From IMG/VR virus record IMGVR_UViG_3300044701_002547, positions 41,676 through 105,675 of that record: a DNA stretch of 64,000 nt; one strand, given 5' to 3'. Source of the DNA: a virus. The notes under the pieces were generated by a model, which searched no databases, was not told the DNA's origin, and saw nothing but the letters and a program-made list of their open reading frames with translations. Shown one piece after another: positions 1 through 64,000 of the stretch (positions are counted from its first letter, which is position 1; each line of letters starts with the position of its first letter). Both the position numbers and the translations under genes were made by a program.

Positions 1-2448
1 CATATCTCTGTGGATAAGATTGATAATATGCTGAAACAGATTAAAAAGCATCTAAAAGAAGATGGAATCTGTTCCTTTGGTATATCTAAAATTCCTCATG
101 AAGTTGTAATTGATGACCAATTATACATTCTTCATCAATCAGTTTTTCCTCCAATCTGGTGGAAGAATAAACTTATTCAAAATGGATTTGAAATTTTAGA
201 TAATGGGCGCAATGATGAAAATTATTTTGGTTATATTTTTAATAATGTAATTAGAACAGATTGTCAGGAAAGTTCTTGTTATTTTTGTTGTAGAATACAA
301 AAAACTCAACAAAAATATAATTCTTCTGATTTGACTGAACTTCTTCATAATTACATTAATCAACCAGAGAACGCAGAACACAACTTTGATTTAGCAGTTT
401 ATTATCATGACATCGGACAGACTGCTACAGCAGTTTCTTATTATCTCCGTGCGGCAGAAAGAACAGATGATGACCTTCTTAAGTATGAGTGTCTGATTCG
501 TGGTGCTATGTGCTTTGATTCGCAGGGTACTCGCAACTTTACTGTGAAAGGTTTTCTTCTACACGCTCTTGCGATTTGTCCCAAAAGACCAGAAGCTTAT
601 TATCTGATGAGTAAGTTTTATGAAAAGGAAAATAAAGATGGAAGTTGGAATGAATCTTTCACAATTTCTTCTATAGGATTGAAAGTTGCTGATTTAAATC
701 CATCACCACTGAGAACAGTCGTGAATTATCCTGGGGAATATGCGCTTCTTTTTCAGAAAGCAATCAGCAGTTGGTGGTGTGGGTTGTGTGAAGAATCAAG
801 AGATTTACTTTTAGATCTTCTTAAGAATTATCAGATGGCAGATACTTTCCAACAAAAAGCTATTGATAATCTTAAAAAAATGAATGTTGAAATAGATTTA
901 AATCAGTTATTTAAAAACAAACTTCCTATGAACATCAATAATAAAAAAATCTCAACTGAAGATTTTGATTGGGGAGTATTATCTGATGAGGAAAAAAATA
1001 TCATTGGGAAAGAAATATTTCAAGATCATATCTATGATAGATTTTTTTCAGTAAAAGAAAATGACATTGTAATGGACATTGGTGCAAATGTTGGAGCATT
1101 TTCTTATTCAGTATTAAATAAAAATCCAAAACATATTTACTGTATAGAACCTTCTGTCAATTTAATTGACACTATCAAAAATAATTTAAGTGGATTTCCC
1201 GTAACTATTATTGATTCTTCAGTTTCTAGTGAAACTTGTGATTTCAAAGAACCTACTGAAAATGATTACATTCATTTTCATCAAGGATTTTATAAATCAA
1301 AAACCTTTAAAGACATTCTTAGGGAAAATAATATTAATCACATAGATTTTCTAAAAATTGACTGTGAAGGTGGAGAATATGATGTATTTACTGAAGAAAA
1401 TAAAAATTTTCTCTTGAATAATGTTAAGTACATCGCAGGTGAGTGGCATTTTACCAGTAATGGTAATTCTATGGAAAAATTTAGAAATTTTATAAATCTT
1501 TATTTAAAGGATCATAATAATTATAAAGTGTTTGAACTGAGTGGTAGAGAAATAACTGATATAATCTTCAATGAAGACTTTCTTGTACCATTTGAACAAT
1601 GGTATAATGAATATGGTCATGCACAGTTTATGATTTATATTGAAAATAATATCGAAGATAAAAAAAAAAGTATTCCGGTGATTGGAACGGCGGTTGTAAA
1701 TAATTGTTATTGGATAAAACGTCTTTTAGAAAGCGTTGATTATCCAGTTGATAATTTTGTTATTATTAATAATAATGGAAGAGGTCAGCTTGATGAAGAA
1801 TTAAATAACTTAACCAAGATCACCCACAAATATATTAAAAATATTAAAGTTTGTCATATGCCAGCAAACATTGGATGTGGTGGTGCTTGGAATTTAATTA
1901 TTAAATCTTATATGATGGCACCTTATTGGATTATTGTGAGTGATGATGTTGCTTTTTGCCCTGGATTCTTAGAGGAAATGGTTTCCGTTGCCGAATCTGA
2001 TTCTGAGATTGGAATAATTCACGGACACGCTGGAGACTTTGGTGTGGGTAGTTGGGATGTATTCTTAATGAGGGATCATGTCGTTCAAAAGTTTGGATTG
2101 TTTGATGAGAATTTATATCCTGCTTATTGTGAAGACTCTGATTACATAATGAGATTTCAACATCATTCCATTAAAAAAGTAATGTCCCTGAACTCAAATT
2201 ATTATCACGGGCACGGGGATAAGACTGAATATTATAAAGAGGGATGTCAAACACAAAAAAGTGAACCAGAACTTAAAGAAAAATTAGATCATTCAAATAA
2301 TTTAAATATAGAATATCTGACAGAAAAATGGGGACCTGGTTGGAGAATGTGTAGCCCTGAAGATTTACCATTTAAAGGAAAGGAACATTCAATTTCAGAA
2401 ACAACATATGATTTAAGTTTTGTAAGAAGAAAACATCTAGGATTTTAA
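1..2448 (+). CDS. TPR / FkbM methyltransferase / family 2 glycosyltransferase fusion (5' partial)
   Basis: The reading frame is open from base 1. The first residues (HISVDKIDNM) already look like the inside of a methyltransferase-type domain, so the gene very probably starts upstream and the GTG at 10 is not the true start. Three regions follow: TPR-like helices at about residues 105-250; an FkbM-type SAM methyltransferase at about 330-545, with the SAM loop VMDIGANVGAF near 354 and IDFLKIDCEGGEYDVF; and a GT-A glycosyltransferase at about 554-780, with NIGCGGAWN and the acidic motif VSDDVAF. Such fusions normally modify surface glycans. In a phage they could glycosylate virion proteins or alter host polysaccharide, which is inference. 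The next gene starts 2 bases after the stop, so the two are probably cotranscribed. Confidence 0.8.
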   Translation, partial: HISVDKIDNMLKQIKKHLKEDGICSFGISKIPHEVVIDDQLYILHQSVFPPIWWKNKLIQNGFEILDNGRNDENYFGYIFNNVIRTDCQESSCYFCCRIQKTQQKYNSSDLTELLHNYINQPENAEHNFDLAVYYHDIGQTATAVSYYLRAAERTDDDLLKYECLIRGAMCFDSQGTRNFTVKGFLLHALAICPKRPEAYYLMSKFYEKENKDGSWNESFTISSIGLKVADLNPSPLRTVVNYPGEYALLFQKAISSWWCGLCEESRDLLLDLLKNYQMADTFQQKAIDNLKKMNVEIDLNQLFKNKLPMNINNKKISTEDFDWGVLSDEEKNIIGKEIFQDHIYDRFFSVKENDIVMDIGANVGAFSYSVLNKNPKHIYCIEPSVNLIDTIKNNLSGFPVTIIDSSVSSETCDFKEPTENDYIHFHQGFYKSKTFKDILRENNINHIDFLKIDCEGGEYDVFTEENKNFLLNNVKYIAGEWHFTSNGNSMEKFRNFINLYLKDHNNYKVFELSGREITDIIFNEDFLVPFEQWYNEYGHAQFMIYIENNIEDKKKSIPVIGTAVVNNCYWIKRLLESVDYPVDNFVIINNNGRGQLDEELNNLTKITHKYIKNIKVCHMPANIGCGGAWNLIIKSYMMAPYWIIVSDDVAFCPGFLEEMVSVAESDSEIGIIHGHAGDFGVGSWDVFLMRDHVVQKFGLFDENLYPAYCEDSDYIMRFQHHSIKKVMSLNSNYYHGHGDKTEYYKEGCQTQKSEPELKEKLDHSNNLNIEYLTEKWGPGWRMCSPEDLPFKGKEHSISETTYDLSFVRRKHLGF

Positions 2449-2449
2449 A

Positions 2450-3868
2450 ATGAATAATTTAATTAATTTTCCTGTCATAAATTGTGTGACACTAGAACAA
2501 TCTAGTCATAGGCATCAAATTATTTCACAACAAGTTGAAAAATATAATTTAAATATTAAATTTTGCTATGCTTATGATGGTGTAAATAATTCTTTAAGTG
2601 ATATCTCTGATGTTTCTAGTCCTTTTTTGGGTGAGATGAATCGAGGTGAAATCTGTGCGGTTATATCTCACCTTAGGGCTATATCTGAATGGTATACAAA
2701 TACGGATGAGGAGTATGGATTTTTTTGTGAGGATGATGTTTTACTAGAACTAAATGAAAAATGGAATTTCACATGGGATGATTTTATTAATCATTTACCT
2801 TCTAATTGGGGAATCATACAACTTTCTTTAATCAGAAACTTTGAAACCGAAACTTCTGATAGTGCAGATAGGTTTATGAAGTTTCATTCGTATGTATGGG
2901 ATAATTGGTCAGCTTGTTCTTACATTGTTTCAAGAAGATATGCAAAACAACTTATTGATTTTCACTGTAAAGGGGAAAATATATTTGATTTAAATCTACC
3001 ATATTATCCTAATACAGTTCCTTTTATTGAAAATGTTTTGTTTAATGCAGACAATAAAGAAACAGTATATACTCTTCCATTGTTTGTAGAAAATACGGAG
3101 ATTGCGTCCTCTTTTTATCCTAAGTTTATTGAATCAAATCTTAAGGATAATCAGAAATATTCTTCACATTTAGTTCGTGATTGGTGGGAAAAATATGGAA
3201 AATCTAAATCGGTAGAATGGTTTTTCAGTGAAGATTCGGAAGATCAAGAAGAAACAAACTTTTTATTAGTCAATCCTGGATATGTAAAAACCAGAGGGAC
3301 TTGTTGGATTGTTGATAATTTTTATGAGAATCCAGATCAGATGAGAGAATTTGCTTTAAAACAAGACTATCTTGAAGGTGGTCTTGGAAGAGGATTCATT
3401 GGTAGAAGAACTCACCAGCAATTTTTATTTCCAGGTTTAAAGGAAAGATTTGAAGAAATAATGGGTAAAAAAGTTACGGGATGGGAAGGATATGATATGA
3501 ATGGTAGATTCCAGGTTGCTTGGGCTGGAGAACCTTTAGTATGGCATTGTGATAATCAACAATGGGGTGGAATGTTATATCTAACTCCAAATGCTCCTTA
3601 TCAATGTGGAACAACTTTATATGCTCATAAACAAACTAGAGCAAGAACTTTTCATGATGAAGGATGGGATGCTGCTTGGAAAGATATTCCTGGAGATCCA
3701 CATTTAGATGGAACTCCTTGGGAACCTGTAGATGTTCTTGGAAATGTCTATAATCGTCTTGTTATTTTTGATGCTAGTGCCATTCATTCTGCTTCAGAGT
3801 ATTTTGGTACGGTGATGGAGAATGCGAGATTGTGGCAGATGTTCTTTTTTGATGCTGAACCCGATTGA
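2450..3868 (+). CDS. GT25-like glycosyltransferase fused to a 2OG-Fe(II) oxygenase-like domain
   Basis: This 472-aa protein has two halves. Residues 1 to about 230 resemble family 25 (LPS-type) glycosyltransferases: an opening FPVINCVTLEQSSHR strand, GEICAVISHLRAI, and the acidic motif FFCEDDVLLE. Residues about 280-472 resemble the DUF6445-type oxygenase fold: WIVDNFYENPDQMREFA, then an HCD iron-binding triad in VWHCDNQQWGGMLYL and a distal histidine in DASAIHSASEYF. The combination suggests hydroxylation and glycosylation acting on one target, possibly a tail protein or host glycan. The target is not visible. The stop codon overlaps the -35 box of a promoter serving the genes downstream. 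Confidence 0.75.
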   Translation: MNNLINFPVINCVTLEQSSHRHQIISQQVEKYNLNIKFCYAYDGVNNSLSDISDVSSPFLGEMNRGEICAVISHLRAISEWYTNTDEEYGFFCEDDVLLELNEKWNFTWDDFINHLPSNWGIIQLSLIRNFETETSDSADRFMKFHSYVWDNWSACSYIVSRRYAKQLIDFHCKGENIFDLNLPYYPNTVPFIENVLFNADNKETVYTLPLFVENTEIASSFYPKFIESNLKDNQKYSSHLVRDWWEKYGKSKSVEWFFSEDSEDQEETNFLLVNPGYVKTRGTCWIVDNFYENPDQMREFALKQDYLEGGLGRGFIGRRTHQQFLFPGLKERFEEIMGKKVTGWEGYDMNGRFQVAWAGEPLVWHCDNQQWGGMLYLTPNAPYQCGTTLYAHKQTRARTFHDEGWDAAWKDIPGDPHLDGTPWEPVDVLGNVYNRLVIFDASAIHSASEYFGTVMENARLWQMFFFDAEPD

Positions 3869-3895
3869 CAGAATCATATAATTCTCTTATAATAT
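3867..3895 (+). promoter_or_regulatory. Consensus sigma-70 promoter
   Basis: TTGACA at 3867-3872 and TATAAT at 3890-3895 are separated by exactly 17 bp, a perfect consensus. Transcription should start near 3902. A terminator lies only about 70 nt downstream, so the main product may be a short RNA, with readthrough into the glutaredoxin gene. Confidence 0.8.
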
Positions 3896-3901
3896 CAAAG
3901 T

Positions 3902-3997
3902 CTTCAACTTCTTTGTATCTTTGAGAATGAAGACCTTCTCTGTGGTGGGAGAAGTGAAATGGTGGTATAATAAGGGGAGAGAAATCTCCTCTTTTTT
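3902..3997 (+). ncRNA. Possible short transcript between promoter and terminator
   Basis: About 95 nt lie between the predicted start of the perfect promoter and the end of an intrinsic terminator. They contain no convincing ORF. They can form a hairpin (CTTCTC at about 3934 with GAGAAG at about 3948) followed by the terminator hairpin. This fits a small RNA or an attenuated leader. The call is inference from layout. Confidence 0.35.
3974..3997 (+). terminator. Intrinsic terminator
   Basis: GGGGAGA (3974-3980), a GAAA tetraloop, TCTCCTC (3985-3991) and a run of six T form a standard Rho-independent terminator. It lies upstream of the glutaredoxin gene. Confidence 0.75.
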
Positions 3998-4029
3998 CTT
4001 ATATAAATTAATATAAAATAACATAAACT

Positions 4030-4266
4030 ATGAACTTTACTGTATATTCAAAATCAGAGTGCCCTTATTGCTATAAAGTCAAACAAGTATTGGAATTGAC
4101 AGGAAGCAACTTTGTGGTGTATAATTTAGGAGAAGATTTTACTAGAGAAGAATTCACAACAGAATTCGGACCTAACGCAACATTTCCTCAAGTTCTTTGT
4201 GAAGACAAGAAACTTGGGGGTTGTATAGATACAATTAAATTTTTGAAAGAAAAACAAATTGTCTAA
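4030..4266 (+). CDS. nrdC: Glutaredoxin (NrdC-like)
   Basis: This 78-aa protein is of normal glutaredoxin length. It has the redox motif CPYC at residues 11-14, the cis-proline segment FPQV and the GG-C-dT region KLGGCIDT. It would reduce disulfides in the cytoplasm, and in T4-like phages such proteins supply electrons to ribonucleotide reductase. No reductase gene is in this window. The ATG follows an AT-rich stretch with TATAAATTA-like sequence, which could be a late-type promoter. Confidence 0.9.
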   Translation: MNFTVYSKSECPYCYKVKQVLELTGSNFVVYNLGEDFTREEFTTEFGPNATFPQVLCEDKKLGGCIDTIKFLKEKQIV

Positions 4267-4272
4267 AGTAAA

Positions 4273-4280
4273 GATAAATA
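4273..4280 (+). promoter_or_regulatory. Late-promoter-like NATAAATA motif
   Basis: GATAAATA lies just after the glutaredoxin stop and only 3 bases before the next ATG. It matches the T4/cyanophage late -10 pattern, but the spacing is too short to serve that ATG. If functional it would serve the gene at 4458. Confidence 0.3.
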
Positions 4281-4283
4281 ATA

Positions 4284-4385
4284 ATGACCACAGAAATCGT
4301 GGCATTGAAGTTCTATTATATGGAGGAAACAGAAAGCAAACCTATCCTTTCCATATCATTTTTGAGAAGATGGTATGCTTTCTAA
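4284..4385 (+). CDS. Short conserved-looking peptide, 33 aa
   Basis: An ATG ORF encodes 33 residues beginning MTTEIVALKFYY and ending FLRRWYAF. It sits between the glutaredoxin and a membrane protein. I prefer this frame over an overlapping one with a TTG start, which looks compositionally random. Function unknown. Confidence 0.45.
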   Translation: MTTEIVALKFYYMEETESKPILSISFLRRWYAF

Positions 4386-4457
4386 ATCGGGAAGTTACCA
4401 TTTATTTTGAATTTTCTTTTTCATTAAGGAAAAAAATAGTTTCCCGGAGAAAAAAAG

Positions 4458-4688
4458 ATGTTAGCAGTTAGTTTAGTTTTCGGTTCATTTTTAATTGTTT
4501 TATTTTTTATTCTTGGGATTGTGCTTGGATGGGTTTCTAGAGAATATATGATGGAGCATCAAGACAAACCAAAACTACACCCAGAGTTTTTTGATCAACA
4601 TGGTAATGTAATTCCTGATGAAGTGGTTGCCGTAACCTTTCAAGAAGGATTGTTTGACGATTATGATGATGAAGATGAAGAAGAATAA
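4458..4688 (+). CDS. Small single-pass membrane protein with acidic tail
   Basis: The 76-aa product has one strong hydrophobic helix (residues 3-25, ending near GWVSRE), then a soluble part with HPEFFDQHGNVIPDEVV, and a very acidic C-terminus. A purine-rich GGAGAAAAAAAG lies just before the ATG. Similar short proteins are familiar from cyanomyoviruses, with no known function. It would sit in the host inner membrane. Confidence 0.75.
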   Translation: MLAVSLVFGSFLIVLFFILGIVLGWVSREYMMEHQDKPKLHPEFFDQHGNVIPDEVVAVTFQEGLFDDYDDEDEEE

Positions 4689-4729
4689 TATTATAAATTA
4701 ACTTATAGAAAACTTTATTTTTAATTTTT

Positions 4730-5353
4730 ATGACTACAAAACCGACTGTGACTAAAAAATCACCAACTACGAAGATTTTAAAAACAACTACACCAAAAAC
4801 AAAGGCAGCAGTTGAAACAATTCCAGATCTCCCCACAAATCCTTTTGTGTTTGAAATTTTGAACGCTGTCTGTAAGCAAAGAAGCAATGCTAAAAAAGTA
4901 GAGGCTCTCAGAAAATATGACCATCCTTGTCTAAAAACACTTTTTATTTGGAATTTTGATGAAAGTATTATTTCTATGCTTCCAGTAGGGGATGTTCCTT
5001 ATGCAAGCGTTGGGGAACAAAATTCTTTCAGTGGAACTGTTAGTGAGAAGATTACTGATGCCGTTTCTAAAATGGAAGAAATAGGTAGCAATTCTCTTGG
5101 ATCTCAGGATCAGGGACGTTCTTCAATTCGTAAAGAGTATCAAAAATTTTATAATTTTGTAAAAGGTGGCAATGATGGTCTGAGTTCTCTTCGTAGAGAA
5201 ACAATGTTCATTAATATTCTACAAGGACTTCATCCACTTGAAGCAGAAATTCTAATTCTTGTTAAAGACAAGAAACTGCAAACAAAATATAAGATTACAA
5301 AAGAAATTATTGTTGAAGCATACCCTGACGTTCAGTGGGGGGGACGATCATAA
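4730..5353 (+). CDS. Conserved cyanophage protein (DUF6433-like)
   Basis: This 207-aa protein has a low-complexity Thr/Lys-rich start (residues 1-30), then a helical body with FEILNAVCKQRSNAKKVEALRK and LRRETMFINILQGLHPLEAEILI. I recall this architecture as the DUF6433 family of T4-like cyanophages. Its function is unknown. The basic N-terminus could contact nucleic acid, which is inference. Confidence 0.7.
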   Translation: MTTKPTVTKKSPTTKILKTTTPKTKAAVETIPDLPTNPFVFEILNAVCKQRSNAKKVEALRKYDHPCLKTLFIWNFDESIISMLPVGDVPYASVGEQNSFSGTVSEKITDAVSKMEEIGSNSLGSQDQGRSSIRKEYQKFYNFVKGGNDGLSSLRRETMFINILQGLHPLEAEILILVKDKKLQTKYKITKEIIVEAYPDVQWGGRS

Positions 5354-5374
5354 CTATAGTTTGGAGTTTAGATA

Positions 5375-5731
5375 ATGAGAAATAAAACACAAGAAACGTC
5401 TGAAAAGACTTTAAAAGAAGAAAACCATATGGAATTTTGGACACCAGCGGAAAAAGAATCCTGTAAGTCACGCTACGGTTGTGAAATAATGGTTGAAAAT
5501 GGTTCTTATGCTGAAGTCTGTACCAAAGAAGCTCCAAATGATGCTTACATTATCAAATACATGGTAGATGATAAGATTTGTTTTGATCTTACAAGAGGAA
5601 CAAGAACTCGTTTGTTTGATATGTACTGGGATAAGTTTCGTGATAATCTGAAGAGTATTAGTTGGGGTTATGGTAAGCATAATCCTAAGACTTGGGGATA
5701 TAAATCTCCCGAAAAGAAAAAGCGAAAGTGA
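5375..5731 (+). CDS. Conserved hypothetical protein, basic C-terminus
   Basis: The 118-aa product has a Lys/Glu-rich start, then MEFWTPAEKESCKSRYGCEI, FDLTRGTRTRLFDMYWDKFR and a basic end (PEKKKRK). A GGAG element 8 nt upstream supports the ATG at 5375. An in-frame ATG at 5429 starts the part that looks conserved and is the alternative. Function unknown. It is followed by a terminator. Confidence 0.65.
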   Translation: MRNKTQETSEKTLKEENHMEFWTPAEKESCKSRYGCEIMVENGSYAEVCTKEAPNDAYIIKYMVDDKICFDLTRGTRTRLFDMYWDKFRDNLKSISWGYGKHNPKTWGYKSPEKKKRK

Positions 5732-5786
5732 TTTCCCATATGGGGTAAAAAATTTTCGGGGTAAAAATTCCCTATTAAGATTTTTC

Positions 5787-5833
5787 AAAAAAGTAGCGAG
5801 ATGATACAATTTAGTATCTATTGCTACTTTTTT
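5787..5833 (+). terminator. Intrinsic terminator with nested hairpin
   Basis: AAAAAAGTAGC (5787-5797) pairs with GCTACTTTTTT (5823-5833). Inside the loop, GATAC and GTATC form a second small stem. The T-rich 3' arm ends the upstream transcripts and also contains the -35 box of the next promoter. Confidence 0.75.
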
Positions 5834-5849
5834 TATGTTGTGATAGAAT
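5821..5849 (+). promoter_or_regulatory. Promoter embedded in the preceding terminator
   Basis: TTGCTA (5821-5826) and TAGAAT (5844-5849) are spaced 17 bp. The -35 box overlaps the 3' arm of the terminator. The predicted start, about 5856, lies just before the riboswitch-like leader. Confidence 0.6.
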
Positions 5850-5858
5850 ATATACTAT

Positions 5859-5956
5859 AACGTTCATCCTACGGGACGGAAGTAAGCCGACGCGGAACGG
5901 ATCGTTCATTCGCTATTCGCAAATAGCGAACGCAAACGCCGACTGAAGGAACGCTC
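5859..5956 (+). promoter_or_regulatory. Tandem glutamine-riboswitch-like elements (glnA / downstream-peptide type)
   Basis: Two successive units each open with CGTTCA and close with GGAACG. In unit one CGTTC pairs with GAACG, ATCC-TACG-GGAC forms a small hairpin, and CGGAAGTAAGC follows. In unit two CGTTC pairs with GAACG of GAAGGAACGC, and TTCGCTATT/AATAGCGAA forms a long hairpin, followed by CGCAAACGCCGACTGAA. This matches what I remember of the glutamine-binding glnA and downstream-peptide RNA motifs, which occur in cyanobacteria and their phages. The element ends about 30 nt before a short ORF with a strong ribosome site, the expected context. It was not confirmed with a covariance model. 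Confidence 0.75.
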
Positions 5957-5984
5957 TTTAACCTAAAAACTAAGGAGAACCCTA

Positions 5985-6116
5985 ATGTCACAAGTCGTAT
6001 ATCGTGGTGTTTCTTATGACACCGAAGTTCGTCGCCAGCAACAGCAGGCACAACAGCAACCCCAACAGTATAATGAGACTTATCGTGGGGTTAAGTTTGT
6101 AAAGGAGGTGAAGTGA
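5985..6116 (+). CDS. Riboswitch-associated short peptide (YRGV repeats)
   Basis: The 43-aa product has two YRGV motifs (VVYRGVSYD and ETYRGVKFV) flanking a Gln-rich linker. It recalls DUF4278-type cyanobacterial peptides. AAGGAG 8 nt before the ATG is a strong ribosome site. It is the first ORF after the riboswitch-like leader, so its synthesis may respond to glutamine and thus nitrogen state (inference). The stop overlaps the next ATG. Confidence 0.75.
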   Translation: MSQVVYRGVSYDTEVRRQQQQAQQQPQQYNETYRGVKFVKEVK

Positions 6117-6214
6117 TGAAAAAACTCAACTTCCTGCAACTTATCAAAGAACAAAAACAAAAAGAAGAGCGTCGTCATTTAGCACAATTAGCACAACTAA
6201 TCGGAGCAAAATAA
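6116..6214 (+). CDS. Very short basic/amphipathic peptide, 32 aa
   Basis: It starts in a TGATG overlap with the preceding peptide gene, with GGAGGTG upstream. The product is helical and charged (KEQKQKEERRHL), ending AQLIGAK. Function unknown. Translational coupling is likely. Confidence 0.6.
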   Translation: MKKLNFLQLIKEQKQKEERRHLAQLAQLIGAK

Positions 6215-6300
6215 TGGCAAATCTCATAGTCTCAATGAGTGCTGGAATCGCTCTTTTGACTATTATTTTATCAATGTATATTCAGTGGCTTTATAAGTGA
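6214..6300 (+). CDS. Very short membrane peptide, 28 aa
   Basis: It starts in a TAATG overlap. The sequence is almost entirely one hydrophobic helix (SAGIALLTIILSMYIQWLY), so it should be a single-pass membrane peptide. It is the last gene of the riboswitch-led unit and precedes a terminator. Confidence 0.6.
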   Translation: MANLIVSMSAGIALLTIILSMYIQWLYK

Positions 6301-6310
6301 TATTTTTTCC

Positions 6311-6342
6311 AAAGAGAGGATTGACAAGTCCTCTCTTTTTTT
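6311..6342 (+). terminator. Intrinsic terminator carrying a -35 box in its loop
   Basis: AAAGAGAGGA (6311-6320) pairs with TCCTCTCTTT (6329-6338), then more T. The loop TTGACAAG contains a perfect -35 hexamer. Confidence 0.8.
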
Positions 6343-6349
6343 GTATAAT
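6321..6349 (+). promoter_or_regulatory. Consensus promoter overlapping a terminator
   Basis: TTGACA (6321-6326) and TATAAT (6344-6349) are spaced exactly 17 bp. The start codon at 6371 is 22 nt after the -10, the same geometry as other promoters in this window. It should drive the two small genes and thyX. Confidence 0.8.
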
Positions 6350-6370
6350 CAAAACAGAATATTAATCTAA

Positions 6371-6517
6371 ATGGATAAGGACAAACTTAAATTAATTATT
6401 CGGAATATGGAACTGCTCTTGGACGCACTCAAGGCAGAAGTATATCCAGATACTCAGCAATATAAGTATGATGATATTCGTCCAGAAGAAGTTGATTATG
6501 ATGAGGTTTTTAACTAA
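6371..6517 (+). CDS. Conserved cyanophage small acidic protein, 48 aa
   Basis: The product (LIIRNMELLLDALKAEVY, then PEEVDYDEVF) is a helix plus an acidic tail, of a type seen beside thyX in cyanomyoviruses. It overlaps the next ATG by one base. Function unknown. Confidence 0.65.
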   Translation: MDKDKLKLIIRNMELLLDALKAEVYPDTQQYKYDDIRPEEVDYDEVFN

Positions 6518-6684
6518 TGTCGGTAAGAGCAAAAAAACTTATAAAATTGCTTGGAAGATTAATTAAGCAAGATCACTTATATTCCGATGAACAATTAAAG
6601 GAAATGAAATCACAGTTGCGAATTATTAAGGAAGAATTTGCAGAACTAGAAGTAAAAACATCAAAAGGATTTGGTAAAAAATGA
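6517..6684 (+). CDS. Conserved small helical protein, 55 aa
   Basis: A basic helical product (MSVRAKKLIKLLGRLIK, then EMKSQLRIIKEEFAELE). It overlaps thyX by ATGA, implying coupled translation. Function unknown. Confidence 0.65.
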   Translation: MSVRAKKLIKLLGRLIKQDHLYSDEQLKEMKSQLRIIKEEFAELEVKTSKGFGKK

Positions 6685-7436
6685 AACCAATTAAAGCAAA
6701 AGACCTTCTTGAACTGGATCGTCATATGAAAGTTGTAATGATTCGTCAGACACAACTTCCTCAGACTCTTGTTTATCAGGCGGGTAAGAACGATTATTCG
6801 GAAGATCCCATTCACACCAAAATGACTCCTGGTGAAAAAGATTGTGGTAAATGGGTAATTGAACAACTTCTCGCAAATGAAAGAGGTCATTGGGGACCGC
6901 TGGAGCATCCTGCCATCTCTCTGGACTGTGTTGGATTCGTTCATAATGTGATTGTTCAGGCAAGAACTCACCGTGTTGGAGTATCCTTTGATGTTCAGTC
7001 TCAGCGTTATACTGGTCGTCGCGTATTGAAGGTTGCTAAGGGAGAACTGAAACCAGAAGAGGTTTATTATGTGCGCCCAGAAGGTCTCTACCTGGACCGT
7101 AAAGGGCACAAGTACGAATGGACAAGGGAAGATTATGAAAGGCAGTTAAAGTTCTGTCTGGCGGCATCTGAGAGGTATGCTGAGGGTTACGAACAGCGTG
7201 GTATGGCAGAGGAACATCTTCGTGACTACCTTCCTCAGAACATTCGTCAAAACTTTGTGGTCTCATTCTCTCTTCGTGCCGCACTGCACTTCTTAGACCT
7301 GAGAGCAAAACTGGATGCTCAAGTAGAGATTCAGGCACTTTGCGAAGGTATGGTCCCTGTAATGAAAGAATGGGTTCCTGAAATCTTCAGTTACTATGAA
7401 GAAAAGCGTCTGCACAAGGCACGTCTGAGTCCCTGA
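6681..7436 (+). CDS. thyX: Flavin-dependent thymidylate synthase ThyX
   Basis: This 251-aa protein is of normal ThyX length. It carries the signature RTHRVGVSFDVQSQRY (about residues 95-110), a variant of RHRxxSxNxxSxRY, and LRAALHFLDLRAKLDAQVEIQ with the helix that closes the active site. It makes dTMP from dUMP using FAD, NADPH and methylene-tetrahydrofolate, supplying thymidine for phage DNA synthesis. It overlaps the small gene before it by 4 bases. Confidence 0.95.
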   Translation: MKPIKAKDLLELDRHMKVVMIRQTQLPQTLVYQAGKNDYSEDPIHTKMTPGEKDCGKWVIEQLLANERGHWGPLEHPAISLDCVGFVHNVIVQARTHRVGVSFDVQSQRYTGRRVLKVAKGELKPEEVYYVRPEGLYLDRKGHKYEWTREDYERQLKFCLAASERYAEGYEQRGMAEEHLRDYLPQNIRQNFVVSFSLRAALHFLDLRAKLDAQVEIQALCEGMVPVMKEWVPEIFSYYEEKRLHKARLSP

Positions 7437-7437
7437 T

Positions 7438-7445
7438 CTAAATAA
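7438..7445 (+). promoter_or_regulatory. CTAAATAA late-type promoter candidate
   Basis: CTAAATAA lies just after thyX, about 22 nt before the next ATG. The same octamer precedes 15134, 15978 and 28235. It resembles the T4/cyanophage late -10 (TATAAATA). The call is tentative because TAAATAA also arises around stop codons. Confidence 0.35.
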
Positions 7446-7466
7446 TCTTACATATTATTAAAACTT

Positions 7467-7709
7467 ATGGCAATATATCCAATTATTCATAAAGAAACTG
7501 GCGAAAAGAAAGTCGTTGAAATGAGTGTTAACGACATTATGCAGTGGTATAAAGACAATCCTGAATGGAAAAGAGATTGGTCTGAGGGGTGTGCTACTCC
7601 CGGTGAAGTGGGAGATTGGCGCAATAAATTAATTTCTAAGCATCCTTCATGGAATCAGGTATTGGACAATGCAAGTAAAGCACCAAAATCAACTGTAAAA
7701 AAACTCTAA
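7467..7709 (+). CDS. Conserved phage protein, 80 aa
   Basis: The product reads MAIYPIIHKETGEKKVVEMS, then WYKDNPEWKRDWSEG and KHPSWNQVLDNASK. I recognise it as a small conserved protein of T4-like marine phages that accompanies phoH. No function is known. It ends 1 base before phoH. Confidence 0.7.
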   Translation: MAIYPIIHKETGEKKVVEMSVNDIMQWYKDNPEWKRDWSEGCATPGEVGDWRNKLISKHPSWNQVLDNASKAPKSTVKKL

Positions 7710-7710
7710 T

Positions 7711-8463
7711 ATGGCAAGAAGAAAAAGAGCAGAGCAACCAATCGGGGTTGGTCTTACAACTCGTCAAATGAAGCGTAAAAAACCGTTAAGTGCTGAATAT
7801 CTAGTAGATATTGACCCACTTACCGAAAATCAAAAGAAACTTTTTAATTCTTATGCCGCCCAAAAGCACTTGGTTGCCTATGGGTGTGCCGGTACGGGTA
7901 AAACTTTTATCACTCTTTATAATGCTCTTCGTGAGGTTTTGGATGAAAGAACACCCTACGAAAAAATCTATCTTGTTCGTTCTTTAGTTGCCACAAGAGA
8001 AATTGGATTTCTTCCCGGTTCTTATGATGATAAGTCGGACATTTACCAGATTCCTTATAAGAATATGGTGAAGTATATGTTCCAACTTTCAAGTGATGCC
8101 GAATTTGAGATGCTTTATGGCAATCTCAAGGCACAGGAAACCATTAAGTTCTGGAGCACTTCATTCCTCAGAGGAACCACTCTCGATAATTCTATTATTA
8201 TTGTGGATGAGTTTCAAAATATGTCATATCACGAACTAGATTCTATTATCACTCGTGTTGGTGAGAACTCAAAGATTATGTTCTGTGGAGATGCGTCTCA
8301 GAGCGACCTTCAGAAAACAAATGAGCGTAATGGAATCGTTGATTTTATGACCGTATTGCGTAAAATGCCATCATTTGATATAATCGAATTTGGTGTAGAT
8401 GATATTGTTCGTTCTGGACTTGTCAAAGAATACATTATTGCAAAACTAGAAGCAGGTTTTTAA
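7711..8463 (+). CDS. phoH: PhoH-like P-loop ATPase
   Basis: This 250-aa protein has a Walker A motif (GCAGTGKTFI, near residue 60), a Walker B motif (IIIVDEFQNM, near 163) and the following GENSKIMFCGDASQSD. These are PhoH family features. PhoH-like genes are near universal in cyanomyoviruses. The family has ATPase or helicase-like activity, but its role in infection is unsettled. The stop overlaps the start of the next gene, placing it in a nucleic-acid operon. Confidence 0.9.
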   Translation: MARRKRAEQPIGVGLTTRQMKRKKPLSAEYLVDIDPLTENQKKLFNSYAAQKHLVAYGCAGTGKTFITLYNALREVLDERTPYEKIYLVRSLVATREIGFLPGSYDDKSDIYQIPYKNMVKYMFQLSSDAEFEMLYGNLKAQETIKFWSTSFLRGTTLDNSIIIVDEFQNMSYHELDSIITRVGENSKIMFCGDASQSDLQKTNERNGIVDFMTVLRKMPSFDIIEFGVDDIVRSGLVKEYIIAKLEAGF

Positions 8464-9140
8464 TGTTTAATCATCTTGATAATGTACTTCCTCAACTTGA
8501 AAGAGAAACAATTGATGGAGTCCGATATTATTCCGTACCCGATGAAGACCAACTACTCAAGTTGGTCTCTATCACTTCCGTAACCAGTCATTTTAATAAG
8601 GAAATCTTTGTTAAGTGGAGAAAAAAGGTCGGCACAGAAGAGGCTGACCGTATCACCAAAGCAGCAACAAGTCGTGGAACAGACCTACATACTTTAGTTG
8701 AGAACTATCTTTATAATAGGGACCTTCCTCCTGTTCAACCCATATCAGATTTTCTTTTTAAGATTGCTAAATCTAATCTGAATAGGATTGATAATATCTA
8801 CTGTCTGGAAGGAGCTCTATATAGTAAACAACTTGGTGTTGCCGGTACTACTGACTGTATTGCCGAGTTTGATGGAGAACTTGCCATCATAGACTTTAAG
8901 ACTTCTAAAAAACCAAAACCAAGAGATTGGATTGAGAATTATTTCGTTCAGGCTATGTTCTATGGAATGGCACTTTACGAGATGACAGATATTAAAGTTA
9001 AAAAACTTGTAATTATTATGGCGTGTGAAAATGGTGAATGTGTTGTTTATGAAGAAAGAGACCTGAACAAATATATGAAGCTTGTTGTGGAATATATTAA
9101 AAAGTTTGTGAATGATAAACTTGAACTAATGTCTGCTTGA
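8463..9140 (+). CDS. PD-(D/E)XK exonuclease
   Basis: This 225-aa protein has the nuclease core GTTDCIAEFDGELAIIDFKTSKK, the pattern D-x(n)-(D/E)xK, at about residues 128-150, then WIENYFVQAMFYGMAL, the QxxxY-like helix of RecB/MGME1-type nucleases. It probably degrades single-stranded or broken DNA during replication or recombination. It overlaps phoH by one base. The C-terminus overlaps the -35 box of the next promoter. Confidence 0.85.
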   Translation: MFNHLDNVLPQLERETIDGVRYYSVPDEDQLLKLVSITSVTSHFNKEIFVKWRKKVGTEEADRITKAATSRGTDLHTLVENYLYNRDLPPVQPISDFLFKIAKSNLNRIDNIYCLEGALYSKQLGVAGTTDCIAEFDGELAIIDFKTSKKPKPRDWIENYFVQAMFYGMALYEMTDIKVKKLVIIMACENGECVVYEERDLNKYMKLVVEYIKKFVNDKLELMSA

Positions 9141-9165
9141 CTAAACTATTATTTTATCTTATAAT
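9137..9165 (+). promoter_or_regulatory. Sigma-70 promoter for gp33-gp59
   Basis: TTGACT (9137-9142) and TATAAT (9160-9165) have a 17-bp spacer. The gp33 ATG lies 22 nt beyond the -10. Confidence 0.75.
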
Positions 9166-9186
9166 ACATATTATTAATGTTAAATT

Positions 9187-9501
9187 ATGGCAAATATATT
9201 AGAGACATTTCTAGAAATTAATATAGAATCTATGGAACAAACGGAAACGAACAAAGAATTAGAAAAAGCAATAGAAGATAAGTTTCTTACTCCTTCCAAG
9301 TTTGCTTTAGAAATTGAAAAAATAGTTGCGGAAGAAAACTGCAATTATATTGATGCTATTTGTCATTATTGTGAAATCAACGGTATTGATGTAGAATCGG
9401 TTACTAAACTAGTCTCCAAACCTCTCAAAGAAAGATTAAAGTATGATGCGATTAGTCTTAACTTTATGAAGAAAACTTCCCGTGCTCGTTTGCCTATCTG
9501 A
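9187..9501 (+). CDS. 33: gp33-like late transcription accessory protein
   Basis: This 104-aa protein (LTPSKFALEIEKIVAEENCN, YIDAICHYCEINGIDVESV, SKPLKERLKYDAISLNFMKK) resembles the cyanophage proteins annotated as T4 gp33. The T4 order 33-59-32 is preserved here, which supports the call. gp33 bridges host RNA polymerase and the sliding clamp at late promoters. The last base overlaps the gp59 start. Confidence 0.7.
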   Translation: MANILETFLEINIESMEQTETNKELEKAIEDKFLTPSKFALEIEKIVAEENCNYIDAICHYCEINGIDVESVTKLVSKPLKERLKYDAISLNFMKKTSRARLPI

Positions 9502-10088
9502 TGTCACCTTTTGAAACTTATCAAGCATATTTGGGAATTAAGAATCATTTCACCAATCCCAAATATGATTACTTTAAATATAAAAAAACAAGAGCAACAC
9601 TTACATCATTTAACAAACGCAAAGACCGATATTTTTTCGAGAAAACCAGTCGTAAGTATTCCGATAAAGAAATAGTAGATTTTTTAGTATCAAACTTTAT
9701 AGTAGCAGATAATCCCCAAAGCATATGGATTGGCGAAATTATCAATTCTGGAGAAAGAAACTACCAGGAATGGATGAAAAGACAGCAGAGTTTGAGTTAC
9801 TTGTTCAAGGAGCAATCAACCGAATTGTTCTCGGAAGTAAAATTAGAAGATGCTCTGAACTGCTCCAAAGGGCATCCACCAATTCTAAAAAAATTCCTGA
9901 GCGGGAAGATTTGTATTGAAACTTTGGTAATTTATGATATAATATTCCTGTTCGGGAATAAGTTTGACAGGAAACTTCTGGACCCGGTGTGGGAAACCGT
10001 AAGTTTAAAAATTAAAAAGTATATGCCGTTTCTAAATATTGATGTGTTTCAGTACAAGCGAATTTTGAGGGATATTGTAAATGAGTAG
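9501..10088 (+). CDS. 59: gp59-like helicase loader
   Basis: This 195-aa protein matches T4 gp59 in length and pattern: MSPFETYQAYLGIKNHF near the start, KRKDRYFFEKTSRKYSDKEI (T4 has KRRDKYFFQKLSEKY) and WIGEI. The T4 protein loads the gp41 helicase onto gp32-coated DNA at forks. Gene order between gp33 and gp32 agrees with this. It overlaps the next gene by 8 bases. Confidence 0.85.
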   Translation: MSPFETYQAYLGIKNHFTNPKYDYFKYKKTRATLTSFNKRKDRYFFEKTSRKYSDKEIVDFLVSNFIVADNPQSIWIGEIINSGERNYQEWMKRQQSLSYLFKEQSTELFSEVKLEDALNCSKGHPPILKKFLSGKICIETLVIYDIIFLFGNKFDRKLLDPVWETVSLKIKKYMPFLNIDVFQYKRILRDIVNE

Positions 10089-10410
10089 TTTTTTTGATTC
10101 TGAACTTATTCAGGAAGAACTAAAAGAAATTCACGAACTTCAGGAGTTTATATACAAAAGTATTTTAACTTTTGGTATGATGCCCCGAGAAGACAAACTG
10201 GAACACATTGAAAAAATGACACGACTGCTTGAAAAGCAGCGAATTATGTACACCAGACTTTCTCTTTCTGACGACCCAGAAGCGGTAGAAATGAAAGAAA
10301 ACCTAAGAAAGTCAGTTGCTCTGATGGGATTTCCACCAGAGACTGATATGAGCATTCTTTTTGGTAGTATGACAAAAACTATTGAATCACTTAAAAAGTA
10401 TCTTGACTGA
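10081..10410 (+). CDS. DUF1825-like conserved protein
   Basis: This 109-aa protein begins MSSFFDSELIQEELKEIHEL and contains PREDKLEHIEKMTRLLEKQ. That start and the helical body match the cyanobacterial/cyanophage DUF1825 family as I remember it. Function unknown. It sits between gp59 and gp32, as in related phages. Confidence 0.7.
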   Translation: MSSFFDSELIQEELKEIHELQEFIYKSILTFGMMPREDKLEHIEKMTRLLEKQRIMYTRLSLSDDPEAVEMKENLRKSVALMGFPPETDMSILFGSMTKTIESLKKYLD

Positions 10411-10431
10411 TAAGTGATTTTTTGTTATAAT
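10403..10431 (+). promoter_or_regulatory. Sigma-70 promoter for gp32
   Basis: TTGACT (10403-10408) overlaps the end of the DUF1825-like gene, and TATAAT (10426-10431) follows after 17 bp. The gp32 ATG is 45 nt downstream of the -10. Confidence 0.7.
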
Positions 10432-10475
10432 ATCTAAGTAAATCTCCCGAATCCAAACTATCCGAGGTATCTAAA

Positions 10476-11393
10476 ATGGGTTTTGCCGACCTTAAAAAAC
10501 AATCTAAACTTGGTTCTCTCACCGAAAAACTGGTGAAAGAAGTTGAAAAAATGAATAATAATACATCATCTGGCGATGATCGTGTGTGGAAACTTGATTG
10601 CGACAAATCTGGTAATGGTTACGCAGTCATTCGCTTTCTGCCTGCTCCCGATGGTGAAGATCTGCCCTTTGTGAAACTTTATAGCCACGCCTTTCAAGGT
10701 CCTGGCGGTTGGTATATTGAAAATTCTTTGACCACTATGGGGCAAAAAGATCCCGTTTCGGAAATGAATACCGAACTGTGGAACAATGGAACTGATGCAG
10801 GTAAAGAACTGGCACGTAAGCAGAAGCGCAAACTGACTTACATTAGCAATATTTACGTTGTGAAGGATCCTGCTAATCCTGAGAACGAAGGTAAAGTCTT
10901 CTTGTTCAAGTTTGGTAAAAAAATCTTTGATAAACTCACTGCTGCAATGCAACCTGAGTTTGAAGATGAGGAAGCAATTGACCCCTTTGACTTCTGGAAG
11001 GGTGCTAACTTCAAACTGAAGGCAAAGAATGTTGCTGGTTATCGTAACTATGATTCCAGCGAGTTTGCGAATCCTTCTGCTCTCCTAGACAACGATGATG
11101 AACTGGAATCAGTCTGGAAAAAGCAATATTCTCTTGCTGAACTCGTCGCTGCCGATCAGTTCAAAACCTATGACGAACTGAAAAAGCGTCTTGGTTATGT
11201 TCTGGGTTCTAAAGGTTCTTCCCGTGTGGATGAAGAAGTTGAGAGTGAGGACAACACCCGTGGTTCTGCTCCCGACCTTGATGACGAACTCCGCAGCGAA
11301 CTTAATAATTTGAAACCGACTCGTCGTGCTCCCGTTGAGGATGATGATGACGATGCGCTTTCATACTTCGCAAAGTTGGCATCTGACGACTGA
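10476..11393 (+). CDS. 32: gp32 single-stranded DNA-binding protein
   Basis: This 305-aa protein has the gp32 layout: a basic N-terminus with MGFADLKKQSKLGSLTEKLV for cooperativity, an OB core (GNGYAVIRFLPAPDGEDLPFV, YSHAFQGPGGWYIENS) and a very acidic tail (VEDDDDDALSYFAKLASDD). It coats single-stranded DNA in replication and recombination and recruits partners through the acidic tail. The zinc-ligand cysteines of T4 gp32 are not evident. It has its own promoter and terminator. Confidence 0.95.
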   Translation: MGFADLKKQSKLGSLTEKLVKEVEKMNNNTSSGDDRVWKLDCDKSGNGYAVIRFLPAPDGEDLPFVKLYSHAFQGPGGWYIENSLTTMGQKDPVSEMNTELWNNGTDAGKELARKQKRKLTYISNIYVVKDPANPENEGKVFLFKFGKKIFDKLTAAMQPEFEDEEAIDPFDFWKGANFKLKAKNVAGYRNYDSSEFANPSALLDNDDELESVWKKQYSLAELVAADQFKTYDELKKRLGYVLGSKGSSRVDEEVESEDNTRGSAPDLDDELRSELNNLKPTRRAPVEDDDDDALSYFAKLASDD

Positions 11394-11401
11394 TTCTGTG
11401 C

Positions 11402-11438
11402 TATAATACGGGGGAGGTCAAGGGTCTCCCCTTTTTTT
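11402..11438 (+). terminator. Terminator after gp32, preceded by a TATAAT box
   Basis: GGGGAG (11411-11416) pairs with CTCCCC (11426-11431), followed by seven T. A TATAAT at 11402-11407 lies directly before the hairpin, without a good -35 at 17 bp. Any promoter here would transcribe straight into the terminator and then the Mom-like gene. Confidence 0.7.
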
Positions 11439-12026
11439 ATGAAATCTGATTACTACATTGACCGAATTACAAAAAAACAGGCAGAAGAACTTCTACTGAC
11501 CTATCACTATCTCAAAGATATTTCAAAGGATTTTAAGTCTGGGTATAATTATGGACTTTTTAAGAAGAATGATTTCTCTCCTTTAAATATTGGACAATTG
11601 CTTGGGGCAATAATTTTCACGGGTCTCCCTGTTCCAGAAATTGCCAAAGGCGCTTTTGGTCTAGAACGAAATGAACAACAAGGACTTTTTGAACTTTCGC
11701 GTCTCTGCATCCACCCAGACATACAATCTGGTGAGCATAATATCACTTCTTGGTTTGTTTCAAGAGCGATTAGACAGTTACGGAAGGATACTGAAGTTAA
11801 AGCAATTATCTCTTACGCTGATAGTGATTTTCATTCTGGCACAATCTATCGCGCTTGTAATTTCCAATATTGCGGACTCTCAGACCCAAAAAAAGACTTC
11901 TACTTTGCAGACGGAACTAAACACTCTAGAGGCAAAGTTAAAGGTGCTGCAGGAGAATGGAAAGAACGCTCCCGCAAACACCGATATGTAATGGTCTTTG
12001 ATAAGTCTTTAAATCTCTTATGGTGA
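11439..12026 (+). CDS. Mom-like DNA adenine modification protein
   Basis: This 195-aa protein has the hallmarks of the Mom family (phage Mu Mom relatives): FELSRLCIHPDIQSGEHN, then a VKAIISYADSDFHSGTIYRA segment and CNFQYCGLS. Mom converts adenine in DNA to a carbamoylmethylated form that blocks many restriction enzymes. Here it would protect phage DNA. The gene is the last plus-strand gene before the minus-strand tail block, with which it overlaps by 9 bases tail to tail. Confidence 0.8.
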   Translation: MKSDYYIDRITKKQAEELLLTYHYLKDISKDFKSGYNYGLFKKNDFSPLNIGQLLGAIIFTGLPVPEIAKGAFGLERNEQQGLFELSRLCIHPDIQSGEHNITSWFVSRAIRQLRKDTEVKAIISYADSDFHSGTIYRACNFQYCGLSDPKKDFYFADGTKHSRGKVKGAAGEWKERSRKHRYVMVFDKSLNLLW

Positions 12027-12665
12027 GGTAACTCTGGTATTCTCGGTCTTAATAGTCTTATTATCTACATATTGCGATGACTTACCATAAGTCATTTCTC
12101 TTCTAGTATCAAGAAGAACTTGTTGTAAATATCTTGGTTTTAGGACGTAAATACCTCTTTTTTCATTGTTCTTACGAACTTCATATTCGTAATTAGTTAT
12201 TCCATTAACAGGATTGAGTGTAGTAATAATATTATCTGGATTTGGAATTGTAAAATCAGAATCCACAACTTTACCAGCGGGAAGAATTAAACGATCTTGC
12301 GAATCTTTGACTTCTGTAGTTTCATAATGGTGAATTGCATTCAAATCTTCACCATAAATTTCTTCCGCATAATCATAAATTTGTCTATCAGAAAGGGGCC
12401 ATTGATCTCTTACATTTGTAATTCCAGCAGTTACTAATACAACCCAATCATACTGAACACTTCCGTAAAGTTCTTCTGCAACAAGTTCTGGACGTGATCC
12501 ATCGGGAATTTGATACTTATCAAAGATAGTGAATACATTTTGTAAGTCATCACGAAGTTTAACTCTACGAAATAGATTTTTTACAAGTAAATAATCACTT
12601 GAAGACTTTCTATTCGATAAGAATGATTGATACTCTAAGTTTGGAAGTTCTCTGAAATAGCTCAT
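12018..12665 (-). CDS. 53: gp53 baseplate wedge protein
   Basis: This 215-aa protein begins MSYFRELPNLEYQSFLSNR and contains YDWVVLVTAGITNVRDQWPLS, characteristic of gp53. In T4 it is the last wedge subunit and lets wedges assemble around the hub. It overlaps gp48 by one base in a minus-strand operon (order of transcription: GIY-YIG gene, gp4, unknown, gp48, gp53). Confidence 0.9.
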   Translation of the reverse strand: MSYFRELPNLEYQSFLSNRKSSSDYLLVKNLFRRVKLRDDLQNVFTIFDKYQIPDGSRPELVAEELYGSVQYDWVVLVTAGITNVRDQWPLSDRQIYDYAEEIYGEDLNAIHHYETTEVKDSQDRLILPAGKVVDSDFTIPNPDNIITTLNPVNGITNYEYEVRKNNEKRGIYVLKPRYLQQVLLDTRREMTYGKSSQYVDNKTIKTENTRVTSP

Positions 12666-13546
12666 TAGAATCCTGTTCCCTCTGCGCCTATTCCTGTATC
12701 GTAATCCTCAGCATATATTGGGCTGAGTTCTTTAAAAGTAAGACTTAAAACTATATTTACTGGTGCTCCATCAGAATAAGTTGCGTAAGTTCCAGAACCA
12801 GTATAATTAACTCCTACTCCAGTAAGAGCACAAATTTTAAATCTATTTAGATATGGATGACGATTTCCTCCACTCATATATTCAAGTCGGAATACATCAG
12901 GTGCCTTTAAGAATAATCCACTACCAGTTCCTACTCCTTGTCTTTTTGCAGCACTATATTTTTTAAATTTTCTAATGATTTGTTTGACTACTTGTGCTTC
13001 TTTTTGTGAGCGAGGGACCATATCAAATGCAAATGAAAATGGCTGTCTTAAAGAAACACCTGAAAAAATTAATTCAATATTCGAGTTAGTGACTGCTCCT
13101 GCGTATCTTGAAAGAGTTTTATCAATAGATGTATTTCCTCCAAATAATATGTTAGTTCCTAGTTTTATTCCTAAAGCAGTATAAAATTTTTGAGCTGATC
13201 CACCAGTAAGTTCATCAAGTGCTGTGTTTGCAGTGTTTTTTATTGCGTTTATATCTAAACTTCCTAAATTTTGTAATAAACCTGCTGTTCCTGCTTCTAA
13301 TGGATTTAAAGAACTTTCTCCCCATCCAGTAGCATTCGTATCCTTTATGTCTTCAGGAATAGGAAGTATAAAATAATCCAATTCTTTCTTTACATCTCTA
13401 GGATCTCCTGCTGTTGGTGCTGCAAGAGGAGTGGGACTATTTTGGACAGGTGAAAATCCTGGAGCTTTATATTCAAGCGCAGTAATCTTTAAATAATCAT
13501 CAGAAGAATCAAGCTTAGTAAGTGGATATCTTAACAGTTCTGCCAT
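12665..13546 (-). CDS. 48: gp48-like baseplate tail-tube cap
   Basis: This 293-aa protein has the tail-tube-like C-terminal half (NIELIFSGVSLRQPFSFAFD, FRLEYMSGGNRHPYLNRFKI, VNIVLSLTFKELSPI) seen in T4 gp48/gp54. gp48 caps the hub and is the platform for tail tube polymerisation. Its position next to gp53 supports the call. Assigning gp48 here and gp54 at 15134, not the reverse, is by length and order. Confidence 0.8.
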   Translation of the reverse strand: MAELLRYPLTKLDSSDDYLKITALEYKAPGFSPVQNSPTPLAAPTAGDPRDVKKELDYFILPIPEDIKDTNATGWGESSLNPLEAGTAGLLQNLGSLDINAIKNTANTALDELTGGSAQKFYTALGIKLGTNILFGGNTSIDKTLSRYAGAVTNSNIELIFSGVSLRQPFSFAFDMVPRSQKEAQVVKQIIRKFKKYSAAKRQGVGTGSGLFLKAPDVFRLEYMSGGNRHPYLNRFKICALTGVGVNYTGSGTYATYSDGAPVNIVLSLTFKELSPIYAEDYDTGIGAEGTGF

Positions 13547-13554
13547 TTACTTTT

Positions 13555-13935
13555 TTAACTATTTAGACGAATATTTCCAAAAGGTAGTTTTCTTAAATCG
13601 CTGAGCTCTTCTTGATAAACCTCATACATTCCTCCAGCAACTTCATCCCAAGTATATTGCCTTTCTTCTCCCCAATGATAATTAAATCCTCTAAATCCCC
13701 ACTTATATACATTCGTAACGGCAACTAGGGGGTTTTGATCGTATCTTGTATTTGGAGTCTTAGCATTATAAACAAAAATGTAAAATGCTCCTGCTCTTGG
13801 GGGGTCTTTAGTTTCTCTAAGAATGCCCATTAGTTCAAGCATTATATCATCCGCTCTTTCAGTTCCATTCAGTTCTTTTACGAGTCTTGCTACTCGATTT
13901 CTTTTTGATTTTTGTTGAAGAGTCTTTCTTGGCAT
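13555..13935 (-). CDS. Unknown protein in the tail/head-completion operon
   Basis: This 126-aa protein has a basic N-terminus (MPRKTLQQKSKRNRVARLVK) and a core with AGAFYIFVYNAKTPNTRYDQ, NPLV and GFRGFNYHW. I have seen the pattern of a small basic protein with YDxNPLV in cyanomyovirus structural modules, without a function. One base overlaps gp4. Confidence 0.65.
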   Translation of the reverse strand: MPRKTLQQKSKRNRVARLVKELNGTERADDIMLELMGILRETKDPPRAGAFYIFVYNAKTPNTRYDQNPLVAVTNVYKWGFRGFNYHWGEERQYTWDEVAGGMYEVYQEELSDLRKLPFGNIRLNS

Positions 13936-14378
13936 TACTTGATACCGAGTTCGTTTTCCGTAATTACCTTAAATTCGTATCCACGATCAGCACACCACTC
14001 TCTTGCTGCTTCCCACTTGGATTGATTTTTGGCATATTCATAGACCTCACTGATATATTGCTTAGTTTGTCTCTTTGGTTTTGGTGGAGGAATTGTTTGT
14101 CTTTTTGGTTTAATCTCAATCATATACTTTTTAATTGCTCCACTACTTTCTTTCACCTTAATTAGAAAGTCGGGAAAATAACGATGAGGTTTTCCGTCTA
14201 GTGGAGATTTATACCAAACAAACATTTCTTCATTGGACCATTCTAAAATGTTTTCATTTGTATCACAATATTTCATAAATTTACGTTCCCAACTTGATCT
14301 ATAGTATATTTCACAGGGATTTCCTTTATATTTTTTTGGAAATTTTGGTGAGTATTTCCCTTGCAAAAATTTTTTCAT
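13935..14378 (-). CDS. 4: gp4-like head completion protein
   Basis: This 147-aa protein matches T4 gp4 in length and pattern: NPCEIYYRSSWERKFMKYCD, YKSPLDGKPHRYFPDFLI, YMIEIKPKRQT and WCADRGYEFKVITENEL. The fold is endonuclease-like (E, PDF and ExK motifs). gp4 acts after packaging to finish the head before tail joining. It overlaps the GIY-YIG stop by ATGA. Confidence 0.88.
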   Translation of the reverse strand: MKKFLQGKYSPKFPKKYKGNPCEIYYRSSWERKFMKYCDTNENILEWSNEEMFVWYKSPLDGKPHRYFPDFLIKVKESSGAIKKYMIEIKPKRQTIPPPKPKRQTKQYISEVYEYAKNQSKWEAAREWCADRGYEFKVITENELGIK

Positions 14379-15034
14379 TTATTTTTATCCCATTTCCATT
14401 GCCCCTTTATTCTTCCAAGCACAAAATCTTGTCCCGGACTTTCAATAGATCTTTTATTAATTTTTCCATTATTCCACCACTTTGTTCCTTTTGATAAACC
14501 CAATTTATCATTTGGGGGCCTTATTCCTTTTTCTTTTAAAGTTTGTGATATTTGTTTGCGTTGTTTTTGTCCTTCTTCTGTTTGATAGTAATTTAATCTA
14601 TCTATTGATTTTAATTTTTTATATTCTTCTGTATGTTTTTTTCCAGTCCAAAAATTTCCGTATAATTTTTTATACTCTTTTAATCTTTCACCTTTTGGAT
14701 CAGGTGCAGATTTTCCTTTATTTTTTAAACTTATTTTATTTTTAGTTTCTTCCGTATGATTAAATCCCAGTAAGCCTTCTCCACCTAATGTTTGATTATA
14801 TTCTGGGTTAATTTTGCTAATCCAAAATTTTTCTCTTTCTAATAAATTATCCCAATCTTTACATTCTTCTATTTTTTCAATATAAAAATTTTCTTCTCCA
14901 TATTTTACTATTGCTTTTGCTATTCCACAATTTAAATGTTTTTTATGTTCATTAAATCTTTTATTTAATGATCTAGATGTTATTCCTATATATTTTTTAT
15001 TATTGATTTTATTAATTATTTGATATACAAACAT
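14375..15034 (-). CDS. GIY-YIG homing endonuclease with NUMOD motifs
   Basis: This 219-aa protein has a GIY-YIG core (VYQIINKINNKKYIGITSRS, RFNEHK) and DNA-binding NUMOD3-like repeats (GFNHTEETKNKISLKNKGK, TGKKHTEEYKK). It is very AT-rich. It is free-standing, sits directly upstream of gp4 in the same operon with a 4-base overlap, and probably spreads by cutting phages that lack it. Homing is inference from the family. Confidence 0.88.
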   Translation of the reverse strand: MFVYQIINKINNKKYIGITSRSLNKRFNEHKKHLNCGIAKAIVKYGEENFYIEKIEECKDWDNLLEREKFWISKINPEYNQTLGGEGLLGFNHTEETKNKISLKNKGKSAPDPKGERLKEYKKLYGNFWTGKKHTEEYKKLKSIDRLNYYQTEEGQKQRKQISQTLKEKGIRPPNDKLGLSKGTKWWNNGKINKRSIESPGQDFVLGRIKGQWKWDKNK

Positions 15035-15058
15035 TATTTTTATGTTAGGTCTCCCTTA

Positions 15059-15067
15059 TATTTATAA
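15059..15067 (-). promoter_or_regulatory. T4-type late promoter for the minus-strand operon
   Basis: On the minus strand the bases read TTATAAATA, containing the T4 late -10 TATAAATA, 25 nt before the first gene of the gp4-gp48-gp53 operon. This fits late transcription through gp33 and a gp55-type sigma factor. Confidence 0.6.
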
Positions 15068-15093
15068 TTTAACTTTCCGTTGTAAGAAGACAT

Positions 15094-15101
15094 CTAAATA
15101 A
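15094..15101 (+). promoter_or_regulatory. CTAAATAA late-type promoter candidate
   Basis: CTAAATAA lies 33 nt before the gp54-like GTG and back to back with the minus-strand late promoter. It probably drives the plus-strand baseplate genes. Confidence 0.4.
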
Positions 15102-15133
15102 CTGTAGCATAATACTCATATAAGGTATTTAGA

Positions 15134-15949
15134 GTGTCGACAATAAGACCCAGAAAAATATCTACTTTCAGATCACTCTTTGGAAATCTAGCACAAACAT
15201 CTCATTATCAAGTAATTTTTGGAGGACTACCTGTTCCCTTGACAAATTATTTGATACGCAGGTCAGTAACTTTACCATTTGTTGCTGAAAATGCGGGTCT
15301 GCTTTGTTTCAATGCATCTCTTCCAACAGCATCCTTTGCCACTAAAAATGTTGATGGAAACTTCACTGGAGTTAGTGAAAAATTTGCTACTGCCAGAATG
15401 TATGATGAAATTGGATTGGATTTTTATGTTGATAGTAATTATCAACAAATGAAGTTTTTAGAATCTTGGATGGAATTCATTGCAAGTGGTTCTCATAATC
15501 CACTTGGAAGTAGTTTGCCGCCAGTCAATCAGGCAAATGCAAACTACTTTATGAGAATGCAATATCCAGAAACTTATAAGTGTAGTTTCACTAGAATTTT
15601 AAAATTTGATAGAGATTATAATCAAGAAATAGAATACAGGTTTATAGGTCTTTGGCCTTATGCTATGAGCGCACCTACAATTTCTTATCAATCATCTGAG
15701 ATTATGAAAGTTTCTGCGACATTTAAATTTGATCGTTACATTGCAGGAAGAGCACTCAGCATCAACACTTTTATAGGTGATGATAATAACAAGCAATCAA
15801 CTCAAACTGGAGATGTAACAACATCTAGACTGATTCCAGTTCGTGGTAACAGTGGTGTTGTTTTTTATGACGCTAATATAGATACGAGAACAACTGCTGA
15901 AGTTAATAGAAGATTCTTTGATGCTCAAGGACGCCCAGTTATCAACTAA
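15134..15949 (+). CDS. 54: gp54-like baseplate tail-tube initiator
   Basis: This 271-aa protein starts at GTG (MSTIRPRKISTFRSLFG). It has a tail-tube fold pattern: SHYQVIFGGLPVPL, CFNASLPTASFATKN and a C-terminal YRFIGLWPYAMSAPTISYQS strand pair. This is the type called gp54, which with gp48 starts tube assembly. A tail-tube (gp19) identity is less likely because of the baseplate context. No upstream ATG is in frame. Confidence 0.7.
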   Translation: MSTIRPRKISTFRSLFGNLAQTSHYQVIFGGLPVPLTNYLIRRSVTLPFVAENAGLLCFNASLPTASFATKNVDGNFTGVSEKFATARMYDEIGLDFYVDSNYQQMKFLESWMEFIASGSHNPLGSSLPPVNQANANYFMRMQYPETYKCSFTRILKFDRDYNQEIEYRFIGLWPYAMSAPTISYQSSEIMKVSATFKFDRYIAGRALSINTFIGDDNNKQSTQTGDVTTSRLIPVRGNSGVVFYDANIDTRTTAEVNRRFFDAQGRPVIN

Positions 15950-15953
15950 ATAA
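15946..15953 (+). promoter_or_regulatory. CTAAATAA late-type promoter candidate
   Basis: CTAAATAA overlaps the gp54 stop and lies 25 nt before the gp26 ATG, the third copy of this octamer ahead of a gene in the window. Confidence 0.35.
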
Positions 15954-15977
15954 ATTTACTGAAGTTTTTAGGTTATT

Positions 15978-16697
15978 ATGCCTTTACCAACAATTGCAAC
16001 ACCAACTTATGAGTTGGAAATTCCTTCATTAAAGAAGAAAATTAAATACAGACCTTTTCTAGTTAAAGAAGAAAAGATTCTGATTATTGCGATGGAGAGT
16101 GAAGATCCAAAGCAAATTGCAGACGCATTAAAAACTGTAATTGGAAATTGCATTCTAACTCGCGGAATTAAAGTTGATCAATTATCAATCTTTGATATTG
16201 AATATCTCTTTCTAAACATTCGTGGAAAATCAGTCGGTGAAGATGTTGATGTTCTTTTAACTTGTCCAGACGATGGAACAACACAAGTTCCTGCAACAAT
16301 TAATCTAGATGAGATTAAAGTAGTTGTAAAATCAGAACATTCGAGAGATATTAAACTTGATGAAAGTTTAACTTTAAGAATGAAATATCCTTCAATGCAA
16401 GAATTCGTTAAGAATAATTTCTCAAACGAAGATAATAGTGGAATTCAAGATACTTTTAATATGATTGCTTCTTGTATTGAACAAATTTATAGTGAAGAAG
16501 AATCTTGGGCGGCGGCAGATTCTACCAAAAAAGAATTAAATGAGTTTCTAGAACAACTGACTTCTCAACAATTTAAAGAAGTTGAAAAGTTCTTTGAAAC
16601 GATGCCTAAACTTTCTCATACTGTTAAAGTTAAGAATCCAAATACTGGCGTCGAAAGTGAAGTTGTACTTGAGGGTTTAACATCTTTTTTCGCCTAG
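15978..16697 (+). CDS. 26: gp26-like baseplate hub assembly protein
   Basis: This 239-aa protein has the T4 gp26/baseplate Pfam pattern: PTYELEIPSLKKKIKYRPFL, VKEEKILIIAMES, FDIEYLFLNIRGKSVGE, LTCP. In T4 it is a catalyst for hub assembly. It ends ACA TCT TTT TTC GCC TAG, which contains the slippery heptamer T TTT TTC five codons before the end. The downstream ORF lies in the -1 frame, so a frameshifted fusion is possible. Confidence 0.85.
   Translation: MPLPTIATPTYELEIPSLKKKIKYRPFLVKEEKILIIAMESEDPKQIADALKTVIGNCILTRGIKVDQLSIFDIEYLFLNIRGKSVGEDVDVLLTCPDDGTTQVPATINLDEIKVVVKSEHSRDIKLDESLTLRMKYPSMQEFVKNNFSNEDNSGIQDTFNMIASCIEQIYSEEESWAAADSTKKELNEFLEQLTSQQFKEVEKFFETMPKLSHTVKVKNPNTGVESEVVLEGLTSFFA
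16685..16691 (+). promoter_or_regulatory. Candidate -1 ribosomal frameshift site
   Basis: T TTT TTC in the gp26 frame fits the X XXY YYZ rule. After a -1 slip translation continues through CGC CTA GGA into the next ORF without meeting a stop, giving a product of about 296 aa. This would parallel the G/GT tail-chaperone system of siphophages. Confidence 0.5.
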
Positions 16698-16699
16698 GA

Positions 16700-16873
16700 A
16701 TGGCGCACGAAGATCTTGCGTCATATTATAAAACTAACTTTGCTCTCATTCAGCATCATAAATATTCATTAACAGAGTTAGAAAATATGATCCCTTGGGA
16801 GCGCGAAATTTATATTACTTTACTCCAACAGTATATCGAAGAAGAAAACCTGAAGAATTCACCGAATGGCTAA
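16700..16873 (+). CDS. Short hub-assembly ORF after gp26 (gp51/chaperone-like)
   Basis: An ATG ORF of 57 aa encodes MAHEDLASYYKTNFALIQHH and LTELENMIPWEREIYITLL. The pattern of a helical segment ending in PWERE-Y is typical of second chaperone ORFs that follow gp26-type genes. It starts 3 bases after the gp26 stop in the -1 frame and overlaps the next gene by 8 bases. Confidence 0.65.
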   Translation: MAHEDLASYYKTNFALIQHHKYSLTELENMIPWEREIYITLLQQYIEEENLKNSPNG

Positions 16874-18143
16874 CGGAACTCCTACAAGTAGTATTGAACT
16901 GATAGGTCTTCAAAGTCAGGTAGAAGGAGTTCGTTCGGAACTTGTTTCAACTAATAACGGTCTTATAGGAATTGCAAATTTAATTCGCACTGACGGTGCC
17001 CAAGATCAGCAAAGACTTTTAGATGAAAGAAGAGATCAACAACTTTTATCTGAAAGAAAAATTAGAATGGGTCAAGAAGAAGCACTTGAAAGGCAAGTAT
17101 CTGCTTCTTTTGTAGAACCTGTAAATAAATTAGAAAGAAATTTAAGTTCTACTTTTGGTAATATTCAAAAAGCTTTAAATTTTTTGTTTGTTGGTGCTGT
17201 TAGTGGAGTATTCTTAAAAGGTTTAGGTAAAGCAGTTGATTTAGGTAAAAGTACTCTTGCTGGAGTTGGAAGTCTTTTAACAAATATTTTTGGTGCGATA
17301 GGATCTGGACTAGGAACTATTAAAAATGGTTTTGGGTCAGTTTTAAAGTCTATTGGTGGGGTTGTGGATGATATATCAAAGGGAATATTATCTCTTGCTA
17401 AATCTCCATTTAAAGCTATTGCTGATGCTTTTAGTAAATTATTAGGAAAAGGAACCCCAACGCCAACACCTACTCCAACTCCGAGACCAACAACTACTTC
17501 ACCTGGAGGTGGTGGTGCTTTAAGGTCTCTACAAAGATTTTTGGGACCAATAACACGACTTGCTTCTGGATTTGGTGCAGTTTCTTCTGCTATGGAGGGG
17601 GATTATGTTGGTGCTGGAGTATATGGCGCTGCTGCATTATTACCAAATCCACTTACAGGTTCGGCAGCTTTAGCATATAGTTTTTTTGGAGATCAAATAA
17701 AAGAAGGGTTGTCTAATATTACAAATCAATTTGGAAATTTTGATTTTCAAGGTTTATCTATTCCAAATCTTTTTGGAATGAATGATGGAGAAACTAATTT
17801 AGATGCCTCAAGTGCTTCTGCAGGTTCTGCAGGAGAAGTGGCAGCTCCTGTTACAAGCACAACAACTTCTGCAGCACAACCAGCAGGACCACAACGACTT
17901 CAAGTAATTCCATTTAGATCCGACCAATCTCAAGTTCAAACTCCACCAGCACAGCAAAGGAACTTACAACCTCCCGCAGAACCTGCTCCAGATGTTGTCT
18001 ATCTTCAAAGTGGCAATCAACAAGAATCTACAGTTGCTTCTAGTGGAGGTGGAACTTTAACTGATGTTCCATTAATTCCTTCTGCAAATCCTGATAATTT
18101 TTACACATTATATGCTCAACTAAATTATAATGTGGTGATATAA
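16866..18143 (+). CDS. Hydrophobic hub/tape-measure-like structural protein
   Basis: This 425-aa protein has a coiled-coil N-terminus (EGVRSELVSTNNGLIG, RDQQLLSERKIR), a Gly/Ala-rich hydrophobic middle (about residues 95-190), a TPTPTPTPTPRP linker near 198 and a Pro/Gln-rich C-terminus. It lies where T4 has the gp28/gp29 hub and length-determining genes, so a baseplate hub or tape-measure role is inferred. The hydrophobic helices could help DNA cross the membrane. Confidence 0.6.
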   Translation: MANGTPTSSIELIGLQSQVEGVRSELVSTNNGLIGIANLIRTDGAQDQQRLLDERRDQQLLSERKIRMGQEEALERQVSASFVEPVNKLERNLSSTFGNIQKALNFLFVGAVSGVFLKGLGKAVDLGKSTLAGVGSLLTNIFGAIGSGLGTIKNGFGSVLKSIGGVVDDISKGILSLAKSPFKAIADAFSKLLGKGTPTPTPTPTPRPTTTSPGGGGALRSLQRFLGPITRLASGFGAVSSAMEGDYVGAGVYGAAALLPNPLTGSAALAYSFFGDQIKEGLSNITNQFGNFDFQGLSIPNLFGMNDGETNLDASSASAGSAGEVAAPVTSTTTSAAQPAGPQRLQVIPFRSDQSQVQTPPAQQRNLQPPAEPAPDVVYLQSGNQQESTVASSGGGTLTDVPLIPSANPDNFYTLYAQLNYNVVI

Positions 18144-18144
18144 A

Positions 18145-20169
18145 ATGGCAATAAAACCTACAATTTCTCTCAAAGGTTTAAGATCTTCAGCAGCACAGAC
18201 AGGGAAAACTGCTAAATCAATACAGTCTTCTTTAACTTCCAATATAAAGCAAAAAACAAATTTATATTCAAGTATTAAAACTATTAAAAAAAGAAGAGAA
18301 GAGAGAGATCGAAGAAATATTTTACAAACTCAATTACTAGCACCCACTCTTGTCAGAGCAAGAAGGGGTCCAAAATCTTTAGCGACAACAACTCAACAAG
18401 GATTGAGTATTGGTGATAGATTGATGGGATTTTTAAAGTATGCAACTGCAGGATGGCTTTTGAGTAATATACCAACCTGGTCTGCACTAGGAAATCAACT
18501 TGTTAGAAGACTTAAAACTGCTGGAAGTATTTTAAGTAATTATGGTGATGAGACTCTAAAAGTATTAACGGGAATTACCAATGTTTTTGGCGCAGCTCTT
18601 ACTAATATTTCGAGTTTTGATTTCTTAGATAGTTCTTCAAGATTAAAAAATTCATTTGAAAATTTAATGACAAATGTTGATGATTTGGGAAAAGGAATTA
18701 TAGATGCATTTAATGTAATTCTTCAACCTTTTACTGATATTCCTCCACTTGGTTCAGATCAATTAGAAAGAGAAAGACAACAACAAGAACAGGATAGTGG
18801 AACAGGACAACCCCAACCACCATCTGGAACTCGTGGAGGAAATTCTGATTTTTGGACTTTGGTTGCAGTTGTCTCTAGGGAAGATAGTGATCCTCAAGGG
18901 CAAGCAGACGTAGCACAATCAATTTATAATCGTGTAGCATCTGGTGCTTATGGATCTAAAAATATTCGACAACTTATTTTAAGAGAAAGTCAATATCAAC
19001 CAACTTGGGAACGTCCAAAACCAAGAAGTGATAGAAAACAAATACCAAATCCAGAATGGTATGAAATTACTGACGCAGAATCTGCAGCAAAAGCAACTGG
19101 ATTTTCTGTCTCAACTATAAAGGGAGTTGCTAACAATATTACAAATCCAACATTACAAAAAGAAGCAGTAAAATTTGTTGGTGGAAGGACAGATTTTAAA
19201 GCTTCAAATAATCGATTTTCTGGATCAATTCAAAGAAAAGCAGGTGATAATAATTTTGGATGGCAGTATGGATATAGTGGAACAACAGTTGGGCAAATTC
19301 CAAATTTAGGTTTAACACCGCCATCAACATCTCCACCTCCAGCAAGACCTGTCCCATCATCTAATTTTGCTCCAGTTTCTGGAGATAGCGGTTCTTCTAT
19401 GGGAAGAAGACCTGCAAGAGTTCCTTTTAGTCCATTTAAACCTAATTCAGGTGCTGTTATAACTTCTGTTATGGGATTGAGGAAGGGAAAGCCTCACACC
19501 GGATATGATTTAGCATCCCCTTCAGGAACTCCACTTTATGCATATTTTTCTGGTATTGTTACACATGAAAATCGTGCTCCTGGAAGAGGTCCCGATCACG
19601 GAGCTGGGTATGGGTATTGGATTATATGGAAAGATGATGTTTATGGATCATATCATTTCTTTGGTCACATGTTAAAGCCTGCTGAAGTTAAAAAAGGTCA
19701 AAGATTTAATCAGGGAGCATTGTTAGGATATGTTGGAAGTACTGGAAGATCTACTGGACCTCATTTACACTGGGAGATCTCAAAAGATGCTCCAGATTCA
19801 ATGGGAAATTTTAAAACTCGTGAAGATATTCCAACCTGGTTAAAAAATCACCCAATTAAGAAAACTCCAACCCAAGTAACACCTCAATCAAGACCATCAG
19901 TTCCATTAGTTCCTACTCCAGCAGCAACTACTACTCAAGAAGAACAGCAAGCACAAATAGATAGTTCTTATAGAGAAGGTCTTGCGGAAGGAATAACGCA
20001 AGAAAGACAAGGAAGAAAAGTAGTTGTAATTGATGATAGAAGTTCTCCCATCATACAACAAGTTGTGTCAGGTGGCGGTGGTGATGGCATTACATTTTCA
20101 ATTAATGAATCTGCCTTGTTAAATAATTTTATAAAAAATAAACTTCTCTTAGATTTAAATTACGTCTAA
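18145..20169 (+). CDS. Baseplate-associated cell-wall hydrolase (SleB-like plus M23 peptidase)
   Basis: This 674-aa protein has two putative peptidoglycan-cleaving domains. At about residues 236-375 a SleB/hydrolase-2-like region reads FWTLVAVVSREDSDPQGQAD, then AQSIYNRV and NNFGWQYGY. At about 446-555 an M23 metallopeptidase has zinc ligands H451 and D455 (HTGYD) and the H540-L-H542-W motif after STGRSTGPH. The N-terminus is basic and helical and the linkers are Pro/Gln-rich. It should open the host wall at infection, replacing the lysozyme domain that the gp5-like protein here lacks. The gene overlaps the gp27-like start by one base. Confidence 0.82.
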   Translation: MAIKPTISLKGLRSSAAQTGKTAKSIQSSLTSNIKQKTNLYSSIKTIKKRREERDRRNILQTQLLAPTLVRARRGPKSLATTTQQGLSIGDRLMGFLKYATAGWLLSNIPTWSALGNQLVRRLKTAGSILSNYGDETLKVLTGITNVFGAALTNISSFDFLDSSSRLKNSFENLMTNVDDLGKGIIDAFNVILQPFTDIPPLGSDQLERERQQQEQDSGTGQPQPPSGTRGGNSDFWTLVAVVSREDSDPQGQADVAQSIYNRVASGAYGSKNIRQLILRESQYQPTWERPKPRSDRKQIPNPEWYEITDAESAAKATGFSVSTIKGVANNITNPTLQKEAVKFVGGRTDFKASNNRFSGSIQRKAGDNNFGWQYGYSGTTVGQIPNLGLTPPSTSPPPARPVPSSNFAPVSGDSGSSMGRRPARVPFSPFKPNSGAVITSVMGLRKGKPHTGYDLASPSGTPLYAYFSGIVTHENRAPGRGPDHGAGYGYWIIWKDDVYGSYHFFGHMLKPAEVKKGQRFNQGALLGYVGSTGRSTGPHLHWEISKDAPDSMGNFKTREDIPTWLKNHPIKKTPTQVTPQSRPSVPLVPTPAATTTQEEQQAQIDSSYREGLAEGITQERQGRKVVVIDDRSSPIIQQVVSGGGGDGITFSINESALLNNFIKNKLLLDLNYV

Positions 20170-21494
20170 TGTCAATTAAACAGTCAATATTTGAAGAAAT
20201 TACGATTGAATCAAATGATCAGTCAAGAACTGTAGATATTACATCAGGTTCTGTGATGATTGATTATTATGAGGATATATTCTCACCAACCATCACTGCA
20301 AAAATCAGAGTTATTAATACGGGTAATACAGTTGTCGGTGCAGATAGTAAAGATAATCAATTACAAGCAATTTACACTGGTCTTCCTTTAAGAGGAGGAG
20401 AGAGAGTTGGAATGAAAATTGCTGGAAATAGAGAGGGAAATCCAGGACTAGATTTTTCATTTGATCCTAAGACTTATTTGTATGTTTCTAGCATAAGTGA
20501 TGTAATTGCCGAGAACAACAAAGAAAGTTTTACTCTTCATTTAGTGTCTAGGGAAGCAATCACAAATGAGACAACTAGAGTTGCTAAAAAATATGCAAAC
20601 TTACCAATTAATGAATCCGTAAATAAAATTCTTACAGATGTATTGAGAGCAAATAAAATTGGTACATTAGATCAAACATCAAATAATTATTCTTTCATTG
20701 GTAATCTTAGAAAACCATTTACTGTTCTAACTTGGTTAGCTTCAAAAGGTGTTCCAGAAAAATCGGGAAGTGGCACGGCGGGGTTTTTCTTTTATCAGAC
20801 AGTTGATGGATTTCAATTTAGATCAATTGATTTATTAACTCAACAACCAAAAAAAGAGACCTTTACATATAGTGAAGCAACTGAAACTTATGATGCTGAA
20901 GGTCAGAGAACGAATAATGACTTTAAAATTTTAAATTATACGATACAAAAAAATCAAAATTTAATTGAAAAACTAAGATTAGGAACATATTCAAATGTCA
21001 GATATTTTTTCAATCCATTAACAGGATCTATTACTGAACCAGGCAAAGTTACATTCAAGTATAGTGATTATGCAGACAATACAAACAATCTTGGAAAAGA
21101 ATTAATTAATTTACCTAAAATTTCTGATAATGCTGGGAAAACTTTAGGAGATTGTCCGACGAGAATTATTACAGGAGTTCTTGATGTTGGAACAATGCAA
21201 CCGGGAATTTCTACAAGCACAAATGCAGATCCAACAGAATACCAATCGCAAGTATTGATGAGATACAATAATATGTTTATGCAAACTTTGAATGTGATGG
21301 TTCCTTCAAATACAAATCTGAGAGCTGGTGATGTAATTGAATGTCTATTTCCTAAGATTTCAAGAGCATCTGCTAGAGAATATGATGAGGATCAAAGTGG
21401 TCTATATATGATTAAAGAGTTATGTCATCATTTTGATGCTACTCGTTCTTATACCTCTTTAAAATTAATTAGAGATACTTTTGGTAGAAAATAA
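20169..21494 (+). CDS. 27: gp27-like baseplate hub protein
   Basis: This 441-aa protein is near T4 gp27 length (391 aa). Its segments MSIKQSIFEEITIESNDQSR, SGSVMIDYYEDIFSPTITAK and NLRAGDVIECLFPKISRASA fit the hub family. The trimeric hub joins the six-fold wedges to the three-fold spike. Its place before the gp5-like gene supports this. Confidence 0.75.
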   Translation: MSIKQSIFEEITIESNDQSRTVDITSGSVMIDYYEDIFSPTITAKIRVINTGNTVVGADSKDNQLQAIYTGLPLRGGERVGMKIAGNREGNPGLDFSFDPKTYLYVSSISDVIAENNKESFTLHLVSREAITNETTRVAKKYANLPINESVNKILTDVLRANKIGTLDQTSNNYSFIGNLRKPFTVLTWLASKGVPEKSGSGTAGFFFYQTVDGFQFRSIDLLTQQPKKETFTYSEATETYDAEGQRTNNDFKILNYTIQKNQNLIEKLRLGTYSNVRYFFNPLTGSITEPGKVTFKYSDYADNTNNLGKELINLPKISDNAGKTLGDCPTRIITGVLDVGTMQPGISTSTNADPTEYQSQVLMRYNNMFMQTLNVMVPSNTNLRAGDVIECLFPKISRASAREYDEDQSGLYMIKELCHHFDATRSYTSLKLIRDTFGRK

Positions 21495-21500
21495 ACAAAT

Positions 21501-23522
21501 ATGTTAGACCAATCATTACTTCAAAGTCATTTTATAGGTAGGGATGGTTTCCGTTGGTGGTTGGGGCAAATTCCTCCTGTTGAAGTGTGGCAAGAACAAG
21601 CAGATAAAAATGGTTGGGGTCTTAGAGTTAAGGTTAGAATTCTTGGTTATCATTCTCTTGACCCTAATGATTTGAGTGATGAAGAATTACCTTGGGCTCA
21701 GGTAATGTTGCCAACAACTGCTGGATCTGGTGGTGCTTTTTATGGCACAAATCCAAAAGTAAGACAAGGTGATATGGTAATTGGGTTCTTTATGGATGGT
21801 GATAATGCCCAAATTCCTGTCATTATGGGTGTATTGGGAAAGACGGATACTTGGGGAGATTTAAATTATCAAAATCCATTTACACCTTTTACTGGATATA
21901 CTAAAAATATACCAAAACCAGATTTATCTATGAGAGGATTACCTACAGGGACTCCTACAAATGAAGGTACTATCACTTCAGGAGGAGTACCTCCGGCAAT
22001 TGATCCTAATAAAGGACAAACAGCATCGAGTGCAGTAGGAACAAAAGTTGTATTGGCAAATACTTGTGAGAACACAACTCAACCAGTAATTAAATCGGAA
22101 ATTGATAATTTACTTAAATGGATTCAAGATAAACAGGCAAAAATTGGCGAATATAATTTAAAAGTTAGAAATACTGCTGAAGTTATTAAAGGTGCTTTGG
22201 GTTGGGTAATCAATGAGATGTTTAAAAGGTTAGAATTATTTCTAGTGGGTGATGAAAAAAAACCTGGAATCATACCAAGAGGAATACAAGCTTTATATAT
22301 TGCAGTTTATGGAGCAACATACGCTGCTACTCAAAATCCAGCAATTGCACACGAAGCAGGATGTAGGGCAGAAAATGCCTGTATTGTTCCAGTCCAAATA
22401 CTTGAAAAGGCGATTATTTGCATTAAAAATGCAGTTGTGGATGGGTTAGCAGGATTTATAGTAGAAATTCTAAACTCACTTATTCAAAATGTAAAATCTT
22501 TTGTAACATGTGCCGCAGAACAATTTATTGGTGTAATGTTAAACGCAGTTGTAGATCAAGTTTCTGCTGGTTTAACTTCTGCCCTAGATGGAATTCTTAG
22601 TATTTTGGGAGTTGCTTTTAATGTTGCTAGTTTCTTACGAGGAGGATTAACTGGTTTATTCGGATCTCTTGATTGTGGGCAAAGTAATACAAAATGTGAC
22701 GGAACAAAAGAATGGATTATTGGTGTTGGCCCAAAAAATCCTCAAAGTACTAATCTTCAAAATATTATGGATGCAGTTAATAATGTATCATCTCTTGTGG
22801 AATCAACGGTTCAAGGAGTATCTGGAGTATCACAAAGTTTTCAAAATTCTGTAGATTCAATCAATTCGGCTGTGGATATTTTGAATGGAAATTCTTCTCT
22901 AGAATTTGGGGGAGACATTAATTCTTGCTATACTGGAACTCCAACAAGTTGTGGTCCTCCAACTCTTAAGATTTTTGGTGGGGGTGGTATAAATGGCGCT
23001 GCTGCTCCAATTTTTGGATCTATAATTCAAAGTACATCTTTATATCAGAACGTTTTCCAAACAACTAGTATTATTGGAGCTACTATTACAAATGCAGGTT
23101 CAGGTTATCGTTTCCCACCATTTGTTGAAATCACAGACAATTGTGGATTAGGATACGGAGCAAAGGCAAGATCTGTAATTAATGATAAGGGAGAACTTGA
23201 GGCGATTTATATTGTATCTCCTGGAATTGGTTATCCAATTGGAGATCAAGAACCTAGTGGAGTTACGGATACTGTAATTCAATCTTCTGGTCTTAATTAC
23301 TCTGAAGGTGATACGGCAACTGATGATTTTGGAAATGAATATGATTTAACTATTGAAGATGGGCGTATTATATCTGCTAGACCAATAAATAGTGTTGAAA
23401 TTACAGATCTTCCTAGAATTACTGTAAATTCTGAAACAGGATTCGGTGCTGTTATAAGTCCAGTGTTTGGTCCTATTTTCCTAGGAACTAAAATTCAAAC
23501 ACAAATAGATTGTCCAATATAA
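21501..23522 (+). CDS. 5: gp5-like spike/hub protein without lysozyme domain
   Basis: This 673-aa protein begins with an OB-fold domain like gp5 N-terminus (residues 1-125: WWLGQIPP, VKVRILGYHSLDP, LPWAQVMLPTTAGSGG, VRQGDMVIGFFMDGD). A helical, Cys-containing middle (about 190-400) and two repeats of the IxxxGxGYxxPP type near the end follow (NAGSGYRFPPF, SPGIGYPIGD). No lysozyme domain is visible, so wall degradation probably falls to the hydrolase gene upstream. Confidence 0.75.
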   Translation: MLDQSLLQSHFIGRDGFRWWLGQIPPVEVWQEQADKNGWGLRVKVRILGYHSLDPNDLSDEELPWAQVMLPTTAGSGGAFYGTNPKVRQGDMVIGFFMDGDNAQIPVIMGVLGKTDTWGDLNYQNPFTPFTGYTKNIPKPDLSMRGLPTGTPTNEGTITSGGVPPAIDPNKGQTASSAVGTKVVLANTCENTTQPVIKSEIDNLLKWIQDKQAKIGEYNLKVRNTAEVIKGALGWVINEMFKRLELFLVGDEKKPGIIPRGIQALYIAVYGATYAATQNPAIAHEAGCRAENACIVPVQILEKAIICIKNAVVDGLAGFIVEILNSLIQNVKSFVTCAAEQFIGVMLNAVVDQVSAGLTSALDGILSILGVAFNVASFLRGGLTGLFGSLDCGQSNTKCDGTKEWIIGVGPKNPQSTNLQNIMDAVNNVSSLVESTVQGVSGVSQSFQNSVDSINSAVDILNGNSSLEFGGDINSCYTGTPTSCGPPTLKIFGGGGINGAAAPIFGSIIQSTSLYQNVFQTTSIIGATITNAGSGYRFPPFVEITDNCGLGYGAKARSVINDKGELEAIYIVSPGIGYPIGDQEPSGVTDTVIQSSGLNYSEGDTATDDFGNEYDLTIEDGRIISARPINSVEITDLPRITVNSETGFGAVISPVFGPIFLGTKIQTQIDCPI

Positions 23523-23528
23523 TTTAAA

Positions 23529-24101
23529 ATGGCAGATATCGCACTAAAATTAAATTATGAAGCTAAGGACTTTATTAGCGTTGGTCCAAATTTCGTAATT
23601 ACAACTAATGATCCTCGACCAAACGCAGATTCATCATCAATTTTTAACATATATTCTTTTACCAAAGAAAATAATCAACATCTTCAAACTTTTAATGAGT
23701 CTGGATCTTATAAGATTTTAAATGACAGAGGTATTGAAATTTCTGCGGGTAAAAAAGGATCTGAAGGTGATGTAGATATTTGTATTACGGGTCAGGGTGG
23801 AGATATTACAATTACAGCAACAAGTACTGGTGCAGTCAAGATAAGAGCACATACTGTAATGATAGAAGCTGGAGAAGATTTAGATCTAAAAGCAGGTAGA
23901 AATGTTAATATAAATGCGGGATCTGGAAGAATTAAATTAGAGGCTGACAAAATAGATGAAATTGCGATAAATGGTAATGCAGTTACTAATAATTTCCTTG
24001 TGAGGGCATTTTCTTTGGCACATAATTATGATGCAGTATCTCAAATAGCACAAGGTCAAGATTTACTTTCATCAATACTAGGATCTGTAGGAGTAATCTA
24101 A
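23529..24101 (+). CDS. Spike beta-helix protein (gp5 C-terminal-like)
   Basis: This 190-aa protein has regular short repeats typical of the gp5C/VgrG needle: DICITGQGGDITITATST, GAVKIRAHTVMIEAGEDL, DLKAGRNVNINAGSGRIKL. It is probably the membrane-piercing needle as a separate polypeptide. It overlaps the next gene by one base. Confidence 0.75.
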   Translation: MADIALKLNYEAKDFISVGPNFVITTNDPRPNADSSSIFNIYSFTKENNQHLQTFNESGSYKILNDRGIEISAGKKGSEGDVDICITGQGGDITITATSTGAVKIRAHTVMIEAGEDLDLKAGRNVNINAGSGRIKLEADKIDEIAINGNAVTNNFLVRAFSLAHNYDAVSQIAQGQDLLSSILGSVGVI

Positions 24102-24973
24102 TGGGACTTATTTCACTTGTATTAAAATTTTTAGGGTTCCCAGATTTTCCCGAAAAAGGAAAAAAAACCTTTAATTCCACTGAAACTACTTTTGGTAGTA
24201 ATGTAATTATTTCAGGAGAAACCGTTCAGCAAAGTAATTCTGTAACATTAAGAGAAAAATTACTTTGTGGTAACTTATGGATGCTTAAAAATCCATTTGA
24301 TCTAAAACCAGTAATTCCAAATATTTTTGGTTCTTTTGGAATTATTGCTGGATGGTCTGGAGTCTTTGTAACTGGAATCACACAAACTCTTGGAACAGTT
24401 TTTGAAATTGGATCATCTATAAAAACAGGTGCCTTAGATGTGGATTATTCTGCAATAACTAATAATTTTGCAGGATTAAAGGCTGACGTAGTTCCAGAGC
24501 ATTTTACTGTTACTCCATCGGATGATTTAACCTCTCCAAAGGGGAATTTAAATGGGTTTTGGTCATTTAATGGATTTAAAATATCAACAGATCCAGATGC
24601 AACATCAGATATTCGTTTAAAAAAGAATATTGAGAGATTTGAAAATGGTCTGGATATTGTTTTGGATTTAAAACCAGTTCGTTTTGATTGGAGAGAAGAT
24701 AAGTGCCCTTCTTCATTTTTACAAGAATTCAGAGAACCTGATGATGAATATGGTTATCCTGGAAAAGTTAAAAGACAATATGGACTTATCGCACAAGAAG
24801 TTGAGGAAATCGCTCCTGATCTTGTCGGTGAAAGAAAGATGTATGATGAAAATTATAAGTTAATTCGCTATGAAAAACTTGTTCCTATTTTAATCTCAGC
24901 AGTTCAGGAACAACAAAAACAAATTGAAGAACTCCAAAAACAGATTAATGATCTAAATCAACAAAATAAATAA
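24101..24973 (+). CDS. Baseplate/tail protein with C-terminal S74 chaperone domain
   Basis: This 290-aa protein ends in an intramolecular chaperone (peptidase S74): S169-D-I-R-L-K174-KN, VLDLKPVRFDWRED, YGLIAQEVEEIAPDLVGE, YEKLVPILISAVQEQ and a coiled coil. In other phages this domain trimerises a fibre or spike and then cuts itself off with a Ser-Lys dyad, both of which are present. The N-terminal part is unrecognised. It is coupled to the spike gene. Confidence 0.8.
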   Translation: MGLISLVLKFLGFPDFPEKGKKTFNSTETTFGSNVIISGETVQQSNSVTLREKLLCGNLWMLKNPFDLKPVIPNIFGSFGIIAGWSGVFVTGITQTLGTVFEIGSSIKTGALDVDYSAITNNFAGLKADVVPEHFTVTPSDDLTSPKGNLNGFWSFNGFKISTDPDATSDIRLKKNIERFENGLDIVLDLKPVRFDWREDKCPSSFLQEFREPDDEYGYPGKVKRQYGLIAQEVEEIAPDLVGERKMYDENYKLIRYEKLVPILISAVQEQQKQIEELQKQINDLNQQNK

Positions 24974-24997
24974 AGAACAAAGAGAGATTGAATAAAA

Positions 24998-26917
24998 ATG
25001 ATTGATGAAAATTTGAGAAGTGATGTTCTTAAAATTCTTGAAGACGAACAGAATCAACTAATTGGGGCCTTAGAATCTCAAACTAATTTAACTGTTCCCG
25101 AAACAATTACAGTTGTTGAAACAGAACAAAATTCTGATGGAACTTTAACTGAAAAGGTTACGGAACAACCTAGTAATTATATCAACGAAGGAGTTGATTC
25201 AGAACTTAGATCTAAGTTCGCTAATGAAGCAGAAACTCTTCAAGCATTCTGTAAAATCATAGATGATGAAATTATTTCTTTGAATAATCAAATTAATGTA
25301 AAAAAAGAACAAATTGTTATTTTATCTGACGAAGCAGCAACTGGTAATTGTTGGCCAGGAATTGCCTACAGTGGTGGTATTTTTAGTTTTCTGGGAACAT
25401 TTTATGGAACTAATGTTACTGTAAAGGAAGAGGTTGAAAATCTTCGTATATATCCAAATGTCGCAGGACCTACAGCAAGATATGATATACTTAATCCCTT
25501 TGAACCAGACTCTGTAAATAATCTTACTCCTGAATATTCTGGATATGGATATCGAAATTTGCAAGATCCTAATTTCTATAAAAATAAAGATAGGACATTA
25601 ACTGGAAATAAAGTTGATGGTAGTGGAGATAATATAGGAAATGGTAGATTTGATATATCAGAAACTCAATCTGATCATAATGCAAGAGTTATAAGTGTAT
25701 TTCGTACTTATAGTGGCGCTACTAATCCTGCCAGATGCGTTGGAATTGGAACTAGTATTCGAGTTTTATACAACGAAATTATTGATCTAAGAAAGCAAAG
25801 AGATTCTTTAAGAGAAGATTTAAACACAATCAAAGAAAATAAAAGCGAAAAAGAACTTGCTGCTTGGGGATCTAAAAGAATTGATAATCAAATTGTAGCA
25901 AGAGAAACAAAGAATCTAGGAGCAATTGCCTCAGTTAAAAATTATAATACTGATGTAACAATAAATGCTGATGCTACTGTTTTATATCTAGATGTTGGAG
26001 ATCCTGATTCATATTCGGGTATTGGAACAATTTGGTATGATAGAAGTGGATATGGAAATAATGCAACGATATATCCAATAGGTACTTCTATTTCTTATAG
26101 TATTTCTGATGGCAATTACTTTACATTTAATGCAATTGATCAATATGTACAAACTGGAATTAAAACAACAAATCAAGCTAATGTTTTGGGTGTAGGAACA
26201 ACCTGGACAATGGAAACCTGGTTTAAGGTTAATGGAGGTCCATCCAGTATCTTTAATTCAGTTGTATCTGCTGCTGGCACAGTTAGACCTATTTCTGGCA
26301 TTATTACTGGTATTACAACCACAAGTATTGCTGTAGGTCAAAATGTTGTGGGATTATCGACTATTGTTTCTGTTGGAACAACGGTAACTGCAATTGGAAT
26401 CGGAAGTGTTTATATCAGCCCCAAATCTCTCAATAATGATACAGTTTCATCAACTTTTAGTTTTGGAAATTACTTGAATTATGCAAACACAATTGTAGAT
26501 GTAAATTCAACTTCTACAAGCACTAATATGCTGGGAGTTTCTTATGGACAAAGTGGAATATTCTCTGGGATTTCTAAAAACAGATTAATCTATACTGTTT
26601 CTTCTGGAGCTGCAACTACAACTCTTGTTGGATCTGCAATTACAAATGGTGCTTGGTATCACGGTGTTGTTGTAAGAAACGGAACAAATAATACCAAACT
26701 CTATGTCAATGGTGTTGGAGTTGCTACTTATTCTGGGGATGTTGCTTTGGGAACCGCAAGTACAACTACAACTAAGATTGCTGCCTGGACTGATGAAAAC
26801 ATTTACTCTAATATATCAGTATCGGTCGTAAAAGTGTATCAGAGATCTTATACGGATGATGAGGTCAAGAACAAATTTGACGCTTCCAGAGGCAGATATG
26901 GGATCATTGGGACTTGA
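24998..26917 (+). CDS. Virion protein with LamG-type lectin domain
   Basis: This 639-aa protein has a coiled-coil N-terminal half (LKILEDEQNQLIGALESQ; a second helix LRKQRDSLREDLNTIKENK) and a concanavalin-like fold from about residue 320: LYLDVGDPDSYSGIGTIWYD, WTMETWFKV, GAWYHGVVVRNGTNNTKLYV. LamG folds bind sugars, so a receptor or surface-binding role is plausible. The stop overlaps the -35 box of the next promoter. Confidence 0.75.
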   Translation: MIDENLRSDVLKILEDEQNQLIGALESQTNLTVPETITVVETEQNSDGTLTEKVTEQPSNYINEGVDSELRSKFANEAETLQAFCKIIDDEIISLNNQINVKKEQIVILSDEAATGNCWPGIAYSGGIFSFLGTFYGTNVTVKEEVENLRIYPNVAGPTARYDILNPFEPDSVNNLTPEYSGYGYRNLQDPNFYKNKDRTLTGNKVDGSGDNIGNGRFDISETQSDHNARVISVFRTYSGATNPARCVGIGTSIRVLYNEIIDLRKQRDSLREDLNTIKENKSEKELAAWGSKRIDNQIVARETKNLGAIASVKNYNTDVTINADATVLYLDVGDPDSYSGIGTIWYDRSGYGNNATIYPIGTSISYSISDGNYFTFNAIDQYVQTGIKTTNQANVLGVGTTWTMETWFKVNGGPSSIFNSVVSAAGTVRPISGIITGITTTSIAVGQNVVGLSTIVSVGTTVTAIGIGSVYISPKSLNNDTVSSTFSFGNYLNYANTIVDVNSTSTSTNMLGVSYGQSGIFSGISKNRLIYTVSSGAATTTLVGSAITNGAWYHGVVVRNGTNNTKLYVNGVGVATYSGDVALGTASTTTTKIAAWTDENIYSNISVSVVKVYQRSYTDDEVKNKFDASRGRYGIIGT

Positions 26918-26942
26918 CACCCGCCCCGGGGTGCTCTATAAT
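26914..26942 (+). promoter_or_regulatory. Consensus promoter with spacer inverted repeat
   Basis: TTGACA (26914-26919) and TATAAT (26937-26942) are spaced 17 bp. CACCC (26918-26922) and GGGTG (26929-26933) form a hairpin in the spacer. The ATG at 26969 is 26 nt past the -10, after a leader GGGTAATCAAC also seen at 39767, 53759 and 55999. Confidence 0.8.
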
Positions 26943-26968
26943 ACGTGGGTAATCAACAAAACCACCTA

Positions 26969-27169
26969 ATGAGTATCACACAAGAAACTGTACAAGGCAT
27001 TGTAATTGACGTATGCACTAAGTCCTTCTTGCTTCTCAGCGATCAAGGAAGTACCAAAGAGGTCAATTGTGAAACCACCGAGCAGTTTATGAATGTGTTG
27101 GAAGTTGTGACTGCCAATCTTGAACCTGACCAAATCCAATATGCAGACCTTGCAGTTTATGGGCAGTGA
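26969..27169 (+). CDS. Small hypothetical protein, 66 aa
   Basis: I start it at ATG 26969 (MSITQETVQGIVIDVCTKSF) because an earlier GTG would lie upstream of the transcription start. It is followed closely by a late-type promoter. Function unknown. Confidence 0.65.
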   Translation: MSITQETVQGIVIDVCTKSFLLLSDQGSTKEVNCETTEQFMNVLEVVTANLEPDQIQYADLAVYGQ

Positions 27170-27176
27170 TGCTATA

Positions 27177-27185
27177 CTATAAATA
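27177..27185 (+). promoter_or_regulatory. T4-type late promoter CTATAAATA
   Basis: An exact CTATAAATA lies 8 nt before the next ATG. The spacing to that ATG is short, so it may serve the tRNA cluster or later genes. Confidence 0.5.
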
Positions 27186-27193
27186 ACGAAAAA

Positions 27194-27367
27194 ATGGAAG
27201 TTTTCACCGTGGAAGAATTTCAAGAACGTTTTGACGAACTGATTGAGAGAGTTGAAAACGGAGAGAGTTTAGGTATAATTGGTGAAGATGGGCGGACAGC
27301 AGTTATGATGCCTGCGGATGAGCAACTCATACGAATATACACTGAGTTGAACAACGAAGCACCCTGA
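27194..27367 (+). CDS. Phd/YefM-like antitoxin-type protein, 57 aa
   Basis: The product (FTVEEFQERFDELIERVENG, ESLGIIGEDGRTAVMMPADE) has the pattern of Phd/YefM antitoxin N-terminal domains, which bind DNA. No toxin gene is adjacent. It could be an orphan antitoxin that blocks a host toxin, or a small regulator. The assignment rests on pattern only. Confidence 0.5.
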   Translation: MEVFTVEEFQERFDELIERVENGESLGIIGEDGRTAVMMPADEQLIRIYTELNNEAP

Positions 27368-27382
27368 TTCTCGGGGTTTTAT

Positions 27383-27454
27383 GGGACTGTCGCCTATTGG
27401 TTAAGGCCCACTGCTTATAACGGTGTGAACTGTGTTCAATTCACAGCAGTCCTA
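27383..27454 (+). tRNA. tRNA-Ile(UAU)
   Basis: A full cloverleaf can be drawn: acceptor GGGACTG/CAGTCCT, D stem GCCT/AGGC, anticodon stem CACTG/CGGTG with loop CTTATAA (anticodon TAT at 27416-27418, U33 and A37 present) and T arm CTGTG-TTCAATT-CACAG. CCA is not encoded. UAU reads AUA directly; most bacteria use a lysidine-modified CAU tRNA instead, so this is unusual. Confidence 0.85.
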
Positions 27455-27458
27455 CCTT

Positions 27459-27531
27459 GCTGGTTTAGCAATCTGGCGAATGCAATCGACTCATAATCGA
27501 TGGGAGGCGAGTTCGATCCTCGCAACCAGCA
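27459..27531 (+). tRNA. tRNA with CAU anticodon (Met or Ile2)
   Basis: The acceptor GCTGGTT/AACCAGC is perfect. D stem GCA/TGC, anticodon stem ATCGA/TCGAT with loop CTCATAA (anticodon CAT at 27492-27494) and T stem GCGAG/CTCGC complete the cloverleaf. The paired first acceptor base argues against an initiator tRNA. Sequence alone does not separate elongator Met from lysidine-type Ile. Confidence 0.9.
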
Positions 27532-27532
27532 C

Positions 27533-27561
27533 TTGACCACTACAACTCTATGAGTTATAAT
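27533..27561 (+). promoter_or_regulatory. Promoter for tRNA-Leu
   Basis: TTGACC (27533-27538) and TATAAT (27556-27561) have 17 bp between them. Transcription would begin a few bases before the mature 5' end of tRNA-Leu at 27572, giving it an independent promoter just after the CAU tRNA. Confidence 0.7.
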
Positions 27562-27571
27562 GGTCTCACAA

Positions 27572-27852
27572 GCGAGTATGGTGGAATCGGTAGACACACC
27601 AGACTTATGAAAATTGAGCCTCATTTAGGAAACTTTATGAGTGTAATTCCTCAAATTCGGTGAAACCTGTAAAATGGCAATACCGAGCCAAGCATCGTAA
27701 GATGAAGGTGTAGAGACTAGACGGGGAACACCTAAACCGAAAGGTATGGTGAAGGTATAGTCCAGACCACAAACCGAAAGGGTAGTGAAAACTATAGTGG
27801 TAAGAAAATCTGTTGGGCATTGCCCGTGGGAGTTCAAGTCTCCCTACTCGCA
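27572..27852 (+). tRNA. tRNA-Leu(UAA) interrupted by a group I intron
   Basis: Exon 1 is 27572-27606 and exon 2 is 27805-27852. Joined, they give acceptor GCGAGTA/TACTCGC, a D arm, anticodon loop C-TTAA-AAA type (anticodon TAA split after its T), a long class II variable arm (GGGC-ATT-GCCC) and T arm GGGAG-TTCAAGT-CTCCC. The first anticodon-stem pair is a C/U mismatch. The split between T34 and A35 is exactly the position used by the ancient cyanobacterial and plastid tRNA-Leu intron. The tRNA reads UUA, a common codon in this AT-rich genome. Confidence 0.9.
27607..27804 (+). ncRNA. Group I intron in tRNA-Leu(UAA), 198 nt
   Basis: The segment has the core of the cyanobacterial tRNA-Leu intron: AATTGAGCCT near the 5' end, GGTGAAACCT (P), AATACCGAGCCAAGC (Q), AAGGTGTAGAGACTAGACGG (R), GGTATAGTCC (S) and a terminal G before AAAATC of exon 2. 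The U at the end of exon 1 fits the U:G splice-site pair. It is shorter than the roughly 230-330 nt I remember for cyanobacterial copies and has no ORF. Self-splicing is expected but not shown. Confidence 0.88.
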
Positions 27853-27856
27853 TTAA

Positions 27857-27864
27857 AATAAATA
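27857..27864 (+). promoter_or_regulatory. NATAAATA late-type promoter candidate
   Basis: AATAAATA lies 24 nt before the ATG at 27888, directly after the tRNA-Leu 3' end. Confidence 0.4.
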
Positions 27865-27887
27865 TAAGATGTCGGGCACAAAACCCT

Positions 27888-28199
27888 ATGTCTTTTAAGT
27901 ACAGAATCAGTCACGCATACTGTTGGTACAATAATGGTAGTATGATTGTGAAAATGTACTTCATCAACGAGATTCCCTTTACCTTTGATGAGCTCCCAGA
28001 CGGGCACTTATACGACCAAGAACTCTGTAGAACAGCAGACAAATATAGAGCTTTTGAACCAGAAGACTTATATAAAAACTCGTTCTATCTTATAGACGAA
28101 GAGGCACATCCTTGCTTGTTCCCAATGGACCTAGAAAACCCAGAGGATATGCCACCAGATGTAGAATATCTTTTTGATGAGGAAGATTTGACCAGCTAA
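27888..28199 (+). CDS. Conserved small acidic protein, 103 aa
   Basis: I use ATG 27888 (MSFKYRISHAYCWYNNGSMI) because earlier in-frame starts would run into tRNA-Leu. The C-terminus is acidic with PMDLENPEDMPPDVEYLFDE. Function unknown. It lies between the tRNAs and the large tail genes, behind a late-type motif. Confidence 0.6.
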   Translation: MSFKYRISHAYCWYNNGSMIVKMYFINEIPFTFDELPDGHLYDQELCRTADKYRAFEPEDLYKNSFYLIDEEAHPCLFPMDLENPEDMPPDVEYLFDEEDLTS

Positions 28200-28203
28200 A
28201 TAA
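28196..28203 (+). promoter_or_regulatory. CTAAATAA late-type promoter candidate
   Basis: The fourth copy of CTAAATAA. It overlaps the upstream stop and lies 32 nt before the giant tail gene. Confidence 0.35.
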
Positions 28204-28234
28204 AAGATAGCAATAATTTAGAAGTCATAATACG

Positions 28235-31200
28235 ATGCCTCTGAATAAATTAGACAATTTTATTAAGAATACCGAAGGTCGTATTCTTTATGTAAATCCA
28301 AACGACCTTGATTCTACTGATGGTATTGAAAATCAAGGCAATTCTCTTGCTCGTCCATTTAAAACGATTCAGAGAGCACTTTTAGAAGCGGCAAGATTTT
28401 CATATGTACGGGGAAATAATAACGACCTCGTAGAAAAGACGACAATTCTTCTTTTTCCTGGAGAACATCTAGTAGATAACCGCCCAGGATGGGCAATTTA
28501 CGATAATTCTGGAGCAAAAGCAGTTAGTAGATCGGGGTCAGAATCTGTTGCGTCTTCAGTATTTTCTCTTGGTTTAGAATCTAATTTTGATTTAAACCAA
28601 GAAGATAACATTCTTTATAAGTTCAATAGTTACTATGGTGGTGTTGTAGTACCAAGAGGAACTTCAATTGTTGGTCTAGATCTTAGAAAAACAAAAATTC
28701 GTCCAAAATATATTCCAAATCCAACTGATGATAATGTAGATAATTCTGCAATTTTTAGAATTACTGGTGCTTGTTATTTCTGGCAATTCTCCATGTTTGA
28801 TGGGGACTCAAGTGGATTGGTTTATACAAACCCCGATAATTTTGGTGGAGTTTATTTATCAACACCTAACTTTTCTCACCACAAACTAACTTGCTTTGAG
28901 TTTTGTGATGGTGTAAATGAAGTAAGTTCTTATGGTCTCACAGACCTTGATATGTATTATAGTAAGGTCTCTAATGCTTATAATGCATATCGTGAAATTC
29001 GTGAAAAATTTCCATCTGATTCTGATGGATTTGCAAAGAGAAATCCAGAATGGGAAATTGTAGGAGCTTTTGCTTCAGATCCACTCGAAATTTCTAACAT
29101 TATTTCTGGAAATGGTTTTGTAGCAAGTGCTGTTGTGACCGTGACAACTACACAAGAGCACGGTTTAAATGAAGGAACTCCGATCAAAATTAAAGGAGTT
29201 GGTGATGGCACTGGTCTAACGGACAACTATAATATTTCAACTACTGTTCAAAATATTCTGAGTCCAACTTCATTCACTTATCTTTTACCTGCACTAGAAT
29301 CATATGTAACAATTTCAGCAAGTCCAAGTTTTTCTGGCGCAACAGTTACTGTAGAAACTGATACTGTATCAGGTGCTTCTCCGTATATCTTTAACTGCTC
29401 TCTTCGTTCAGTTTGGGGTATGAATGGACTTCATGCTGATGGAAGTAAGGCATCTGGTTTTAGAAGTACCGTTGTAGCACAATTCACGGCAGTTTCTCTA
29501 CAAAAAGATGATCGAGCATTTGCAAAATACGATAAACCATCGAGAACCTATCAGTCCGTAAATTATAGTACAGTTTATGGTGCTGCTTTATCGGAAGGAT
29601 CCTCTCAAACAGATGAAAGTAAAGTCTATCATTTAGATTCCGATGCAATTTATCGACAAGGGTGGGAATCTTCGCATATTAAGATTTCAAATGATGCATT
29701 TATTCAGGTAGTTTCTGTATTTGCGATTGGATTTAATAAGCATTTTGATGCTCAAACTGGTGGCGATGCTTCAATTACAAACTCTAACTCTAACTTTGGA
29801 CAGATTTCTCTAAGTTCTTCTGGATTTAAAAAAGAATCATTTGAAAAAGATAATAGAGCATTTATTACATCTATTATTCCCCCAAGAGCAATTACTGGAG
29901 TAGAAGAAGAAATTGATTGGGTATCTTTAGATGTTGGATTAACAACTTCAATAGGAGTTACGAAAGGAATTTCAAATCATTTATATCTTTTTGGATTTAC
30001 TTCTCCAGATAATCCACCATCATCAATTACACAAGGATATAGAATTGGTGCGAAATTAAATGATAAATTGCATTTGATTGGACTAGGAGTAACTTACTCA
30101 GCTTCCATCTATATGTGTGATAATGAAATCAGTATATCTGGTTTTACCACCGCTCTTGGAAGTACAAGTTCTGTTAAAACATATACTGTAATTTCTGGTC
30201 CTACTGCAAATTCTTTTAATGTTGGATCTAACAGTGGTATTTTAACTGGAGAAAAAGTTAAAATCATAAGTGATGATGGTGATTTGCCCGAGAATATTGA
30301 AGCACATCAAACATACTATGCAATTAAAGATAGTAGTAATGCAATTAAATTAGCATCTTCATATACAAACGCACTTCAAAATCAAGAAATTGATGTTTAT
30401 GGTGGAACAAATCTAAAAATCTTGAGTCGTGTTTCCGATAAAGATGTTAGAGAACTTGGATCTCCAATTCAATATGATGCTGAATATGGTAATTGGTTTA
30501 TTCACGTCAATTCTGGAAATGAAATTTATAATGCATTTGCTGCTGGTGGCGTTGAAACTTATGGAGAAACAACTGACGTTGCTTTTGTAAAGAGAATTTC
30601 TGACGAAAGAAGTCTAGATGAAAAACTCTATAAGTTTAGAGTTGTAATTCCGAAAGAACTATCAAACTCAAAAGATCCAGAATCTGGATTTATTCTTCAA
30701 GAAAGCAGCACTACTGGATCTAGAAGTAGTGTAGATTTTACGAGAACAAGTATTGGAAGAACTGATTATGATTACAATAAAAATCCAAGATTCATTTCAA
30801 CTTGCACTGAAAGTTCTGGTACAGTTACAGTAATTTCTGAGCTCCCTCATAATATCCAAGTGGGTGAAACTGTTATTATTAGAAATGTTAAGAGCTCTAC
30901 AAATTCAACTGGAACTTTCAATTCTGGATATAATGGTTCATTTGAAGTCACTGGAGTTACAGATGTAAATACCTTCAGTTACTCGACCAATAACTTAGTT
31001 ACAGGCGCTACTCAAACGACAGGAACTTTTACGAGTAATACAAGCGTAAGAGATGAAAATCTTCCAAGATTTGAACGAAATGATTGGAAAGCAAATCTAT
31101 TTGTTTATCGTAATGAAGTAATTTCTCCTTATATTCAAGATAAGCAAGATGGAATTTATCATCTGTATGTTTTAAATGCAAATAATCAGGTCACTGAAGA

Positions 31201-33634
31201 ATTTACAAGTCTAAAATTTGGACAACTTCCTGCTGATCTTTATCCTCAATTAGATCGTGATAATGTAAATGATAATCCAAGATCAGCAAAAACTTATGCA
31301 AAGCGTGCTCCAATTGGTGATGTTGTAACAAATGATCTGAAAAAAAGTATTACTAGAGAAACATCTGACTTAATACTCAAAGAAATTGGAATTGGACTCT
31401 CAATTTCTTCCTTTAATTCTGGAACTAGTACAATAAATTTCTCAAGATTCCACGGATTATCTGGTATTGTAACTGGATCCGTAACACCAGGTTCTACATA
31501 TAATCCAGGAACTTATTATGGGGTCAAACTTTTAAACGGTTCTCAAACTGGAACATGGAATGGAGCAACCGCAAATGTTGTTGTGTCTGGTGCTGGAAAT
31601 TCCATCACTTCTGTAAATATTATGAGTCCTGGATCTGGATATAGTGCTACTGCATTATATTTTGATCAAAGTAGAATTGGTGTTGGGGATAGTGCTGCAA
31701 GATATACAATCACCACAGTGGGAATTTCTACAAATATTGGTGATGTCGTACAAGTTACTGGAACTGGAACTACCTCTGATGGATATTATCGTATATCATC
31801 TGTTCCATCTTCAACTTCTGTTGCAATTGCTAGAACAAGTGGAGATCCCACAATTCTTTCGGGACAGTATGCTTTTGTTGTAGGTCCCTCTATACAAATT
31901 ACATCCTCAAATTATACTTCGGCAACAGGAATCACAACATTTATAACTTCTTCTGCACATGGATTGTTAGTTGGAAATAAATTTAGAATCATAGATTCAA
32001 GTAATAACAATCTTGGTGACTATGTTGTAAAAGACAGACAAAGTGTAACCTCATTTACGGCAGTTACAAACCAATCAATTTCTGCAGTAAATGGTTATGT
32101 TCTTAAGCACGGTCTATCCTCAAATGGTGGGGTTTCTGATGTAACAGGAGAAAATCTTGGTAGTCGCGGCGTTTCATTTTATGATGGAAGAGCATTTAAA
32201 CTTAATGCTAGTGTGACATCTACCGCAACAACAATCTTTATCAGTAATATTGTTGGTATTGCAACGGCGCAAAGATTACCTCTTGGATCTTATATTCAGA
32301 TTGATAATGAGATTATGAGAGTTACCAGTGATAATAATTCCACTCAAGCAACTGTAGAACGTGGTATTTTTGGAACTGTTTCAGAGGCTCATGATAATGA
32401 TTCCTTAGTTCGTAAAATTGATCCAGTCGCAATTGAATTCCGCAGACCTTCAATTATTCGCGCATCAGGTCATACTTTTGAATATCTTGGATATGGTCCT
32501 GGTAACTATTCAACTGGATTACCTCAAGTTCAAGTTAAGACATTATCAGAAGCAGAACAATTCTTCTCACAAGCTCAGGAAAGATCTGCTGGAGTTGTTG
32601 TCTATACTGGTATGAATAATAATGGCGATTTCTTTAATGGAAACACCAAAACTATTGCAGCAAGTGGAGAAGTTGTTTCTTATGATATTCCAACTCCAAC
32701 TGTAACTGGTGAAAATTCTAAAAAACTAAGTTCTGTATTTGATGAAGTTACTATTAAAGATAGACTTCTCGTTGAGGGTGGAGTATCTGGAACAGTTCTT
32801 TCTCAATTTGACGGACCAGTTACTTTCAATAAAGAAATTAAATTAAAAGCTGCTGGAGTTTTTAGTGCTGGATTAAAAGTTACAAATAATACTCCATCAA
32901 CATCAACAACCACTGGTTCATTAATTGTATCTGGTGGAGTTGGAATTGGTGGAAGATTAAATGTTGGTGGAGCAGTTGATTTTGATTCAACTCTAAATGT
33001 AGATGGTGCGGCAACTTTCCAAAATAGTGTAACATTTAACAGTTCTATTGTAGTAGATTCAAACTTAAGATTCAATGATAATGATCATTTGTATCTTGGG
33101 AATGGAAATGATTTAGACATTTATCACGATGGATCAAACAGTTATATTAAAGATTCTGGAACTGCTAGTTTAATTCTACAATCCAATCTCTTAGAAATTA
33201 GAAATGCTGCTGGAACAGAAACTCTTGCTACATTCACAGAAAATAGTGCCGTAAGTCTTTATTTTGATAATTCAGTTAAATTATCTACAAAATCTGCTGG
33301 TATTGATATAACAGGACAACTTGATGTAACTGGAGATATCACTGCTTTCTATACTTCTGATCAAAGATTAAAGGATAACATCGCTCCTATTCCCAATGCA
33401 CTAGATAAAGTATTATCCTTAAGTGGTAATACTTTTGATTGGAATGATAAATCTGGAAAAGAAGGAACAGAAGTTGGTGTCATTGCACAAGAAGTTCAAG
33501 CAGTTCTTCCTGAAGTGGTAATTGAAAGAGATAATGGATATCTTGCAGTCCAATATGAAAAACTTGTTCCCCTCTTAATTGAAGCGATTAAAGAACTTAA
33601 AGAAGAAATTAACGAACTTAAAGGAGTTAATTGA
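28235..33634 (+). CDS. Giant tail/baseplate fibre protein with S74 chaperone
   Basis: This is an 1799-aa protein. The N-terminus (about residues 1-300: GRILYVNPNDLDSTDGIENQ, FKTIQRALLEAARFS, TTILLFPGEHLVDNRPG) looks like a right-handed beta-helix of the pectate-lyase type. The middle has many Ser/Thr/Gly-rich beta repeats. The end is an S74 domain with S1708-D-Q-R-L-K1713, FDWNDKSGKEG, VGVIAQEVQAVLPEVV and a coiled coil. Repeats of the LxLGNGNDLDIYHDGSNSYI type precede it. It is probably a trimeric, self-cleaved fibre or wedge protein for host contact. Confidence 0.8.
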   Translation: MPLNKLDNFIKNTEGRILYVNPNDLDSTDGIENQGNSLARPFKTIQRALLEAARFSYVRGNNNDLVEKTTILLFPGEHLVDNRPGWAIYDNSGAKAVSRSGSESVASSVFSLGLESNFDLNQEDNILYKFNSYYGGVVVPRGTSIVGLDLRKTKIRPKYIPNPTDDNVDNSAIFRITGACYFWQFSMFDGDSSGLVYTNPDNFGGVYLSTPNFSHHKLTCFEFCDGVNEVSSYGLTDLDMYYSKVSNAYNAYREIREKFPSDSDGFAKRNPEWEIVGAFASDPLEISNIISGNGFVASAVVTVTTTQEHGLNEGTPIKIKGVGDGTGLTDNYNISTTVQNILSPTSFTYLLPALESYVTISASPSFSGATVTVETDTVSGASPYIFNCSLRSVWGMNGLHADGSKASGFRSTVVAQFTAVSLQKDDRAFAKYDKPSRTYQSVNYSTVYGAALSEGSSQTDESKVYHLDSDAIYRQGWESSHIKISNDAFIQVVSVFAIGFNKHFDAQTGGDASITNSNSNFGQISLSSSGFKKESFEKDNRAFITSIIPPRAITGVEEEIDWVSLDVGLTTSIGVTKGISNHLYLFGFTSPDNPPSSITQGYRIGAKLNDKLHLIGLGVTYSASIYMCDNEISISGFTTALGSTSSVKTYTVISGPTANSFNVGSNSGILTGEKVKIISDDGDLPENIEAHQTYYAIKDSSNAIKLASSYTNALQNQEIDVYGGTNLKILSRVSDKDVRELGSPIQYDAEYGNWFIHVNSGNEIYNAFAAGGVETYGETTDVAFVKRISDERSLDEKLYKFRVVIPKELSNSKDPESGFILQESSTTGSRSSVDFTRTSIGRTDYDYNKNPRFISTCTESSGTVTVISELPHNIQVGETVIIRNVKSSTNSTGTFNSGYNGSFEVTGVTDVNTFSYSTNNLVTGATQTTGTFTSNTSVRDENLPRFERNDWKANLFVYRNEVISPYIQDKQDGIYHLYVLNANNQVTEEFTSLKFGQLPADLYPQLDRDNVNDNPRSAKTYAKRAPIGDVVTNDLKKSITRETSDLILKEIGIGLSISSFNSGTSTINFSRFHGLSGIVTGSVTPGSTYNPGTYYGVKLLNGSQTGTWNGATANVVVSGAGNSITSVNIMSPGSGYSATALYFDQSRIGVGDSAARYTITTVGISTNIGDVVQVTGTGTTSDGYYRISSVPSSTSVAIARTSGDPTILSGQYAFVVGPSIQITSSNYTSATGITTFITSSAHGLLVGNKFRIIDSSNNNLGDYVVKDRQSVTSFTAVTNQSISAVNGYVLKHGLSSNGGVSDVTGENLGSRGVSFYDGRAFKLNASVTSTATTIFISNIVGIATAQRLPLGSYIQIDNEIMRVTSDNNSTQATVERGIFGTVSEAHDNDSLVRKIDPVAIEFRRPSIIRASGHTFEYLGYGPGNYSTGLPQVQVKTLSEAEQFFSQAQERSAGVVVYTGMNNNGDFFNGNTKTIAASGEVVSYDIPTPTVTGENSKKLSSVFDEVTIKDRLLVEGGVSGTVLSQFDGPVTFNKEIKLKAAGVFSAGLKVTNNTPSTSTTTGSLIVSGGVGIGGRLNVGGAVDFDSTLNVDGAATFQNSVTFNSSIVVDSNLRFNDNDHLYLGNGNDLDIYHDGSNSYIKDSGTASLILQSNLLEIRNAAGTETLATFTENSAVSLYFDNSVKLSTKSAGIDITGQLDVTGDITAFYTSDQRLKDNIAPIPNALDKVLSLSGNTFDWNDKSGKEGTEVGVIAQEVQAVLPEVVIERDNGYLAVQYEKLVPLLIEAIKELKEEINELKGVN

Positions 33635-33636
33635 AG

Positions 33637-34671
33637 ATGGCATTACAAGCATCTGGTCCGATTTCTTTTTCTCAAATTGCAAATGAATTTGGAACACCAC
33701 CTGGAATAAATTTAGGTGCTTATAGAGTAAGTCAAAATGTGGGGTCTTTAAGTAATCTTGCATTAGATAACGCAGTAAATGCTTCTGGAATTGTTACTGC
33801 TTTAATACCCCAATCAGGTGCTATTAAGTTTAGTGATTTTTATAATAAAAAATTGAATGTTATTGTTGATTTGTTTTCAGTTCCAGATTATTCTCAAAGA
33901 CTTGTTGCAAGATCTAGATATCCAAATAATTCTATTCCTATAATTCCTTCGGGTGCAGTAAAAAGTAATCCATCTAGTACATCGGGGACTAGAATAATTA
34001 TCAATGTCAATAAAATTATTGGATCCTCTAAAAATAATATTAATCAAGTTGCCGTAAGAACTGGATCTTGGGATACTAATACTCAATTAGAGATGCAAAT
34101 TGGTCAAAATGCACAGATTTATGGTGCTGGTGGAAATGGTGGTGCAGGAGGATCTAACTCTCAAGCAGGACAACCTGGAGGTTCTGGAACTAGTGCATTG
34201 GGAATTGATTATCCAGTTACTGTAGTAAATAGAGGATATATTCAAGCAGGTGGTGGTGGAGGTGGTGGGGGTAGTTGGATTAATAGAACCACTAGAACTG
34301 GATCTTTCACTCGAAATAGAAGGGAAAGAAGATCTGGTGGTAATGGTGGTGGAGGAGGAGCTGGATTCCCTCTTGGAACTGGAGGACCTGGCGGATCTGG
34401 ATCCGCTAATAACGGAAATCCTGGATCTTCAGGAACACTTAGAACTGGCGGCCCCGGTGGGACAAACGGTGGAACTGGTGGTGCAGGTGGAGGAGGAGGA
34501 GCTGGTGGACGTTCAGGAACTGCAGGTGCTGCAGGCAATGCAGCAGGAGGTGCCGCTGGTGGTGGTGGAAGAGCAATTATCATTTATAATAATGGAACTG
34601 GTACAACTATTAGAAATGTTGGTGCCGGAACTATTATTGGAAGTACGATTATCAATACAATCCCACAATAA
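33637..34671 (+). CDS. Glycine-rich tail adhesin candidate
   Basis: The ATG at 33637 has AAGGAG 10 nt upstream. The 344-aa protein begins MALQASGPISFSQIANEFGT, a motif common at the start of phage tail-tip proteins, then a beta region, then about residues 165-315 packed with polyglycine segments (AGGGGGGGGSW, GGGGGAG). Such arrays form glycine-rich sandwiches in receptor-binding tips such as gp38 of T2/S16-like phages. By analogy this may be a receptor-binding tip. The host receptor is not deducible. Confidence 0.65.
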   Translation: MALQASGPISFSQIANEFGTPPGINLGAYRVSQNVGSLSNLALDNAVNASGIVTALIPQSGAIKFSDFYNKKLNVIVDLFSVPDYSQRLVARSRYPNNSIPIIPSGAVKSNPSSTSGTRIIINVNKIIGSSKNNINQVAVRTGSWDTNTQLEMQIGQNAQIYGAGGNGGAGGSNSQAGQPGGSGTSALGIDYPVTVVNRGYIQAGGGGGGGGSWINRTTRTGSFTRNRRERRSGGNGGGGGAGFPLGTGGPGGSGSANNGNPGSSGTLRTGGPGGTNGGTGGAGGGGGAGGRSGTAGAAGNAAGGAAGGGGRAIIIYNNGTGTTIRNVGAGTIIGSTIINTIPQ

Positions 34672-34677
34672 TAAATA
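34670..34677 (+). promoter_or_regulatory. NATAAATA late-type promoter candidate
   Basis: AATAAATA overlaps the end of the adhesin gene and lies 20 nt before the next ATG. Confidence 0.4.
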
Positions 34678-34696
34678 ACTAAAAATACTATAAGAA

Positions 34697-36433
34697 ATGG
34701 CAAATAATTATAGAAAGTCATTTAATTTTAGAAGTGGCGTTCAGGTTGATAATGATAATTTTATTGTAGATCCAAATGGATTAGTCGGAATTGGTACTTC
34801 TATTCCGACTGAATTTTTTGATCTTCGTGGAAATGCAAAAATTGTTGGATTAGTTACGGCAAATAATCTAGCAGTATCTGGAGTCTCCACATTTTATAAT
34901 GATGTAAAAGTAGGAACAGGAATTACATTTAACCCTTCTACTGGGGCAGTTAATGCGACAACATTTTATGGAAGTGCTGGAGGTCTTACAGGATTTTATG
35001 CTGTTGCAATTGATGGATGGTACATAGACATTCCCAACTCTGGAATTTTTACAACATTTAAAGTTGGTATAGGAACTACTTTTCCTCAGTATTCTTTGCA
35101 GATTGGAGAGGATCCTATAACTGGGACTGGATTTTCTGTAGATGAATTGACAGGTAACGTATATACTACTGGAATTATTACTGCAAACTCTTTTGTTGGA
35201 GTTGGAACAGGATTAACTGACCTAAATGCGTCGAATATTTCTTCGGGAACAATAAGTTCGGAAAGATTACCAGTTCTTCCTAATGCTAAAATTCCAGATA
35301 ATTTCCAAGTTGCTGGAATTATTACTGCCCTAGGTTCATTTAATGGAACTCTAGTTGGGATTGCATCTACAGCAAGAGATTTAACTTCTAATGCTACAAT
35401 TAATATAGAAGCAGCAACTGTTGGAGTTTCTACAATTTCCACAAGACTTAGAACAAGTGGGTCAGTTGGAGTGAATACAGATGTACCTTATGCTGCTGTT
35501 CACGTTGTAGGATCATCGAGCACTACATTACATCTTACTGCAGATACAACTAATATTACTTTAGGTAGAAGTTTAAGTCCGACGGGAAATACTGGAGGTC
35601 TTAGATTTGGTAATACGAATGGATTATATCCTTCAAGCACAACTAGGTCTTTAGACATTATTAACTATGATACTGGAAATTTAAATTATTATTTACATTA
35701 TGGAGTCTCTGGAGTTGGAACTGGCAATTTCAATTGGATATATGCTCCAGATTCAACAAATGCATTGATGACCTTGACCTATGGTGGAAGACTTGGTATA
35801 GGTATTACAAATCCAACACATAGTCTTGAAGTAAATGGATCTGCACAAGTTACATCTTTAAATGTTAGTGGAAGTGTTTATGCAACTGGTGTAGGAGCTA
35901 CTGTAACTGTAAGAGATCTTTATATTTTAGATGGTCAAAATGGTGTAGTAGATGCTGACGGATCTTCTTTGTTTGATTTACCATTAAACTTTACCTCTGG
36001 AATTTCAACATTCTATGATCTTAAAGTAACTAATTTGGGACTTTTTGAACAAAAAATTGGTATTGGAAATATAAATCCATTAGAACCTTTACACATTGGT
36101 GGTGATTATTTAATTGATCCAGAAGATGCTGTAGTTATTAATTCTTCTGGAATTGGAATTGGAACAACGGCACTTAGATATGGAGCAGGAATTGAAGGAA
36201 TTAGTGTAACAGCATTATTTGGTTCAGTTGGAGTAGGAACAACTAATCCAGATAATCCAAGTGATCCAGCTGGAACAAGAGTACGTGTAGATGGAGATGT
36301 GGCAATTAGAGCTGGAGATCTTTATGTTGGTGTCAGTACGGCAAGGGGTGTAATATTAACATCTCCAAACGGAACAAAATATCGATTAACTGTCTCTAAT
36401 ACTGGAACTTTAAGTACTGTTTTAGTGCCATAA
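34697..36433 (+). CDS. Repetitive tail fibre-like protein
   Basis: This 578-aa protein is built of repeats around GIGTTxPxxxLxIxG (LVGIGTSIPTEFFDL, VGIGTTFPQYSLQI, LGIGITNPTHSLEVNG, IGIGNINPLEPLHIGG, VGVGTTNPDNPS). These are short beta-strand repeats typical of trimeric fibres. It ends without an S74 domain. It is the last gene of the tail block and is followed by a terminator. Confidence 0.7.
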   Translation: MANNYRKSFNFRSGVQVDNDNFIVDPNGLVGIGTSIPTEFFDLRGNAKIVGLVTANNLAVSGVSTFYNDVKVGTGITFNPSTGAVNATTFYGSAGGLTGFYAVAIDGWYIDIPNSGIFTTFKVGIGTTFPQYSLQIGEDPITGTGFSVDELTGNVYTTGIITANSFVGVGTGLTDLNASNISSGTISSERLPVLPNAKIPDNFQVAGIITALGSFNGTLVGIASTARDLTSNATINIEAATVGVSTISTRLRTSGSVGVNTDVPYAAVHVVGSSSTTLHLTADTTNITLGRSLSPTGNTGGLRFGNTNGLYPSSTTRSLDIINYDTGNLNYYLHYGVSGVGTGNFNWIYAPDSTNALMTLTYGGRLGIGITNPTHSLEVNGSAQVTSLNVSGSVYATGVGATVTVRDLYILDGQNGVVDADGSSLFDLPLNFTSGISTFYDLKVTNLGLFEQKIGIGNINPLEPLHIGGDYLIDPEDAVVINSSGIGIGTTALRYGAGIEGISVTALFGSVGVGTTNPDNPSDPAGTRVRVDGDVAIRAGDLYVGVSTARGVILTSPNGTKYRLTVSNTGTLSTVLVP

Positions 36434-36492
36434 CAACCACTTTCCAAACTGGCACACAGGGGGTCGCAAGACCCCTTTTTTGCTGCTATAAT
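36433..36492 (+). promoter_or_regulatory. Operator-hairpin promoter module A (helicase)
   Basis: The right half AAACTGGCACA ends at 36456, and the left half is degenerate. TATAAT is at 36487-36492, 37 nt after the start of TGGCACA. The start codon at 36516 lies 24 nt further on. Between them is a hairpin that is also a real terminator. Confidence 0.65.
36460..36481 (+). terminator. Terminator of the tail block inside promoter module A
   Basis: GGGGTC (36460-36465), loop GCAA, GACCCC (36470-36475) and six T form a strong Rho-independent terminator, 6 nt before the -10 of the helicase promoter. Confidence 0.85.
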
Positions 36493-36515
36493 ACTTTCAT
36501 ATTCAGCAGAGAACC

Positions 36516-37742
36516 GTGATTCAACTCCGTCCTCACCAACAGACTGCTCTGGATGCCCTCGCTCAGCATTCTAAGGGTATCTGTGTGTTCCCGACTGGTG
36601 GTGGTAAGACCAACGTGGGAATCTTCGATGCTATGCGTGAGTTTCAGTCTGACGCCCCTAAGACCGTTGTAGTGGTTGCTCCTCGCATTCTGCTTGCCGA
36701 GCAACTCTCCAGTGAGTATCTGGAGTTCATCACTACCGTTGCTGTGCTTCACGTTCATTCGGGTGAGACGCACCACTATAGCACGACCAAACCCGCAGAG
36801 ATTTACAACTGGTGCCGTCGTGCCTACAAGCATCAACTGATTTTCACCACCTATAACTCTCTGCAGCGTCTGGTTGATGCAGATATTGAGGTGGATACGA
36901 TCTACTTTGATGAGGCACATAATAGCGTTCAGCGTCACTTCTTCCCTGCCGTTGAGCACTTTGCTGCTGAGGCAAAGCGTTGTTATTTCTTCACCGCCAC
37001 GCCCAAGTATTCTGTGACTGTGGGTAAGGCAGGTATGAACGACGCTGATGTGTATGGTCAAATCATCGCTAAGGTTCCTGCTCCTGAACTGGTGGAGGGT
37101 GGTTACATCATTCCCCCTAAGGTCATCACCGCCCCGATGCGCCTCTCTGTGAAGGGTGAGGACATCGCCCAGCGTGACTGTGAGTATCTGCTCCAGATCA
37201 TTCAGGAGAACCCTGTGGATAAGATTCTGGTGTGTGCGAAGGCAACCAAGCACATCATCGGTCTGCTGTCTGAAACTGACTTTGCCCAGCAACTGGAAGA
37301 GGCAGGATACTCTGTGCTTCACATCACCGCAAAGCACGGTGCTTTTATTGACGGTCAGAAAGTCAATCGTGAGGTGTTCTTTGATACGCTGAATGAGTGG
37401 GGCAAGGATGCCGACAAGAAGTTTGTGGTTCTTCATCACAGCATTCTTGCCGAAGGCATCAACATCTCTGCTCTGGAAGCGGTCGTGTTCCTGCGCTCTA
37501 TGGACGTTGTGGGCATCGGGCAGACGGTTGGGCGTACTCTGCGTCTTCACCCCGCTGACGCTGCTGGAATCCGCTCTGGTGCGCTTCAGGCGGGCGCTCT
37601 GGAGTCCTACACCAAGTCCTATGGTCTGGTGGTCTGCCCCGTGTTTGACCGTGCTTCTGCGGGCACTGCGAAGGCAGTCCAGAACGTCGTGGATATCATC
37701 TTTGAGCAGGGTGACGTTGCCGTCAGTGTTGTTAGGAGGTAA
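36516..37742 (+). CDS. Superfamily 2 DNA/RNA helicase
   Basis: This 408-aa protein starts at GTG. Motif I is PTGGGKT (about residue 27-33), motif Ia VVVAPRILLAEQ, motif II DEAH (FDEAHNSV), motif III TATP, and motif VI QTVGRTLR. It is an ATP-dependent translocase, perhaps analogous to T4 UvsW or a type III restriction-like helicase. Base composition is clearly GC-richer than the flanking tail and oxygenase genes, suggesting different codon selection or origin. It is driven by operator module A. Confidence 0.88.
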   Translation: MIQLRPHQQTALDALAQHSKGICVFPTGGGKTNVGIFDAMREFQSDAPKTVVVVAPRILLAEQLSSEYLEFITTVAVLHVHSGETHHYSTTKPAEIYNWCRRAYKHQLIFTTYNSLQRLVDADIEVDTIYFDEAHNSVQRHFFPAVEHFAAEAKRCYFFTATPKYSVTVGKAGMNDADVYGQIIAKVPAPELVEGGYIIPPKVITAPMRLSVKGEDIAQRDCEYLLQIIQENPVDKILVCAKATKHIIGLLSETDFAQQLEEAGYSVLHITAKHGAFIDGQKVNREVFFDTLNEWGKDADKKFVVLHHSILAEGINISALEAVVFLRSMDVVGIGQTVGRTLRLHPADAAGIRSGALQAGALESYTKSYGLVVCPVFDRASAGTAKAVQNVVDIIFEQGDVAVSVVRR

Positions 37743-37743
37743 G

Positions 37744-38421
37744 ATGACTGAAGAATTAAAAATCTATGCTGAACCAATTACGTCTTTGTATTATGTAAAA
37801 TCTAAAATTCCAAATAAAATATTGAATCTAATAAACGAGGACATTGATTATCTTCTAAACAATAAAGATGAGTTTAAAAAATGGAATCAATATTTGGCTG
37901 GAAATATTTCTGAAGAATATAAATTTTCTGGGAAAAGTTATGAATTATTAGAAGAATTTGTTTTAAAAATCGCTGAAAATTATTTTTATGTTATTGAGGA
38001 TGAAAAATTAAACCCATATAAAAAATATGATCATTTTGATACATTTTTTAACAAAGAAAGGACATATATTCTTGAAAGTTTGTGGGTAAATTTTCAGAAA
38101 AAATATGAATTCAATCCCATTCACTCCCATAGCGGAGATTATTCTTTTGTGATTTGGGTTCGAATACCTTATGATCTTCAAAATGAATTGAATCAGGATA
38201 ATTGTAAGAATTCAAATCAAGCATTCAATTCTTTGTTTTCCTTCTCCTTCACTTCTGCATCTGGAGATATTCAGTCTTTGACATTAGAAATAGATAAAAC
38301 CTGGGAAGGTGTTATAGTAATGTTTCCATCTTGGCTTATGCACACAGTATATCCTTTTTATACTTCAGATGACTATAGAGTCTCTATTGCGGGAAATATA
38401 TACCTAAGAGAAGAAATGTAA
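37744..38421 (+). CDS. 2OG-Fe(II) oxygenase-like protein 1
   Basis: This 225-aa protein starts at ATG 37744 with GGAGGT just upstream. A longer frame upstream overlaps the helicase and is rejected. The double-stranded beta-helix signs are NPIHSHSGDYSFVIWVRIPY (His/Asp ligands), VIVMFPSWLMHTVYPF (distal His) and YRVSIAGNIYL (2OG-binding Arg). Such phage enzymes probably hydroxylate a protein or nucleic-acid target. It is coupled closely to the helicase. Confidence 0.78.
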   Translation: MTEELKIYAEPITSLYYVKSKIPNKILNLINEDIDYLLNNKDEFKKWNQYLAGNISEEYKFSGKSYELLEEFVLKIAENYFYVIEDEKLNPYKKYDHFDTFFNKERTYILESLWVNFQKKYEFNPIHSHSGDYSFVIWVRIPYDLQNELNQDNCKNSNQAFNSLFSFSFTSASGDIQSLTLEIDKTWEGVIVMFPSWLMHTVYPFYTSDDYRVSIAGNIYLREEM

Positions 38422-38424
38422 CAA

Positions 38425-39090
38425 ATGAAAAAAACATATGATGATCAATCAAAAATCTCAATTTTTCCAATATCATTTTTCCAGACAAAAGTGGAAAATA
38501 ATGATGAGATTAAAAAAGATTTGGTTTCTAAAATTCTTAAAGATTCCGAAGACCTTCAAATCCCAGAAGGGTGGTTTACTCATAAACTAAAAACTTCTTT
38601 TTCTGGAGAAAAACCAGGGAAAGAAGTTTTCTTTGGGGAAGATAATACATATCAATCAATTTTAGAACAGAAATACGCAAGATGTTTTGATAGGTTTTTT
38701 GATTATAATTATCAGATTATGATTGATGAAATATGGTATAATTGTTATGCAAAAGATGAATATCAAGAGGAACACGATCACTTGGGGGGACCATTTAATA
38801 ATGTACAGTTTTCCTGCATTCACTTTTTATCCTTTGACAAAACTTCTCATAATCCTCCAGTGTTTTCGGATCCATTGGAACAGGTAAGGAATCTTTCTTT
38901 GGAAATGGAAAGAAATATGTATGATTCTAAATATTCACCACAAATTGAAGAAGGTGATTTTATTATGTTTCCCTCATATCTTCGTCATTCTGTTTTACCA
39001 AAAAATTATAATAGGAAGTATCCAAGAATTACAATAGCTATGAATATAAAAGTTTTACAGTATGGAGAGCAAGGACAAAATGACTATTAA
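38425..39090 (+). CDS. 2OG-Fe(II) oxygenase-like protein 2
   Basis: This 221-aa protein has the ligands EEHDHLGG (His-x-Asp/His region), FIMFPSYLRHSVLP and YPRITIAMNIKV. It is divergent from its neighbours. It starts 3 bases after the previous gene and overlaps the next by 11 bases. Substrate unknown. Confidence 0.72.
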   Translation: MKKTYDDQSKISIFPISFFQTKVENNDEIKKDLVSKILKDSEDLQIPEGWFTHKLKTSFSGEKPGKEVFFGEDNTYQSILEQKYARCFDRFFDYNYQIMIDEIWYNCYAKDEYQEEHDHLGGPFNNVQFSCIHFLSFDKTSHNPPVFSDPLEQVRNLSLEMERNMYDSKYSPQIEEGDFIMFPSYLRHSVLPKNYNRKYPRITIAMNIKVLQYGEQGQNDY

Positions 39091-39703
39091 TGTTTATGAT
39101 GAATTTTTTTCTGAGGAAGATCACCAGTTTATATTCAACTATTGTGAAAATGCCTCATATTTCTATGGAGAAAAGGATAAGGAATATGATGGCCCATACT
39201 ATGAAAATTATGAAAAAGATCTTGCGAAATATTGTACTGGATTAGTTCATGAAGTTTATTTTTATAGGGATGAACTAAATGAACTTCCTTCATATGAAGA
39301 AGTGTATTTGCCTGGTGGTGGATGTAATAAATTCATAAATCAAAGAAAATTCTTTGATTTATTTACTTTGGCGATAGAAAATAGATTTCCAATCTATAAA
39401 CAAAAAGATGTCACTCGTGTGTACATTAATTGTTTTGCCCCCTTAGAGAACCCATATTTTCATACTGATGGTGATATAGGTACAACATTTTTATATTATC
39501 CAAACAAAAGATGGGAATTGGATGAGGGGGGAGAAACTCAATTTTTTATTGATAATAGCATTTATGGAGTACCACCTATTCCAAACCGCCTAATTTATTT
39601 TGACGCTAATTTACTTCATAGGGCAACTTCTTTTCGTAGCTCTCATAGATTTTCAATTGCCGTCAAGTATCAAATGCATGAAAGTCCCAATTGGAAAGAT
39701 TGA
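39080..39703 (+). CDS. 2OG-Fe(II) oxygenase-like protein 3 (prolyl hydroxylase type)
   Basis: This 207-aa protein is started at ATG 39080 because AAGGA lies 4 nt upstream; ATG 39062 is the alternative. HTDGD (iron ligands HxD), DEGGETQFF, RLIYFDANLLHRATSF (distal His) and SHRFSIAVKYQ (Arg for 2OG) are a clear prolyl-4-hydroxylase-like set. It is the third oxygenase-like gene in a row. Confidence 0.8.
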   Translation: MTINVYDEFFSEEDHQFIFNYCENASYFYGEKDKEYDGPYYENYEKDLAKYCTGLVHEVYFYRDELNELPSYEEVYLPGGGCNKFINQRKFFDLFTLAIENRFPIYKQKDVTRVYINCFAPLENPYFHTDGDIGTTFLYYPNKRWELDEGGETQFFIDNSIYGVPPIPNRLIYFDANLLHRATSFRSSHRFSIAVKYQMHESPNWKD

Positions 39704-39704
39704 C

Positions 39705-39764
39705 CAAGACACTTTTTAAACTGGCACATAGGAGATTTACAGAACCCAAATATTTTACTATAAT
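39705..39764 (+). promoter_or_regulatory. Operator promoter module B
   Basis: GACACTTTTTAAACTGGCACA-type dyad: left GACACTT, right AAACTGGCACA ending 39728. -35 TTTACA (39736), 17 bp, TATAAT (39759-39764). The ATG at 39788 is 23 nt on. The leader has AAGGTAATC. Confidence 0.75.
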
Positions 39765-39787
39765 ACTAAGGTAATCCACAGAAATCC

Positions 39788-39934
39788 ATGAAGTACAACG
39801 TCATCTTCGTCGCTGGTAATCATCGTCTGACTGAAGAAGTTTATGCTAACAATCCTCGTGAGGCACAGGATGTCGTCAAGGCACGAAATCCTAATGCTCG
39901 TATCGTGAATGTGACTGCTGGCAACAGTCGGTAA
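39788..39934 (+). CDS. Small protein, 48 aa, tandem paralogue 1
   Basis: The product (YNVIFVAGNHRLTEEVYANN, PREAQDVVKARNPNARIVNV) resembles the protein encoded just downstream: both have a beta strand, a helix with A-x-x-ARNPxA, and a final V-x-VTA strand. Function unknown. It is driven by module B. Confidence 0.65.
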   Translation: MKYNVIFVAGNHRLTEEVYANNPREAQDVVKARNPNARIVNVTAGNSR

Positions 39935-39945
39935 GAGATTTTCAA

Positions 39946-40089
39946 ATGCGTTGTAAAGTTCAACTCTATGTTGCGGGTAAAGTCTTTGACGAAATCGTTG
40001 AAGCAAAAGATTATCAGGACGCAAAACAAACTGCTCTTGCCCGCAATCCAACAGCAAAAGTAATTAGTGTAACTGCAATTTTCGGATGA
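39946..40089 (+). CDS. Small protein, 47 aa, tandem paralogue 2
   Basis: The product (CKVQLYVAGKVFDEIVEAKD, QTALARNPTAKVISVTAIFG) is similar in layout to the preceding gene, indicating duplication. It overlaps the next gene by ATGA. Function unknown. Confidence 0.65.
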   Translation: MRCKVQLYVAGKVFDEIVEAKDYQDAKQTALARNPTAKVISVTAIFG

Positions 40090-40340
40090 ATATTCAAAAC
40101 GAAAGTCTCTTGAATCCTAAACCAGGAGACCCAAACGGTTATGTGACCAAAGATTTAAAGTGGGCAGCAGTTCCTTGGGGAACTCAGTTTATCGTGATTT
40201 GTAATGGGCAGCAGGTTCATACTGCTAAGACACTCACACTTGCTAAAGAGTACATTAAAAAGAAGGTTCAACAAACTCCAAGAAAAAGAAAGACCACTTC
40301 AAGTCTTGAGTCATATTTAACGGATTCTAAACCTGATTAA
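40086..40340 (+). CDS. Small basic protein, 84 aa
   Basis: MNIQNESLLNPKPGDPNGYV at the start, then LKWAAVPWGTQFIVICNGQQ, and a very basic end (TPRKRKTTSS) that could bind nucleic acid. Translation is probably coupled to the upstream gene. Function unknown. Confidence 0.6.
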   Translation: MNIQNESLLNPKPGDPNGYVTKDLKWAAVPWGTQFIVICNGQQVHTAKTLTLAKEYIKKKVQQTPRKRKTTSSLESYLTDSKPD

Positions 40341-40362
40341 ATACTAATAGCATAAAAAAAAT

Positions 40363-40536
40363 ATGACAGAAGAAACTCAAATTGATAAGTGGAATCGCGG
40401 TCTTACACTCTTTGAAGAAAGTGTATTGAAACCAGATCACGAACTTCGTAATTGCGCTCATAATCAAAAGTGCTATCACGAACTGATGTATATTCGTGAG
40501 AATGTGCTTCAATACCTTAAAACACTGAGAAAATGA
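40363..40536 (+). CDS. Small hypothetical protein, 57 aa
   Basis: The ATG ORF encodes a helical product (NRGLTLFEESVLKPDHELRN, CYHELMYIRENVLQYLKTLR). It overlaps the next gene by ATGA. Function unknown. Confidence 0.6.
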   Translation: MTEETQIDKWNRGLTLFEESVLKPDHELRNCAHNQKCYHELMYIRENVLQYLKTLRK

Positions 40537-40772
40537 CTTCCACTTATGTTTATCTGCTAATCTTTGTTTGTATAACGTACTTGATTGCAACGGACGAAAG
40601 TATTGCAAAGGCAGTTTATTTGAGTTCTCAACTTGCAAAATTTCAGTTTGAGAAGTTTAAGTGGTGGATTCGCTACTCTCCAGATAATCCTATTGTTCGT
40701 TATTTAATGTGGAGACGAGCATATAAACTTGCAAAAGAATTGAGAGACGAGTTAGAATCAAATGCTAAATAA
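40533..40772 (+). CDS. Small membrane-anchored protein, 79 aa
   Basis: A hydrophobic N-terminus (YVYLLIFVCITYLIA) is followed by an amphipathic basic region (FKWWIRYSPDNP, WRRAYKLAKELRDELES). Probably an inner-membrane protein. Function unknown. Confidence 0.6.
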   Translation: MTSTYVYLLIFVCITYLIATDESIAKAVYLSSQLAKFQFEKFKWWIRYSPDNPIVRYLMWRRAYKLAKELRDELESNAK

Positions 40773-40791
40773 CCCAATATGGAGACTACAT

Positions 40792-41115
40792 ATGCTCTCT
40801 ACTCAATACCGATTAAGACTTGAAGAAATCTGTAGTCGTATTGCCAAGCACGAAGCAGTCGGTCTGGAAGATATGATCTGGGCGGAAAAACTTGCAAAAG
40901 CAAATCAAACTGCAGCAAAGTTTCTTCGTCAGGCAAGAAGAAAAGCAGAAAATCCTGATATGCAAGAAGGAGATTTAGATGATTTCCTAAACCAACTTGA
41001 TATTGGTGGATTGGGGCACGAAAGATTTGGTAAAACTGGATTTGATAGTGTTGATGAGATTGTAGATTGGTTCAGCAGAGATGATGAGGATGGAGACTGG
41101 AGGAGAAGAGACTGA
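40792..41115 (+). CDS. Conserved cyanophage protein, 107 aa
   Basis: I choose ATG 40792 (MLSTQYRLRLEEICSRIAKH) because GGAG lies 8 nt before it; ATG 40762, overlapping the previous gene, is the alternative. EDMIWAEKLAKANQTAAKFL and an acidic C-terminus are familiar from cyanophage hypotheticals. It overlaps the glutaredoxin gene by one base. Confidence 0.6.
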   Translation: MLSTQYRLRLEEICSRIAKHEAVGLEDMIWAEKLAKANQTAAKFLRQARRKAENPDMQEGDLDDFLNQLDIGGLGHERFGKTGFDSVDEIVDWFSRDDEDGDWRRRD

Positions 41116-41351
41116 TGCAAGCAGTATTGTATTCTAAAGAAAAATGTCTGGAATGTGATAGAGCAAGATCACTTCTGGAAAGTTTAAATATTTCTCATTT
41201 AGAGTATAAACTTGGAAGAGATTATAATGAGAAACAATTCTATGCTGAGTTTGGAGACCACGCAGAGTTTCCTCAGGTAGCGATTGACTATAAGCATATT
41301 GGAAGTCTTAAGGAGACGCTTCAGTATCTTAAAGAAAAGCAACTTATATGA
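41115..41351 (+). CDS. Second glutaredoxin-like protein (CLEC motif)
   Basis: This 78-aa protein has a thioredoxin-fold glutaredoxin pattern with active site CLEC at residues 11-14, FPQVAIDYKHIGSLKETLQY and the same C-terminal YLKEKQLI as the product at 4030. It is clearly a paralogue of that glutaredoxin but with an acidic, atypical active site, which may change its redox partner. Confidence 0.82.
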   Translation: MQAVLYSKEKCLECDRARSLLESLNISHLEYKLGRDYNEKQFYAEFGDHAEFPQVAIDYKHIGSLKETLQYLKEKQLI

Positions 41352-41352
41352 C

Positions 41353-41381
41353 TTGACGAATAGCAAAAAGCACTCTATAAT
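41353..41381 (+). promoter_or_regulatory. Sigma-70 promoter
   Basis: TTGACG (41353-41358), 17 bp, TATAAT (41376-41381). The ATG at 41403 is 22 nt past the -10. Confidence 0.75.
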
Positions 41382-41402
41382 ATCCGCATATACATTTTGA
41401 TT

Positions 41403-41606
41403 ATGGAATACAAACCCTATAGTGTGGAATGGAATCGGCGGAGGTATCTTGCCGAAGCAATTCAACAATACTTTGATACTGATGCTTCTGTAGATATTGT
41501 CCTAGACGATATTGTGAGTGTTCTTGAAGAGAATGTAGAATATCATAAGAGTCGTGCAGAAAGATTTCAAGAAGTATTGGATGGTTTGAAATCTCTTCCA
41601 TACTAA
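41403..41606 (+). CDS. Small hypothetical protein, 67 aa
   Basis: MEYKPYSVEWNRRRYLAEAI and SVLEENVEYHKSRAERFQEV. Helical, charged, unknown function. The start is set by the promoter 22 nt upstream. Confidence 0.6.
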   Translation: MEYKPYSVEWNRRRYLAEAIQQYFDTDASVDIVLDDIVSVLEENVEYHKSRAERFQEVLDGLKSLPY

Positions 41607-41716
41607 TAAGATGTGTTAAGAATTCCACACAGAACTCCTACATAATGCTAGAATAATGAGGTCATAAAAATGAGCGAAAATTCTTTGTTATGATATTCTT
41701 TGTGCGTGGAGGTATT

Positions 41717-41890
41717 ATGCACAATTTAATTTCTTACAATCAACTTGCTTCTTGGAACCACTTAGATCAAACAATAGATAAATTCATTGAGGAAACTGAA
41801 ATTATTAACGATTACTATCAGTGTTTAATTGAGTGTAGTGATAATCAAGCAGAGTGTAAACGAATTTGTAAAGCAATATTGTCCTCCTAG
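41717..41890 (+). CDS. Small conserved protein, 57 aa, with C-rich tail
   Basis: GGAGG lies 4 nt before ATG 41717, which decides the start. The product (LDQTIDKFIEETEIINDYYQ, CLIECSDNQAECKRICKAIL) has four cysteines in its last third that could bind a metal or form disulfides. I have seen similar peptides in cyanobacteria and their phages. Function unknown. Confidence 0.65.
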   Translation: MHNLISYNQLASWNHLDQTIDKFIEETEIINDYYQCLIECSDNQAECKRICKAILSS

Positions 41891-41946
41891 ACCAGTTTAG
41901 AAACCGTCCATCGACCCTTGACTTTCCCAGTCAGGGGTCTTATAGT
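41888..41946 (+). promoter_or_regulatory. Operator-hairpin promoter module C
   Basis: A divergent dyad (left ACCAGTT, right AAACCGTCCA) ends near 41911. TTGACT (41918-41923), 17 bp, TATAGT (41941-41946). GACCCTTGACT and AGTCAGGGGTC (41913-41939) form an 11-bp inverted repeat with one wobble that includes the -35. The ATG at 41976 is 29 nt past the -10. Confidence 0.65.
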
Positions 41947-41975
41947 ATGTTCATTGATCCCGCAAAACCTGCATT

Positions 41976-42560
41976 ATGTATTCCGCAAAAGTTACATTGA
42001 AGTATGATTCCGTTTGGGAACATAAAGGTGGCATCTACGATGATGAGATTCTTCCAGAGGAACACTATACTTTTCAGGTTCCTGCCGAAGACCTCAATGC
42101 CATTCAACTCTTTCAACTCTTTGAGAAGTTCTGTTATGCTATGGGACATAATGCTGATGGTATTGCCAAGGGTGCCGCATATGTCGCATTCAACGAAATG
42201 CGTACTGTAGAAGCGATGCGTAAGACTGCCGAAGAGTATGACCTGATTCTGGCAGAGGATTATCACAAAAAACTTGTAGAGTATGATGCTCAACAGGATA
42301 AAGATATTAAAGAACTGGAAGCAGAAGTTCGTGACCTTAAGGCAAAACTCTCCCGTCTTGAGAATCTTGATAATCCTCAATATACTGATGAGGAAATGGA
42401 TGCGATGAGTGCTGAATATATTGCCTGGAATAGTCTTATTCCTGGTAGTTATGCTGCTGTTGAAAATGGATGTAAGTGTCCTGTGATGGATAATGAAGAA
42501 ATGCCAGACGATAAAAAATGGGTAAATGGTGATTGTCCTCTTCACGGTAAAGTAAAATGA
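41976..42560 (+). CDS. Coiled-coil protein with C-terminal Cys/His cluster
   Basis: This 194-aa protein has an N-terminal beta part (MYSAKVTLKYDSVWEHKGGI), a central coiled coil (EYDAQQDKDIKELEAEVRDL, KAKLSRLENL) and a C-terminal CKCPVM and CPLHG cluster that may bind zinc. Function unknown. It begins a run of overlapping small genes. Confidence 0.65.
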   Translation: MYSAKVTLKYDSVWEHKGGIYDDEILPEEHYTFQVPAEDLNAIQLFQLFEKFCYAMGHNADGIAKGAAYVAFNEMRTVEAMRKTAEEYDLILAEDYHKKLVEYDAQQDKDIKELEAEVRDLKAKLSRLENLDNPQYTDEEMDAMSAEYIAWNSLIPGSYAAVENGCKCPVMDNEEMPDDKKWVNGDCPLHGKVK

Positions 42561-42751
42561 AACCAAACACATATGTAATTCTTGAGCGAGCAGTAGAAGA
42601 AGGAGCACTTCTCGGATATCGCCGTGCTTTCAAACACGTTGAAAATCCATCCGAGGGTGCTATAGTAGATGCGATCACAGAGGCAGTAATGCTCTCAGTG
42701 AGTGAAGTGTTTATGTTCTCTGATGTTTCTACTGGAGATAGTTATCAATGA
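42557..42751 (+). CDS. Small hypothetical protein, 64 aa
   Basis: MKPNTYVILERAVEEGALLG, YRRAFKHVENPSEGAIVDAI. ATGA overlaps on both sides. A helical protein of unknown function. Confidence 0.55.
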   Translation: MKPNTYVILERAVEEGALLGYRRAFKHVENPSEGAIVDAITEAVMLSVSEVFMFSDVSTGDSYQ

Positions 42752-42918
42752 ATGATATACATTATGGTTGGGTTGTGAATACTCATTATGACTGGATGAA
42801 TATGCTCGTCAAAATGAAAGAAAAGAAACCACATCGTTTTGAGGAGTTTCAGTATTCCAACGGCACTATTTACCACTACATAGATAGAATTCAACAAGAA
42901 CAGAACTTATATGACTGA
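42748..42918 (+). CDS. Small aromatic-rich protein, 56 aa
   Basis: MNDIHYGWVVNTHYDWMNML, FEEFQYSNGTIYHYIDRI. It overlaps both neighbours. Function unknown. Confidence 0.55.
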   Translation: MNDIHYGWVVNTHYDWMNMLVKMKEKKPHRFEEFQYSNGTIYHYIDRIQQEQNLYD

Positions 42919-43111
42919 GAGAGCATCGGAATTTATGAAATGTATCTGGGATGCCCGACAGATGGGAGCAGATACTGAAGAGAAACTTGTTGCATTTATT
43001 CTACGTTTAGCATCAGGACAAATCAAAAATTATACAGCACAAAATGATTTGATTGTGTTGGACCAAAAAGATATGATTGAACTTGCAAACGAAATTGAGA
43101 GCCTAAAATGA
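42911..43111 (+). CDS. Small helical protein, 66 aa
   Basis: MTERASEFMKCIWDARQMGA, EEKLVAFILRLASGQIKNYT. It overlaps both neighbours. Function unknown. Confidence 0.55.
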   Translation: MTERASEFMKCIWDARQMGADTEEKLVAFILRLASGQIKNYTAQNDLIVLDQKDMIELANEIESLK

Positions 43112-43368
43112 AACTCATTACATTCAAACATCGTGAAGATTTTGGGAACGAATACTATGTTCAGATTCTTCACAATAAACGCTGGGCACTTCTTCAAGCA
43201 TCTGTAAGTTGGAATGATTATCCATCTTGGCCTTATATTCAAATCAAATCAGGAACTGGTAGTACCTTGAGTATTCTGTTCTGGGCATATAAGTTTGGAT
43301 TTGATATTGGAGTGATTGAACGCACTTGGAATTGGAACCGTGATGAAGAAGATGAAACCACTACCTGA
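43108..43368 (+). CDS. Small aromatic protein, 86 aa
   Basis: MKLITFKHREDFGNEYYVQI, KRWALLQASVSWNDYPSWPY. Rich in Trp and Tyr with a hydrophobic patch (LSILFWAYKFGFDIGVI). ATGA overlap upstream. Function unknown. Confidence 0.55.
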   Translation: MKLITFKHREDFGNEYYVQILHNKRWALLQASVSWNDYPSWPYIQIKSGTGSTLSILFWAYKFGFDIGVIERTWNWNRDEEDETTT

Positions 43369-43528
43369 TAAACTACAACTTGATATTATGTGGGCAGTCG
43401 CCACAAGTACCAGTATTGAAACTGGCATAAGACCCCACTACGGGTTCGCAAAGATGCTGTATGATGAACTCAACGACATTCAACCACCAGTAGGACTTGG
43501 AAATGAGAAAGGTCACAGTCAAACCTAA
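43343..43528 (+). CDS. Small hypothetical protein, 61 aa
   Basis: It starts at ATG 43343 or 43352, inside the end of the preceding gene. KPLPDKLQLDIMWAVATSTS, IRPHYGFAKMLYDELNDIQ. Function unknown. Confidence 0.5.
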   Translation: MKKMKPLPDKLQLDIMWAVATSTSIETGIRPHYGFAKMLYDELNDIQPPVGLGNEKGHSQT

Positions 43529-43727
43529 AAGCAGCAAGGCAAAGAACCGCCTTTTCAACATTATGGAAAACAATCCTGTCTGTACTGTGGAACAGGAATG
43601 TGATGGTGATTTGTTCCTTGTTTCTGAAAATCGTAAGTACAGTTTCTGGGTCAGTATTCGTACTGGAAGTAATCGTTTCGGTGACAAAACCTGTAAAGAT
43701 TGGGAGATTATTGAGGAGGCAAACTAA
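43503..43727 (+). CDS. Small basic protein, 74 aa
   Basis: MRKVTVKPKSSKAKNRLFNI gives a basic N-terminus, then YSFWVSIRTGSNRFGDKTCK, which looks like a beta sheet. It overlaps the genes on both sides. Function unknown. Confidence 0.55.
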   Translation: MRKVTVKPKSSKAKNRLFNIMENNPVCTVEQECDGDLFLVSENRKYSFWVSIRTGSNRFGDKTCKDWEIIEEAN

Positions 43728-43996
43728 TGAGATTTCGTAACATAGAGTTCCGTTGGAGCACCTGTAACAAAAAGTATGAACTTATCCGTTGGTATAAGGC
43801 AGAAGTAGATGGTTGTGAGGAGAGAGAGTATTGTTATGTCGTTGCTTTCTTTGATAAAGAAAAAGAATATTACTCTATGAGAACCATAAGTGATAGATTC
43901 TTTGAGGATAAAGATGCCTTTGTAGTAGGTAAGTATGGTCTGGAGTTTCTAAATGCAATCTTTGAGATTGAAAGAATTGAAGAGGAACTGAAATAG
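43727..43996 (+). CDS. Small hypothetical protein, 89 aa
   Basis: MRFRNIEFRWSTCNKKYELI, EREYCYVVAFFDKEKEYYSM. It overlaps the previous gene by one base. The 3' end overlaps operator module D. Function unknown. Confidence 0.55.
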   Translation: MRFRNIEFRWSTCNKKYELIRWYKAEVDGCEEREYCYVVAFFDKEKEYYSMRTISDRFFEDKDAFVVGKYGLEFLNAIFEIERIEEELK

Positions 43997-44053
43997 GACA
44001 CTTGAGAAACCGTCACAAGGGCACTTGAAAACAGTTGCTTTTTCTGTTATGAT
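43994..44053 (+). promoter_or_regulatory. Operator promoter module D
   Basis: Left GGACACTT and right AAACCGTCACA (ending 44017). -35 TTGAAA (44025-44030), 17 bp, TATGAT (44048-44053). The ATG at 44075 is 21 nt further on. Confidence 0.7.
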
Positions 44054-44074
44054 ACTTTTATAGATAAAAAACAA

Positions 44075-44242
44075 ATGACGATTTTTAGATACAAAAAAGA
44101 CCAAAACCTTTATCTTCTTTACGAACAGATGAGACCCTGTTATAATCTTGTAGCAGTTCCTTATTTTCCAAATCAAGGAGTTCTTGCTAAAAGTAAGAGG
44201 AATATTTCTATGGAAGATTTTATTGTGGTTGCTGAACGATGA
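44075..44242 (+). CDS. Small hypothetical protein, 55 aa
   Basis: MTIFRYKKDQNLYLLYEQMR, CYNLVAVPYFPNQGVLAKSK. First gene after module D, with ATGA coupling to the next. Function unknown. Confidence 0.6.
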   Translation: MTIFRYKKDQNLYLLYEQMRPCYNLVAVPYFPNQGVLAKSKRNISMEDFIVVAER

Positions 44243-44367
44243 CTGACGAAGAATGGGAAACCGCACTCAAAAGTATGAATGAGGGTGTGAAAAAGTGGGT
44301 GGATGAAGAAATTGATAAAATCAAGTATAATATCATCAAAGACATTATTAATGAGGAAGTGAAATGA
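44239..44367 (+). CDS. Very small helical protein, 42 aa
   Basis: MTDEEWETALKSMNEGVKKW, DKIKYNIIKDIINEEVK. It overlaps both neighbours by ATGA. Function unknown. Confidence 0.55.
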   Translation: MTDEEWETALKSMNEGVKKWVDEEIDKIKYNIIKDIINEEVK

Positions 44368-44699
44368 CCTATAAGTGCCCAAGATGTATTGAAAGAGGAC
44401 AAACTTGGAGTGGTGATGCTCCCAAGTGTGGTTTTGACGAGGACGGAAACTTCCTTGAAAACAACTGGAACTGTGCTACACTAAATGCTCTTCGTGAGAT
44501 GGGAGAGGAAGGTAGAGTGTGGTGTGACGAACAGAATGTGACGATTATAAAAAGAGATGATGTTGGGCACGGTATTCTGTCTTGGTATAAAAGTCGTGGA
44601 GCAACTGATGACTTTCGTAATGGATGGTTTGAGAAAGGAACACTTAAGTATGCCCAAGAACTTCTTGGTGATATTGAACCTGATTTAGGAGATTGGTGA
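44364..44699 (+). CDS. Zinc-ribbon-like protein, 111 aa
   Basis: The start MTYKCPRCIERG with a later CGFDEDGNF and CATLNALREMG suggests a small zinc-binding domain. Related short proteins occur widely in phages. The TGATG junction couples it to the next gene. Function unknown. Confidence 0.6.
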   Translation: MTYKCPRCIERGQTWSGDAPKCGFDEDGNFLENNWNCATLNALREMGEEGRVWCDEQNVTIIKRDDVGHGILSWYKSRGATDDFRNGWFEKGTLKYAQELLGDIEPDLGDW

Positions 44700-45319
44700 T
44701 GACTAAAGAAATTGAACTGCTAAAACAAGAAATCAAAATGCTTCAAAGTAAGTTGGAGTTTTTGGAAGAGATTGAAACACATAAATCTCAACCAAGAATG
44801 ACCCTTGAAAATACTGTTGAGGGTGAGATTGTCTCTTATAATGATGAGATTTATTATCGTCTGGAATATCCAACTGCTGTTATTTGGTATAAGAGAAAAG
44901 GAAATATTGCTGTTAATGCTAGTGGTGTGAAGTTGGTATGTGTTACTGACTTGGAAACTCATCGTCTTCTTGAAGGACTTTGGTTTAATGAGGTAAAACA
45001 CGGAAAGTATCCTGATGAAGTAGAATGTCCTGATGAACCAGAGTATTATGATGAAGTAGAATGGGATGAGAAAGATAATCCAAAACCTATGGATGATGTT
45101 GTGAATAGATTGGTGAAAAAATACCAAGCACAAAAACTCTGGAATAGGGTAAGAGATGAACTTGGATATTCTATTGATTTGTGTGATGAGATTGTGGATT
45201 TGGTGGAGGACTGGTTGCCGAAAGAACAATCTGCTGCTGGGTCACAAAATGTAGATACTGAATTACTTGTAGATGGTTTCAATCACGCAATACAAAAAAT
45301 GAAGGAGATGCTACGATGA
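44699..45319 (+). CDS. Coiled-coil hypothetical protein, 206 aa
   Basis: An N-terminal coiled coil (EIELLKQEIKMLQSKLEFLE) is followed by a beta region (GEIVSYNDEIYYRLEYPTAV) and an acidic middle (PDEVECPDEPEYYDEVEWDE). Function unknown. Confidence 0.6.
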   Translation: MTKEIELLKQEIKMLQSKLEFLEEIETHKSQPRMTLENTVEGEIVSYNDEIYYRLEYPTAVIWYKRKGNIAVNASGVKLVCVTDLETHRLLEGLWFNEVKHGKYPDEVECPDEPEYYDEVEWDEKDNPKPMDDVVNRLVKKYQAQKLWNRVRDELGYSIDLCDEIVDLVEDWLPKEQSAAGSQNVDTELLVDGFNHAIQKMKEMLR

Positions 45320-45570
45320 CTAAACAATATCCAATACAAGACTGGGAGTTTGTTGAAGACATAGAAAATGCCTTCAATGAATGGTTTTATGGAAATCATA
45401 CTGAATGGACTTGGACTGTTGAATGGTTTGCGGGAGACTGTTCTATTGAAGACCCAAAGACCCGTGAAGACCTGATGAGAAAATGGGTGTATGCTGCGTT
45501 TTATGAGGGTTTTATGCGAGGAAAGTATGCTAAAATAGAAGACCAAGTAGGATTGACGAACAATGACTGA
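45316..45570 (+). CDS. Small Trp-rich acidic protein, 84 aa
   Basis: YPIQDWEFVEDIENAFNEWF, TEWTWTVEWFAGDCSIEDP. ATGA coupling upstream and an overlap of 8 bases downstream. Function unknown. Confidence 0.55.
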   Translation: MTKQYPIQDWEFVEDIENAFNEWFYGNHTEWTWTVEWFAGDCSIEDPKTREDLMRKWVYAAFYEGFMRGKYAKIEDQVGLTNND

Positions 45571-45721
45571 GAGAACCGACGACTGGCGCACAATCTTTGG
45601 AGACCTCACAGATGCTGGAGTTTATGAGATGTGTGAAATCAACGCATATAAATTAGCATCACACCTTGAGGAACTCTACCTGAAAATTGCCGAACTGGAG
45701 GCAAAGGTAAATGAGAATTGA
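45563..45721 (+). CDS. Small hypothetical protein, 52 aa
   Basis: MTERTDDWRTIFGDLTDAGV, SHLEELYLKIAELEAKVNEN (a helix at the C-terminus). It overlaps both neighbours. Function unknown. Confidence 0.55.
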   Translation: MTERTDDWRTIFGDLTDAGVYEMCEINAYKLASHLEELYLKIAELEAKVNEN

Positions 45722-45884
45722 AATTACTTATACACCACATCCAACAAAAGGATACACGGCAACAATCTGGGATGGTCCTGATGGAATTGATGAAGACAGT
45801 TTCGTTTGTCGTAGTCTTGGAGAATGTTTTGAGCAGATTGTAATGTGGAGAACACTTAACGCACAACAATACAAAGATGACTGA
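45711..45884 (+). CDS. Small hypothetical protein, 57 aa
   Basis: MRIEITYTPHPTKGYTATIW, ECFEQIVMWRTLNAQQYKDD. A beta start and helical end recall small dsRNA-like alpha/beta folds, but no family is recognised. Confidence 0.55.
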   Translation: MRIEITYTPHPTKGYTATIWDGPDGIDEDSFVCRSLGECFEQIVMWRTLNAQQYKDD

Positions 45885-46308
45885 AGAATACGGGCACATT
45901 CCAGATGGGTTTATACTCAATCCAGAAGAAATCCAAGAACTCCGCAAACAAAAACACGAACTGACTGAATACGGCAAAGAGAAACTGAGGAAACTTATGA
46001 ACCACGAAGAAATGCTTGAAGAGGCAGCACGAAGAGAGAGAAGTAATCGTGTGCTTCAACGATATAATGACTTCTACAATCTGGAATGTGCTGGACTACC
46101 TCACGGAACACCAATCACCCCAGAACAACAACAAGCAATCACATTAGATTGTATGATTGCTGCTCTGCGGTGTGAGAACCTCAACCGTGAATATAATGAG
46201 ATTGCGATTGCTGATATTGAGGACTTGATTGAAGGACTTTATCAACAAGGTAAAGATTATCTCCAAAGAGTAAAAGAATTCAAAGATAGTGCGGAGGGTG
46301 TAGCATAA
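45877..46308 (+). CDS. Helical hypothetical protein, 143 aa
   Basis: NPEEIQELRKQKHELTEYGK, MLEEAARRERSNRVLQRYND. Charged, coiled-coil-like. It overlaps the next ATG by one base. Function unknown. Confidence 0.6.
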   Translation: MTEEYGHIPDGFILNPEEIQELRKQKHELTEYGKEKLRKLMNHEEMLEEAARRERSNRVLQRYNDFYNLECAGLPHGTPITPEQQQAITLDCMIAALRCENLNREYNEIAIADIEDLIEGLYQQGKDYLQRVKEFKDSAEGVA

Positions 46309-46565
46309 TGTTATCACCCGCAGATAGAATTGTAGAAGCAACTTTAGCATATACTCTCCGTCCAAAAGGAAATGATAGGGAGAAAGTAATTGCTGCTGCT
46401 CTGGAGTTTGTAATTCACGAGTACCAAGATTATCGTGAGTTTGGATGTGGTGAGAGGGTTATTTCCTGTGCTGATTTATGGGAACTAATTGATGAACTGA
46501 GGGACACGGAGACACTTGAAGAACTGGCACAAGACCCCTCCACAGGGGCACCAGATGCCTTATAA
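46308..46565 (+). CDS. Small hypothetical protein, 85 aa
   Basis: MLSPADRIVEATLAYTLRPK, EKVIAAALEFVIHEYQDYRE. The last 60 bases contain operator module E, so the C-terminus (ETLEELAQDPSTGAPDAL) may be shaped by the overlapping DNA signal. Confidence 0.55.
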   Translation: MLSPADRIVEATLAYTLRPKGNDREKVIAAALEFVIHEYQDYREFGCGERVISCADLWELIDELRDTETLEELAQDPSTGAPDAL

Positions 46566-46566
46566 T
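46508..46566 (+). promoter_or_regulatory. Operator-hairpin promoter module E
   Basis: Left GACACTTGAAG, right AACTGGCACA (ending 46531), inverted repeat CCCCT (46535) / AGGGG (46544), TATAAT 46561-46566. It lies inside the end of the upstream gene. The ATG at 46590 is 23 nt on. Confidence 0.75.
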
Positions 46567-46589
46567 ACATAAGAACACACAGAACTCCA

Positions 46590-46850
46590 ATGACTTTTCA
46601 ACCTTACAATGTAGTTCCTGGAACTCAAATTGTTCATAGTACCACTGATGTTTATGAACTCACCGATGAGGCAGAAGGAATGATTTATCGGGTAGAACTC
46701 CAAGCAGATAATGTAGGAGTTTATATCAAATCTGGGGAGCGAGGAATTGAAGAAGGTTCTAAAAACATCAGCGAAGATATGTCTATCGCAAACAAAGAAC
46801 TTGCGATTGTTGTTGCTCGTCGTATTCTTGAACTTTATCAGGCAAACTGA
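46590..46850 (+). CDS. Small hypothetical protein, 86 aa
   Basis: MTFQPYNVVPGTQIVHSTTD, EGMIYRVELQADNVGVYIKS. Probably a small beta-rich protein. First gene after module E. Function unknown. Confidence 0.6.
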   Translation: MTFQPYNVVPGTQIVHSTTDVYELTDEAEGMIYRVELQADNVGVYIKSGERGIEEGSKNISEDMSIANKELAIVVARRILELYQAN

Positions 46851-46851
46851 A

Positions 46852-47016
46852 ATGAACCTCACAACCCGACAACTGAATATTCTTTCCATTTCTCTTACTA
46901 TGTTTTATGATGAGGTTGCGAAAGACGGAAGTAGTGCTAAAATGAAACAGGACATTAAGGAACTTCACAAACTGGTGAATGATGAGTTTGCTAAATCTTT
47001 TGCTAATTCACAATGA
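46852..47016 (+). CDS. Small hypothetical protein, 54 aa
   Basis: MNLTTRQLNILSISLTMFYD, KMKQDIKELHKLVNDEFAKS. An earlier in-frame start would lie within the previous gene, so ATG 46852 is used. Function unknown. Confidence 0.55.
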   Translation: MNLTTRQLNILSISLTMFYDEVAKDGSSAKMKQDIKELHKLVNDEFAKSFANSQ

Positions 47017-47246
47017 ACGAACTACAAAATGTTGATGAACTCTTCTTGGATAATGTGAGCGTTCATTATGAAGTAATGGGAGATGATGCCGTTTGGTTCT
47101 CATTTACACATCCAAACGGTCAAATAGATCATTTCAACATCGTTCGCAAAGGTAAGAAACTTTCAACACTTTATAGTTGTAATACTGGAAATGTGAATGG
47201 TATGAATGTAGAAGAACCTACGATTGTTCCAGAGCATCGTTATTGA
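47013..47246 (+). CDS. Small hypothetical protein, 77 aa
   Basis: LFLDNVSVHYEVMGDDAVWF, HPNGQIDHFNIVRKGKKLST. Beta-rich. ATGA coupling. Function unknown. Confidence 0.55.
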   Translation: MNELQNVDELFLDNVSVHYEVMGDDAVWFSFTHPNGQIDHFNIVRKGKKLSTLYSCNTGNVNGMNVEEPTIVPEHRY

Positions 47247-47255
47247 GGACACCTG

Positions 47256-47465
47256 ATGACCTACGACCAACTCTATGATTATGTGGTGAAGTATGTTGCT
47301 TCTCCTCATACTACCATCACAGAACACGACCATCGCCGCACTTGTCTAATTCTTAGTGCATTTATGGAGTTTATCCTTGACTGTCAAGAGGAAGGTGTGG
47401 ATGCGAATACTATTGACATCACTGACTTTATACACAAAAAACTTGATGTGATTGAAGGAAAATGA
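47256..47465 (+). CDS. Small hypothetical protein, 69 aa
   Basis: MTYDQLYDYVVKYVASPHTT, EHDHRRTCLILSAFMEFILD. Helical. ATGA overlap with the next gene. Function unknown. Confidence 0.55.
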   Translation: MTYDQLYDYVVKYVASPHTTITEHDHRRTCLILSAFMEFILDCQEEGVDANTIDITDFIHKKLDVIEGK

Positions 47466-47695
47466 GATTACCAAAATGGGTTATATCAATTCTGAATGGA
47501 TTTGATAGCATCTATATTGCCATTATGTTCCGTTTGGATTATAATGACAACATAGACCGTTGTGCCTTCTTTGAGGAACTCAATTATGGTTGGTGTCAGA
47601 TGCAAGATGAATACTCAATGTCTCAACCAAACTTTGACCCATATAATCTGTCGGGTAGAGACCCTTATTATTCTTATGTGATGAGTAAGAAATGA
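47462..47695 (+). CDS. Small hypothetical protein, 77 aa
   Basis: MRLPKWVISILNGFDSIYIA, EELNYGWCQMQDEYSMSQPN. Amphipathic N-terminus. It shares a xxLPxxIxxxxxGF start with the next product. ATGA coupling. Function unknown. Confidence 0.5.
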   Translation: MRLPKWVISILNGFDSIYIAIMFRLDYNDNIDRCAFFEELNYGWCQMQDEYSMSQPNFDPYNLSGRDPYYSYVMSKK

Positions 47696-48039
47696 ACCTA
47701 CCAACATTCATAAACAAGTGGATAATCGGATTTAAACCGATTAAGTACTCAAGTTTCTGGTGGTGGTATCGTTTGATGTCTCACGAAGGATTTCGGTTTG
47801 ATGATTATCATATCTGGGGAGAGTTTTGGCACTCTCTGAATGGTGGATGGTTGGATATGAACTATCAATGGGAGTTTGAAAAGTTCTGGGGTAAAGGTGC
47901 CAAACCTGAAAGAATTGTATTACCTGCAAAGGACTTTGATGCACTTGTAGAACGCTTGAATGAACCGCCAGATCCTGCTATAATGGAAAGGTTCAGAGAA
48001 ATACTAAACAAAAAAGCACCTTGGGATGTAGAAGAATGA
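47692..48039 (+). CDS. Trp-rich protein with DUF1778-like antitoxin tail
   Basis: This 115-aa protein has an aromatic N-terminal part (YSSFWWWYRLMSHEGFRFDD). The last 45 residues (PERIVLPAKDFDALVERLNE, PPDPAIMERFRE, APWDVEE) closely resemble the toxin-binding end of DUF1778/TacA antitoxins, which read RIVLxxxDxDALVxxLxxPPxP. The ribbon-helix-helix DNA-binding half is missing. No acetyltransferase toxin is nearby, so this may be an anti-toxin fragment directed at a host toxin (inference). Confidence 0.6.
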   Translation: MNLPTFINKWIIGFKPIKYSSFWWWYRLMSHEGFRFDDYHIWGEFWHSLNGGWLDMNYQWEFEKFWGKGAKPERIVLPAKDFDALVERLNEPPDPAIMERFREILNKKAPWDVEE

Positions 48040-48266
48040 AACAAACAATCAAAAACTTATGGGAAAGATTTGTAATTCATAAGTATGTCTTTGCTGGACT
48101 TCAATGGGGAAATAATACTTCTTTTGGGTATAATGAAAATTGGAAAAGAATGGAGTATTGGGAAACCAAATATAAAGAACTTGGATATGTTCCTGTAAGT
48201 TATGATGTTTGGGTTTCTTGTAGTCAATATCAATCAAAATTGAGGATGAAAAATGAGCAAAATTGA
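48036..48266 (+). CDS. Small hypothetical protein, 76 aa
   Basis: LWERFVIHKYVFAGLQWGNN, KRMEYWETKYKELGYVPVSY. ATGA coupling upstream. Function unknown. Confidence 0.5.
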   Translation: MKQTIKNLWERFVIHKYVFAGLQWGNNTSFGYNENWKRMEYWETKYKELGYVPVSYDVWVSCSQYQSKLRMKNEQN

Positions 48267-48468
48267 TTATTACCGTACTGTACTGTCTGGTATTGTGATT
48301 GGTGTGGTGTTGATTAGTGGATTTTATATCTTCACGACAGAAGATAAACCACCAACACCAGAATCAAACTTCACGGTGGTTGATAAGTATAAAGGATGTG
48401 ATGTGATACGCTGGAATCATAATCAATTTGCCGAATACAAATACTTTTTATACTGTGATAAAAAATGA
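48253..48468 (+). CDS. Small membrane protein, 71 aa
   Basis: One transmembrane helix (VLSGIVIGVVLISGFYIF) after a short N-terminus, then a soluble domain with two cysteines (KGCDVIRW, FLYCDKK), which would face the periplasm if the positive-inside rule holds. Function unknown. Confidence 0.6.
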   Translation: MSKIDYYRTVLSGIVIGVVLISGFYIFTTEDKPPTPESNFTVVDKYKGCDVIRWNHNQFAEYKYFLYCDKK

Positions 48469-48614
48469 CCGAAGAACAAAAAGCACTATTGGAAATGGTC
48501 GCAGAAGAACTTGGTGGTAAGTTAGAATATTGGGTTTGTGCCGACAAGTTTAATAGTTCTCGAAAAATTATAATTGAATATGATTTCCAAAGAAAAGGCA
48601 CAAATCTATCATAA
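48465..48614 (+). CDS. Very small hypothetical protein, 49 aa
   Basis: MTEEQKALLEMVAEELGGKL, SSRKIIIEYDFQRKGTNLS. ATGA coupling. Overlaps the next gene by 35 bases. Function unknown. Confidence 0.45.
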   Translation: MTEEQKALLEMVAEELGGKLEYWVCADKFNSSRKIIIEYDFQRKGTNLS

Positions 48615-48756
48615 TATATGGTCTTGTGCATATCGAAGAAGGTACAACGCAAAAATGAAATGTGATTGGAACTCATATGATAGAGAACAAGAAACTATCC
48701 TAATGTGTTTGAACATGAAGAATGCCAAGTGGTGGAAATTTGAGAGTGAGAAATGA
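48580..48756 (+). CDS. Small basic protein, 58 aa
   Basis: AQIYHNIWSCAYRRRYNAKM, CLNMKNAKWWKFESEK. The start within the preceding gene is uncertain. ATGA joins it to the next gene. Function unknown. Confidence 0.45.
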   Translation: MISKEKAQIYHNIWSCAYRRRYNAKMKCDWNSYDREQETILMCLNMKNAKWWKFESEK

Positions 48757-48947
48757 CTGAGACCTTTACACAAACGTCAAATATGCCCTATAATAGGCAT
48801 AGATACAAATTAGTCTATGAGAACCAAAAATCTATAATCTTTGAAGATTATGAAGACGTACAACTTGCGTGGTTTCAAACTGCTTCACAATTTCTAAGTC
48901 ACATTGAAGTTTTAGACAAACCAACAAAATCAAAAGGATTTAAGTAA
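48753..48947 (+). CDS. Small hypothetical protein, 64 aa
   Basis: NRHRYKLVYENQKSIIFEDY, VQLAWFQTASQFLSHIEVLD. Coupled at both ends. A palindrome (TATGCC/GGCATA around CTATAATA) lies inside at about 48782. Function unknown. Confidence 0.55.
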   Translation: MTETFTQTSNMPYNRHRYKLVYENQKSIIFEDYEDVQLAWFQTASQFLSHIEVLDKPTKSKGFK

Positions 48948-49345
48948 TGCTTAGCAGACCTCTTTTAGGAACCGATAAAAAGAAAACCAAATTAAGTTGG
49001 TTGGAGTATATCTGGTTTTCTTGTATCATTCAAGGATGGTATAATTGCTGGTATGCTTTTAAGAATTGGGGCGACTTGATGGGCAATAACTATCAAGAAT
49101 ATGCACTTCTTATATCTGACGACCCATTAGAGCAATGTGCTATTTATTTTTGGGATAGTTTGGAAGACGACATTTATCCTAAAGAGTTTCTTGAAAGTCT
49201 GATGCAAATGGCAGATGATGTGGAAACTGGTAAAGTTAAGACATATCCAATGGACGAAGTTATGGATAGAGTGAAAAACCTTGTGGGTGATATGATTGAT
49301 GATGTAAATTTGAATGAGGAATTAAATGAAGATGACGACTGTTGA
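48947..49345 (+). CDS. Hypothetical protein, 132 aa
   Basis: LSWLEYIWFSCIIQGWYNCW (aromatic patch), LEQCAIYFWDSLEDDIYPKE, and an acidic C-terminus. Overlaps the next gene by 20 bases. Function unknown. Confidence 0.55.
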   Translation: MLSRPLLGTDKKKTKLSWLEYIWFSCIIQGWYNCWYAFKNWGDLMGNNYQEYALLISDDPLEQCAIYFWDSLEDDIYPKEFLESLMQMADDVETGKVKTYPMDEVMDRVKNLVGDMIDDVNLNEELNEDDDC

Positions 49346-49511
49346 AGAGTTCCCTTACGACCAATTCCCCTGGAAGTTGGTTTATAAGGATGGGAAAGAA
49401 GTACGGAAGTGTTATTTTGAGTGTGAATCACACCGCAAAAAACACATTGAACGTTATGGATTAAAAAAGAAAGATATTAAACTCAGCTACAAATTTGAGG
49501 TAAAAGAATGA
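49326..49511 (+). CDS. Small hypothetical protein, 61 aa
   Basis: EEFPYDQFPWKLVYKDGKEV, RKCYFECESHRKKHIERYGL. It shares a YKLVY-like strand with the product at 48753. The start could be 49326 or 49332. Function unknown. Confidence 0.5.
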   Translation: MKMTTVEEFPYDQFPWKLVYKDGKEVRKCYFECESHRKKHIERYGLKKKDIKLSYKFEVKE

Positions 49512-49639
49512 CTGAAAGAACTTACAAAGATAAAAACAACAATGATTGGTATTGGGAGGAAACTCCAGAAACTATCGAGGCACTCAAACAACTCCATCAA
49601 ACTGTAAAGGAAGTAAATGAACGAAAGGAAACTAATTGA
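49508..49639 (+). CDS. Very small hypothetical protein, 43 aa
   Basis: MTERTYKDKNNNDWYWEETP, EALKQLHQTVKEVNERKETN. Coupled by ATGA. Function unknown. Confidence 0.5.
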   Translation: MTERTYKDKNNNDWYWEETPETIEALKQLHQTVKEVNERKETN

Positions 49640-49826
49640 CGACTGCTTTTTTATTGAACAAAAGAAATGGGGAACTTGGGACTCTTATGATAAAGAAGGA
49701 AAGTGTATTATCACATCTCTCACTGAAAACGAATGTATCAATGCTACCCGTTTTTATCTTAAAGGACGGCAGGAGGGTTTCACTGAATCCAGATCTTATG
49801 AAGGTGAAGTAGGTGGAAAACTCTGA
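49617..49826 (+). CDS. Small hypothetical protein, 69 aa
   Basis: MNERKLIDDCFFIEQKKWGT, ENECINATRFYLKGRQEGFT. Overlaps the gene before it by 23 bases. Function unknown. Confidence 0.5.
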   Translation: MNERKLIDDCFFIEQKKWGTWDSYDKEGKCIITSLTENECINATRFYLKGRQEGFTESRSYEGEVGGKL

Positions 49827-49977
49827 GTTTCCTTATCATACTTTAGATCCTACTACTCCTTGGTATGAGTTTCTTCAGTATTGTGAAATCTGCCATCAGT
49901 TGAATGTTCCAAGACAACCATCTGTTGGTAGGTTTTATGCTTATCGTCGTTATTTAAAAGAAGTTGGAGTATTGTAA
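49813..49977 (+). CDS. Small hypothetical protein with GTG start, 54 aa
   Basis: The only plausible start is GTG 49813. The product (PYHTLDPTTPWYEFLQYCEI, CHQLNVPRQPSVGRFYAYRR) resembles a small helix-turn-helix of the type PSxGRFxAYRRYL. It shares one base with the next gene. A DNA-binding role is speculative. Confidence 0.5.
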   Translation: MENSEFPYHTLDPTTPWYEFLQYCEICHQLNVPRQPSVGRFYAYRRYLKEVGVL

Positions 49978-50198
49978 TGACTAGTACTAATTGGTTTCAA
50001 AAAAAGTGGGGATATTCAGAAGTTCCTACTGATATTTTGTTCAGGAAAATAGAAGAACTTGAGCAAAAAATTGTAAAGTTGGAAGAAGAGAATATTGAAA
50101 CCACTAATACTCTCTATGAGATTATGAATTCGGTTGATGCTGTGGATGCTCGTATAGATATTCTTGCAGAGCACTGTAGGATTTCTGGAGATGTATGA
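49977..50198 (+). CDS. Coiled-coil protein, 73 aa
   Basis: The N-terminal part (MTSTNWFQKKWGYSEVPTDI) precedes a long heptad region (LFRKIEELEQKIVKLEEENI). Probably an oligomer. Function unknown. Confidence 0.55.
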   Translation: MTSTNWFQKKWGYSEVPTDILFRKIEELEQKIVKLEEENIETTNTLYEIMNSVDAVDARIDILAEHCRISGDV

Positions 50199-50367
50199 CG
50201 ATTTAGATACCTTTGAAAAAGCATTATCACACTTTGGAACAAGAGTAGATGTTATATGTGCTATGGAAATGGGAGGCAAAATAAATGCTGAAATTGCTTA
50301 TCAAAATATTAAGCTTGAACTCAAAGAACTCAAAAAAGCAAGAAAAAAATATAAAAAGGATCTGTAG
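50191..50367 (+). CDS. Small helical protein, 58 aa
   Basis: MYDDLDTFEKALSHFGTRVD, LKELKKARKKYKKDL. A basic helical end. It overlaps the previous gene by 8 bases and a zinc-binding candidate by 83 bases. Function unknown. Confidence 0.5.
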   Translation: MYDDLDTFEKALSHFGTRVDVICAMEMGGKINAEIAYQNIKLELKELKKARKKYKKDL

Positions 50368-50482
50368 TAAGTGTGGTGAGGAAAAACCACTTGACAAAGA
50401 ATACTATCAGGTTATAAAATCATTTAGAGAAGGATTTAGTTTTTATTGTAATGAGTGCAACAAACCAAAAGGAAGAGATTGA
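50285..50482 (+). CDS. Zinc-finger-like small protein (start uncertain)
   Basis: The C-terminal 40 residues (RICSKCGEEKPLDKEYYQVI, FSFYCNECNKPKGRD) have a CxxC...CxxC arrangement typical of small phage zinc proteins. The only ATG in frame is at 50285, deep inside the previous gene. A non-ATG start near 50345 is possible. Confidence 0.5.
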   Translation: MLKLLIKILSLNSKNSKKQEKNIKRICSKCGEEKPLDKEYYQVIKSFREGFSFYCNECNKPKGRD

Positions 50483-50633
50483 TTCTCTTAGATTTACAAA
50501 GAACGAAGACGGTTCTTTTTCAGTGGAATGGGACCCACAAGACCCGAAATGGAGTTTCCTTAACAACTTGACTTCAAAGGAAATCCAGATTATAATGGCA
50601 CAAGCAATTCAAGAATTTACCAATGGCATTTGA
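50451..50633 (+). CDS. Small conserved protein, 60 aa
   Basis: KNEDGSFSVEWDPQDPKWSF, LTSKEIQIIMAQAIQEFTNG. The FxVEWDPxDPxWxxLN pattern is one I recall from cyanophages. It overlaps both neighbours. Function unknown. Confidence 0.6.
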   Translation: MSATNQKEEIDSLRFTKNEDGSFSVEWDPQDPKWSFLNNLTSKEIQIIMAQAIQEFTNGI

Positions 50634-51153
50634 TTACAAAGAATACTCTTTGAATAAATTGGAAGAATGGTTGCACGATTGCTTGAGTGCAGCAGAAGCA
50701 TCGCCACAGGAAATTTACGATAAAATCAAAGAAGTAGTCCGAGAAGAATACTATTACTACAAAAATGGTGCTTCTAGGACGAATGAACTTCTCCAACTTC
50801 TGAATGGAACCGTACAGTTTCATATTGATCCAGCAGGAAATCAAGTTCAATGTTCTGTTGAAGATACCTCAGAATATTGTAAAGGTGCCTGGAATAGTTT
50901 TTGGGAGAATGAAGAAGTAAAAGATGATGGTATGCGTCCTTGGGGACATAGTGATATGGAATATCTTATAGCAAATAACAAGGATAAAGTAGTCAAATGG
51001 CAACTTCCAGTAGAATTGGATGATACGAATGATGAGTATTTTGTATGTTTCCCAGATGACTTGTTAGAAGCAGCAAATCTTAAGAAAGGTGATGCGGTAG
51101 AGTGGGTGGATCGAGGAGATGGAAGTTATTTACTTAAAAAGGTGGAAAATTAA
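50623..51153 (+). CDS. Protein with C-terminal AbrB/MazE-like domain
   Basis: This 176-aa protein has a helical N-terminus (MAFDYKEYSLNKLEEWLHDC, then IKEVVREEYYYYKNG), a middle part and a C-terminus with a swapped-hairpin-like pattern (FPDDLLEAANLKKGDAVEWV, GDGSYLLKKV) characteristic of SpoVT-AbrB/MazE folds. Such domains bind DNA, so this is a candidate regulator. A link to the operator family of this window is only a guess. Confidence 0.6.
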   Translation: MAFDYKEYSLNKLEEWLHDCLSAAEASPQEIYDKIKEVVREEYYYYKNGASRTNELLQLLNGTVQFHIDPAGNQVQCSVEDTSEYCKGAWNSFWENEEVKDDGMRPWGHSDMEYLIANNKDKVVKWQLPVELDDTNDEYFVCFPDDLLEAANLKKGDAVEWVDRGDGSYLLKKVEN

Positions 51154-51155
51154 TT

Positions 51156-51380
51156 ATGGCATTATCACAATCTGTTGAAGAATCACTGAAAGAAGCAGAG
51201 GCATCTTTGCGTAATGCACTGGCATATGCTGCACGTCAAGAACGTCCAATGGTGTGTAGTGTGATTGCGGATATTATCTCACGTATTGAATCATTACAAA
51301 CAACTGACAGTCTCCTAGATAAATTGGAAAACCGCAAACCAGGAGATGCTGGTTTCTTTGGAACAATGTTTGGAGAATAA
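51156..51380 (+). CDS. Conserved small protein, 74 aa
   Basis: VEESLKEAEASLRNALAYAA, RPMVCSVIADIISRIESLQ, then GFFGTMFGE. A helical protein of a type common in cyanomyoviruses. Function unknown. Confidence 0.6.
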   Translation: MALSQSVEESLKEAEASLRNALAYAARQERPMVCSVIADIISRIESLQTTDSLLDKLENRKPGDAGFFGTMFGE

Positions 51381-51383
51381 ACA

Positions 51384-51791
51384 ATGACTGAAGAAAAACC
51401 AGTAGTAAGTTCAGAAGAATTACAAAAACCAAATAATCTTGGCAAGGCACTACAAGAATGGTGGGATTCTGACGCTTGCAAACAACTTCAGAAAGAAAAT
51501 GAAGAAGCAAAGCAACGAGCAGTAGGAAAGTATTTTATGCTTTCTGAATCTGACAAACTTGATATGGTTCAAGCAATCTGTTATATTATGTGCAAGGCAG
51601 AAAGTGAAGGAACTTCTCATAGGGGACTTCAGGATGCTTTAGGAATCTATCCTGCAGGATTCTGGGTGGATCATCTTATGGAGGTTCATAATTCCCTTTG
51701 GTCTTACTATCACGACCAAAAGAAAGAAAAAGAACTAAAAGATGATTTGGATGCTTTAGAAAAATTTACAGAAAACAAAAGAGATTATTAA
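51384..51791 (+). CDS. Conserved hypothetical protein, 135 aa
   Basis: LGKALQEWWDSDACKQLQKE, DMVQAICYIMCKAESEGTSH, RGLQDALGIYPAGFWVDHLM. The gene has a clear ATG after the previous stop. Function unknown. Confidence 0.6.
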   Translation: MTEEKPVVSSEELQKPNNLGKALQEWWDSDACKQLQKENEEAKQRAVGKYFMLSESDKLDMVQAICYIMCKAESEGTSHRGLQDALGIYPAGFWVDHLMEVHNSLWSYYHDQKKEKELKDDLDALEKFTENKRDY

Positions 51792-51848
51792 GTTTCTACA
51801 TAATAGTAAAGGATTTGTGTTAGAATCCTAACATTCTAATTAATAGCG

Positions 51849-52046
51849 ATGACACTTTCTAAAACAAGCACAGACTATCTTACTAGAGAAGAATGGAACG
51901 AACTGAATGCTTTAAGAGAGGCAATTAATTACGATCCAAGTCAGGTTTGTCCTCAAAAAATGGAAAAATTTACCGAACTGTTTGTAAGGTCACTATATGG
52001 TAAAGGTGACTCTGTATCCTCACAAACAGAACCAACAAATTATTAA
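51849..52046 (+). CDS. Small conserved protein, 65 aa
   Basis: DYLTREEWNELNALREAINY, CPQKMEKFTELFVRSLYGKG. A TAGAAT at 51821-51826 lies 22 nt before the ATG, the usual leader geometry here, although no good -35 is seen. Function unknown. Confidence 0.6.
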   Translation: MTLSKTSTDYLTREEWNELNALREAINYDPSQVCPQKMEKFTELFVRSLYGKGDSVSSQTEPTNY

Positions 52047-52054
52047 AATAAATA
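52047..52054 (+). promoter_or_regulatory. NATAAATA late-type promoter candidate
   Basis: AATAAATA lies 23 nt before the ATG at 52078, just after the upstream stop. Confidence 0.35.
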
Positions 52055-52077
52055 CTACAACTAATTTTATAAGTCCT

Positions 52078-52290
52078 ATGGACAATATCGACCAACATAT
52101 TGAAAAAGATAAGCAAGTTCTCGATGATCCCACTATCTCTCCGCAGACACGTCGGCACACTGCAGAAGAATTAGAAGCACTCAAGGCATATAAAGAACAT
52201 CATCCAGAAGATACACACGATCCAACACCTCTTGAACTGTACTGTGATTCACATCCTGATGCATTGGAATGTAGATTTTACGAAGACTGA
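52078..52290 (+). CDS. CP12-like C-terminal motif protein, 70 aa
   Basis: A charged helical N-terminus (MDNIDQHIEKDKQVLDDPTI) is followed by PLELYCDSHPDALECRFYED. That end closely matches the C-terminal disulfide loop of CP12 (CDxNPxAxECRxYED), which binds GAPDH and phosphoribulokinase to shut down the Calvin cycle. The N-terminal cysteine pair of plant-type CP12 is absent. A role in redirecting host carbon flow would fit cyanophage biology but is inference. Confidence 0.55.
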   Translation: MDNIDQHIEKDKQVLDDPTISPQTRRHTAEELEALKAYKEHHPEDTHDPTPLELYCDSHPDALECRFYED

Positions 52291-52348
52291 GGACACTTTA
52301 ACAACTGGCACACAGGGGGTTCTCAGGGCACTGGGGACCCCTTATAAT
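52289..52348 (+). promoter_or_regulatory. Operator-hairpin promoter module F (restriction-modification)
   Basis: Left GGACACTT, right CAACTGGCACA (ending 52312). -35 TTCTCA (52320), 17 bp, TATAAT (52343-52348). GGGGGT (52315) and ACCCCT (52337) form an inverted repeat abutting the -10. Confidence 0.8.
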
Positions 52349-52369
52349 ATGAATAATTCAATTCAAACC

Positions 52370-52969
52370 ATGTATCCCTCAATTCTTATTGAAGTTGTTA
52401 AGTATTTGAACTCAATCTCCATTGATATTACCGAAAGTCATGAAGACGGACGAGTGAATAGTATTGGTGATGAGCAAACAATCATCAATCTTCTCATCAA
52501 AAAGTATGGTGATAATATTGAAATTCCCAAAGCAAGGAGTTGGTGGGATGTAAAAGTATTTGGATATCCTCTCAATATCAAATCTTCCAAGTATGGATCT
52601 GCTGCTGATAACTTCTCTTCAAAAGCAGCAGTTCTATATGCTCTTACCAATCTTCCAGAAGAAAAAGTAAAAGTAACTTCGTGGAAGAAGTTTCAAGACG
52701 CTCTTCTCAATCACAGTTCTGAAGATAATCATCGGGATTATCATATCTTTTCCCTGAATAAGCAAACCAATCAGGTTCATCTTTCTTCATTGAAGACTCT
52801 CAGTAAGATTACTCCTAATGGCAATAATCTCCCATTTCAAATCAAGTGGCGTGATAACATTCAACCCGTTCAACGTACTCATAGACAAGCATATGAATTT
52901 CTGGTAGAATGCTACAAGGAGTCTGTTCGACGTAAAATTAGTGCCCACGATGGTTTTGAAGAACTTTGA
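52370..52969 (+). CDS. Type II restriction endonuclease-like protein
   Basis: I use ATG 52370, 21 nt after the -10; an ATG at 52349 would precede the transcription start. This 199-aa protein has RSWWDVKVFGYPLNIKSSKY, the DVxVxGxPxNIKxS pattern of PD-(D/E)XK type II enzymes (D...xIK), and a C-terminal basic region. It overlaps a DNA methyltransferase by 20 bases, the classical restriction-modification layout. The recognition sequence cannot be deduced. Confidence 0.72.
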   Translation: MYPSILIEVVKYLNSISIDITESHEDGRVNSIGDEQTIINLLIKKYGDNIEIPKARSWWDVKVFGYPLNIKSSKYGSAADNFSSKAAVLYALTNLPEEKVKVTSWKKFQDALLNHSSEDNHRDYHIFSLNKQTNQVHLSSLKTLSKITPNGNNLPFQIKWRDNIQPVQRTHRQAYEFLVECYKESVRRKISAHDGFEEL

Positions 52970-53756
52970 TCTACATCTAGGAGATTGTCTAGAGATAATG
53001 GATGAGATTCCAGACGAATCCATTGATTTTATTTGCTGTGATCCACCATACGGAACTACTTCTATCAAGTGGGATTCCGTGTTAGATTTCAATAAGATGT
53101 GGGAGCAGTATGGAAGAATCATCAAACCTAAAGGTATGATCTGTTTGTTTGGTTCTCAACCATTCTCAGCACAACTTATTTGTTCTAAGATTGACTGGTT
53201 CAAGTATGAATTGGTCTGGAACAAAAACAAGTGTGGTTCTCCTGGTCTTGCAAAGTATAGACCTATGAAGACACACGAAAATATTCTTTTGTTTGCAAAG
53301 AATGCTGGTGGTACATATAATCCACAGATGGAGAAAGGCGAACCATACTCCCGCACCAGTAAGAATCCAGAAGGATATGTTGGTCGCAAAAACGATCACG
53401 GATATGGTATGAAACCACGCAAATCGTTTAGTAATGAAGGAACGCGGTATCCAAAATCTATTTTGAATATTTCCCGCGATTTCAGCGCCCAACAGCAGGT
53501 TCATCCAACTCAGAAACCAGTTCCTCTGCTGGAATGGTTAGTGAAAACTTATTCCGATGAAGAAGAGATTATTCTTGACAATTGTATGGGATCGGGTTCT
53601 ACTGGAGTTGCTGCTGTCAAGTTGAATCGCAGATTTATTGGAATTGAATCTGATCCAGAGTATTATCAGATCGCAAAAGAAAGAATTGAGTCTGCTGTGC
53701 CAGTTGAAGAACTGGCACAGTTCCCCCAGAATCCCCTGCTGGATGCCCTATACTAA
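52950..53756 (+). CDS. DNA methyltransferase (beta-class N6/N4, DPPY)
   Basis: This 268-aa protein has DLHLGDCLEIMDEIPDESID, catalytic motif IV DPPYGT, GLAKYRPMKTHENILLFAKN, the target region and VHPTQKPVPLLEWLVKTYSD with DNCMGSGSTGVAA (SAM motif I). It methylates adenine N6 or cytosine N4, most likely at the site cut by its neighbour. The start is ATG 52950; GTG 52941 is the alternative. Its 3' end contains operator module G. Confidence 0.88.
   Translation: MVLKNFDLHLGDCLEIMDEIPDESIDFICCDPPYGTTSIKWDSVLDFNKMWEQYGRIIKPKGMICLFGSQPFSAQLICSKIDWFKYELVWNKNKCGSPGLAKYRPMKTHENILLFAKNAGGTYNPQMEKGEPYSRTSKNPEGYVGRKNDHGYGMKPRKSFSNEGTRYPKSILNISRDFSAQQQVHPTQKPVPLLEWLVKTYSDEEEIILDNCMGSGSTGVAAVKLNRRFIGIESDPEYYQIAKERIESAVPVEELAQFPQNPLLDALY
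53696..53754 (+). promoter_or_regulatory. Operator promoter module G (near-perfect dyad)
   Basis: TGTGCCAGTT (53696-53705), GAAG, AACTGGCACA (53710-53719) is a perfect 10-bp inverted repeat. TATACT at 53749-53754. The next ATG (53780) is 25 nt on, with leader AAGGTAATCAAC. Confidence 0.85.
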
Positions 53757-53779
53757 CAAGGTAATCAACGAAACGCCTC

Positions 53780-54208
53780 ATGGCAACCCGCTCTCGCATT
53801 GGTCTTGAACTCTCTGACGGTTCTGTGCTCTCCGCTTATCATCATTGGGATGGTTATCCCGAATGGTTGGGACGCATTCTGAACACTCATTACAACAGCA
53901 AAGATGCTGCTGCCGAACTGATTGACGGTGGTGATATGTCTTGCTGCTGGACTGATGAAATTTGGGACGCAAAACGCGATGAGAATGATGATTGCATCGT
54001 GAAGAAGTACGGTCCAATGTATTACTCCCAAAGGGGCGAAGAATGCCCTCCTCGCCTTGATAACAACATCGGTGAATACCTTTGTGATGGTGAAGAGTAT
54101 GCCTATCTCTTCCGCAATGGTGAATGGGTGTGCTACAATATGAATCAGTTTGAGGATAGCAAACTCCCCGAAATCGTTGAAATCCCCAAAGGAGCACTCG
54201 CAGTATGA
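53780..54208 (+). CDS. Conserved phage protein, 142 aa
   Basis: MATRSRIGLELSDGSVLSAY, HHWDGYPEWLGRILNTHYNS, AAAELIDGGDMSCCWTDEIW. This is a well-spread phage protein family of unknown function. The opening ATRSRIGL and YHHWDGYPEWLG are its hallmarks. It overlaps the next gene by 4 bases. Confidence 0.75.
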   Translation: MATRSRIGLELSDGSVLSAYHHWDGYPEWLGRILNTHYNSKDAAAELIDGGDMSCCWTDEIWDAKRDENDDCIVKKYGPMYYSQRGEECPPRLDNNIGEYLCDGEEYAYLFRNGEWVCYNMNQFEDSKLPEIVEIPKGALAV

Positions 54209-54351
54209 TTAACTTCATTTCTGGAACCATCTTTGGTATTATTGTTGCAACGATTGGATTCACTCCAGTTGCTGGTGCCCTAGATGGTATGATGCTCAAC
54301 CTACAGAAAACTACTGTAGAAATGAATGCCCCGAAACTGCCTCCCCCCTAG
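54205..54351 (+). CDS. Small membrane peptide, 48 aa
   Basis: One helix (FISGTIFGIIVATIGFTPVA) then a short soluble tail ending in a proline run. Similar peptides are common in cyanophages. ATGA coupled. The stop overlaps operator module H. Confidence 0.65.
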   Translation: MINFISGTIFGIIVATIGFTPVAGALDGMMLNLQKTTVEMNAPKLPPP

Positions 54352-54407
54352 GACAGTTCAATAACTGGCACACAGGGCATCCCAGACGCCTCTGGATGCC
54401 CTATAAT
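54349..54407 (+). promoter_or_regulatory. Operator-hairpin promoter module H
   Basis: Left GGACAGTT, right TAACTGGCACA (ending 54372). GGGCATCC (54375-54382) and GGATGCCC (54394-54401) form a perfect 8-bp inverted repeat that abuts TATAAT (54402-54407). The ATG at 54430 is 22 nt on. Confidence 0.85.
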
Positions 54408-54429
54408 ACTTTCATACGCAACGAACCCG

Positions 54430-54885
54430 ATGACTTCTGCTTTTCTCACCAAGGACTTCAGTGACTTCTGTGCTCAACGTGATGCCCAGAATACCATCCA
54501 ACTGAATGTTGTTAAGTATTGCTGGCAGTTGTGTGAAGCACTGCGTCAGAACTACATTGACTACAGCATCAAATCTCATCAGCGTTCCCTTGAGCGTGGT
54601 GAGAGCGTTGATTATCACAATGCCTGCATCACCGACCTGAAGAATGGTAAGTGTGATTATGACTTCACCTTTGAGTCTGGTAAGAAATATCACAAAATCA
54701 TTATGAATGCCAATGGTTCGCGCTCGGTTCATGCTTTTGTGGATAAGAAGACTGGTGAGGTTTATAAGTCTGCCAGTTGGAAATCTCCTGCCAAAGGTGT
54801 TCGTTATGACCTTCGCATCATTGAGCAGCGTGAATGGTTGTTTGAGAATGCCGATTGGGCGGGTTCTTACCTCTACGCTAAGTGA
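54430..54885 (+). CDS. Conserved hypothetical protein, 151 aa
   Basis: MTSAFLTKDFSDFCAQRDAQ, LRQNYIDYSIKSHQRSLERG, RYDLRIIEQREWLFENADWA. GC-richer than the 42-52 kb genes. Conserved-looking in related phages. Function unknown. Confidence 0.65.
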   Translation: MTSAFLTKDFSDFCAQRDAQNTIQLNVVKYCWQLCEALRQNYIDYSIKSHQRSLERGESVDYHNACITDLKNGKCDYDFTFESGKKYHKIIMNANGSRSVHAFVDKKTGEVYKSASWKSPAKGVRYDLRIIEQREWLFENADWAGSYLYAK

Positions 54886-54887
54886 TT

Positions 54888-55022
54888 ATGACTGCTAAAG
54901 ACAAACTTATCTTTATTTCTTCGTTCATTTGGTTTTTGCACTGGGGTCAATGTCTTACATCACGTATTCTGGATATGGTTATTCTAAACTCCTCTGTGAG
55001 GATGTTGCCACTTGGTTTTTGA
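54888..55022 (+). CDS. Possible short hydrophobic ORF
   Basis: An ATG ORF of 44 aa (MTAKDKLIFISSFIWFLHWG, then QCLTSR) begins 3 bases after the preceding stop and runs 73 bases into the metalloprotease-like gene in another frame. It may be a leader or remnant. Confidence 0.3.
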   Translation: MTAKDKLIFISSFIWFLHWGQCLTSRILDMVILNSSVRMLPLGF

Positions 55023-55426
55023 ATAAGTTTCTGCCCCGCCATAAGATTGATGTGGAGATTCTACATCGTGGTTTGAGAAGAGAGGGTGCTTATGGTTATT
55101 GTGATGTTTCAGGAGAAACTCAACGCCCCCGTGAGTTTCTGATTGAAATGAATACTCATATGGATGAAGAGTTGTATATAAAAACTCTTTTACACGAACT
55201 GACTCACCTGCGGCAGTGGGTGGTAGGTTCTCTGCGACTTCGCTACGGAAAAATGTGTTATAATAAAGAATCTGTGGAAGATACGGATTATTGGGATCAA
55301 CCGCACGAAATAGAGGCGCTGGAACAAGAAGAAACACTATATCTGGAGTATATGAGAGAAAAGCACGGTGTTGATTTAGATGATACAATTACCATTACCT
55401 TTACAAGACCAAGACATTTGCTATGA
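54950..55426 (+). CDS. HExxH-type metalloprotease-like protein
   Basis: I start it at ATG 54950 (MSYITYSGYGYSKLLCEDVA). The 158-aa protein has LLHELTHLRQWVVGS, a clear HExxH zinc motif, with upstream IEMNTHMDEELYIKTL and downstream PHEIEALEQEETLY supplying a possible third ligand (E). This fits small SprT/IrrE-like metallopeptidases. The substrate is unknown. A competing short ORF (ATG 54888) overlaps its start. Confidence 0.65.
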   Translation: MSYITYSGYGYSKLLCEDVATWFLNKFLPRHKIDVEILHRGLRREGAYGYCDVSGETQRPREFLIEMNTHMDEELYIKTLLHELTHLRQWVVGSLRLRYGKMCYNKESVEDTDYWDQPHEIEALEQEETLYLEYMREKHGVDLDDTITITFTRPRHLL

Positions 55427-55992
55427 CATTAGACAGTGGAAAACTGATGTATTCGGAAGGTAACAACGATGAGTGTTACACGCCAAATTACGGGGTAACT
55501 CCCATTCTGAAGTATATTCCCAAAGATGTGACCGTCTGGTGTCCATTTGATACGATGGACAGTGAGTTTGTCAAGCAAATCTCAAAGCAAAATGAGGTTG
55601 TATTCACTCATATTAAGTATGGACAGGACTTTTTCACCTACCAACCATCTAAATGGGATGTAATTGTATCCAATCCACCATTCACAAACAAGCGTAAGTT
55701 CTTTGAGCGAGCACTATCATTCAACAAACCATTTGCTCTGATTATGACTAACACCTGGTTGAATGACAGTGCTCCAAAGCAACTCTTCAAGGACAAGGAT
55801 CTGCAACTGCTGATGTTTGATAAACGTATGAAGTTTCATAGCCCTGATGGTCGCCCGAATGATAAGATCACATTCAGCAGCAGTTACTATTGCTGGAACT
55901 TTCTACCAAAACAAATCATTATGGAAGAACTGACTGTGCCACCTTCCAAACTGGCACAACGGTCTCCAAGCGAGGCGGTTTTGCCATTATAA
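55423..55992 (+). CDS. Class I methyltransferase-like (NPPF)
   Basis: This 189-aa protein has VTVWCPFDTMDSEFVKQISK (SAM-fold entry), KWDVIVSNPPFTNKRKFFER (motif IV NPPF of N6-adenine enzymes) and FALIMTNTWLN. The N-terminus NDECYTPNYGVTPIL is of the phage DNA-adenine methylase type. It may modify phage DNA. The end contains operator module I, so the last residues (PPSKLAQRSPSEAVLPL) are encoded by it. Confidence 0.72.
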   Translation: MTLDSGKLMYSEGNNDECYTPNYGVTPILKYIPKDVTVWCPFDTMDSEFVKQISKQNEVVFTHIKYGQDFFTYQPSKWDVIVSNPPFTNKRKFFERALSFNKPFALIMTNTWLNDSAPKQLFKDKDLQLLMFDKRMKFHSPDGRPNDKITFSSSYYCWNFLPKQIIMEELTVPPSKLAQRSPSEAVLPL

Positions 55993-55993
55993 T
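55935..55993 (+). promoter_or_regulatory. Operator promoter module I
   Basis: TGTGCCACCTT on the left, AAACTGGCACA (ending 55958) on the right, TATAAT at 55988-55993. The next ATG (56023) is 29 nt on, with leader AAGGTAATCAAC. Confidence 0.78.
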
Positions 55994-56022
55994 TACAAGG
56001 TAATCAACGGACACCACCCCAG

Positions 56023-56220
56023 ATGCTTCCTTCTTACAGTGCCATTTCCTTTCATTCTAAAGAGGAGCACCAAGCGGCACTTTATGATGCCTGCCTGATG
56101 ATTGTCAACACCTACAACGGTTCTGATATGTTGGATGGTTATTCTGTTGATGATGTGACTGCTTATGGTTTTATGAAGTTTGCCCGCAATGTTCTCAATC
56201 AAATTGCCGAAGGTAACTGA
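56023..56220 (+). CDS. Small hypothetical protein, 65 aa
   Basis: SFHSKEEHQAALYDACLMIV, DVTAYGFMKFARNVLNQIAE. Helical. First gene after module I. Function unknown. Confidence 0.6.
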   Translation: MLPSYSAISFHSKEEHQAALYDACLMIVNTYNGSDMLDGYSVDDVTAYGFMKFARNVLNQIAEGN

Positions 56221-56221
56221 A

Positions 56222-56458
56222 ATGATGACTCAAACTGAGCAACAACTTGATGAGTTTTATGATTATGTTTTCTCCTTCTATGGTGAAGGTGGCATCTATC
56301 CAATGGGTGCAACTCTTCCTCTGATTCAAAAAGCAACAAACGACATTATCCAGATTCTTCAAATTAAGAATGAAGAGTTCTGTGGTGATAGTATTGACCG
56401 CGAACTGGTCCGCGATCTGCTGATTTCTAAGTACAATCTTGTGTTCCCCCGTAACTGA
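56222..56458 (+). CDS. Small hypothetical protein, 78 aa
   Basis: MMTQTEQQLDEFYDYVFSFY, LPLIQKATNDIIQILQIKNE, VRDLLISKYNLVFPRN. Starts 1 base after the preceding stop. Function unknown. Confidence 0.55.
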   Translation: MMTQTEQQLDEFYDYVFSFYGEGGIYPMGATLPLIQKATNDIIQILQIKNEEFCGDSIDRELVRDLLISKYNLVFPRN

Positions 56459-56459
56459 A

Positions 56460-56669
56460 ATGGCACTTTCCAACAACACAATCATCAAACTGTCTGAAGC
56501 ACTGTCCAAGGATGTTGCCGATTACATTATGGATCAACCTGAGTTCTTTGATCTGATGGTGCAGTTGATTCCTGAAGCGATTACTGCTAAACTGGGTAAT
56601 GTAGATGATCGAGTCGCTGCTGAATTGTCGATGTGTATTTCCGAACGTCTTGTATTGAAAGGAGTTTGA
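56460..56669 (+). CDS. Small hypothetical protein, 69 aa
   Basis: MALSNNTIIKLSEALSKDVA, FFDLMVQLIPEAITAKLGNV. Helical. Function unknown. Confidence 0.55.
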   Translation: MALSNNTIIKLSEALSKDVADYIMDQPEFFDLMVQLIPEAITAKLGNVDDRVAAELSMCISERLVLKGV

Positions 56670-56670
56670 A

Positions 56671-57036
56671 ATGAAAAAACTATTTGCTCTTCTGCTTCTT
56701 CTTCCTCTTCCTGTATTTGCTGGTGGTCCGCCGTTTCGGTATCAAACAACCTGTTACCTGCAAGCAAATCAAGAGTATCTGATTGATGACTGTGTGGTGA
56801 TTGAAACTCGTGAGAATAATGGAGCACTTCGAACTCGCAATATTTTCTCCAATCGTTTTGGTCTGACAATCAAGTCCCGCTTTGATGAGAAGAAAGGGTT
56901 TGTAACCTGGGATTCTCACAATCAGTTTGAATACAAATGGGAATATAAAGTTGGACAAATTACTGGTGCTGGCGGCACGACGGCATACACTTATGTAATG
57001 CCTGGTCTTCTTCTTCAAAATGTATCTTGGGATTAA
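56671..57036 (+). CDS. Exported protein with signal peptide, 121 aa
   Basis: The N-terminus MKKLFALLLLLPLPVFAGG is a classical Sec signal peptide with a predicted cut after VFA. The mature part has two cysteines (CYLQANQEYLIDDC) and a beta-rich pattern ending VMPGLLLQNVSWD. It should act in the periplasm, perhaps in superinfection exclusion or lysis control. That role is inference. Confidence 0.75.
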   Translation: MKKLFALLLLLPLPVFAGGPPFRYQTTCYLQANQEYLIDDCVVIETRENNGALRTRNIFSNRFGLTIKSRFDEKKGFVTWDSHNQFEYKWEYKVGQITGAGGTTAYTYVMPGLLLQNVSWD

Positions 57037-57038
57037 AA

Positions 57039-57269
57039 ATGACACAACCAAACTCCAATCTTAAAATTAATGAAGTGCAAGTAAGTCTGAATGTGCACGA
57101 AATTGGTACAATTCTATCTGCCCTGCAAGAACTTAACCTGGCACAGGAAAATAGAATTGCACGGGAATATGGAAGTGTTCCTGCGCTCTATAATAAGTTC
57201 TATTCTCTCTTTGAACATATGGATACTTCACAGACTGGAATTCGCTACGACCTTACACCTTCTTTCTAA
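57039..57269 (+). CDS. Small hypothetical protein, 76 aa
   Basis: LKINEVQVSLNVHEIGTILS, ALQELNLAQENRIAREYGSV, YNKFYSLFEHMD. The NxHExxxILxALQE pattern looks like a conserved phage family without function. Confidence 0.6.
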   Translation: MTQPNSNLKINEVQVSLNVHEIGTILSALQELNLAQENRIAREYGSVPALYNKFYSLFEHMDTSQTGIRYDLTPSF

Positions 57270-57271
57270 AA

Positions 57272-57415
57272 ATGCCAGAAACTCTTACTTCCTTATGGTA
57301 TCAGTACTATCATATCATTCAGCAGGATGCTCCTGAACTGATCGATGAGTATTTGGAAAGCACTGCTGCTCGTCTTGAACTTCCTGTTGATTATTTGATT
57401 TCTGAATTCTTATGA
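57272..57415 (+). CDS. Very small protein with LPVDY motif, 47 aa
   Basis: SLWYQYYHIIQQDAPELIDE, STAARLELPVDYLISEFL. The C-terminal part (AAxLExPVDYxxxEF) is repeated in the product at 63209, so the two are paralogues. ATGA coupling. Function unknown. Confidence 0.6.
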   Translation: MPETLTSLWYQYYHIIQQDAPELIDEYLESTAARLELPVDYLISEFL

Positions 57416-57582
57416 ATAATGATATTAAGATTCTACTTGCTCTGGAACAACTGGAGAGCGTGATGAAACTGGTTGAGGGTAATCAGTGGGAAATCTTCAT
57501 ATCCCGTCATTTGATTCCTGTTCGCTGTGAGTTGAGACGCCAGTTGACTTGTACGCAGCACTCTGTTAAAATAAAGAAGTAA
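57412..57582 (+). CDS. Small hypothetical protein, 56 aa
   Basis: IKILLALEQLESVMKLVEGN, PVRCELRRQLTCTQHSVKIK. Its end overlaps a promoter. Function unknown. Confidence 0.5.
   Translation: MNNDIKILLALEQLESVMKLVEGNQWEIFISRHLIPVRCELRRQLTCTQHSVKIKK
57544..57572 (+). promoter_or_regulatory. Sigma-70-like promoter
   Basis: TTGACT (57544-57549), 17 bp, TAAAAT (57567-57572). The ATG at 57596 is 23 nt on. Confidence 0.6.
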
Positions 57583-57595
57583 TTTACACAACACG

Positions 57596-57826
57596 ATGAA
57601 ATATCTGTACATTGTTGACTATTGGGTTCCATTTCCCTCTTCCGAATATGGAGGTTTGATTAATCTAATTGCCGAGTCTGACACGGAAGCATTTGAGATT
57701 CTTTCTTCCGAAGAACAATTTGACGAACGTTATACTGAGCGGATTATGGAGCGAGTTGTCAATGCTCAACGATTTGAACTTGTAGAAGATTTTCAGTCTG
57801 GAATTTTGGAGGCATTTACCACATGA
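57596..57826 (+). CDS. Small hypothetical protein, 76 aa
   Basis: MKYLYIVDYWVPFPSSEYGG, ERIMERVVNAQRFELVEDFQ. Alpha/beta. First gene after a promoter, coupled by ATGA to the next. Function unknown. Confidence 0.6.
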   Translation: MKYLYIVDYWVPFPSSEYGGLINLIAESDTEAFEILSSEEQFDERYTERIMERVVNAQRFELVEDFQSGILEAFTT

Positions 57827-57987
57827 CACAACTGTATCGTATTGAAGAATTATTTACGAATGATTGGGAATTAGTCGATCCATCTGCATCAAAACTGACT
57901 AAAGAACAGTGTGATGCTCGTCTTGAATCTTTGATTGCTCAAGGTGTCAATCCAAACTATCTCCGCGCAGTTCCTGATGTTGATTGA
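57823..57987 (+). CDS. Small conserved protein, 54 aa
   Basis: RIEELFTNDWELVDPSASKL, QGVNPNYLRAVPDVD. The pattern RIEELxTxxWxxVD...LTKEQ is one I recognise as a common cyanophage peptide. Function unknown. Confidence 0.65.
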   Translation: MTQLYRIEELFTNDWELVDPSASKLTKEQCDARLESLIAQGVNPNYLRAVPDVD

Positions 57988-58258
57988 CTTTCCACATTCT
58001 GCTCCCGAAGGATATTCCTATGAATTTGAAGATCATAATACTCGGGTAGTTGCTATATGGTTGCGTCATCACTGCACCTATAGCTTCGCTGAAGGGAAAA
58101 CTGTTAGATCCATCTGGGGATTTTATTCTTCAAAGAAAAGAGAATACTATGCACCCATCAACTCCTCTAAGTGTGGAGATAAAGTAAGTATCGACAATAC
58201 CACACCGTACTCTGCAATGCAAATCAAACGAACACCATTAGAATCTGCATTTGTATGA
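57977..58258 (+). CDS. Conserved cyanophage protein, 93 aa
   Basis: MLIDFPHSAPEGYSYEFEDH, RVVAIWLRHHCTYSFAEGKT, SIWGFYSSKKREYYAPINSS. I recall this family as widely conserved among cyanomyoviruses. ATG 57977 overlaps the previous gene. Function unknown. Confidence 0.7.
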   Translation: MLIDFPHSAPEGYSYEFEDHNTRVVAIWLRHHCTYSFAEGKTVRSIWGFYSSKKREYYAPINSSKCGDKVSIDNTTPYSAMQIKRTPLESAFV

Positions 58259-58512
58259 CCTACTCTCCACAAGTCAATGACTACGTAAAATGGACTGATT
58301 ATGTGGAAGGGTGGGTGTATTTCAAGTGCAGCGACTACATTACGATTGAAGCCTGGGTTCGACCAAAAGATATTGAGAACTATCAAGCCTGTTCTCTACA
58401 TCGCAATGATCGTTTATTAGTTCTCTGTTACAATCATCAGTGGAATCAACTTCATAAGGTAGGATATCGAACTGATAAACATTCTACAGAAATTATCAAG
58501 AAAGAAGCATAA
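58255..58512 (+). CDS. Conserved small protein, 85 aa
   Basis: VNDYVKWTDYVEGWVYFKCS, DYITIEAWVRPKDIENYQAC. A beta-rich, SH3-like pattern. ATGA coupled. Function unknown. Confidence 0.65.
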   Translation: MTYSPQVNDYVKWTDYVEGWVYFKCSDYITIEAWVRPKDIENYQACSLHRNDRLLVLCYNHQWNQLHKVGYRTDKHSTEIIKKEA

Positions 58513-58514
58513 GT

Positions 58515-58769
58515 ATGAAAAAAGGAAAAATGCTCTGGCGCTGGTGGGCGAAGTCATTAGGACAAAAAGCAAGCAACAAAGACTGTGAAGCAGATAAGGT
58601 TGCACTCATTCGCACGATTATCTTTGCCACTTACTTAATCACAAATGCATTTATTGTTGCAGGTGTAATTCGACATTGGAATGATTCAAATGAAGTACCA
58701 AGTACATTATGTCAAGCAGAAAAAGAAAAAATCATCGAAGCAAATCGCAGGCAATTTCCTTACGATTGA
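58515..58769 (+). CDS. Small membrane protein, 84 aa
   Basis: A basic, Trp-rich N-terminus (LWRWWAKSLGQKASN), then a transmembrane helix (IRTIIFATYLITNAFIVAGV). It overlaps the next gene by 80 bases in a different frame. Function unknown. Confidence 0.6.
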   Translation: MKKGKMLWRWWAKSLGQKASNKDCEADKVALIRTIIFATYLITNAFIVAGVIRHWNDSNEVPSTLCQAEKEKIIEANRRQFPYD

Positions 58770-58845
58770 AGATGCGATTTGGTATGAGAATCAAATCAAA
58801 TCACAACAGGGGCATATAAACGTTGAAATCATACCAGTTCTATAG
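58690..58845 (+). CDS. Small conserved protein, 51 aa (overlapping gene)
   Basis: MKYQVHYVKQKKKKSSKQIA, FLTIEDAIWYENQIKSQQGH, then EIIPV. The pattern of a MKYQVxY strand with FLTxEDAxxWE is one I recall in cyanophages, so I accept the 80-base overlap. Function unknown. Confidence 0.6.
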   Translation: MKYQVHYVKQKKKKSSKQIAGNFLTIEDAIWYENQIKSQQGHINVEIIPVL

Positions 58846-58875
58846 AGCGTCAGGATAAGATGAATACTCCAATGG

Positions 58876-58883
58876 CATAAATA
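58876..58883 (+). promoter_or_regulatory. NATAAATA late promoter candidate
   Basis: CATAAATA lies 22 nt before the ATG at 58906, and a small palindrome TTTCTAAAATTTAGAAA follows directly. This supports late expression. Confidence 0.5.
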
Positions 58884-58905
58884 TTTCTAAAATTTAGAAA
58901 TTCAA

Positions 58906-59667
58906 ATGGAAGCAAAAAACGTTAGAGAACTAATGGGAGCCTATGCTTCCATTTATGAAGAAAAAGGTAAAAAGAGTGACTGTGTAGATAAAGAAGACAA
59001 AGGTGCTCATAATTGCGCTAAGAAAGTCTGCCACGAACAGTTTGGTGAAGGAACTTGTATTTTCGGTCAGCATTCTGTTCCTGATAGTAATGGTTTTGTA
59101 AGTCACTATGATGTAATCTTCGAACACGGTATTGAGAAGAATGTTCCTGTAAGTGAGATGGAAGTTCTCATCAGTGAATCCCATATGAAAGAAGGTCATC
59201 GTTATGAAGGAGAACAACTGGATGAATTCCTTGGATCGGGAGCAGCAACTATGGTTGATCAAGCAACCAAAGCAGTTCAAGGAGGTCTTCAGAAATTAGG
59301 AGTGCCAATTAACAGAACTGTAAAACCACCGACTACTCAAGAACAACAAAAGAAAAGAATTCAACAAAATCAGGATGTAGATCTCTTTGATATTATCAAG
59401 GGTCATTTACTTGATGAAGGTTATGCTGATTCCGAAGAAGCAGCACTCAAGATTATGACTTCAATGAGTGAGTCTTGGAAGGAAAGCATTATTGAACAAT
59501 CTGCCATTGGTGCAAGAGCTGCTAAAGTAGTTGATGATCAGAGACAAGGATATCACGGAGACTCTGATGCAATCAATAAATTAAGAGATGATCTTTCTAG
59601 ATCAATGGGAAGATTGAAAAAAGGTCAAGGACCTGTAGTTACTCCTGGCGGTCTTCCTGGAGTCTGA
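58906..59667 (+). CDS. Conserved, probably virion-associated protein, 253 aa
   Basis: MEAKNVRELMGAYASIYEEK, CAKKVCHEQFGEGTCIFGQH, VSEMEVLISESHMKEGHRYE, then helical segments and a GPVVTPGGLPGV end. The opening resembles small late proteins of cyanomyoviruses that are made as virion or capsid-core components. It has a late-type promoter and its own terminator. Precise role unknown. Confidence 0.6.
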   Translation: MEAKNVRELMGAYASIYEEKGKKSDCVDKEDKGAHNCAKKVCHEQFGEGTCIFGQHSVPDSNGFVSHYDVIFEHGIEKNVPVSEMEVLISESHMKEGHRYEGEQLDEFLGSGAATMVDQATKAVQGGLQKLGVPINRTVKPPTTQEQQKKRIQQNQDVDLFDIIKGHLLDEGYADSEEAALKIMTSMSESWKESIIEQSAIGARAAKVVDDQRQGYHGDSDAINKLRDDLSRSMGRLKKGQGPVVTPGGLPGV

Positions 59668-59688
59668 TTTTACTTTTCATAATTCTCC

Positions 59689-59717
59689 AGAGGGTCTTCA
59701 CCGACTCTCTTTTTTTA
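59689..59717 (+). terminator. Intrinsic terminator
   Basis: AGAGGGTC (59689-59696) pairs with GACTCTCT (59703-59710), followed by seven T. It separates the plus-strand late gene from the convergent GIY-YIG gene. Confidence 0.8.
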
Positions 59718-60455
59718 TTATCCAAAGAACCAGTAATATCCTCTCCAACTAAACCGACCAGGATTCTTAAGACTCTTCACAATACCTGTACCTTTTCCTT
59801 TTTCACTTAATTCACGCACTGCTGCTGCTATACTTTCGAACCGAACTTCAATTAGTTCGGTTTTTTTATTGACACCGAATACTGATTTCTTTTTACTCTT
59901 CTCTTCCATAATCTGCCATTTATGACCATATGCTGTTCCACCAGTTCTAGCAGCAAGTAGTATGTTAGCATTTCTACCAGGATCGCCAGTAATCTCTTTT
60001 GCTGCTATTCTTGCATTCTCATAATCAGTACAGATACCAGTCACTAAGTTCTTACTTCTAATCTTGAGTCCGCAGTGCTTACCATTTCCCCTGTTTTCTT
60101 CTGTTAGAGAACCCCAAGATTTGTATTCCGATTTAAGTTTAATTATTTTGGGTTCAGGTTTAGGTATGGGTATAGGAGTTACATTCTCAATTAGTTCATT
60201 ATATTCAGGTTGATGTTGATCTATCCAATATAATTCTTTATCATTCAATAAACGTTCATCACATTCATCTATCTCTTTAATCATAAAGTTATTATTACCA
60301 TACTTTCTCATCGCACGGTGTAATGGTTTTGAAGACATTTTCAGTGCTTCTTGTATGTGTTGCTGCCACTGTTTGTTCATTCCCTGAGTGGTCTGCCCAA
60401 CGTATTTGTGCCCGTTTTGTTTATTGAGAATGAGATAGATGATTCCTTGTGCCAT
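59718..60455 (-). CDS. GIY-YIG homing endonuclease (SegA-like)
   Basis: This 245-aa protein has the nuclease core GIIYLILNKQNGHKYVGQTT, QWQQHIQEALK and KYGNNNFMIKEI, then NUMOD-type DNA-binding parts (SKNLVTGICTDYENARIAAK, RFESIAAAVRELSEKGKGTG). It is the only minus-strand gene in the 36-64 kb part, which suggests insertion. The DNA on its 5' side is gene-poor and repetitive. Confidence 0.87.
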   Translation of the reverse strand: MAQGIIYLILNKQNGHKYVGQTTQGMNKQWQQHIQEALKMSSKPLHRAMRKYGNNNFMIKEIDECDERLLNDKELYWIDQHQPEYNELIENVTPIPIPKPEPKIIKLKSEYKSWGSLTEENRGNGKHCGLKIRSKNLVTGICTDYENARIAAKEITGDPGRNANILLAARTGGTAYGHKWQIMEEKSKKKSVFGVNKKTELIEVRFESIAAAVRELSEKGKGTGIVKSLKNPGRFSWRGYYWFFG

Positions 60456-60640
60456 GTTTATAATAGACTATTCTCTGTATCTATAACACATAACACTTAA
60501 AATATAATAGATAATGTTATGTTTTATAGGGGTAGTGATTTTGGATACAATTAGAGTAATATTTGAAAAAATATATGTTAGTAAATTATAACATTCTCAA
60601 TAAATTATGTTAATGAGAATCAATTAGGTATATTGTTGAG

Positions 60641-60700
60641 AAATGCTTCTGATACCTTGTAAATGCTTGTAAATGCTTCTGATACCTTGTAAATGCTTGT
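60641..60700. repeat. Two perfect tandem copies of a 30-bp repeat
   Basis: The unit starts AAATGCTTCTGATACC and ends AAATGCTTGT; copies are at 60641-60670 and 60671-60700. AAATGCTT occurs four times in all. It could be a protein-binding iteron or a recombination scar beside the homing endonuclease gene. Confidence 0.85.
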
Positions 60701-60798
60701 AGTTCTTGTGACCTAAGCGAGCGTACCATAAGACTCGCAGTTTGTCAAGCCACACCGCCGCCCCAGATCCCCAGTCCCACACAGAAGACTCATAATAC

Positions 60799-60827
60799 TT
60801 GACAGACTTATGAGTTCGTGGTAGAAT
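60799..60827 (+). promoter_or_regulatory. Sigma-70 promoter in the repeat region
   Basis: TTGACA (60799-60804), 17 bp, TAGAAT (60822-60827). It would transcribe the noncoding repeat cluster and the acidic ORF at 61004. Confidence 0.65.
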
Positions 60828-61100
60828 CTAGACGAGATACACATAAAACGCAACATCTAGTCTAGAATATCAGCATAAACACACAATTCTAGACGAGATC
60901 GCATATATACTCACATAATCTCGACTAGACATGCAGCATCTAGTACTTGCATCTAGTCGAGATTTGTGCTACACTTCTAGTTCAATCACATCTCGACGAG
61001 CTTATGTACGACGATTACGATCTCGACTATACATACTGCAATGATCATTCTTATGATCTAGACGAGTATTATACACTAGATACACAAGATCTAGATGAGG
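60826..61100. repeat. Cluster of ATCTAGACGAGAT-type repeats, first array
   Basis: About ten imperfect copies of TCTAGACGAGA, TCTCGACTAGA, ATCTAGTCGAGAT and ATCTCGACGAG occur in both orientations. They are separated by AC-rich or AT-rich spacers and run from noncoding DNA into the ORF at 61004, where they encode DLD and DLDE. Confidence 0.7.
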
Positions 61101-61156
61101 ATTATGCACGAGATTCACATGATTACGAATCGCTTGCATATCGTCACTACGCATGA
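61004..61156 (+). CDS. Very acidic Tyr/Asp-rich peptide, 50 aa
   Basis: MYDDYDLDYTYCNDHSYDLD and DTQDLDEDYARDSHDYESLA. Repeated DLD/DLDE units are encoded by the same short DNA repeat that fills the noncoding DNA before it. Extreme acidity recalls DNA-mimic inhibitors, which is speculation. No good ribosome site is seen. It could instead be a chance ORF in repeats. Confidence 0.45.
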   Translation: MYDDYDLDYTYCNDHSYDLDEYYTLDTQDLDEDYARDSHDYESLAYRHYA

Positions 61157-61162
61157 TATAAT
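61134..61162 (+). promoter_or_regulatory. Sigma-70-like promoter
   Basis: TTGCAT (61134-61139), 17 bp, TATAAT (61157-61162). The ATG at 61187 is 24 nt on. Confidence 0.6.
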
Positions 61163-61186
61163 AATCATACACACACCACAAGACCC

Positions 61187-61336
61187 ATGATCGCACAGAA
61201 ACGCCGAGTATTGGTAACACTGGAGATTGAGTGTTATGATGATCTAAATGTAGAAGATTTAGATTGGAAAGAAATATTAGAACTCGAAGGGGACGAGGAA
61301 GTGCATTCTACTGTCAAAGAGTTCGATCCGTTCTAA
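61187..61336 (+). CDS. Small acidic protein, 49 aa
   Basis: KRRVLVTLEIECYDDLNVED, WKEILELEGDEEVHSTVKEF. It begins with a beta strand after a basic start. Function unknown. Confidence 0.6.
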   Translation: MIAQKRRVLVTLEIECYDDLNVEDLDWKEILELEGDEEVHSTVKEFDPF

Positions 61337-61339
61337 GAA

Positions 61340-61399
61340 TGTGACAGTTCTCGAAGTGGCACACACCCCCTTGATATCCTGATCAGGGGGTGTTATGTT
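61340..61399 (+). promoter_or_regulatory. Operator-hairpin promoter module J
   Basis: TGTGACAGTT on the left, AAGTGGCACA (ending 61363) on the right. -35 TTGATA (61371), 17 bp, TATGTT (61394-61399). ACACCCCCT (61363) and AGGGGGTGT (61385-61393) form a perfect 9-bp inverted repeat abutting the -10. Confidence 0.85.
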
Positions 61400-61422
61400 G
61401 TGTCAGTACTGAGGAATTCGCC

Positions 61423-61581
61423 GTGACTGAAGTTAAAGTTCGGGTCGAAACTAACGATGGTTGTGTTACCTTTTGGTATGAGAAGTCCAGAGGTAAGAAC
61501 CCCACCGAAGTTGTCTGCAATCGTGTCACAAACCAGCTGATGGGTTTGAATATCAAACAGGTGAGTGTGACAGTTGCCTAA
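61423..61581 (+). CDS. Small hypothetical protein, GTG start, 52 aa
   Basis: GTG 61423 has GAGGA 8 nt upstream and lies 23 nt after the -10, which decides the start. The product reads TEVKVRVETNDGCVTFWYEK, then NPTEVVCNRVTNQLMGLNIK. Probably a small alpha/beta fold. Its end overlaps operator K. Confidence 0.6.
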   Translation: MTEVKVRVETNDGCVTFWYEKSRGKNPTEVVCNRVTNQLMGLNIKQVSVTVA

Positions 61582-61625
61582 GTGTCACAAAGGGGGTTGC
61601 ATAGGACCCTAGGACCTGATACATT
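61566..61625 (+). promoter_or_regulatory. Operator promoter module K (perfect dyad)
   Basis: TGTGACA (61566-61572) and TGTCACA (61583-61589) are perfect inverted repeats 10 bp apart. TTGCAT lies 18 bp before TACATT (61620-61625). The ATG at 61648 is 22 nt on. Confidence 0.8.
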
Positions 61626-61647
61626 ACATTCGTCGCTGAGATTCCCA

Positions 61648-61854
61648 ATGATTTTCGCCATCTCCAAACTCAACAACTGCACCTATACTCTGGATGCAAA
61701 CAATCAGCGGGTTCTGATGTATGCTCCGCTGCTGCCTGATGGATCCTATGAGACTGCAGGATCTGCCTATGATTGGGTGGAGTGGGACCGTCTGGATGAT
61801 GATATCCTGGAAGAGGCAGATCGGATTCATAAACTGCTGCTGGCGGAGGTGTGA
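61648..61854 (+). CDS. Small acidic hypothetical protein, 68 aa
   Basis: MIFAISKLNNCTYTLDANNQ, AGSAYDWVEWDRLDDDILEE. An earlier GTG would lie inside the operator, so ATG 61648 is used. Function unknown. Confidence 0.6.
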   Translation: MIFAISKLNNCTYTLDANNQRVLMYAPLLPDGSYETAGSAYDWVEWDRLDDDILEEADRIHKLLLAEV

Positions 61855-61909
61855 CACTCTAAGAACTGGCACAGGGGTGGTTGCGCTTCTGCCGCCACCC
61901 TGTTATTCT
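61850..61909 (+). promoter_or_regulatory. Operator-hairpin promoter module L
   Basis: TGTGACACT left, GAACTGGCACA (ending 61873) right. -35 TTGCGC, 17 bp, TATTCT (61904-61909). ACAGGGGTGG (61871) and CCACCCTGT (61895-61903) form an inverted repeat abutting the -10. Confidence 0.82.
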
Positions 61910-61931
61910 ACATTCATACCAAACAAATCCA

Positions 61932-62135
61932 ATGACTACCTTTCTCACCAAAGCACAGCGCCAGATCTTGATTGATTGGTATATTGACTGCCTGATTGAA
62001 ACTGAGTCTGAGTTTGTTGATGGAAGTGAAGAAGCAGAGCGTCAAAGTTTGGCGTCGATGAATAACTCTTACTTCTATGAGTATGTTCAGGAGATGATGC
62101 CTAACTGTATGCAAGATCTTGCAAAAATGAAATAG
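61932..62135 (+). CDS. Small hypothetical protein, 67 aa
   Basis: MTTFLTKAQRQILIDWYIDC, FYEYVQEMMPNCMQDLAKMK. The FLTK start is shared with the product at 54430. Helical. Function unknown. Confidence 0.6.
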   Translation: MTTFLTKAQRQILIDWYIDCLIETESEFVDGSEEAERQSLASMNNSYFYEYVQEMMPNCMQDLAKMK

Positions 62136-62137
62136 GG

Positions 62138-62197
62138 TGTGACACTCTGAGAACTGGCACAGACCCCCTTGTGCCCCGCCTGAATCCCTGTTATCTT
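62138..62197 (+). promoter_or_regulatory. Operator promoter module M (ArdA-like gene)
   Basis: TGTGACACT left, GAACTGGCACA (ending 62161) right. -35 TTGTGC (62169), 17 bp, TATCTT (62192-62197). Unlike the others it is followed by a long structured leader. Confidence 0.78.
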
Positions 62198-62204
62198 AGT
62201 TTCA

Positions 62205-62282
62205 GGTTGAGGGGGGCAATAAGACCACCCCGCTGCCGCCCTACGGGTCCACTGGGCATTCGCCTGGCAGCAAACCTCAACC
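62205..62282 (+). ncRNA. Structured RNA leader (pseudoknot-like)
   Basis: GGTTGAGG (62205-62212), at the predicted transcript start, pairs with CCTCAACC (62275-62282). Inside are GGGG/CCCC (62213/62228), GCTGCC/GGCAGC (62232/62266), GCCC/GGGC and a possible GACC-GGTC pseudoknot (62223/62246). The compact closed fold and the AATAAGACCACCCC segment recall manA/wcaG-type RNAs known from cyanophages, from memory only. Confidence 0.6.
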
Positions 62283-62312
62283 TTTCCAACATTCTTTCCC
62301 GAGACCCTACCG

Positions 62313-62729
62313 ATGAGCGTTACCTTGACCGTGAACTACAAAGAAGTCTTCGCTGCTCAAACTGTAGAAAAGATTGATGAATTGCTGGAAGACAACTATG
62401 CCATCGATGACATTCTGGAGTTCATTGATGCTCGTAATGAGGAGGATTTCGTTGCCTTCTATGAAGAGTACGTGACTCAAGGTGAGAATCTGGGTTATGA
62501 TGTTGTGGATGCATTCGTAGAGTATCACGGGATTTCTTACGTAGAGCACACTGGAGATGCCTATCGTGGGCATTATGATTCGGGTGCTGACTTTGCCGAA
62601 GAATACTATAGTGATGTCTATGGTGATGTTCCTTCGTTCCTTGTTGTAGATTGGGAAGCAACTTGGAATCAGAGTCTCTATTATGACTTTGATTTCGTAG
62701 ATGGTTATGTGTTCAGTAGTAGTTTCTAG
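62313..62729 (+). CDS. ArdA-like antirestriction protein
   Basis: This 138-aa, strongly acidic protein has FVEYHGISYVEHTGDAYRGH, YDSGADFAEEYYSDVYGDVP and FLVVDWEATWNQSLYYDFDF, VDGYVFSSSF. That order matches ArdA-type domains (AYxGxYxSxEDFAEE ... WE ... GYVF). The usual N-terminal ArdA subdomain is replaced by an unrelated helical part (VEKIDELLEDNYAIDDILEF). ArdA mimics DNA and inhibits type I restriction. It sits behind module M and a structured leader. Confidence 0.7.
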   Translation: MSVTLTVNYKEVFAAQTVEKIDELLEDNYAIDDILEFIDARNEEDFVAFYEEYVTQGENLGYDVVDAFVEYHGISYVEHTGDAYRGHYDSGADFAEEYYSDVYGDVPSFLVVDWEATWNQSLYYDFDFVDGYVFSSSF

Positions 62730-62880
62730 TCTAGATCTACACACTATCATACAGATCTCGTCGAGACCTACACACATCTCGACGAGATCATCACATCATC
62801 ATACATCAATCTAGTGCATATGTCAACTAGATACACACATCTAGATCATCACATATACATCTAGATTGCATATATAATAC
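62728..62880. repeat. Second array of TCTAGA/CTCGACGAGA-type repeats
   Basis: After the ArdA-like stop there are CTAGTCTAGATC, AGATCTCGTCGAGACC, ATCTCGACGAGATC, CAACTAGATAC, ACATCTAGATC and ACATCTAGATT. They resemble the array at 60826 and alternate with ACACA or CATCA spacers. Confidence 0.65.
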
Positions 62881-63125
62881 AACATATATGATGTGCGAGA
62901 GTTCATCCTATCTCTGGTAAACAAAATAGGACATAATACATACGTGACGAGTAAGAATAAAAAAATACAGGACGATTCCTGATAGAATAATTTATTTTAA
63001 TTCTATCACTTAGGAATCATATTATTGTGCCTAAGATTCTTATAATAACTCTAAGAGCTTATATTATTATCTTCAACGGGAACAAACCTAGTCTAATGGG
63101 TATTTTAAATATTGTCAAGCCCCAT
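62881..63125. other. Gene-free AT-rich stretch with a long hairpin
   Basis: No gene seen. GATTCC-TGATAGAAT (62974-62988) and ATTCTATCA-CTTA-GGAATC (63000-63018) form a 15-bp stem with a small bulge. No T-run follows directly, so it is not a standard terminator. The rest is featureless AT-rich DNA. Confidence 0.6.
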
Positions 63126-63184
63126 TGTGCCAGTTCGTATAGTGGCACAAGATCGGTTGAATTCCGATGATCACCTGGTATTGT
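63126..63184 (+). promoter_or_regulatory. Operator-hairpin promoter module N
   Basis: TGTGCCAGTT left, TAGTGGCACA (ending 63149) right. ATCGG (63152) and CCGAT (63164) form an inverted repeat around TTGAAT. -10 TATTGT (63179-63184). The ATG at 63209 is 24 nt on. Confidence 0.78.
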
Positions 63185-63208
63185 ACATTCGTTCCTGAGG
63201 TTTTGTTT

Positions 63209-63355
63209 ATGTGTGGTCCTGCTTTTGATTATAGTTTCCAAGATTTCCTGAATGATGCCTCCCCCGAAGAATGGGCAGAATGGGAGAACAAAGCTGCCGA
63301 ACTTGAGGTTCCTGTAGATTACTATCTCCAAGAGTTCGTTGCCTGTGCCAGTTGA
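63209..63355 (+). CDS. Small protein with PVDY motif, 48 aa
   Basis: ATG 63209 has GAGG upstream and fits the promoter. MCGPAFDYSFQDFLNDASPE, EWENKAAELEVPVDYYLQEF. It is a paralogue of the product at 57272 (AAxLExPVDYxxxEF). The end overlaps operator O. Confidence 0.62.
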   Translation: MCGPAFDYSFQDFLNDASPEEWAEWENKAAELEVPVDYYLQEFVACAS

Positions 63356-63403
63356 GAGAGTGGCACAAGGGGGGTTGCAATGCCCCCCAGACCCTGATAC
63401 ATT
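63344..63403 (+). promoter_or_regulatory. Operator-hairpin promoter module O (perfect half-sites)
   Basis: TGTGCCA (63344-63350) and TGGCACA (63361-63367) are perfect 7-bp inverted half-sites. GGGGGG (63369) and CCCCCC (63383) flank the -35 TTGCAA (63375). TACATT at 63398-63403 is 17 bp further. Confidence 0.82.
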
Positions 63404-63429
63404 ACATTCGTCCCTGAAGGAACCCACCA

Positions 63430-63558
63430 ATGTTTGATGAACTCTGGTCTGAGATTCAAGATGCTCCTGGTGAGATTTTTGACCTGAACATTCCCGAACT
63501 TCGTGATGATGAGAAGTTCGATTTTGATGGTTATCTTGCCGCTGATTATGATTACTGA
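63430..63558 (+). CDS. Very small acidic protein, 42 aa
   Basis: MFDELWSEIQDAPGEIFDLN, DEKFDFDGYLAADYDY. Strongly acidic. Starts 26 nt past the -10 of module O and overlaps the next gene by 11 bases. Function unknown. Confidence 0.55.
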   Translation: MFDELWSEIQDAPGEIFDLNIPELRDDEKFDFDGYLAADYDY

Positions 63559-63694
63559 AATCCTTCGTCTTCTTAACAATTTGACTGACGAACAGTTGGA
63601 TTCGTTGGATGAAGAGAAGTTCGCTGAATCTCTGTTCTACATTAACACCGCAAATGAGAACTCTTACACTCCAAGTCACCGAAGTTTCGTTTGA
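63548..63694 (+). CDS. Small acidic protein, 48 aa
   Basis: ITEILRLLNNLTDEQLDSLD, EEKFAESLFYINTANENSYT. Overlaps both neighbours. Function unknown. Confidence 0.55.
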   Translation: MITEILRLLNNLTDEQLDSLDEEKFAESLFYINTANENSYTPSHRSFV

Positions 63695-63884
63695 TTTTGA
63701 TGATCTTGACTTCACCGAAGAAGATCAACAGCAGGTTGTAGATTCTGTGGTTGGTAATGTCTTTGAGGTGGAAGTTGATGATGCTGATGATGACGAAGCA
63801 ATCGCTGATGCGTTAGTCGAAGAGGTGACTGATTACGCTGGTTGGTGTGTCTTTGGTCTTGATTTCGTTCACATTCTTTCCTGA
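63654..63884 (+). CDS. Very acidic protein, 76 aa
   Basis: MRTLTLQVTEVSFDFDDLDF, TEEDQQQVVDSVVGNVFEVE, VDDADDDEAIADALVEEVTD. ATG 63654 is preferred over 63609, which would deepen the overlap. Charge is strongly negative, again reminiscent of DNA mimics. Function unknown. Confidence 0.6.
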   Translation: MRTLTLQVTEVSFDFDDLDFTEEDQQQVVDSVVGNVFEVEVDDADDDEAIADALVEEVTDYAGWCVFGLDFVHILS

Positions 63885-63890
63885 ATCATT

Positions 63891-64000
63891 ATGGCACGAA
63901 CTCTTCAACAACTCAAAGAATCTGTTGATCGTTTGATTGAACAACAGGGTGCAGATGCTCCTGTCGCTGCATTTATCTTCACCAGCGAAGATGTATTCGT
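63891..64000 (+). CDS. Hypothetical protein, 3' partial
   Basis: Open from ATG 63891 to the window edge: MARTLQQLKESVDRLIEQQG, APVAAFIFTSEDVF. Helical N-terminus. Cannot be assigned. Confidence 0.5.
   Translation, partial: MARTLQQLKESVDRLIEQQGADAPVAAFIFTSEDVF

What the first reader, a model, noticed from the sequence alone, without database searches (positions are those of the whole stretch)
62205..62282. Compact structured RNA at the very 5' end of the ArdA-like transcript
The transcript predicted from module M starts at the first arm of an 8-bp stem that encloses three further stems and a possible pseudoknot. All other modules have leaders of about 15-25 nt; this one has about 110 nt. It might be a riboswitch, a stability element, or a manA/wcaG-like motif.
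Basis: partly seen in the sequence, partly recalled or inferred. Interest (0 to 1): 0.68.

Follow-up and report, generated by a model that had tools for sequence, protein, structure and literature searches.

The report
New cyanophage RNA at transcript start
A phage of cyanobacteria begins one of its messenger RNAs with a compact folded RNA that turns out to be an undescribed family, shared by about 29 related phage DNA fragments, in which the very first letter of the message is always locked into a stem, probably to protect or control that message.

Summary
62204-62283 folds into a 9-bp closing stem (P1) holding a hairpin (P2) and a branched arm (P3, P4, P5). A covariance model built from this one sequence found diverged copies; pattern scans plus models now give 30 copies on 29 phage contigs, 17 of them distinct sequences. 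On these, 98.5% of pair cells are kept, 16 of 27 pairs change on both sides, and shifted controls give 0-3: a real RNA family. It is not manA, wcaG or any other Rfam family, and no pseudoknot is supported. In every copy a -10 hexamer ends 6 nt before the first base of P1, so the predicted first nucleotide is the first paired base; that outermost pair itself covaries. A start codon follows P1 within about 13-37 nt in all but one copy. At least six unrelated small genes follow the different copies, ArdA-like genes several. No terminator or ribosome-site switch is linked to the fold. The P2 loop (CANUAAGACCA), 10 of 11 bases invariant, implies a specific binding or tertiary role. Best mechanism: a 5'-end-sealing mRNA leader that blocks 5'-end-dependent decay and carries a recognition loop. 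That function is inferred, not shown.

The parts
62169..62174 (+). -35 hexamer TTGTGC
   Evidence: 17 nt before TATCTT; read in sequence; inferred promoter, weak consensus
62192..62197 (+). -10 hexamer TATCTT, exactly 6 nt before the first base of P1
   Evidence: same spacing in every copy, across nine different -10/discriminator sequences
62204..62212 (+). P1 5' strand, starts at predicted transcription start A62204
   Evidence: covariation of P1 including the outermost pair GC/AU/GU
62213..62231 (+). P2 hairpin: 4 bp and 11-nt loop CAAUAAGACCA (62217-62227), 10 of 11 loop positions invariant in the family
   Evidence: also kept in copies found by patterns lying outside the loop
62232..62237 (+). 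P3 5' strand (partner 62266-62271)
   Evidence: all six pairs change on both sides among homologues
62238..62248 (+). P4 hairpin GCCC-UAC-GGGU
   Evidence: 3 of 4 pairs with two-sided changes
62254..62265 (+). P5 hairpin GGGC-AUUC-GCCU, invariant G.U pair and ANUN loop
   Evidence: 2 of 4 pairs with two-sided changes; G.U in 17 of 17
62266..62271 (+). P3 3' strand
62275..62283 (+). P1 3' strand
62284..62312 (+). unstructured rest of the leader, including the standard module leader (ACATTCTTTCCCGAG...)
   Evidence: 29 nt to ATG; ribosome-site accessibility the same with and without the element
62313..62729 (+). downstream gene, ArdA-like anti-restriction protein, 138 aa
   Evidence: phrog_36653 anti-restriction, E 1.9e-33; Pfam ArdA matched only weakly, below cut-off, in two relatives and not in this protein

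Best explanation
It is a new family of cis-acting mRNA leader in cyanophages. Shown by sequence: the fold, its conservation by compensatory change, the RNA strand, the fixed distance to the -10 box, and the short distance to a start codon. Inferred: RNA polymerase starts on the first base of P1, so the 5' triphosphate end sits in a blunt 9-bp stem. This denies the host's 5'-end-dependent decay enzymes (RNase E's 5' sensor, the 5'-3' exonuclease RNase J, and whatever removes pyrophosphate) a free single-stranded end, and keeps the message alive while leaving the ribosome site open. The invariant P2 loop and P5 loop are then a docking site, for a protein, a small ligand or the RNA's own tertiary packing, that holds or releases P1.
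For: 16 of 27 pairs with two-sided changes, slid controls 0-3. 42 G.U against 2 A.C cells fixes the + strand RNA. All copies: -10 hexamer, 6 nt, first base of P1. The outermost pair covaries (GC 10, AU 4, GU 1). 5' end buried: first four bases about 0.06 unpaired against 0.68 in 12 other modules. Downstream genes are unrelated to one another, as expected for a general leader. No terminator or RBS coupling. Published: 5'-terminal base pairing protects mRNA from RNase E and RppH (PMC3997798); RNase J is in every sequenced cyanobacterium (PMC10989914); a cyanophage is reported to shield its transcripts from RNase E (PMC9692554).
Against: A plain hairpin would seal the end; the strongly conserved loop and three-branched core ask for more. 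Only one copy per phage contig (two in one), odd for a general stabiliser. RppH homologues are reported absent from cyanobacteria. The start site is inferred from the -10 box, not measured. Other cyanophage promoters examined here show no general excess of +1 stems.
Confidence: 0.42

Rival explanations
1. Riboswitch or protein-binding operator: the P2/P5 loops and the WAA junction bind a metabolite or a phage/host protein, and binding switches expression of the downstream gene.
For: High conservation of unpaired bases (10 of 11 in the P2 loop, AA of J3/1, ANUN of P5), one copy per contig in nearly all, 5' UTR position.
Against: No terminator after the element and no long U run; RBS accessibility is nearly the same with and without the element in all members tested; downstream genes share no common family.
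Confidence: 0.27
2. Trans-acting small RNA: the first ~80 nt are a stable ncRNA, for example a decoy, made from a dedicated promoter; the downstream gene is incidental.
For: Own promoter, precise 5' end, invariant loop, one copy per contig, changing downstream genes.
Against: No terminator; an ATG lies 13-37 nt after P1 in all copies but one chimaeric one, unexpected for a free ncRNA.
Confidence: 0.12
3. Antiterminator: the nascent fold binds RNA polymerase and lets it read through later stem-loops, as the put RNA of phage HK022 does (from memory).
For: It is the first thing transcribed, and the phage modules hold inverted repeats between genes (sequence).
Against: No sequence or structure link to put was tested; many downstream modules have their own promoter.
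Confidence: 0.1
4. DNA-level element: a recombination cassette like the PeSLs of T4-type phages, with the fold a by-product.
For: L041 holds two reciprocal chimaeric copies around a truncated ardA, as a small circle inserted at the shared core would give; PeSL recombination is described for T4-like phages.
Against: G.U-biased compensatory changes show selection on RNA; PeSL stem-loops are terminators, this is not; L041 is one contig and could be an assembly join.
Confidence: 0.06

Closest known systems
manA (RF01745) and wcaG (RF01761) RNA motifs of cyanophages and marine bacteria
   Same: Structured 5'-UTR RNAs in T4-like cyanophages, function unknown (PMC2864571)
   Different: No Rfam match at E <= 10; the sugar and photosynthesis genes that those motifs precede were not seen directly after this element
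5'-terminal stem-loop stabilisers (ompA, papA leaders of E. coli)
   Same: 5' end held in a stem before an unstructured ribosome site; literature in PMC3997798
   Different: Here a three-branched RNA with a nearly invariant 11-nt loop, pairing from predicted +1, phage-borne
PeSL promoter/stem-loop cassettes of T4-type phages
   Same: Early-type promoter with an attached stem structure, and a sign of recombination between copies
   Different: PeSL stems are terminators; this fold is downstream of the promoter, has no U run and is conserved as RNA
HK022 put antitermination RNA (from memory)
   Same: Structured RNA near the start of a phage transcript
   Different: No tested similarity; mechanism not shown here

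Membership tests
manA RNA (RF01745) | Match to the Rfam covariance model | tested here: not met
   No match at E <= 10 on window 62100-62400 or on two homologues
wcaG RNA (RF01761) | Match to the Rfam covariance model | tested here: not met
5'-terminal stem-loop stabiliser | Few or no unpaired bases before the stem at the mRNA 5' end | tested here: met
   All copies 6 nt from -10 to P1; 5' bases sealed in all but the two L041 chimaeras; start site inferred, not measured
5'-terminal stem-loop stabiliser | Longer mRNA half-life that depends on the stem | not testable with these tools
   Needs a reporter decay assay
Riboswitch | Conserved fold with conserved unpaired bases in a 5' UTR | tested here: met
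Riboswitch | Expression platform (terminator or RBS sequestration coupled to the aptamer) | tested here: not met
   No terminator, no long U run, RBS accessibility nearly unchanged by the element
Riboswitch | Binds a specific ligand | not testable with these tools
   Needs in-line probing or similar
PeSL cassette | Stem-loop is an intrinsic terminator next to an early promoter | tested here: not met
   No terminator-like site in 62100-62800
PeSL cassette | Recombination between copies | tested here: inconclusive
   One contig, L041, with reciprocal chimaeras

The most novel reading that the evidence does not exclude
A phage '5' cap made of RNA': an autonomous fold placed exactly at +1, portable between unrelated phage genes, that protects and perhaps conditionally unlocks early messages through its invariant loop, in hosts with both RNase E and the 5' exonuclease RNase J.
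Probability: 0.3. Interest if true: 0.82.

Novelty: new variant of a known kind. Interest (0 to 1): 0.66.

Why it matters
It adds an undescribed structured RNA family with strong covariation to a small set of cyanophage leaders of unknown function. Its stem begins exactly at the predicted first nucleotide in every copy, which makes a sharp, testable prediction about how phage mRNAs escape decay in cyanobacteria, where the fate of the mRNA 5' end is an open question.

Tried and rejected
Rfam membership, including weak matches: none. Homologues by DNA similarity in 50,697 phage records: only chance. Twelve named cyanophage genomes with model R2: best 15.1 bits, chance. Bacterial and archaeal genomes by P2 pattern: six matches, none from a cyanobacterium; the best (L091, Polynucleobacter, 35.7 bits) lies antisense inside a glycosyltransferase-like gene and is chance, so scores below about 40 bits were ignored. 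Relaxed P2 pattern: its new contigs gave only chance matches. Upstream peptide: a short frame runs through the loop (GCA NTA AGA CCA), but the only variable base is a first codon position, third positions are invariant, and clade 2 stops after about nine codons; rejected. Pseudoknot GACC/GGUC: not conserved. Alternative 5' pairing GGUGGU/ACCACC: only in clade 2. General excess of +1 stems at cyanophage promoters: not found. A search for HK022 put papers found none; the two PeSL papers are not held.

Full report
What is there. Window 62204-62283 (+) is a compact RNA: P1 (62204-62212 with 62275-62283, 9 bp) encloses hairpin P2 (62213-62216 with 62228-62231, 11-nt loop CAAUAAGACCA) and arm P3 (62232-62237 with 62266-62271), which branches into P4 (62238-62241 with 62245-62248) and P5 (62254-62257 with 62262-62265). 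Alone, 62205-62282 folds at -36.8 kcal/mol, z -2.67. Coordinates were read. The window is part of a 105,675-base virus record, a T4-like cyanophage by similarity to Synechococcus phages such as S-SRM01.

It is a family. The ArdA-like protein downstream has 28 relatives in IMG/VR. Of those whose leader could be read, only a contig identical over the element carries it directly before that gene. A covariance model from this single sequence, searched over those records, found a diverged copy in another phage (48.4 bits, E 3.6e-10), with compensatory changes throughout and the P2 loop nearly unchanged; it too precedes an ArdA-like gene. Pattern scans followed by model searches bring the family to 30 copies on 29 contigs, in two clades that are 66% identical to each other.

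Test of the fold. On 17 distinct sequences 98.5% of cells pair, 16 of 27 pairs have two-sided changes and the covariation score is 0.454 against 0.196 in shuffles; structures slid by 1-3 columns reach 31-53% and 0-3 pairs. The alignment was fitted to the model, which leans towards the structure, but all six P3 pairs covary and few gaps were needed. Pairs fail mainly in P1 of the two chimaeric L041 copies. G.U cells outnumber A.C cells 42 to 2, so the + strand RNA is what is selected.

Conserved unpaired bases. Ten of 11 P2 loop positions never vary; the eleventh is A, G or C. Also invariant are AA of the junction before P1, U before P5, a G.U pair in P5 and the A and U of its ANUN loop. Several scans required the P2 loop, so its invariance is partly by selection of data. 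Two scans anchored on the 3' half still returned, among model-confirmed copies, only ones with this loop.

Placement. In all copies a -10 hexamer (TATCTT, TATATT, TATTCT, TATTGT, TACAAT or TATACT) is followed by exactly six bases and then the first base of P1, with nine different -10/discriminator sequences. The outermost pair covaries (GC, AU, GU). Predicted transcripts therefore begin inside a blunt stem. Other modules of the window have 5' ends that are mostly open (mean 0.68 unpaired over 12, against about 0.06 here) and leaders that are mostly 11-25 nt. The start site is inferred from the promoter; it was not measured.

What follows it. An ATG lies 13-37 nt after P1, except in one L041 copy. 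First genes belong to at least six unrelated families: ArdA-like, and small proteins beginning MITDVFHY, MTVATLPV, MTEASLVP, MTYTPIQS, MRYNPSTD and MNLQDWND. The ArdA label rests on phrog_36653 and weak, sub-threshold Pfam ArdA matches in relatives.

Mechanism. No terminator follows, there are no long U runs, and the ribosome-site accessibility is nearly the same with and without the element. That argues against a classical riboswitch platform and for an autonomous 5' domain. 5'-terminal base pairing is known to protect mRNA from RNase E and RppH in E. coli (PMC3997798). Cyanobacteria have RNase E and an apparently essential RNase J that attacks non-triphosphorylated 5' ends, but no RppH homologue (PMC10989914). 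Protection of phage messages from RNase E is an established theme in cyanophage infection (PMC9692554). I therefore favour a 5'-end-sealing leader, with the loop as a docking or packing site. The fold, strand and placement relative to the -10 box are shown; start site, stabilisation and loop binding are inferred.

Comparison. It is not manA, wcaG or any other of the 4227 Rfam families at a detectable level. It was not found in 50,697 phage records by DNA similarity, nor in 12 named cyanophage genomes with the model, nor in a cyanobacterial genome by pattern. The family is so far known only from uncultured phage contigs.

Recombination. In L041 two copies 406 nt apart are reciprocal chimaeras of the two clades around a truncated ardA, as if a small circle had inserted by one crossover in the shared core. 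This recalls the PeSL cassettes of T4-type phages (cited in PMC4503421). It is one contig and may be an assembly join.

Noticed in passing
L041, reverse strand, about 2662 and 3068: Two copies of the element are reciprocal clade 1/clade 2 chimaeras flanking a truncated ardA, suggesting circle insertion at the shared core, or an assembly join.
   Followed up: partly
L040, reverse strand, about 2885: A different 8-bp hairpin (GGGTGGGA-GGAGCAAG-TCCCACTC) lies at the predicted transcript start behind a promoter like that of the element in the same phage.
   Followed up: partly
L021, about 2940: The leader of another ardA relative holds an unrelated stem (GGAGTCGG...CCGACACTCC) close to the predicted transcript start.
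   Followed up: partly
window 27383-27786: Two tRNA genes followed directly by a group I intron match (Rfam).
   Followed up: no
window 59718-60455 (-): 245-aa ORF that looks like a GIY-YIG homing endonuclease by its N-terminus (from memory, not tested).
   Followed up: no
window 62730-62960: Non-coding stretch rich in short repeated and palindromic TCTAGATC/ATCTCGACGAGA-like motifs after the ArdA-like gene.
   Followed up: no
L052 and L113, gene after the element: ArdA-like protein with an extra N-terminal domain (MLTGSNLLNKVNEM...) that resembles cyanobacterial AbrB from memory; Pfam did not confirm it for L052.
   Followed up: partly
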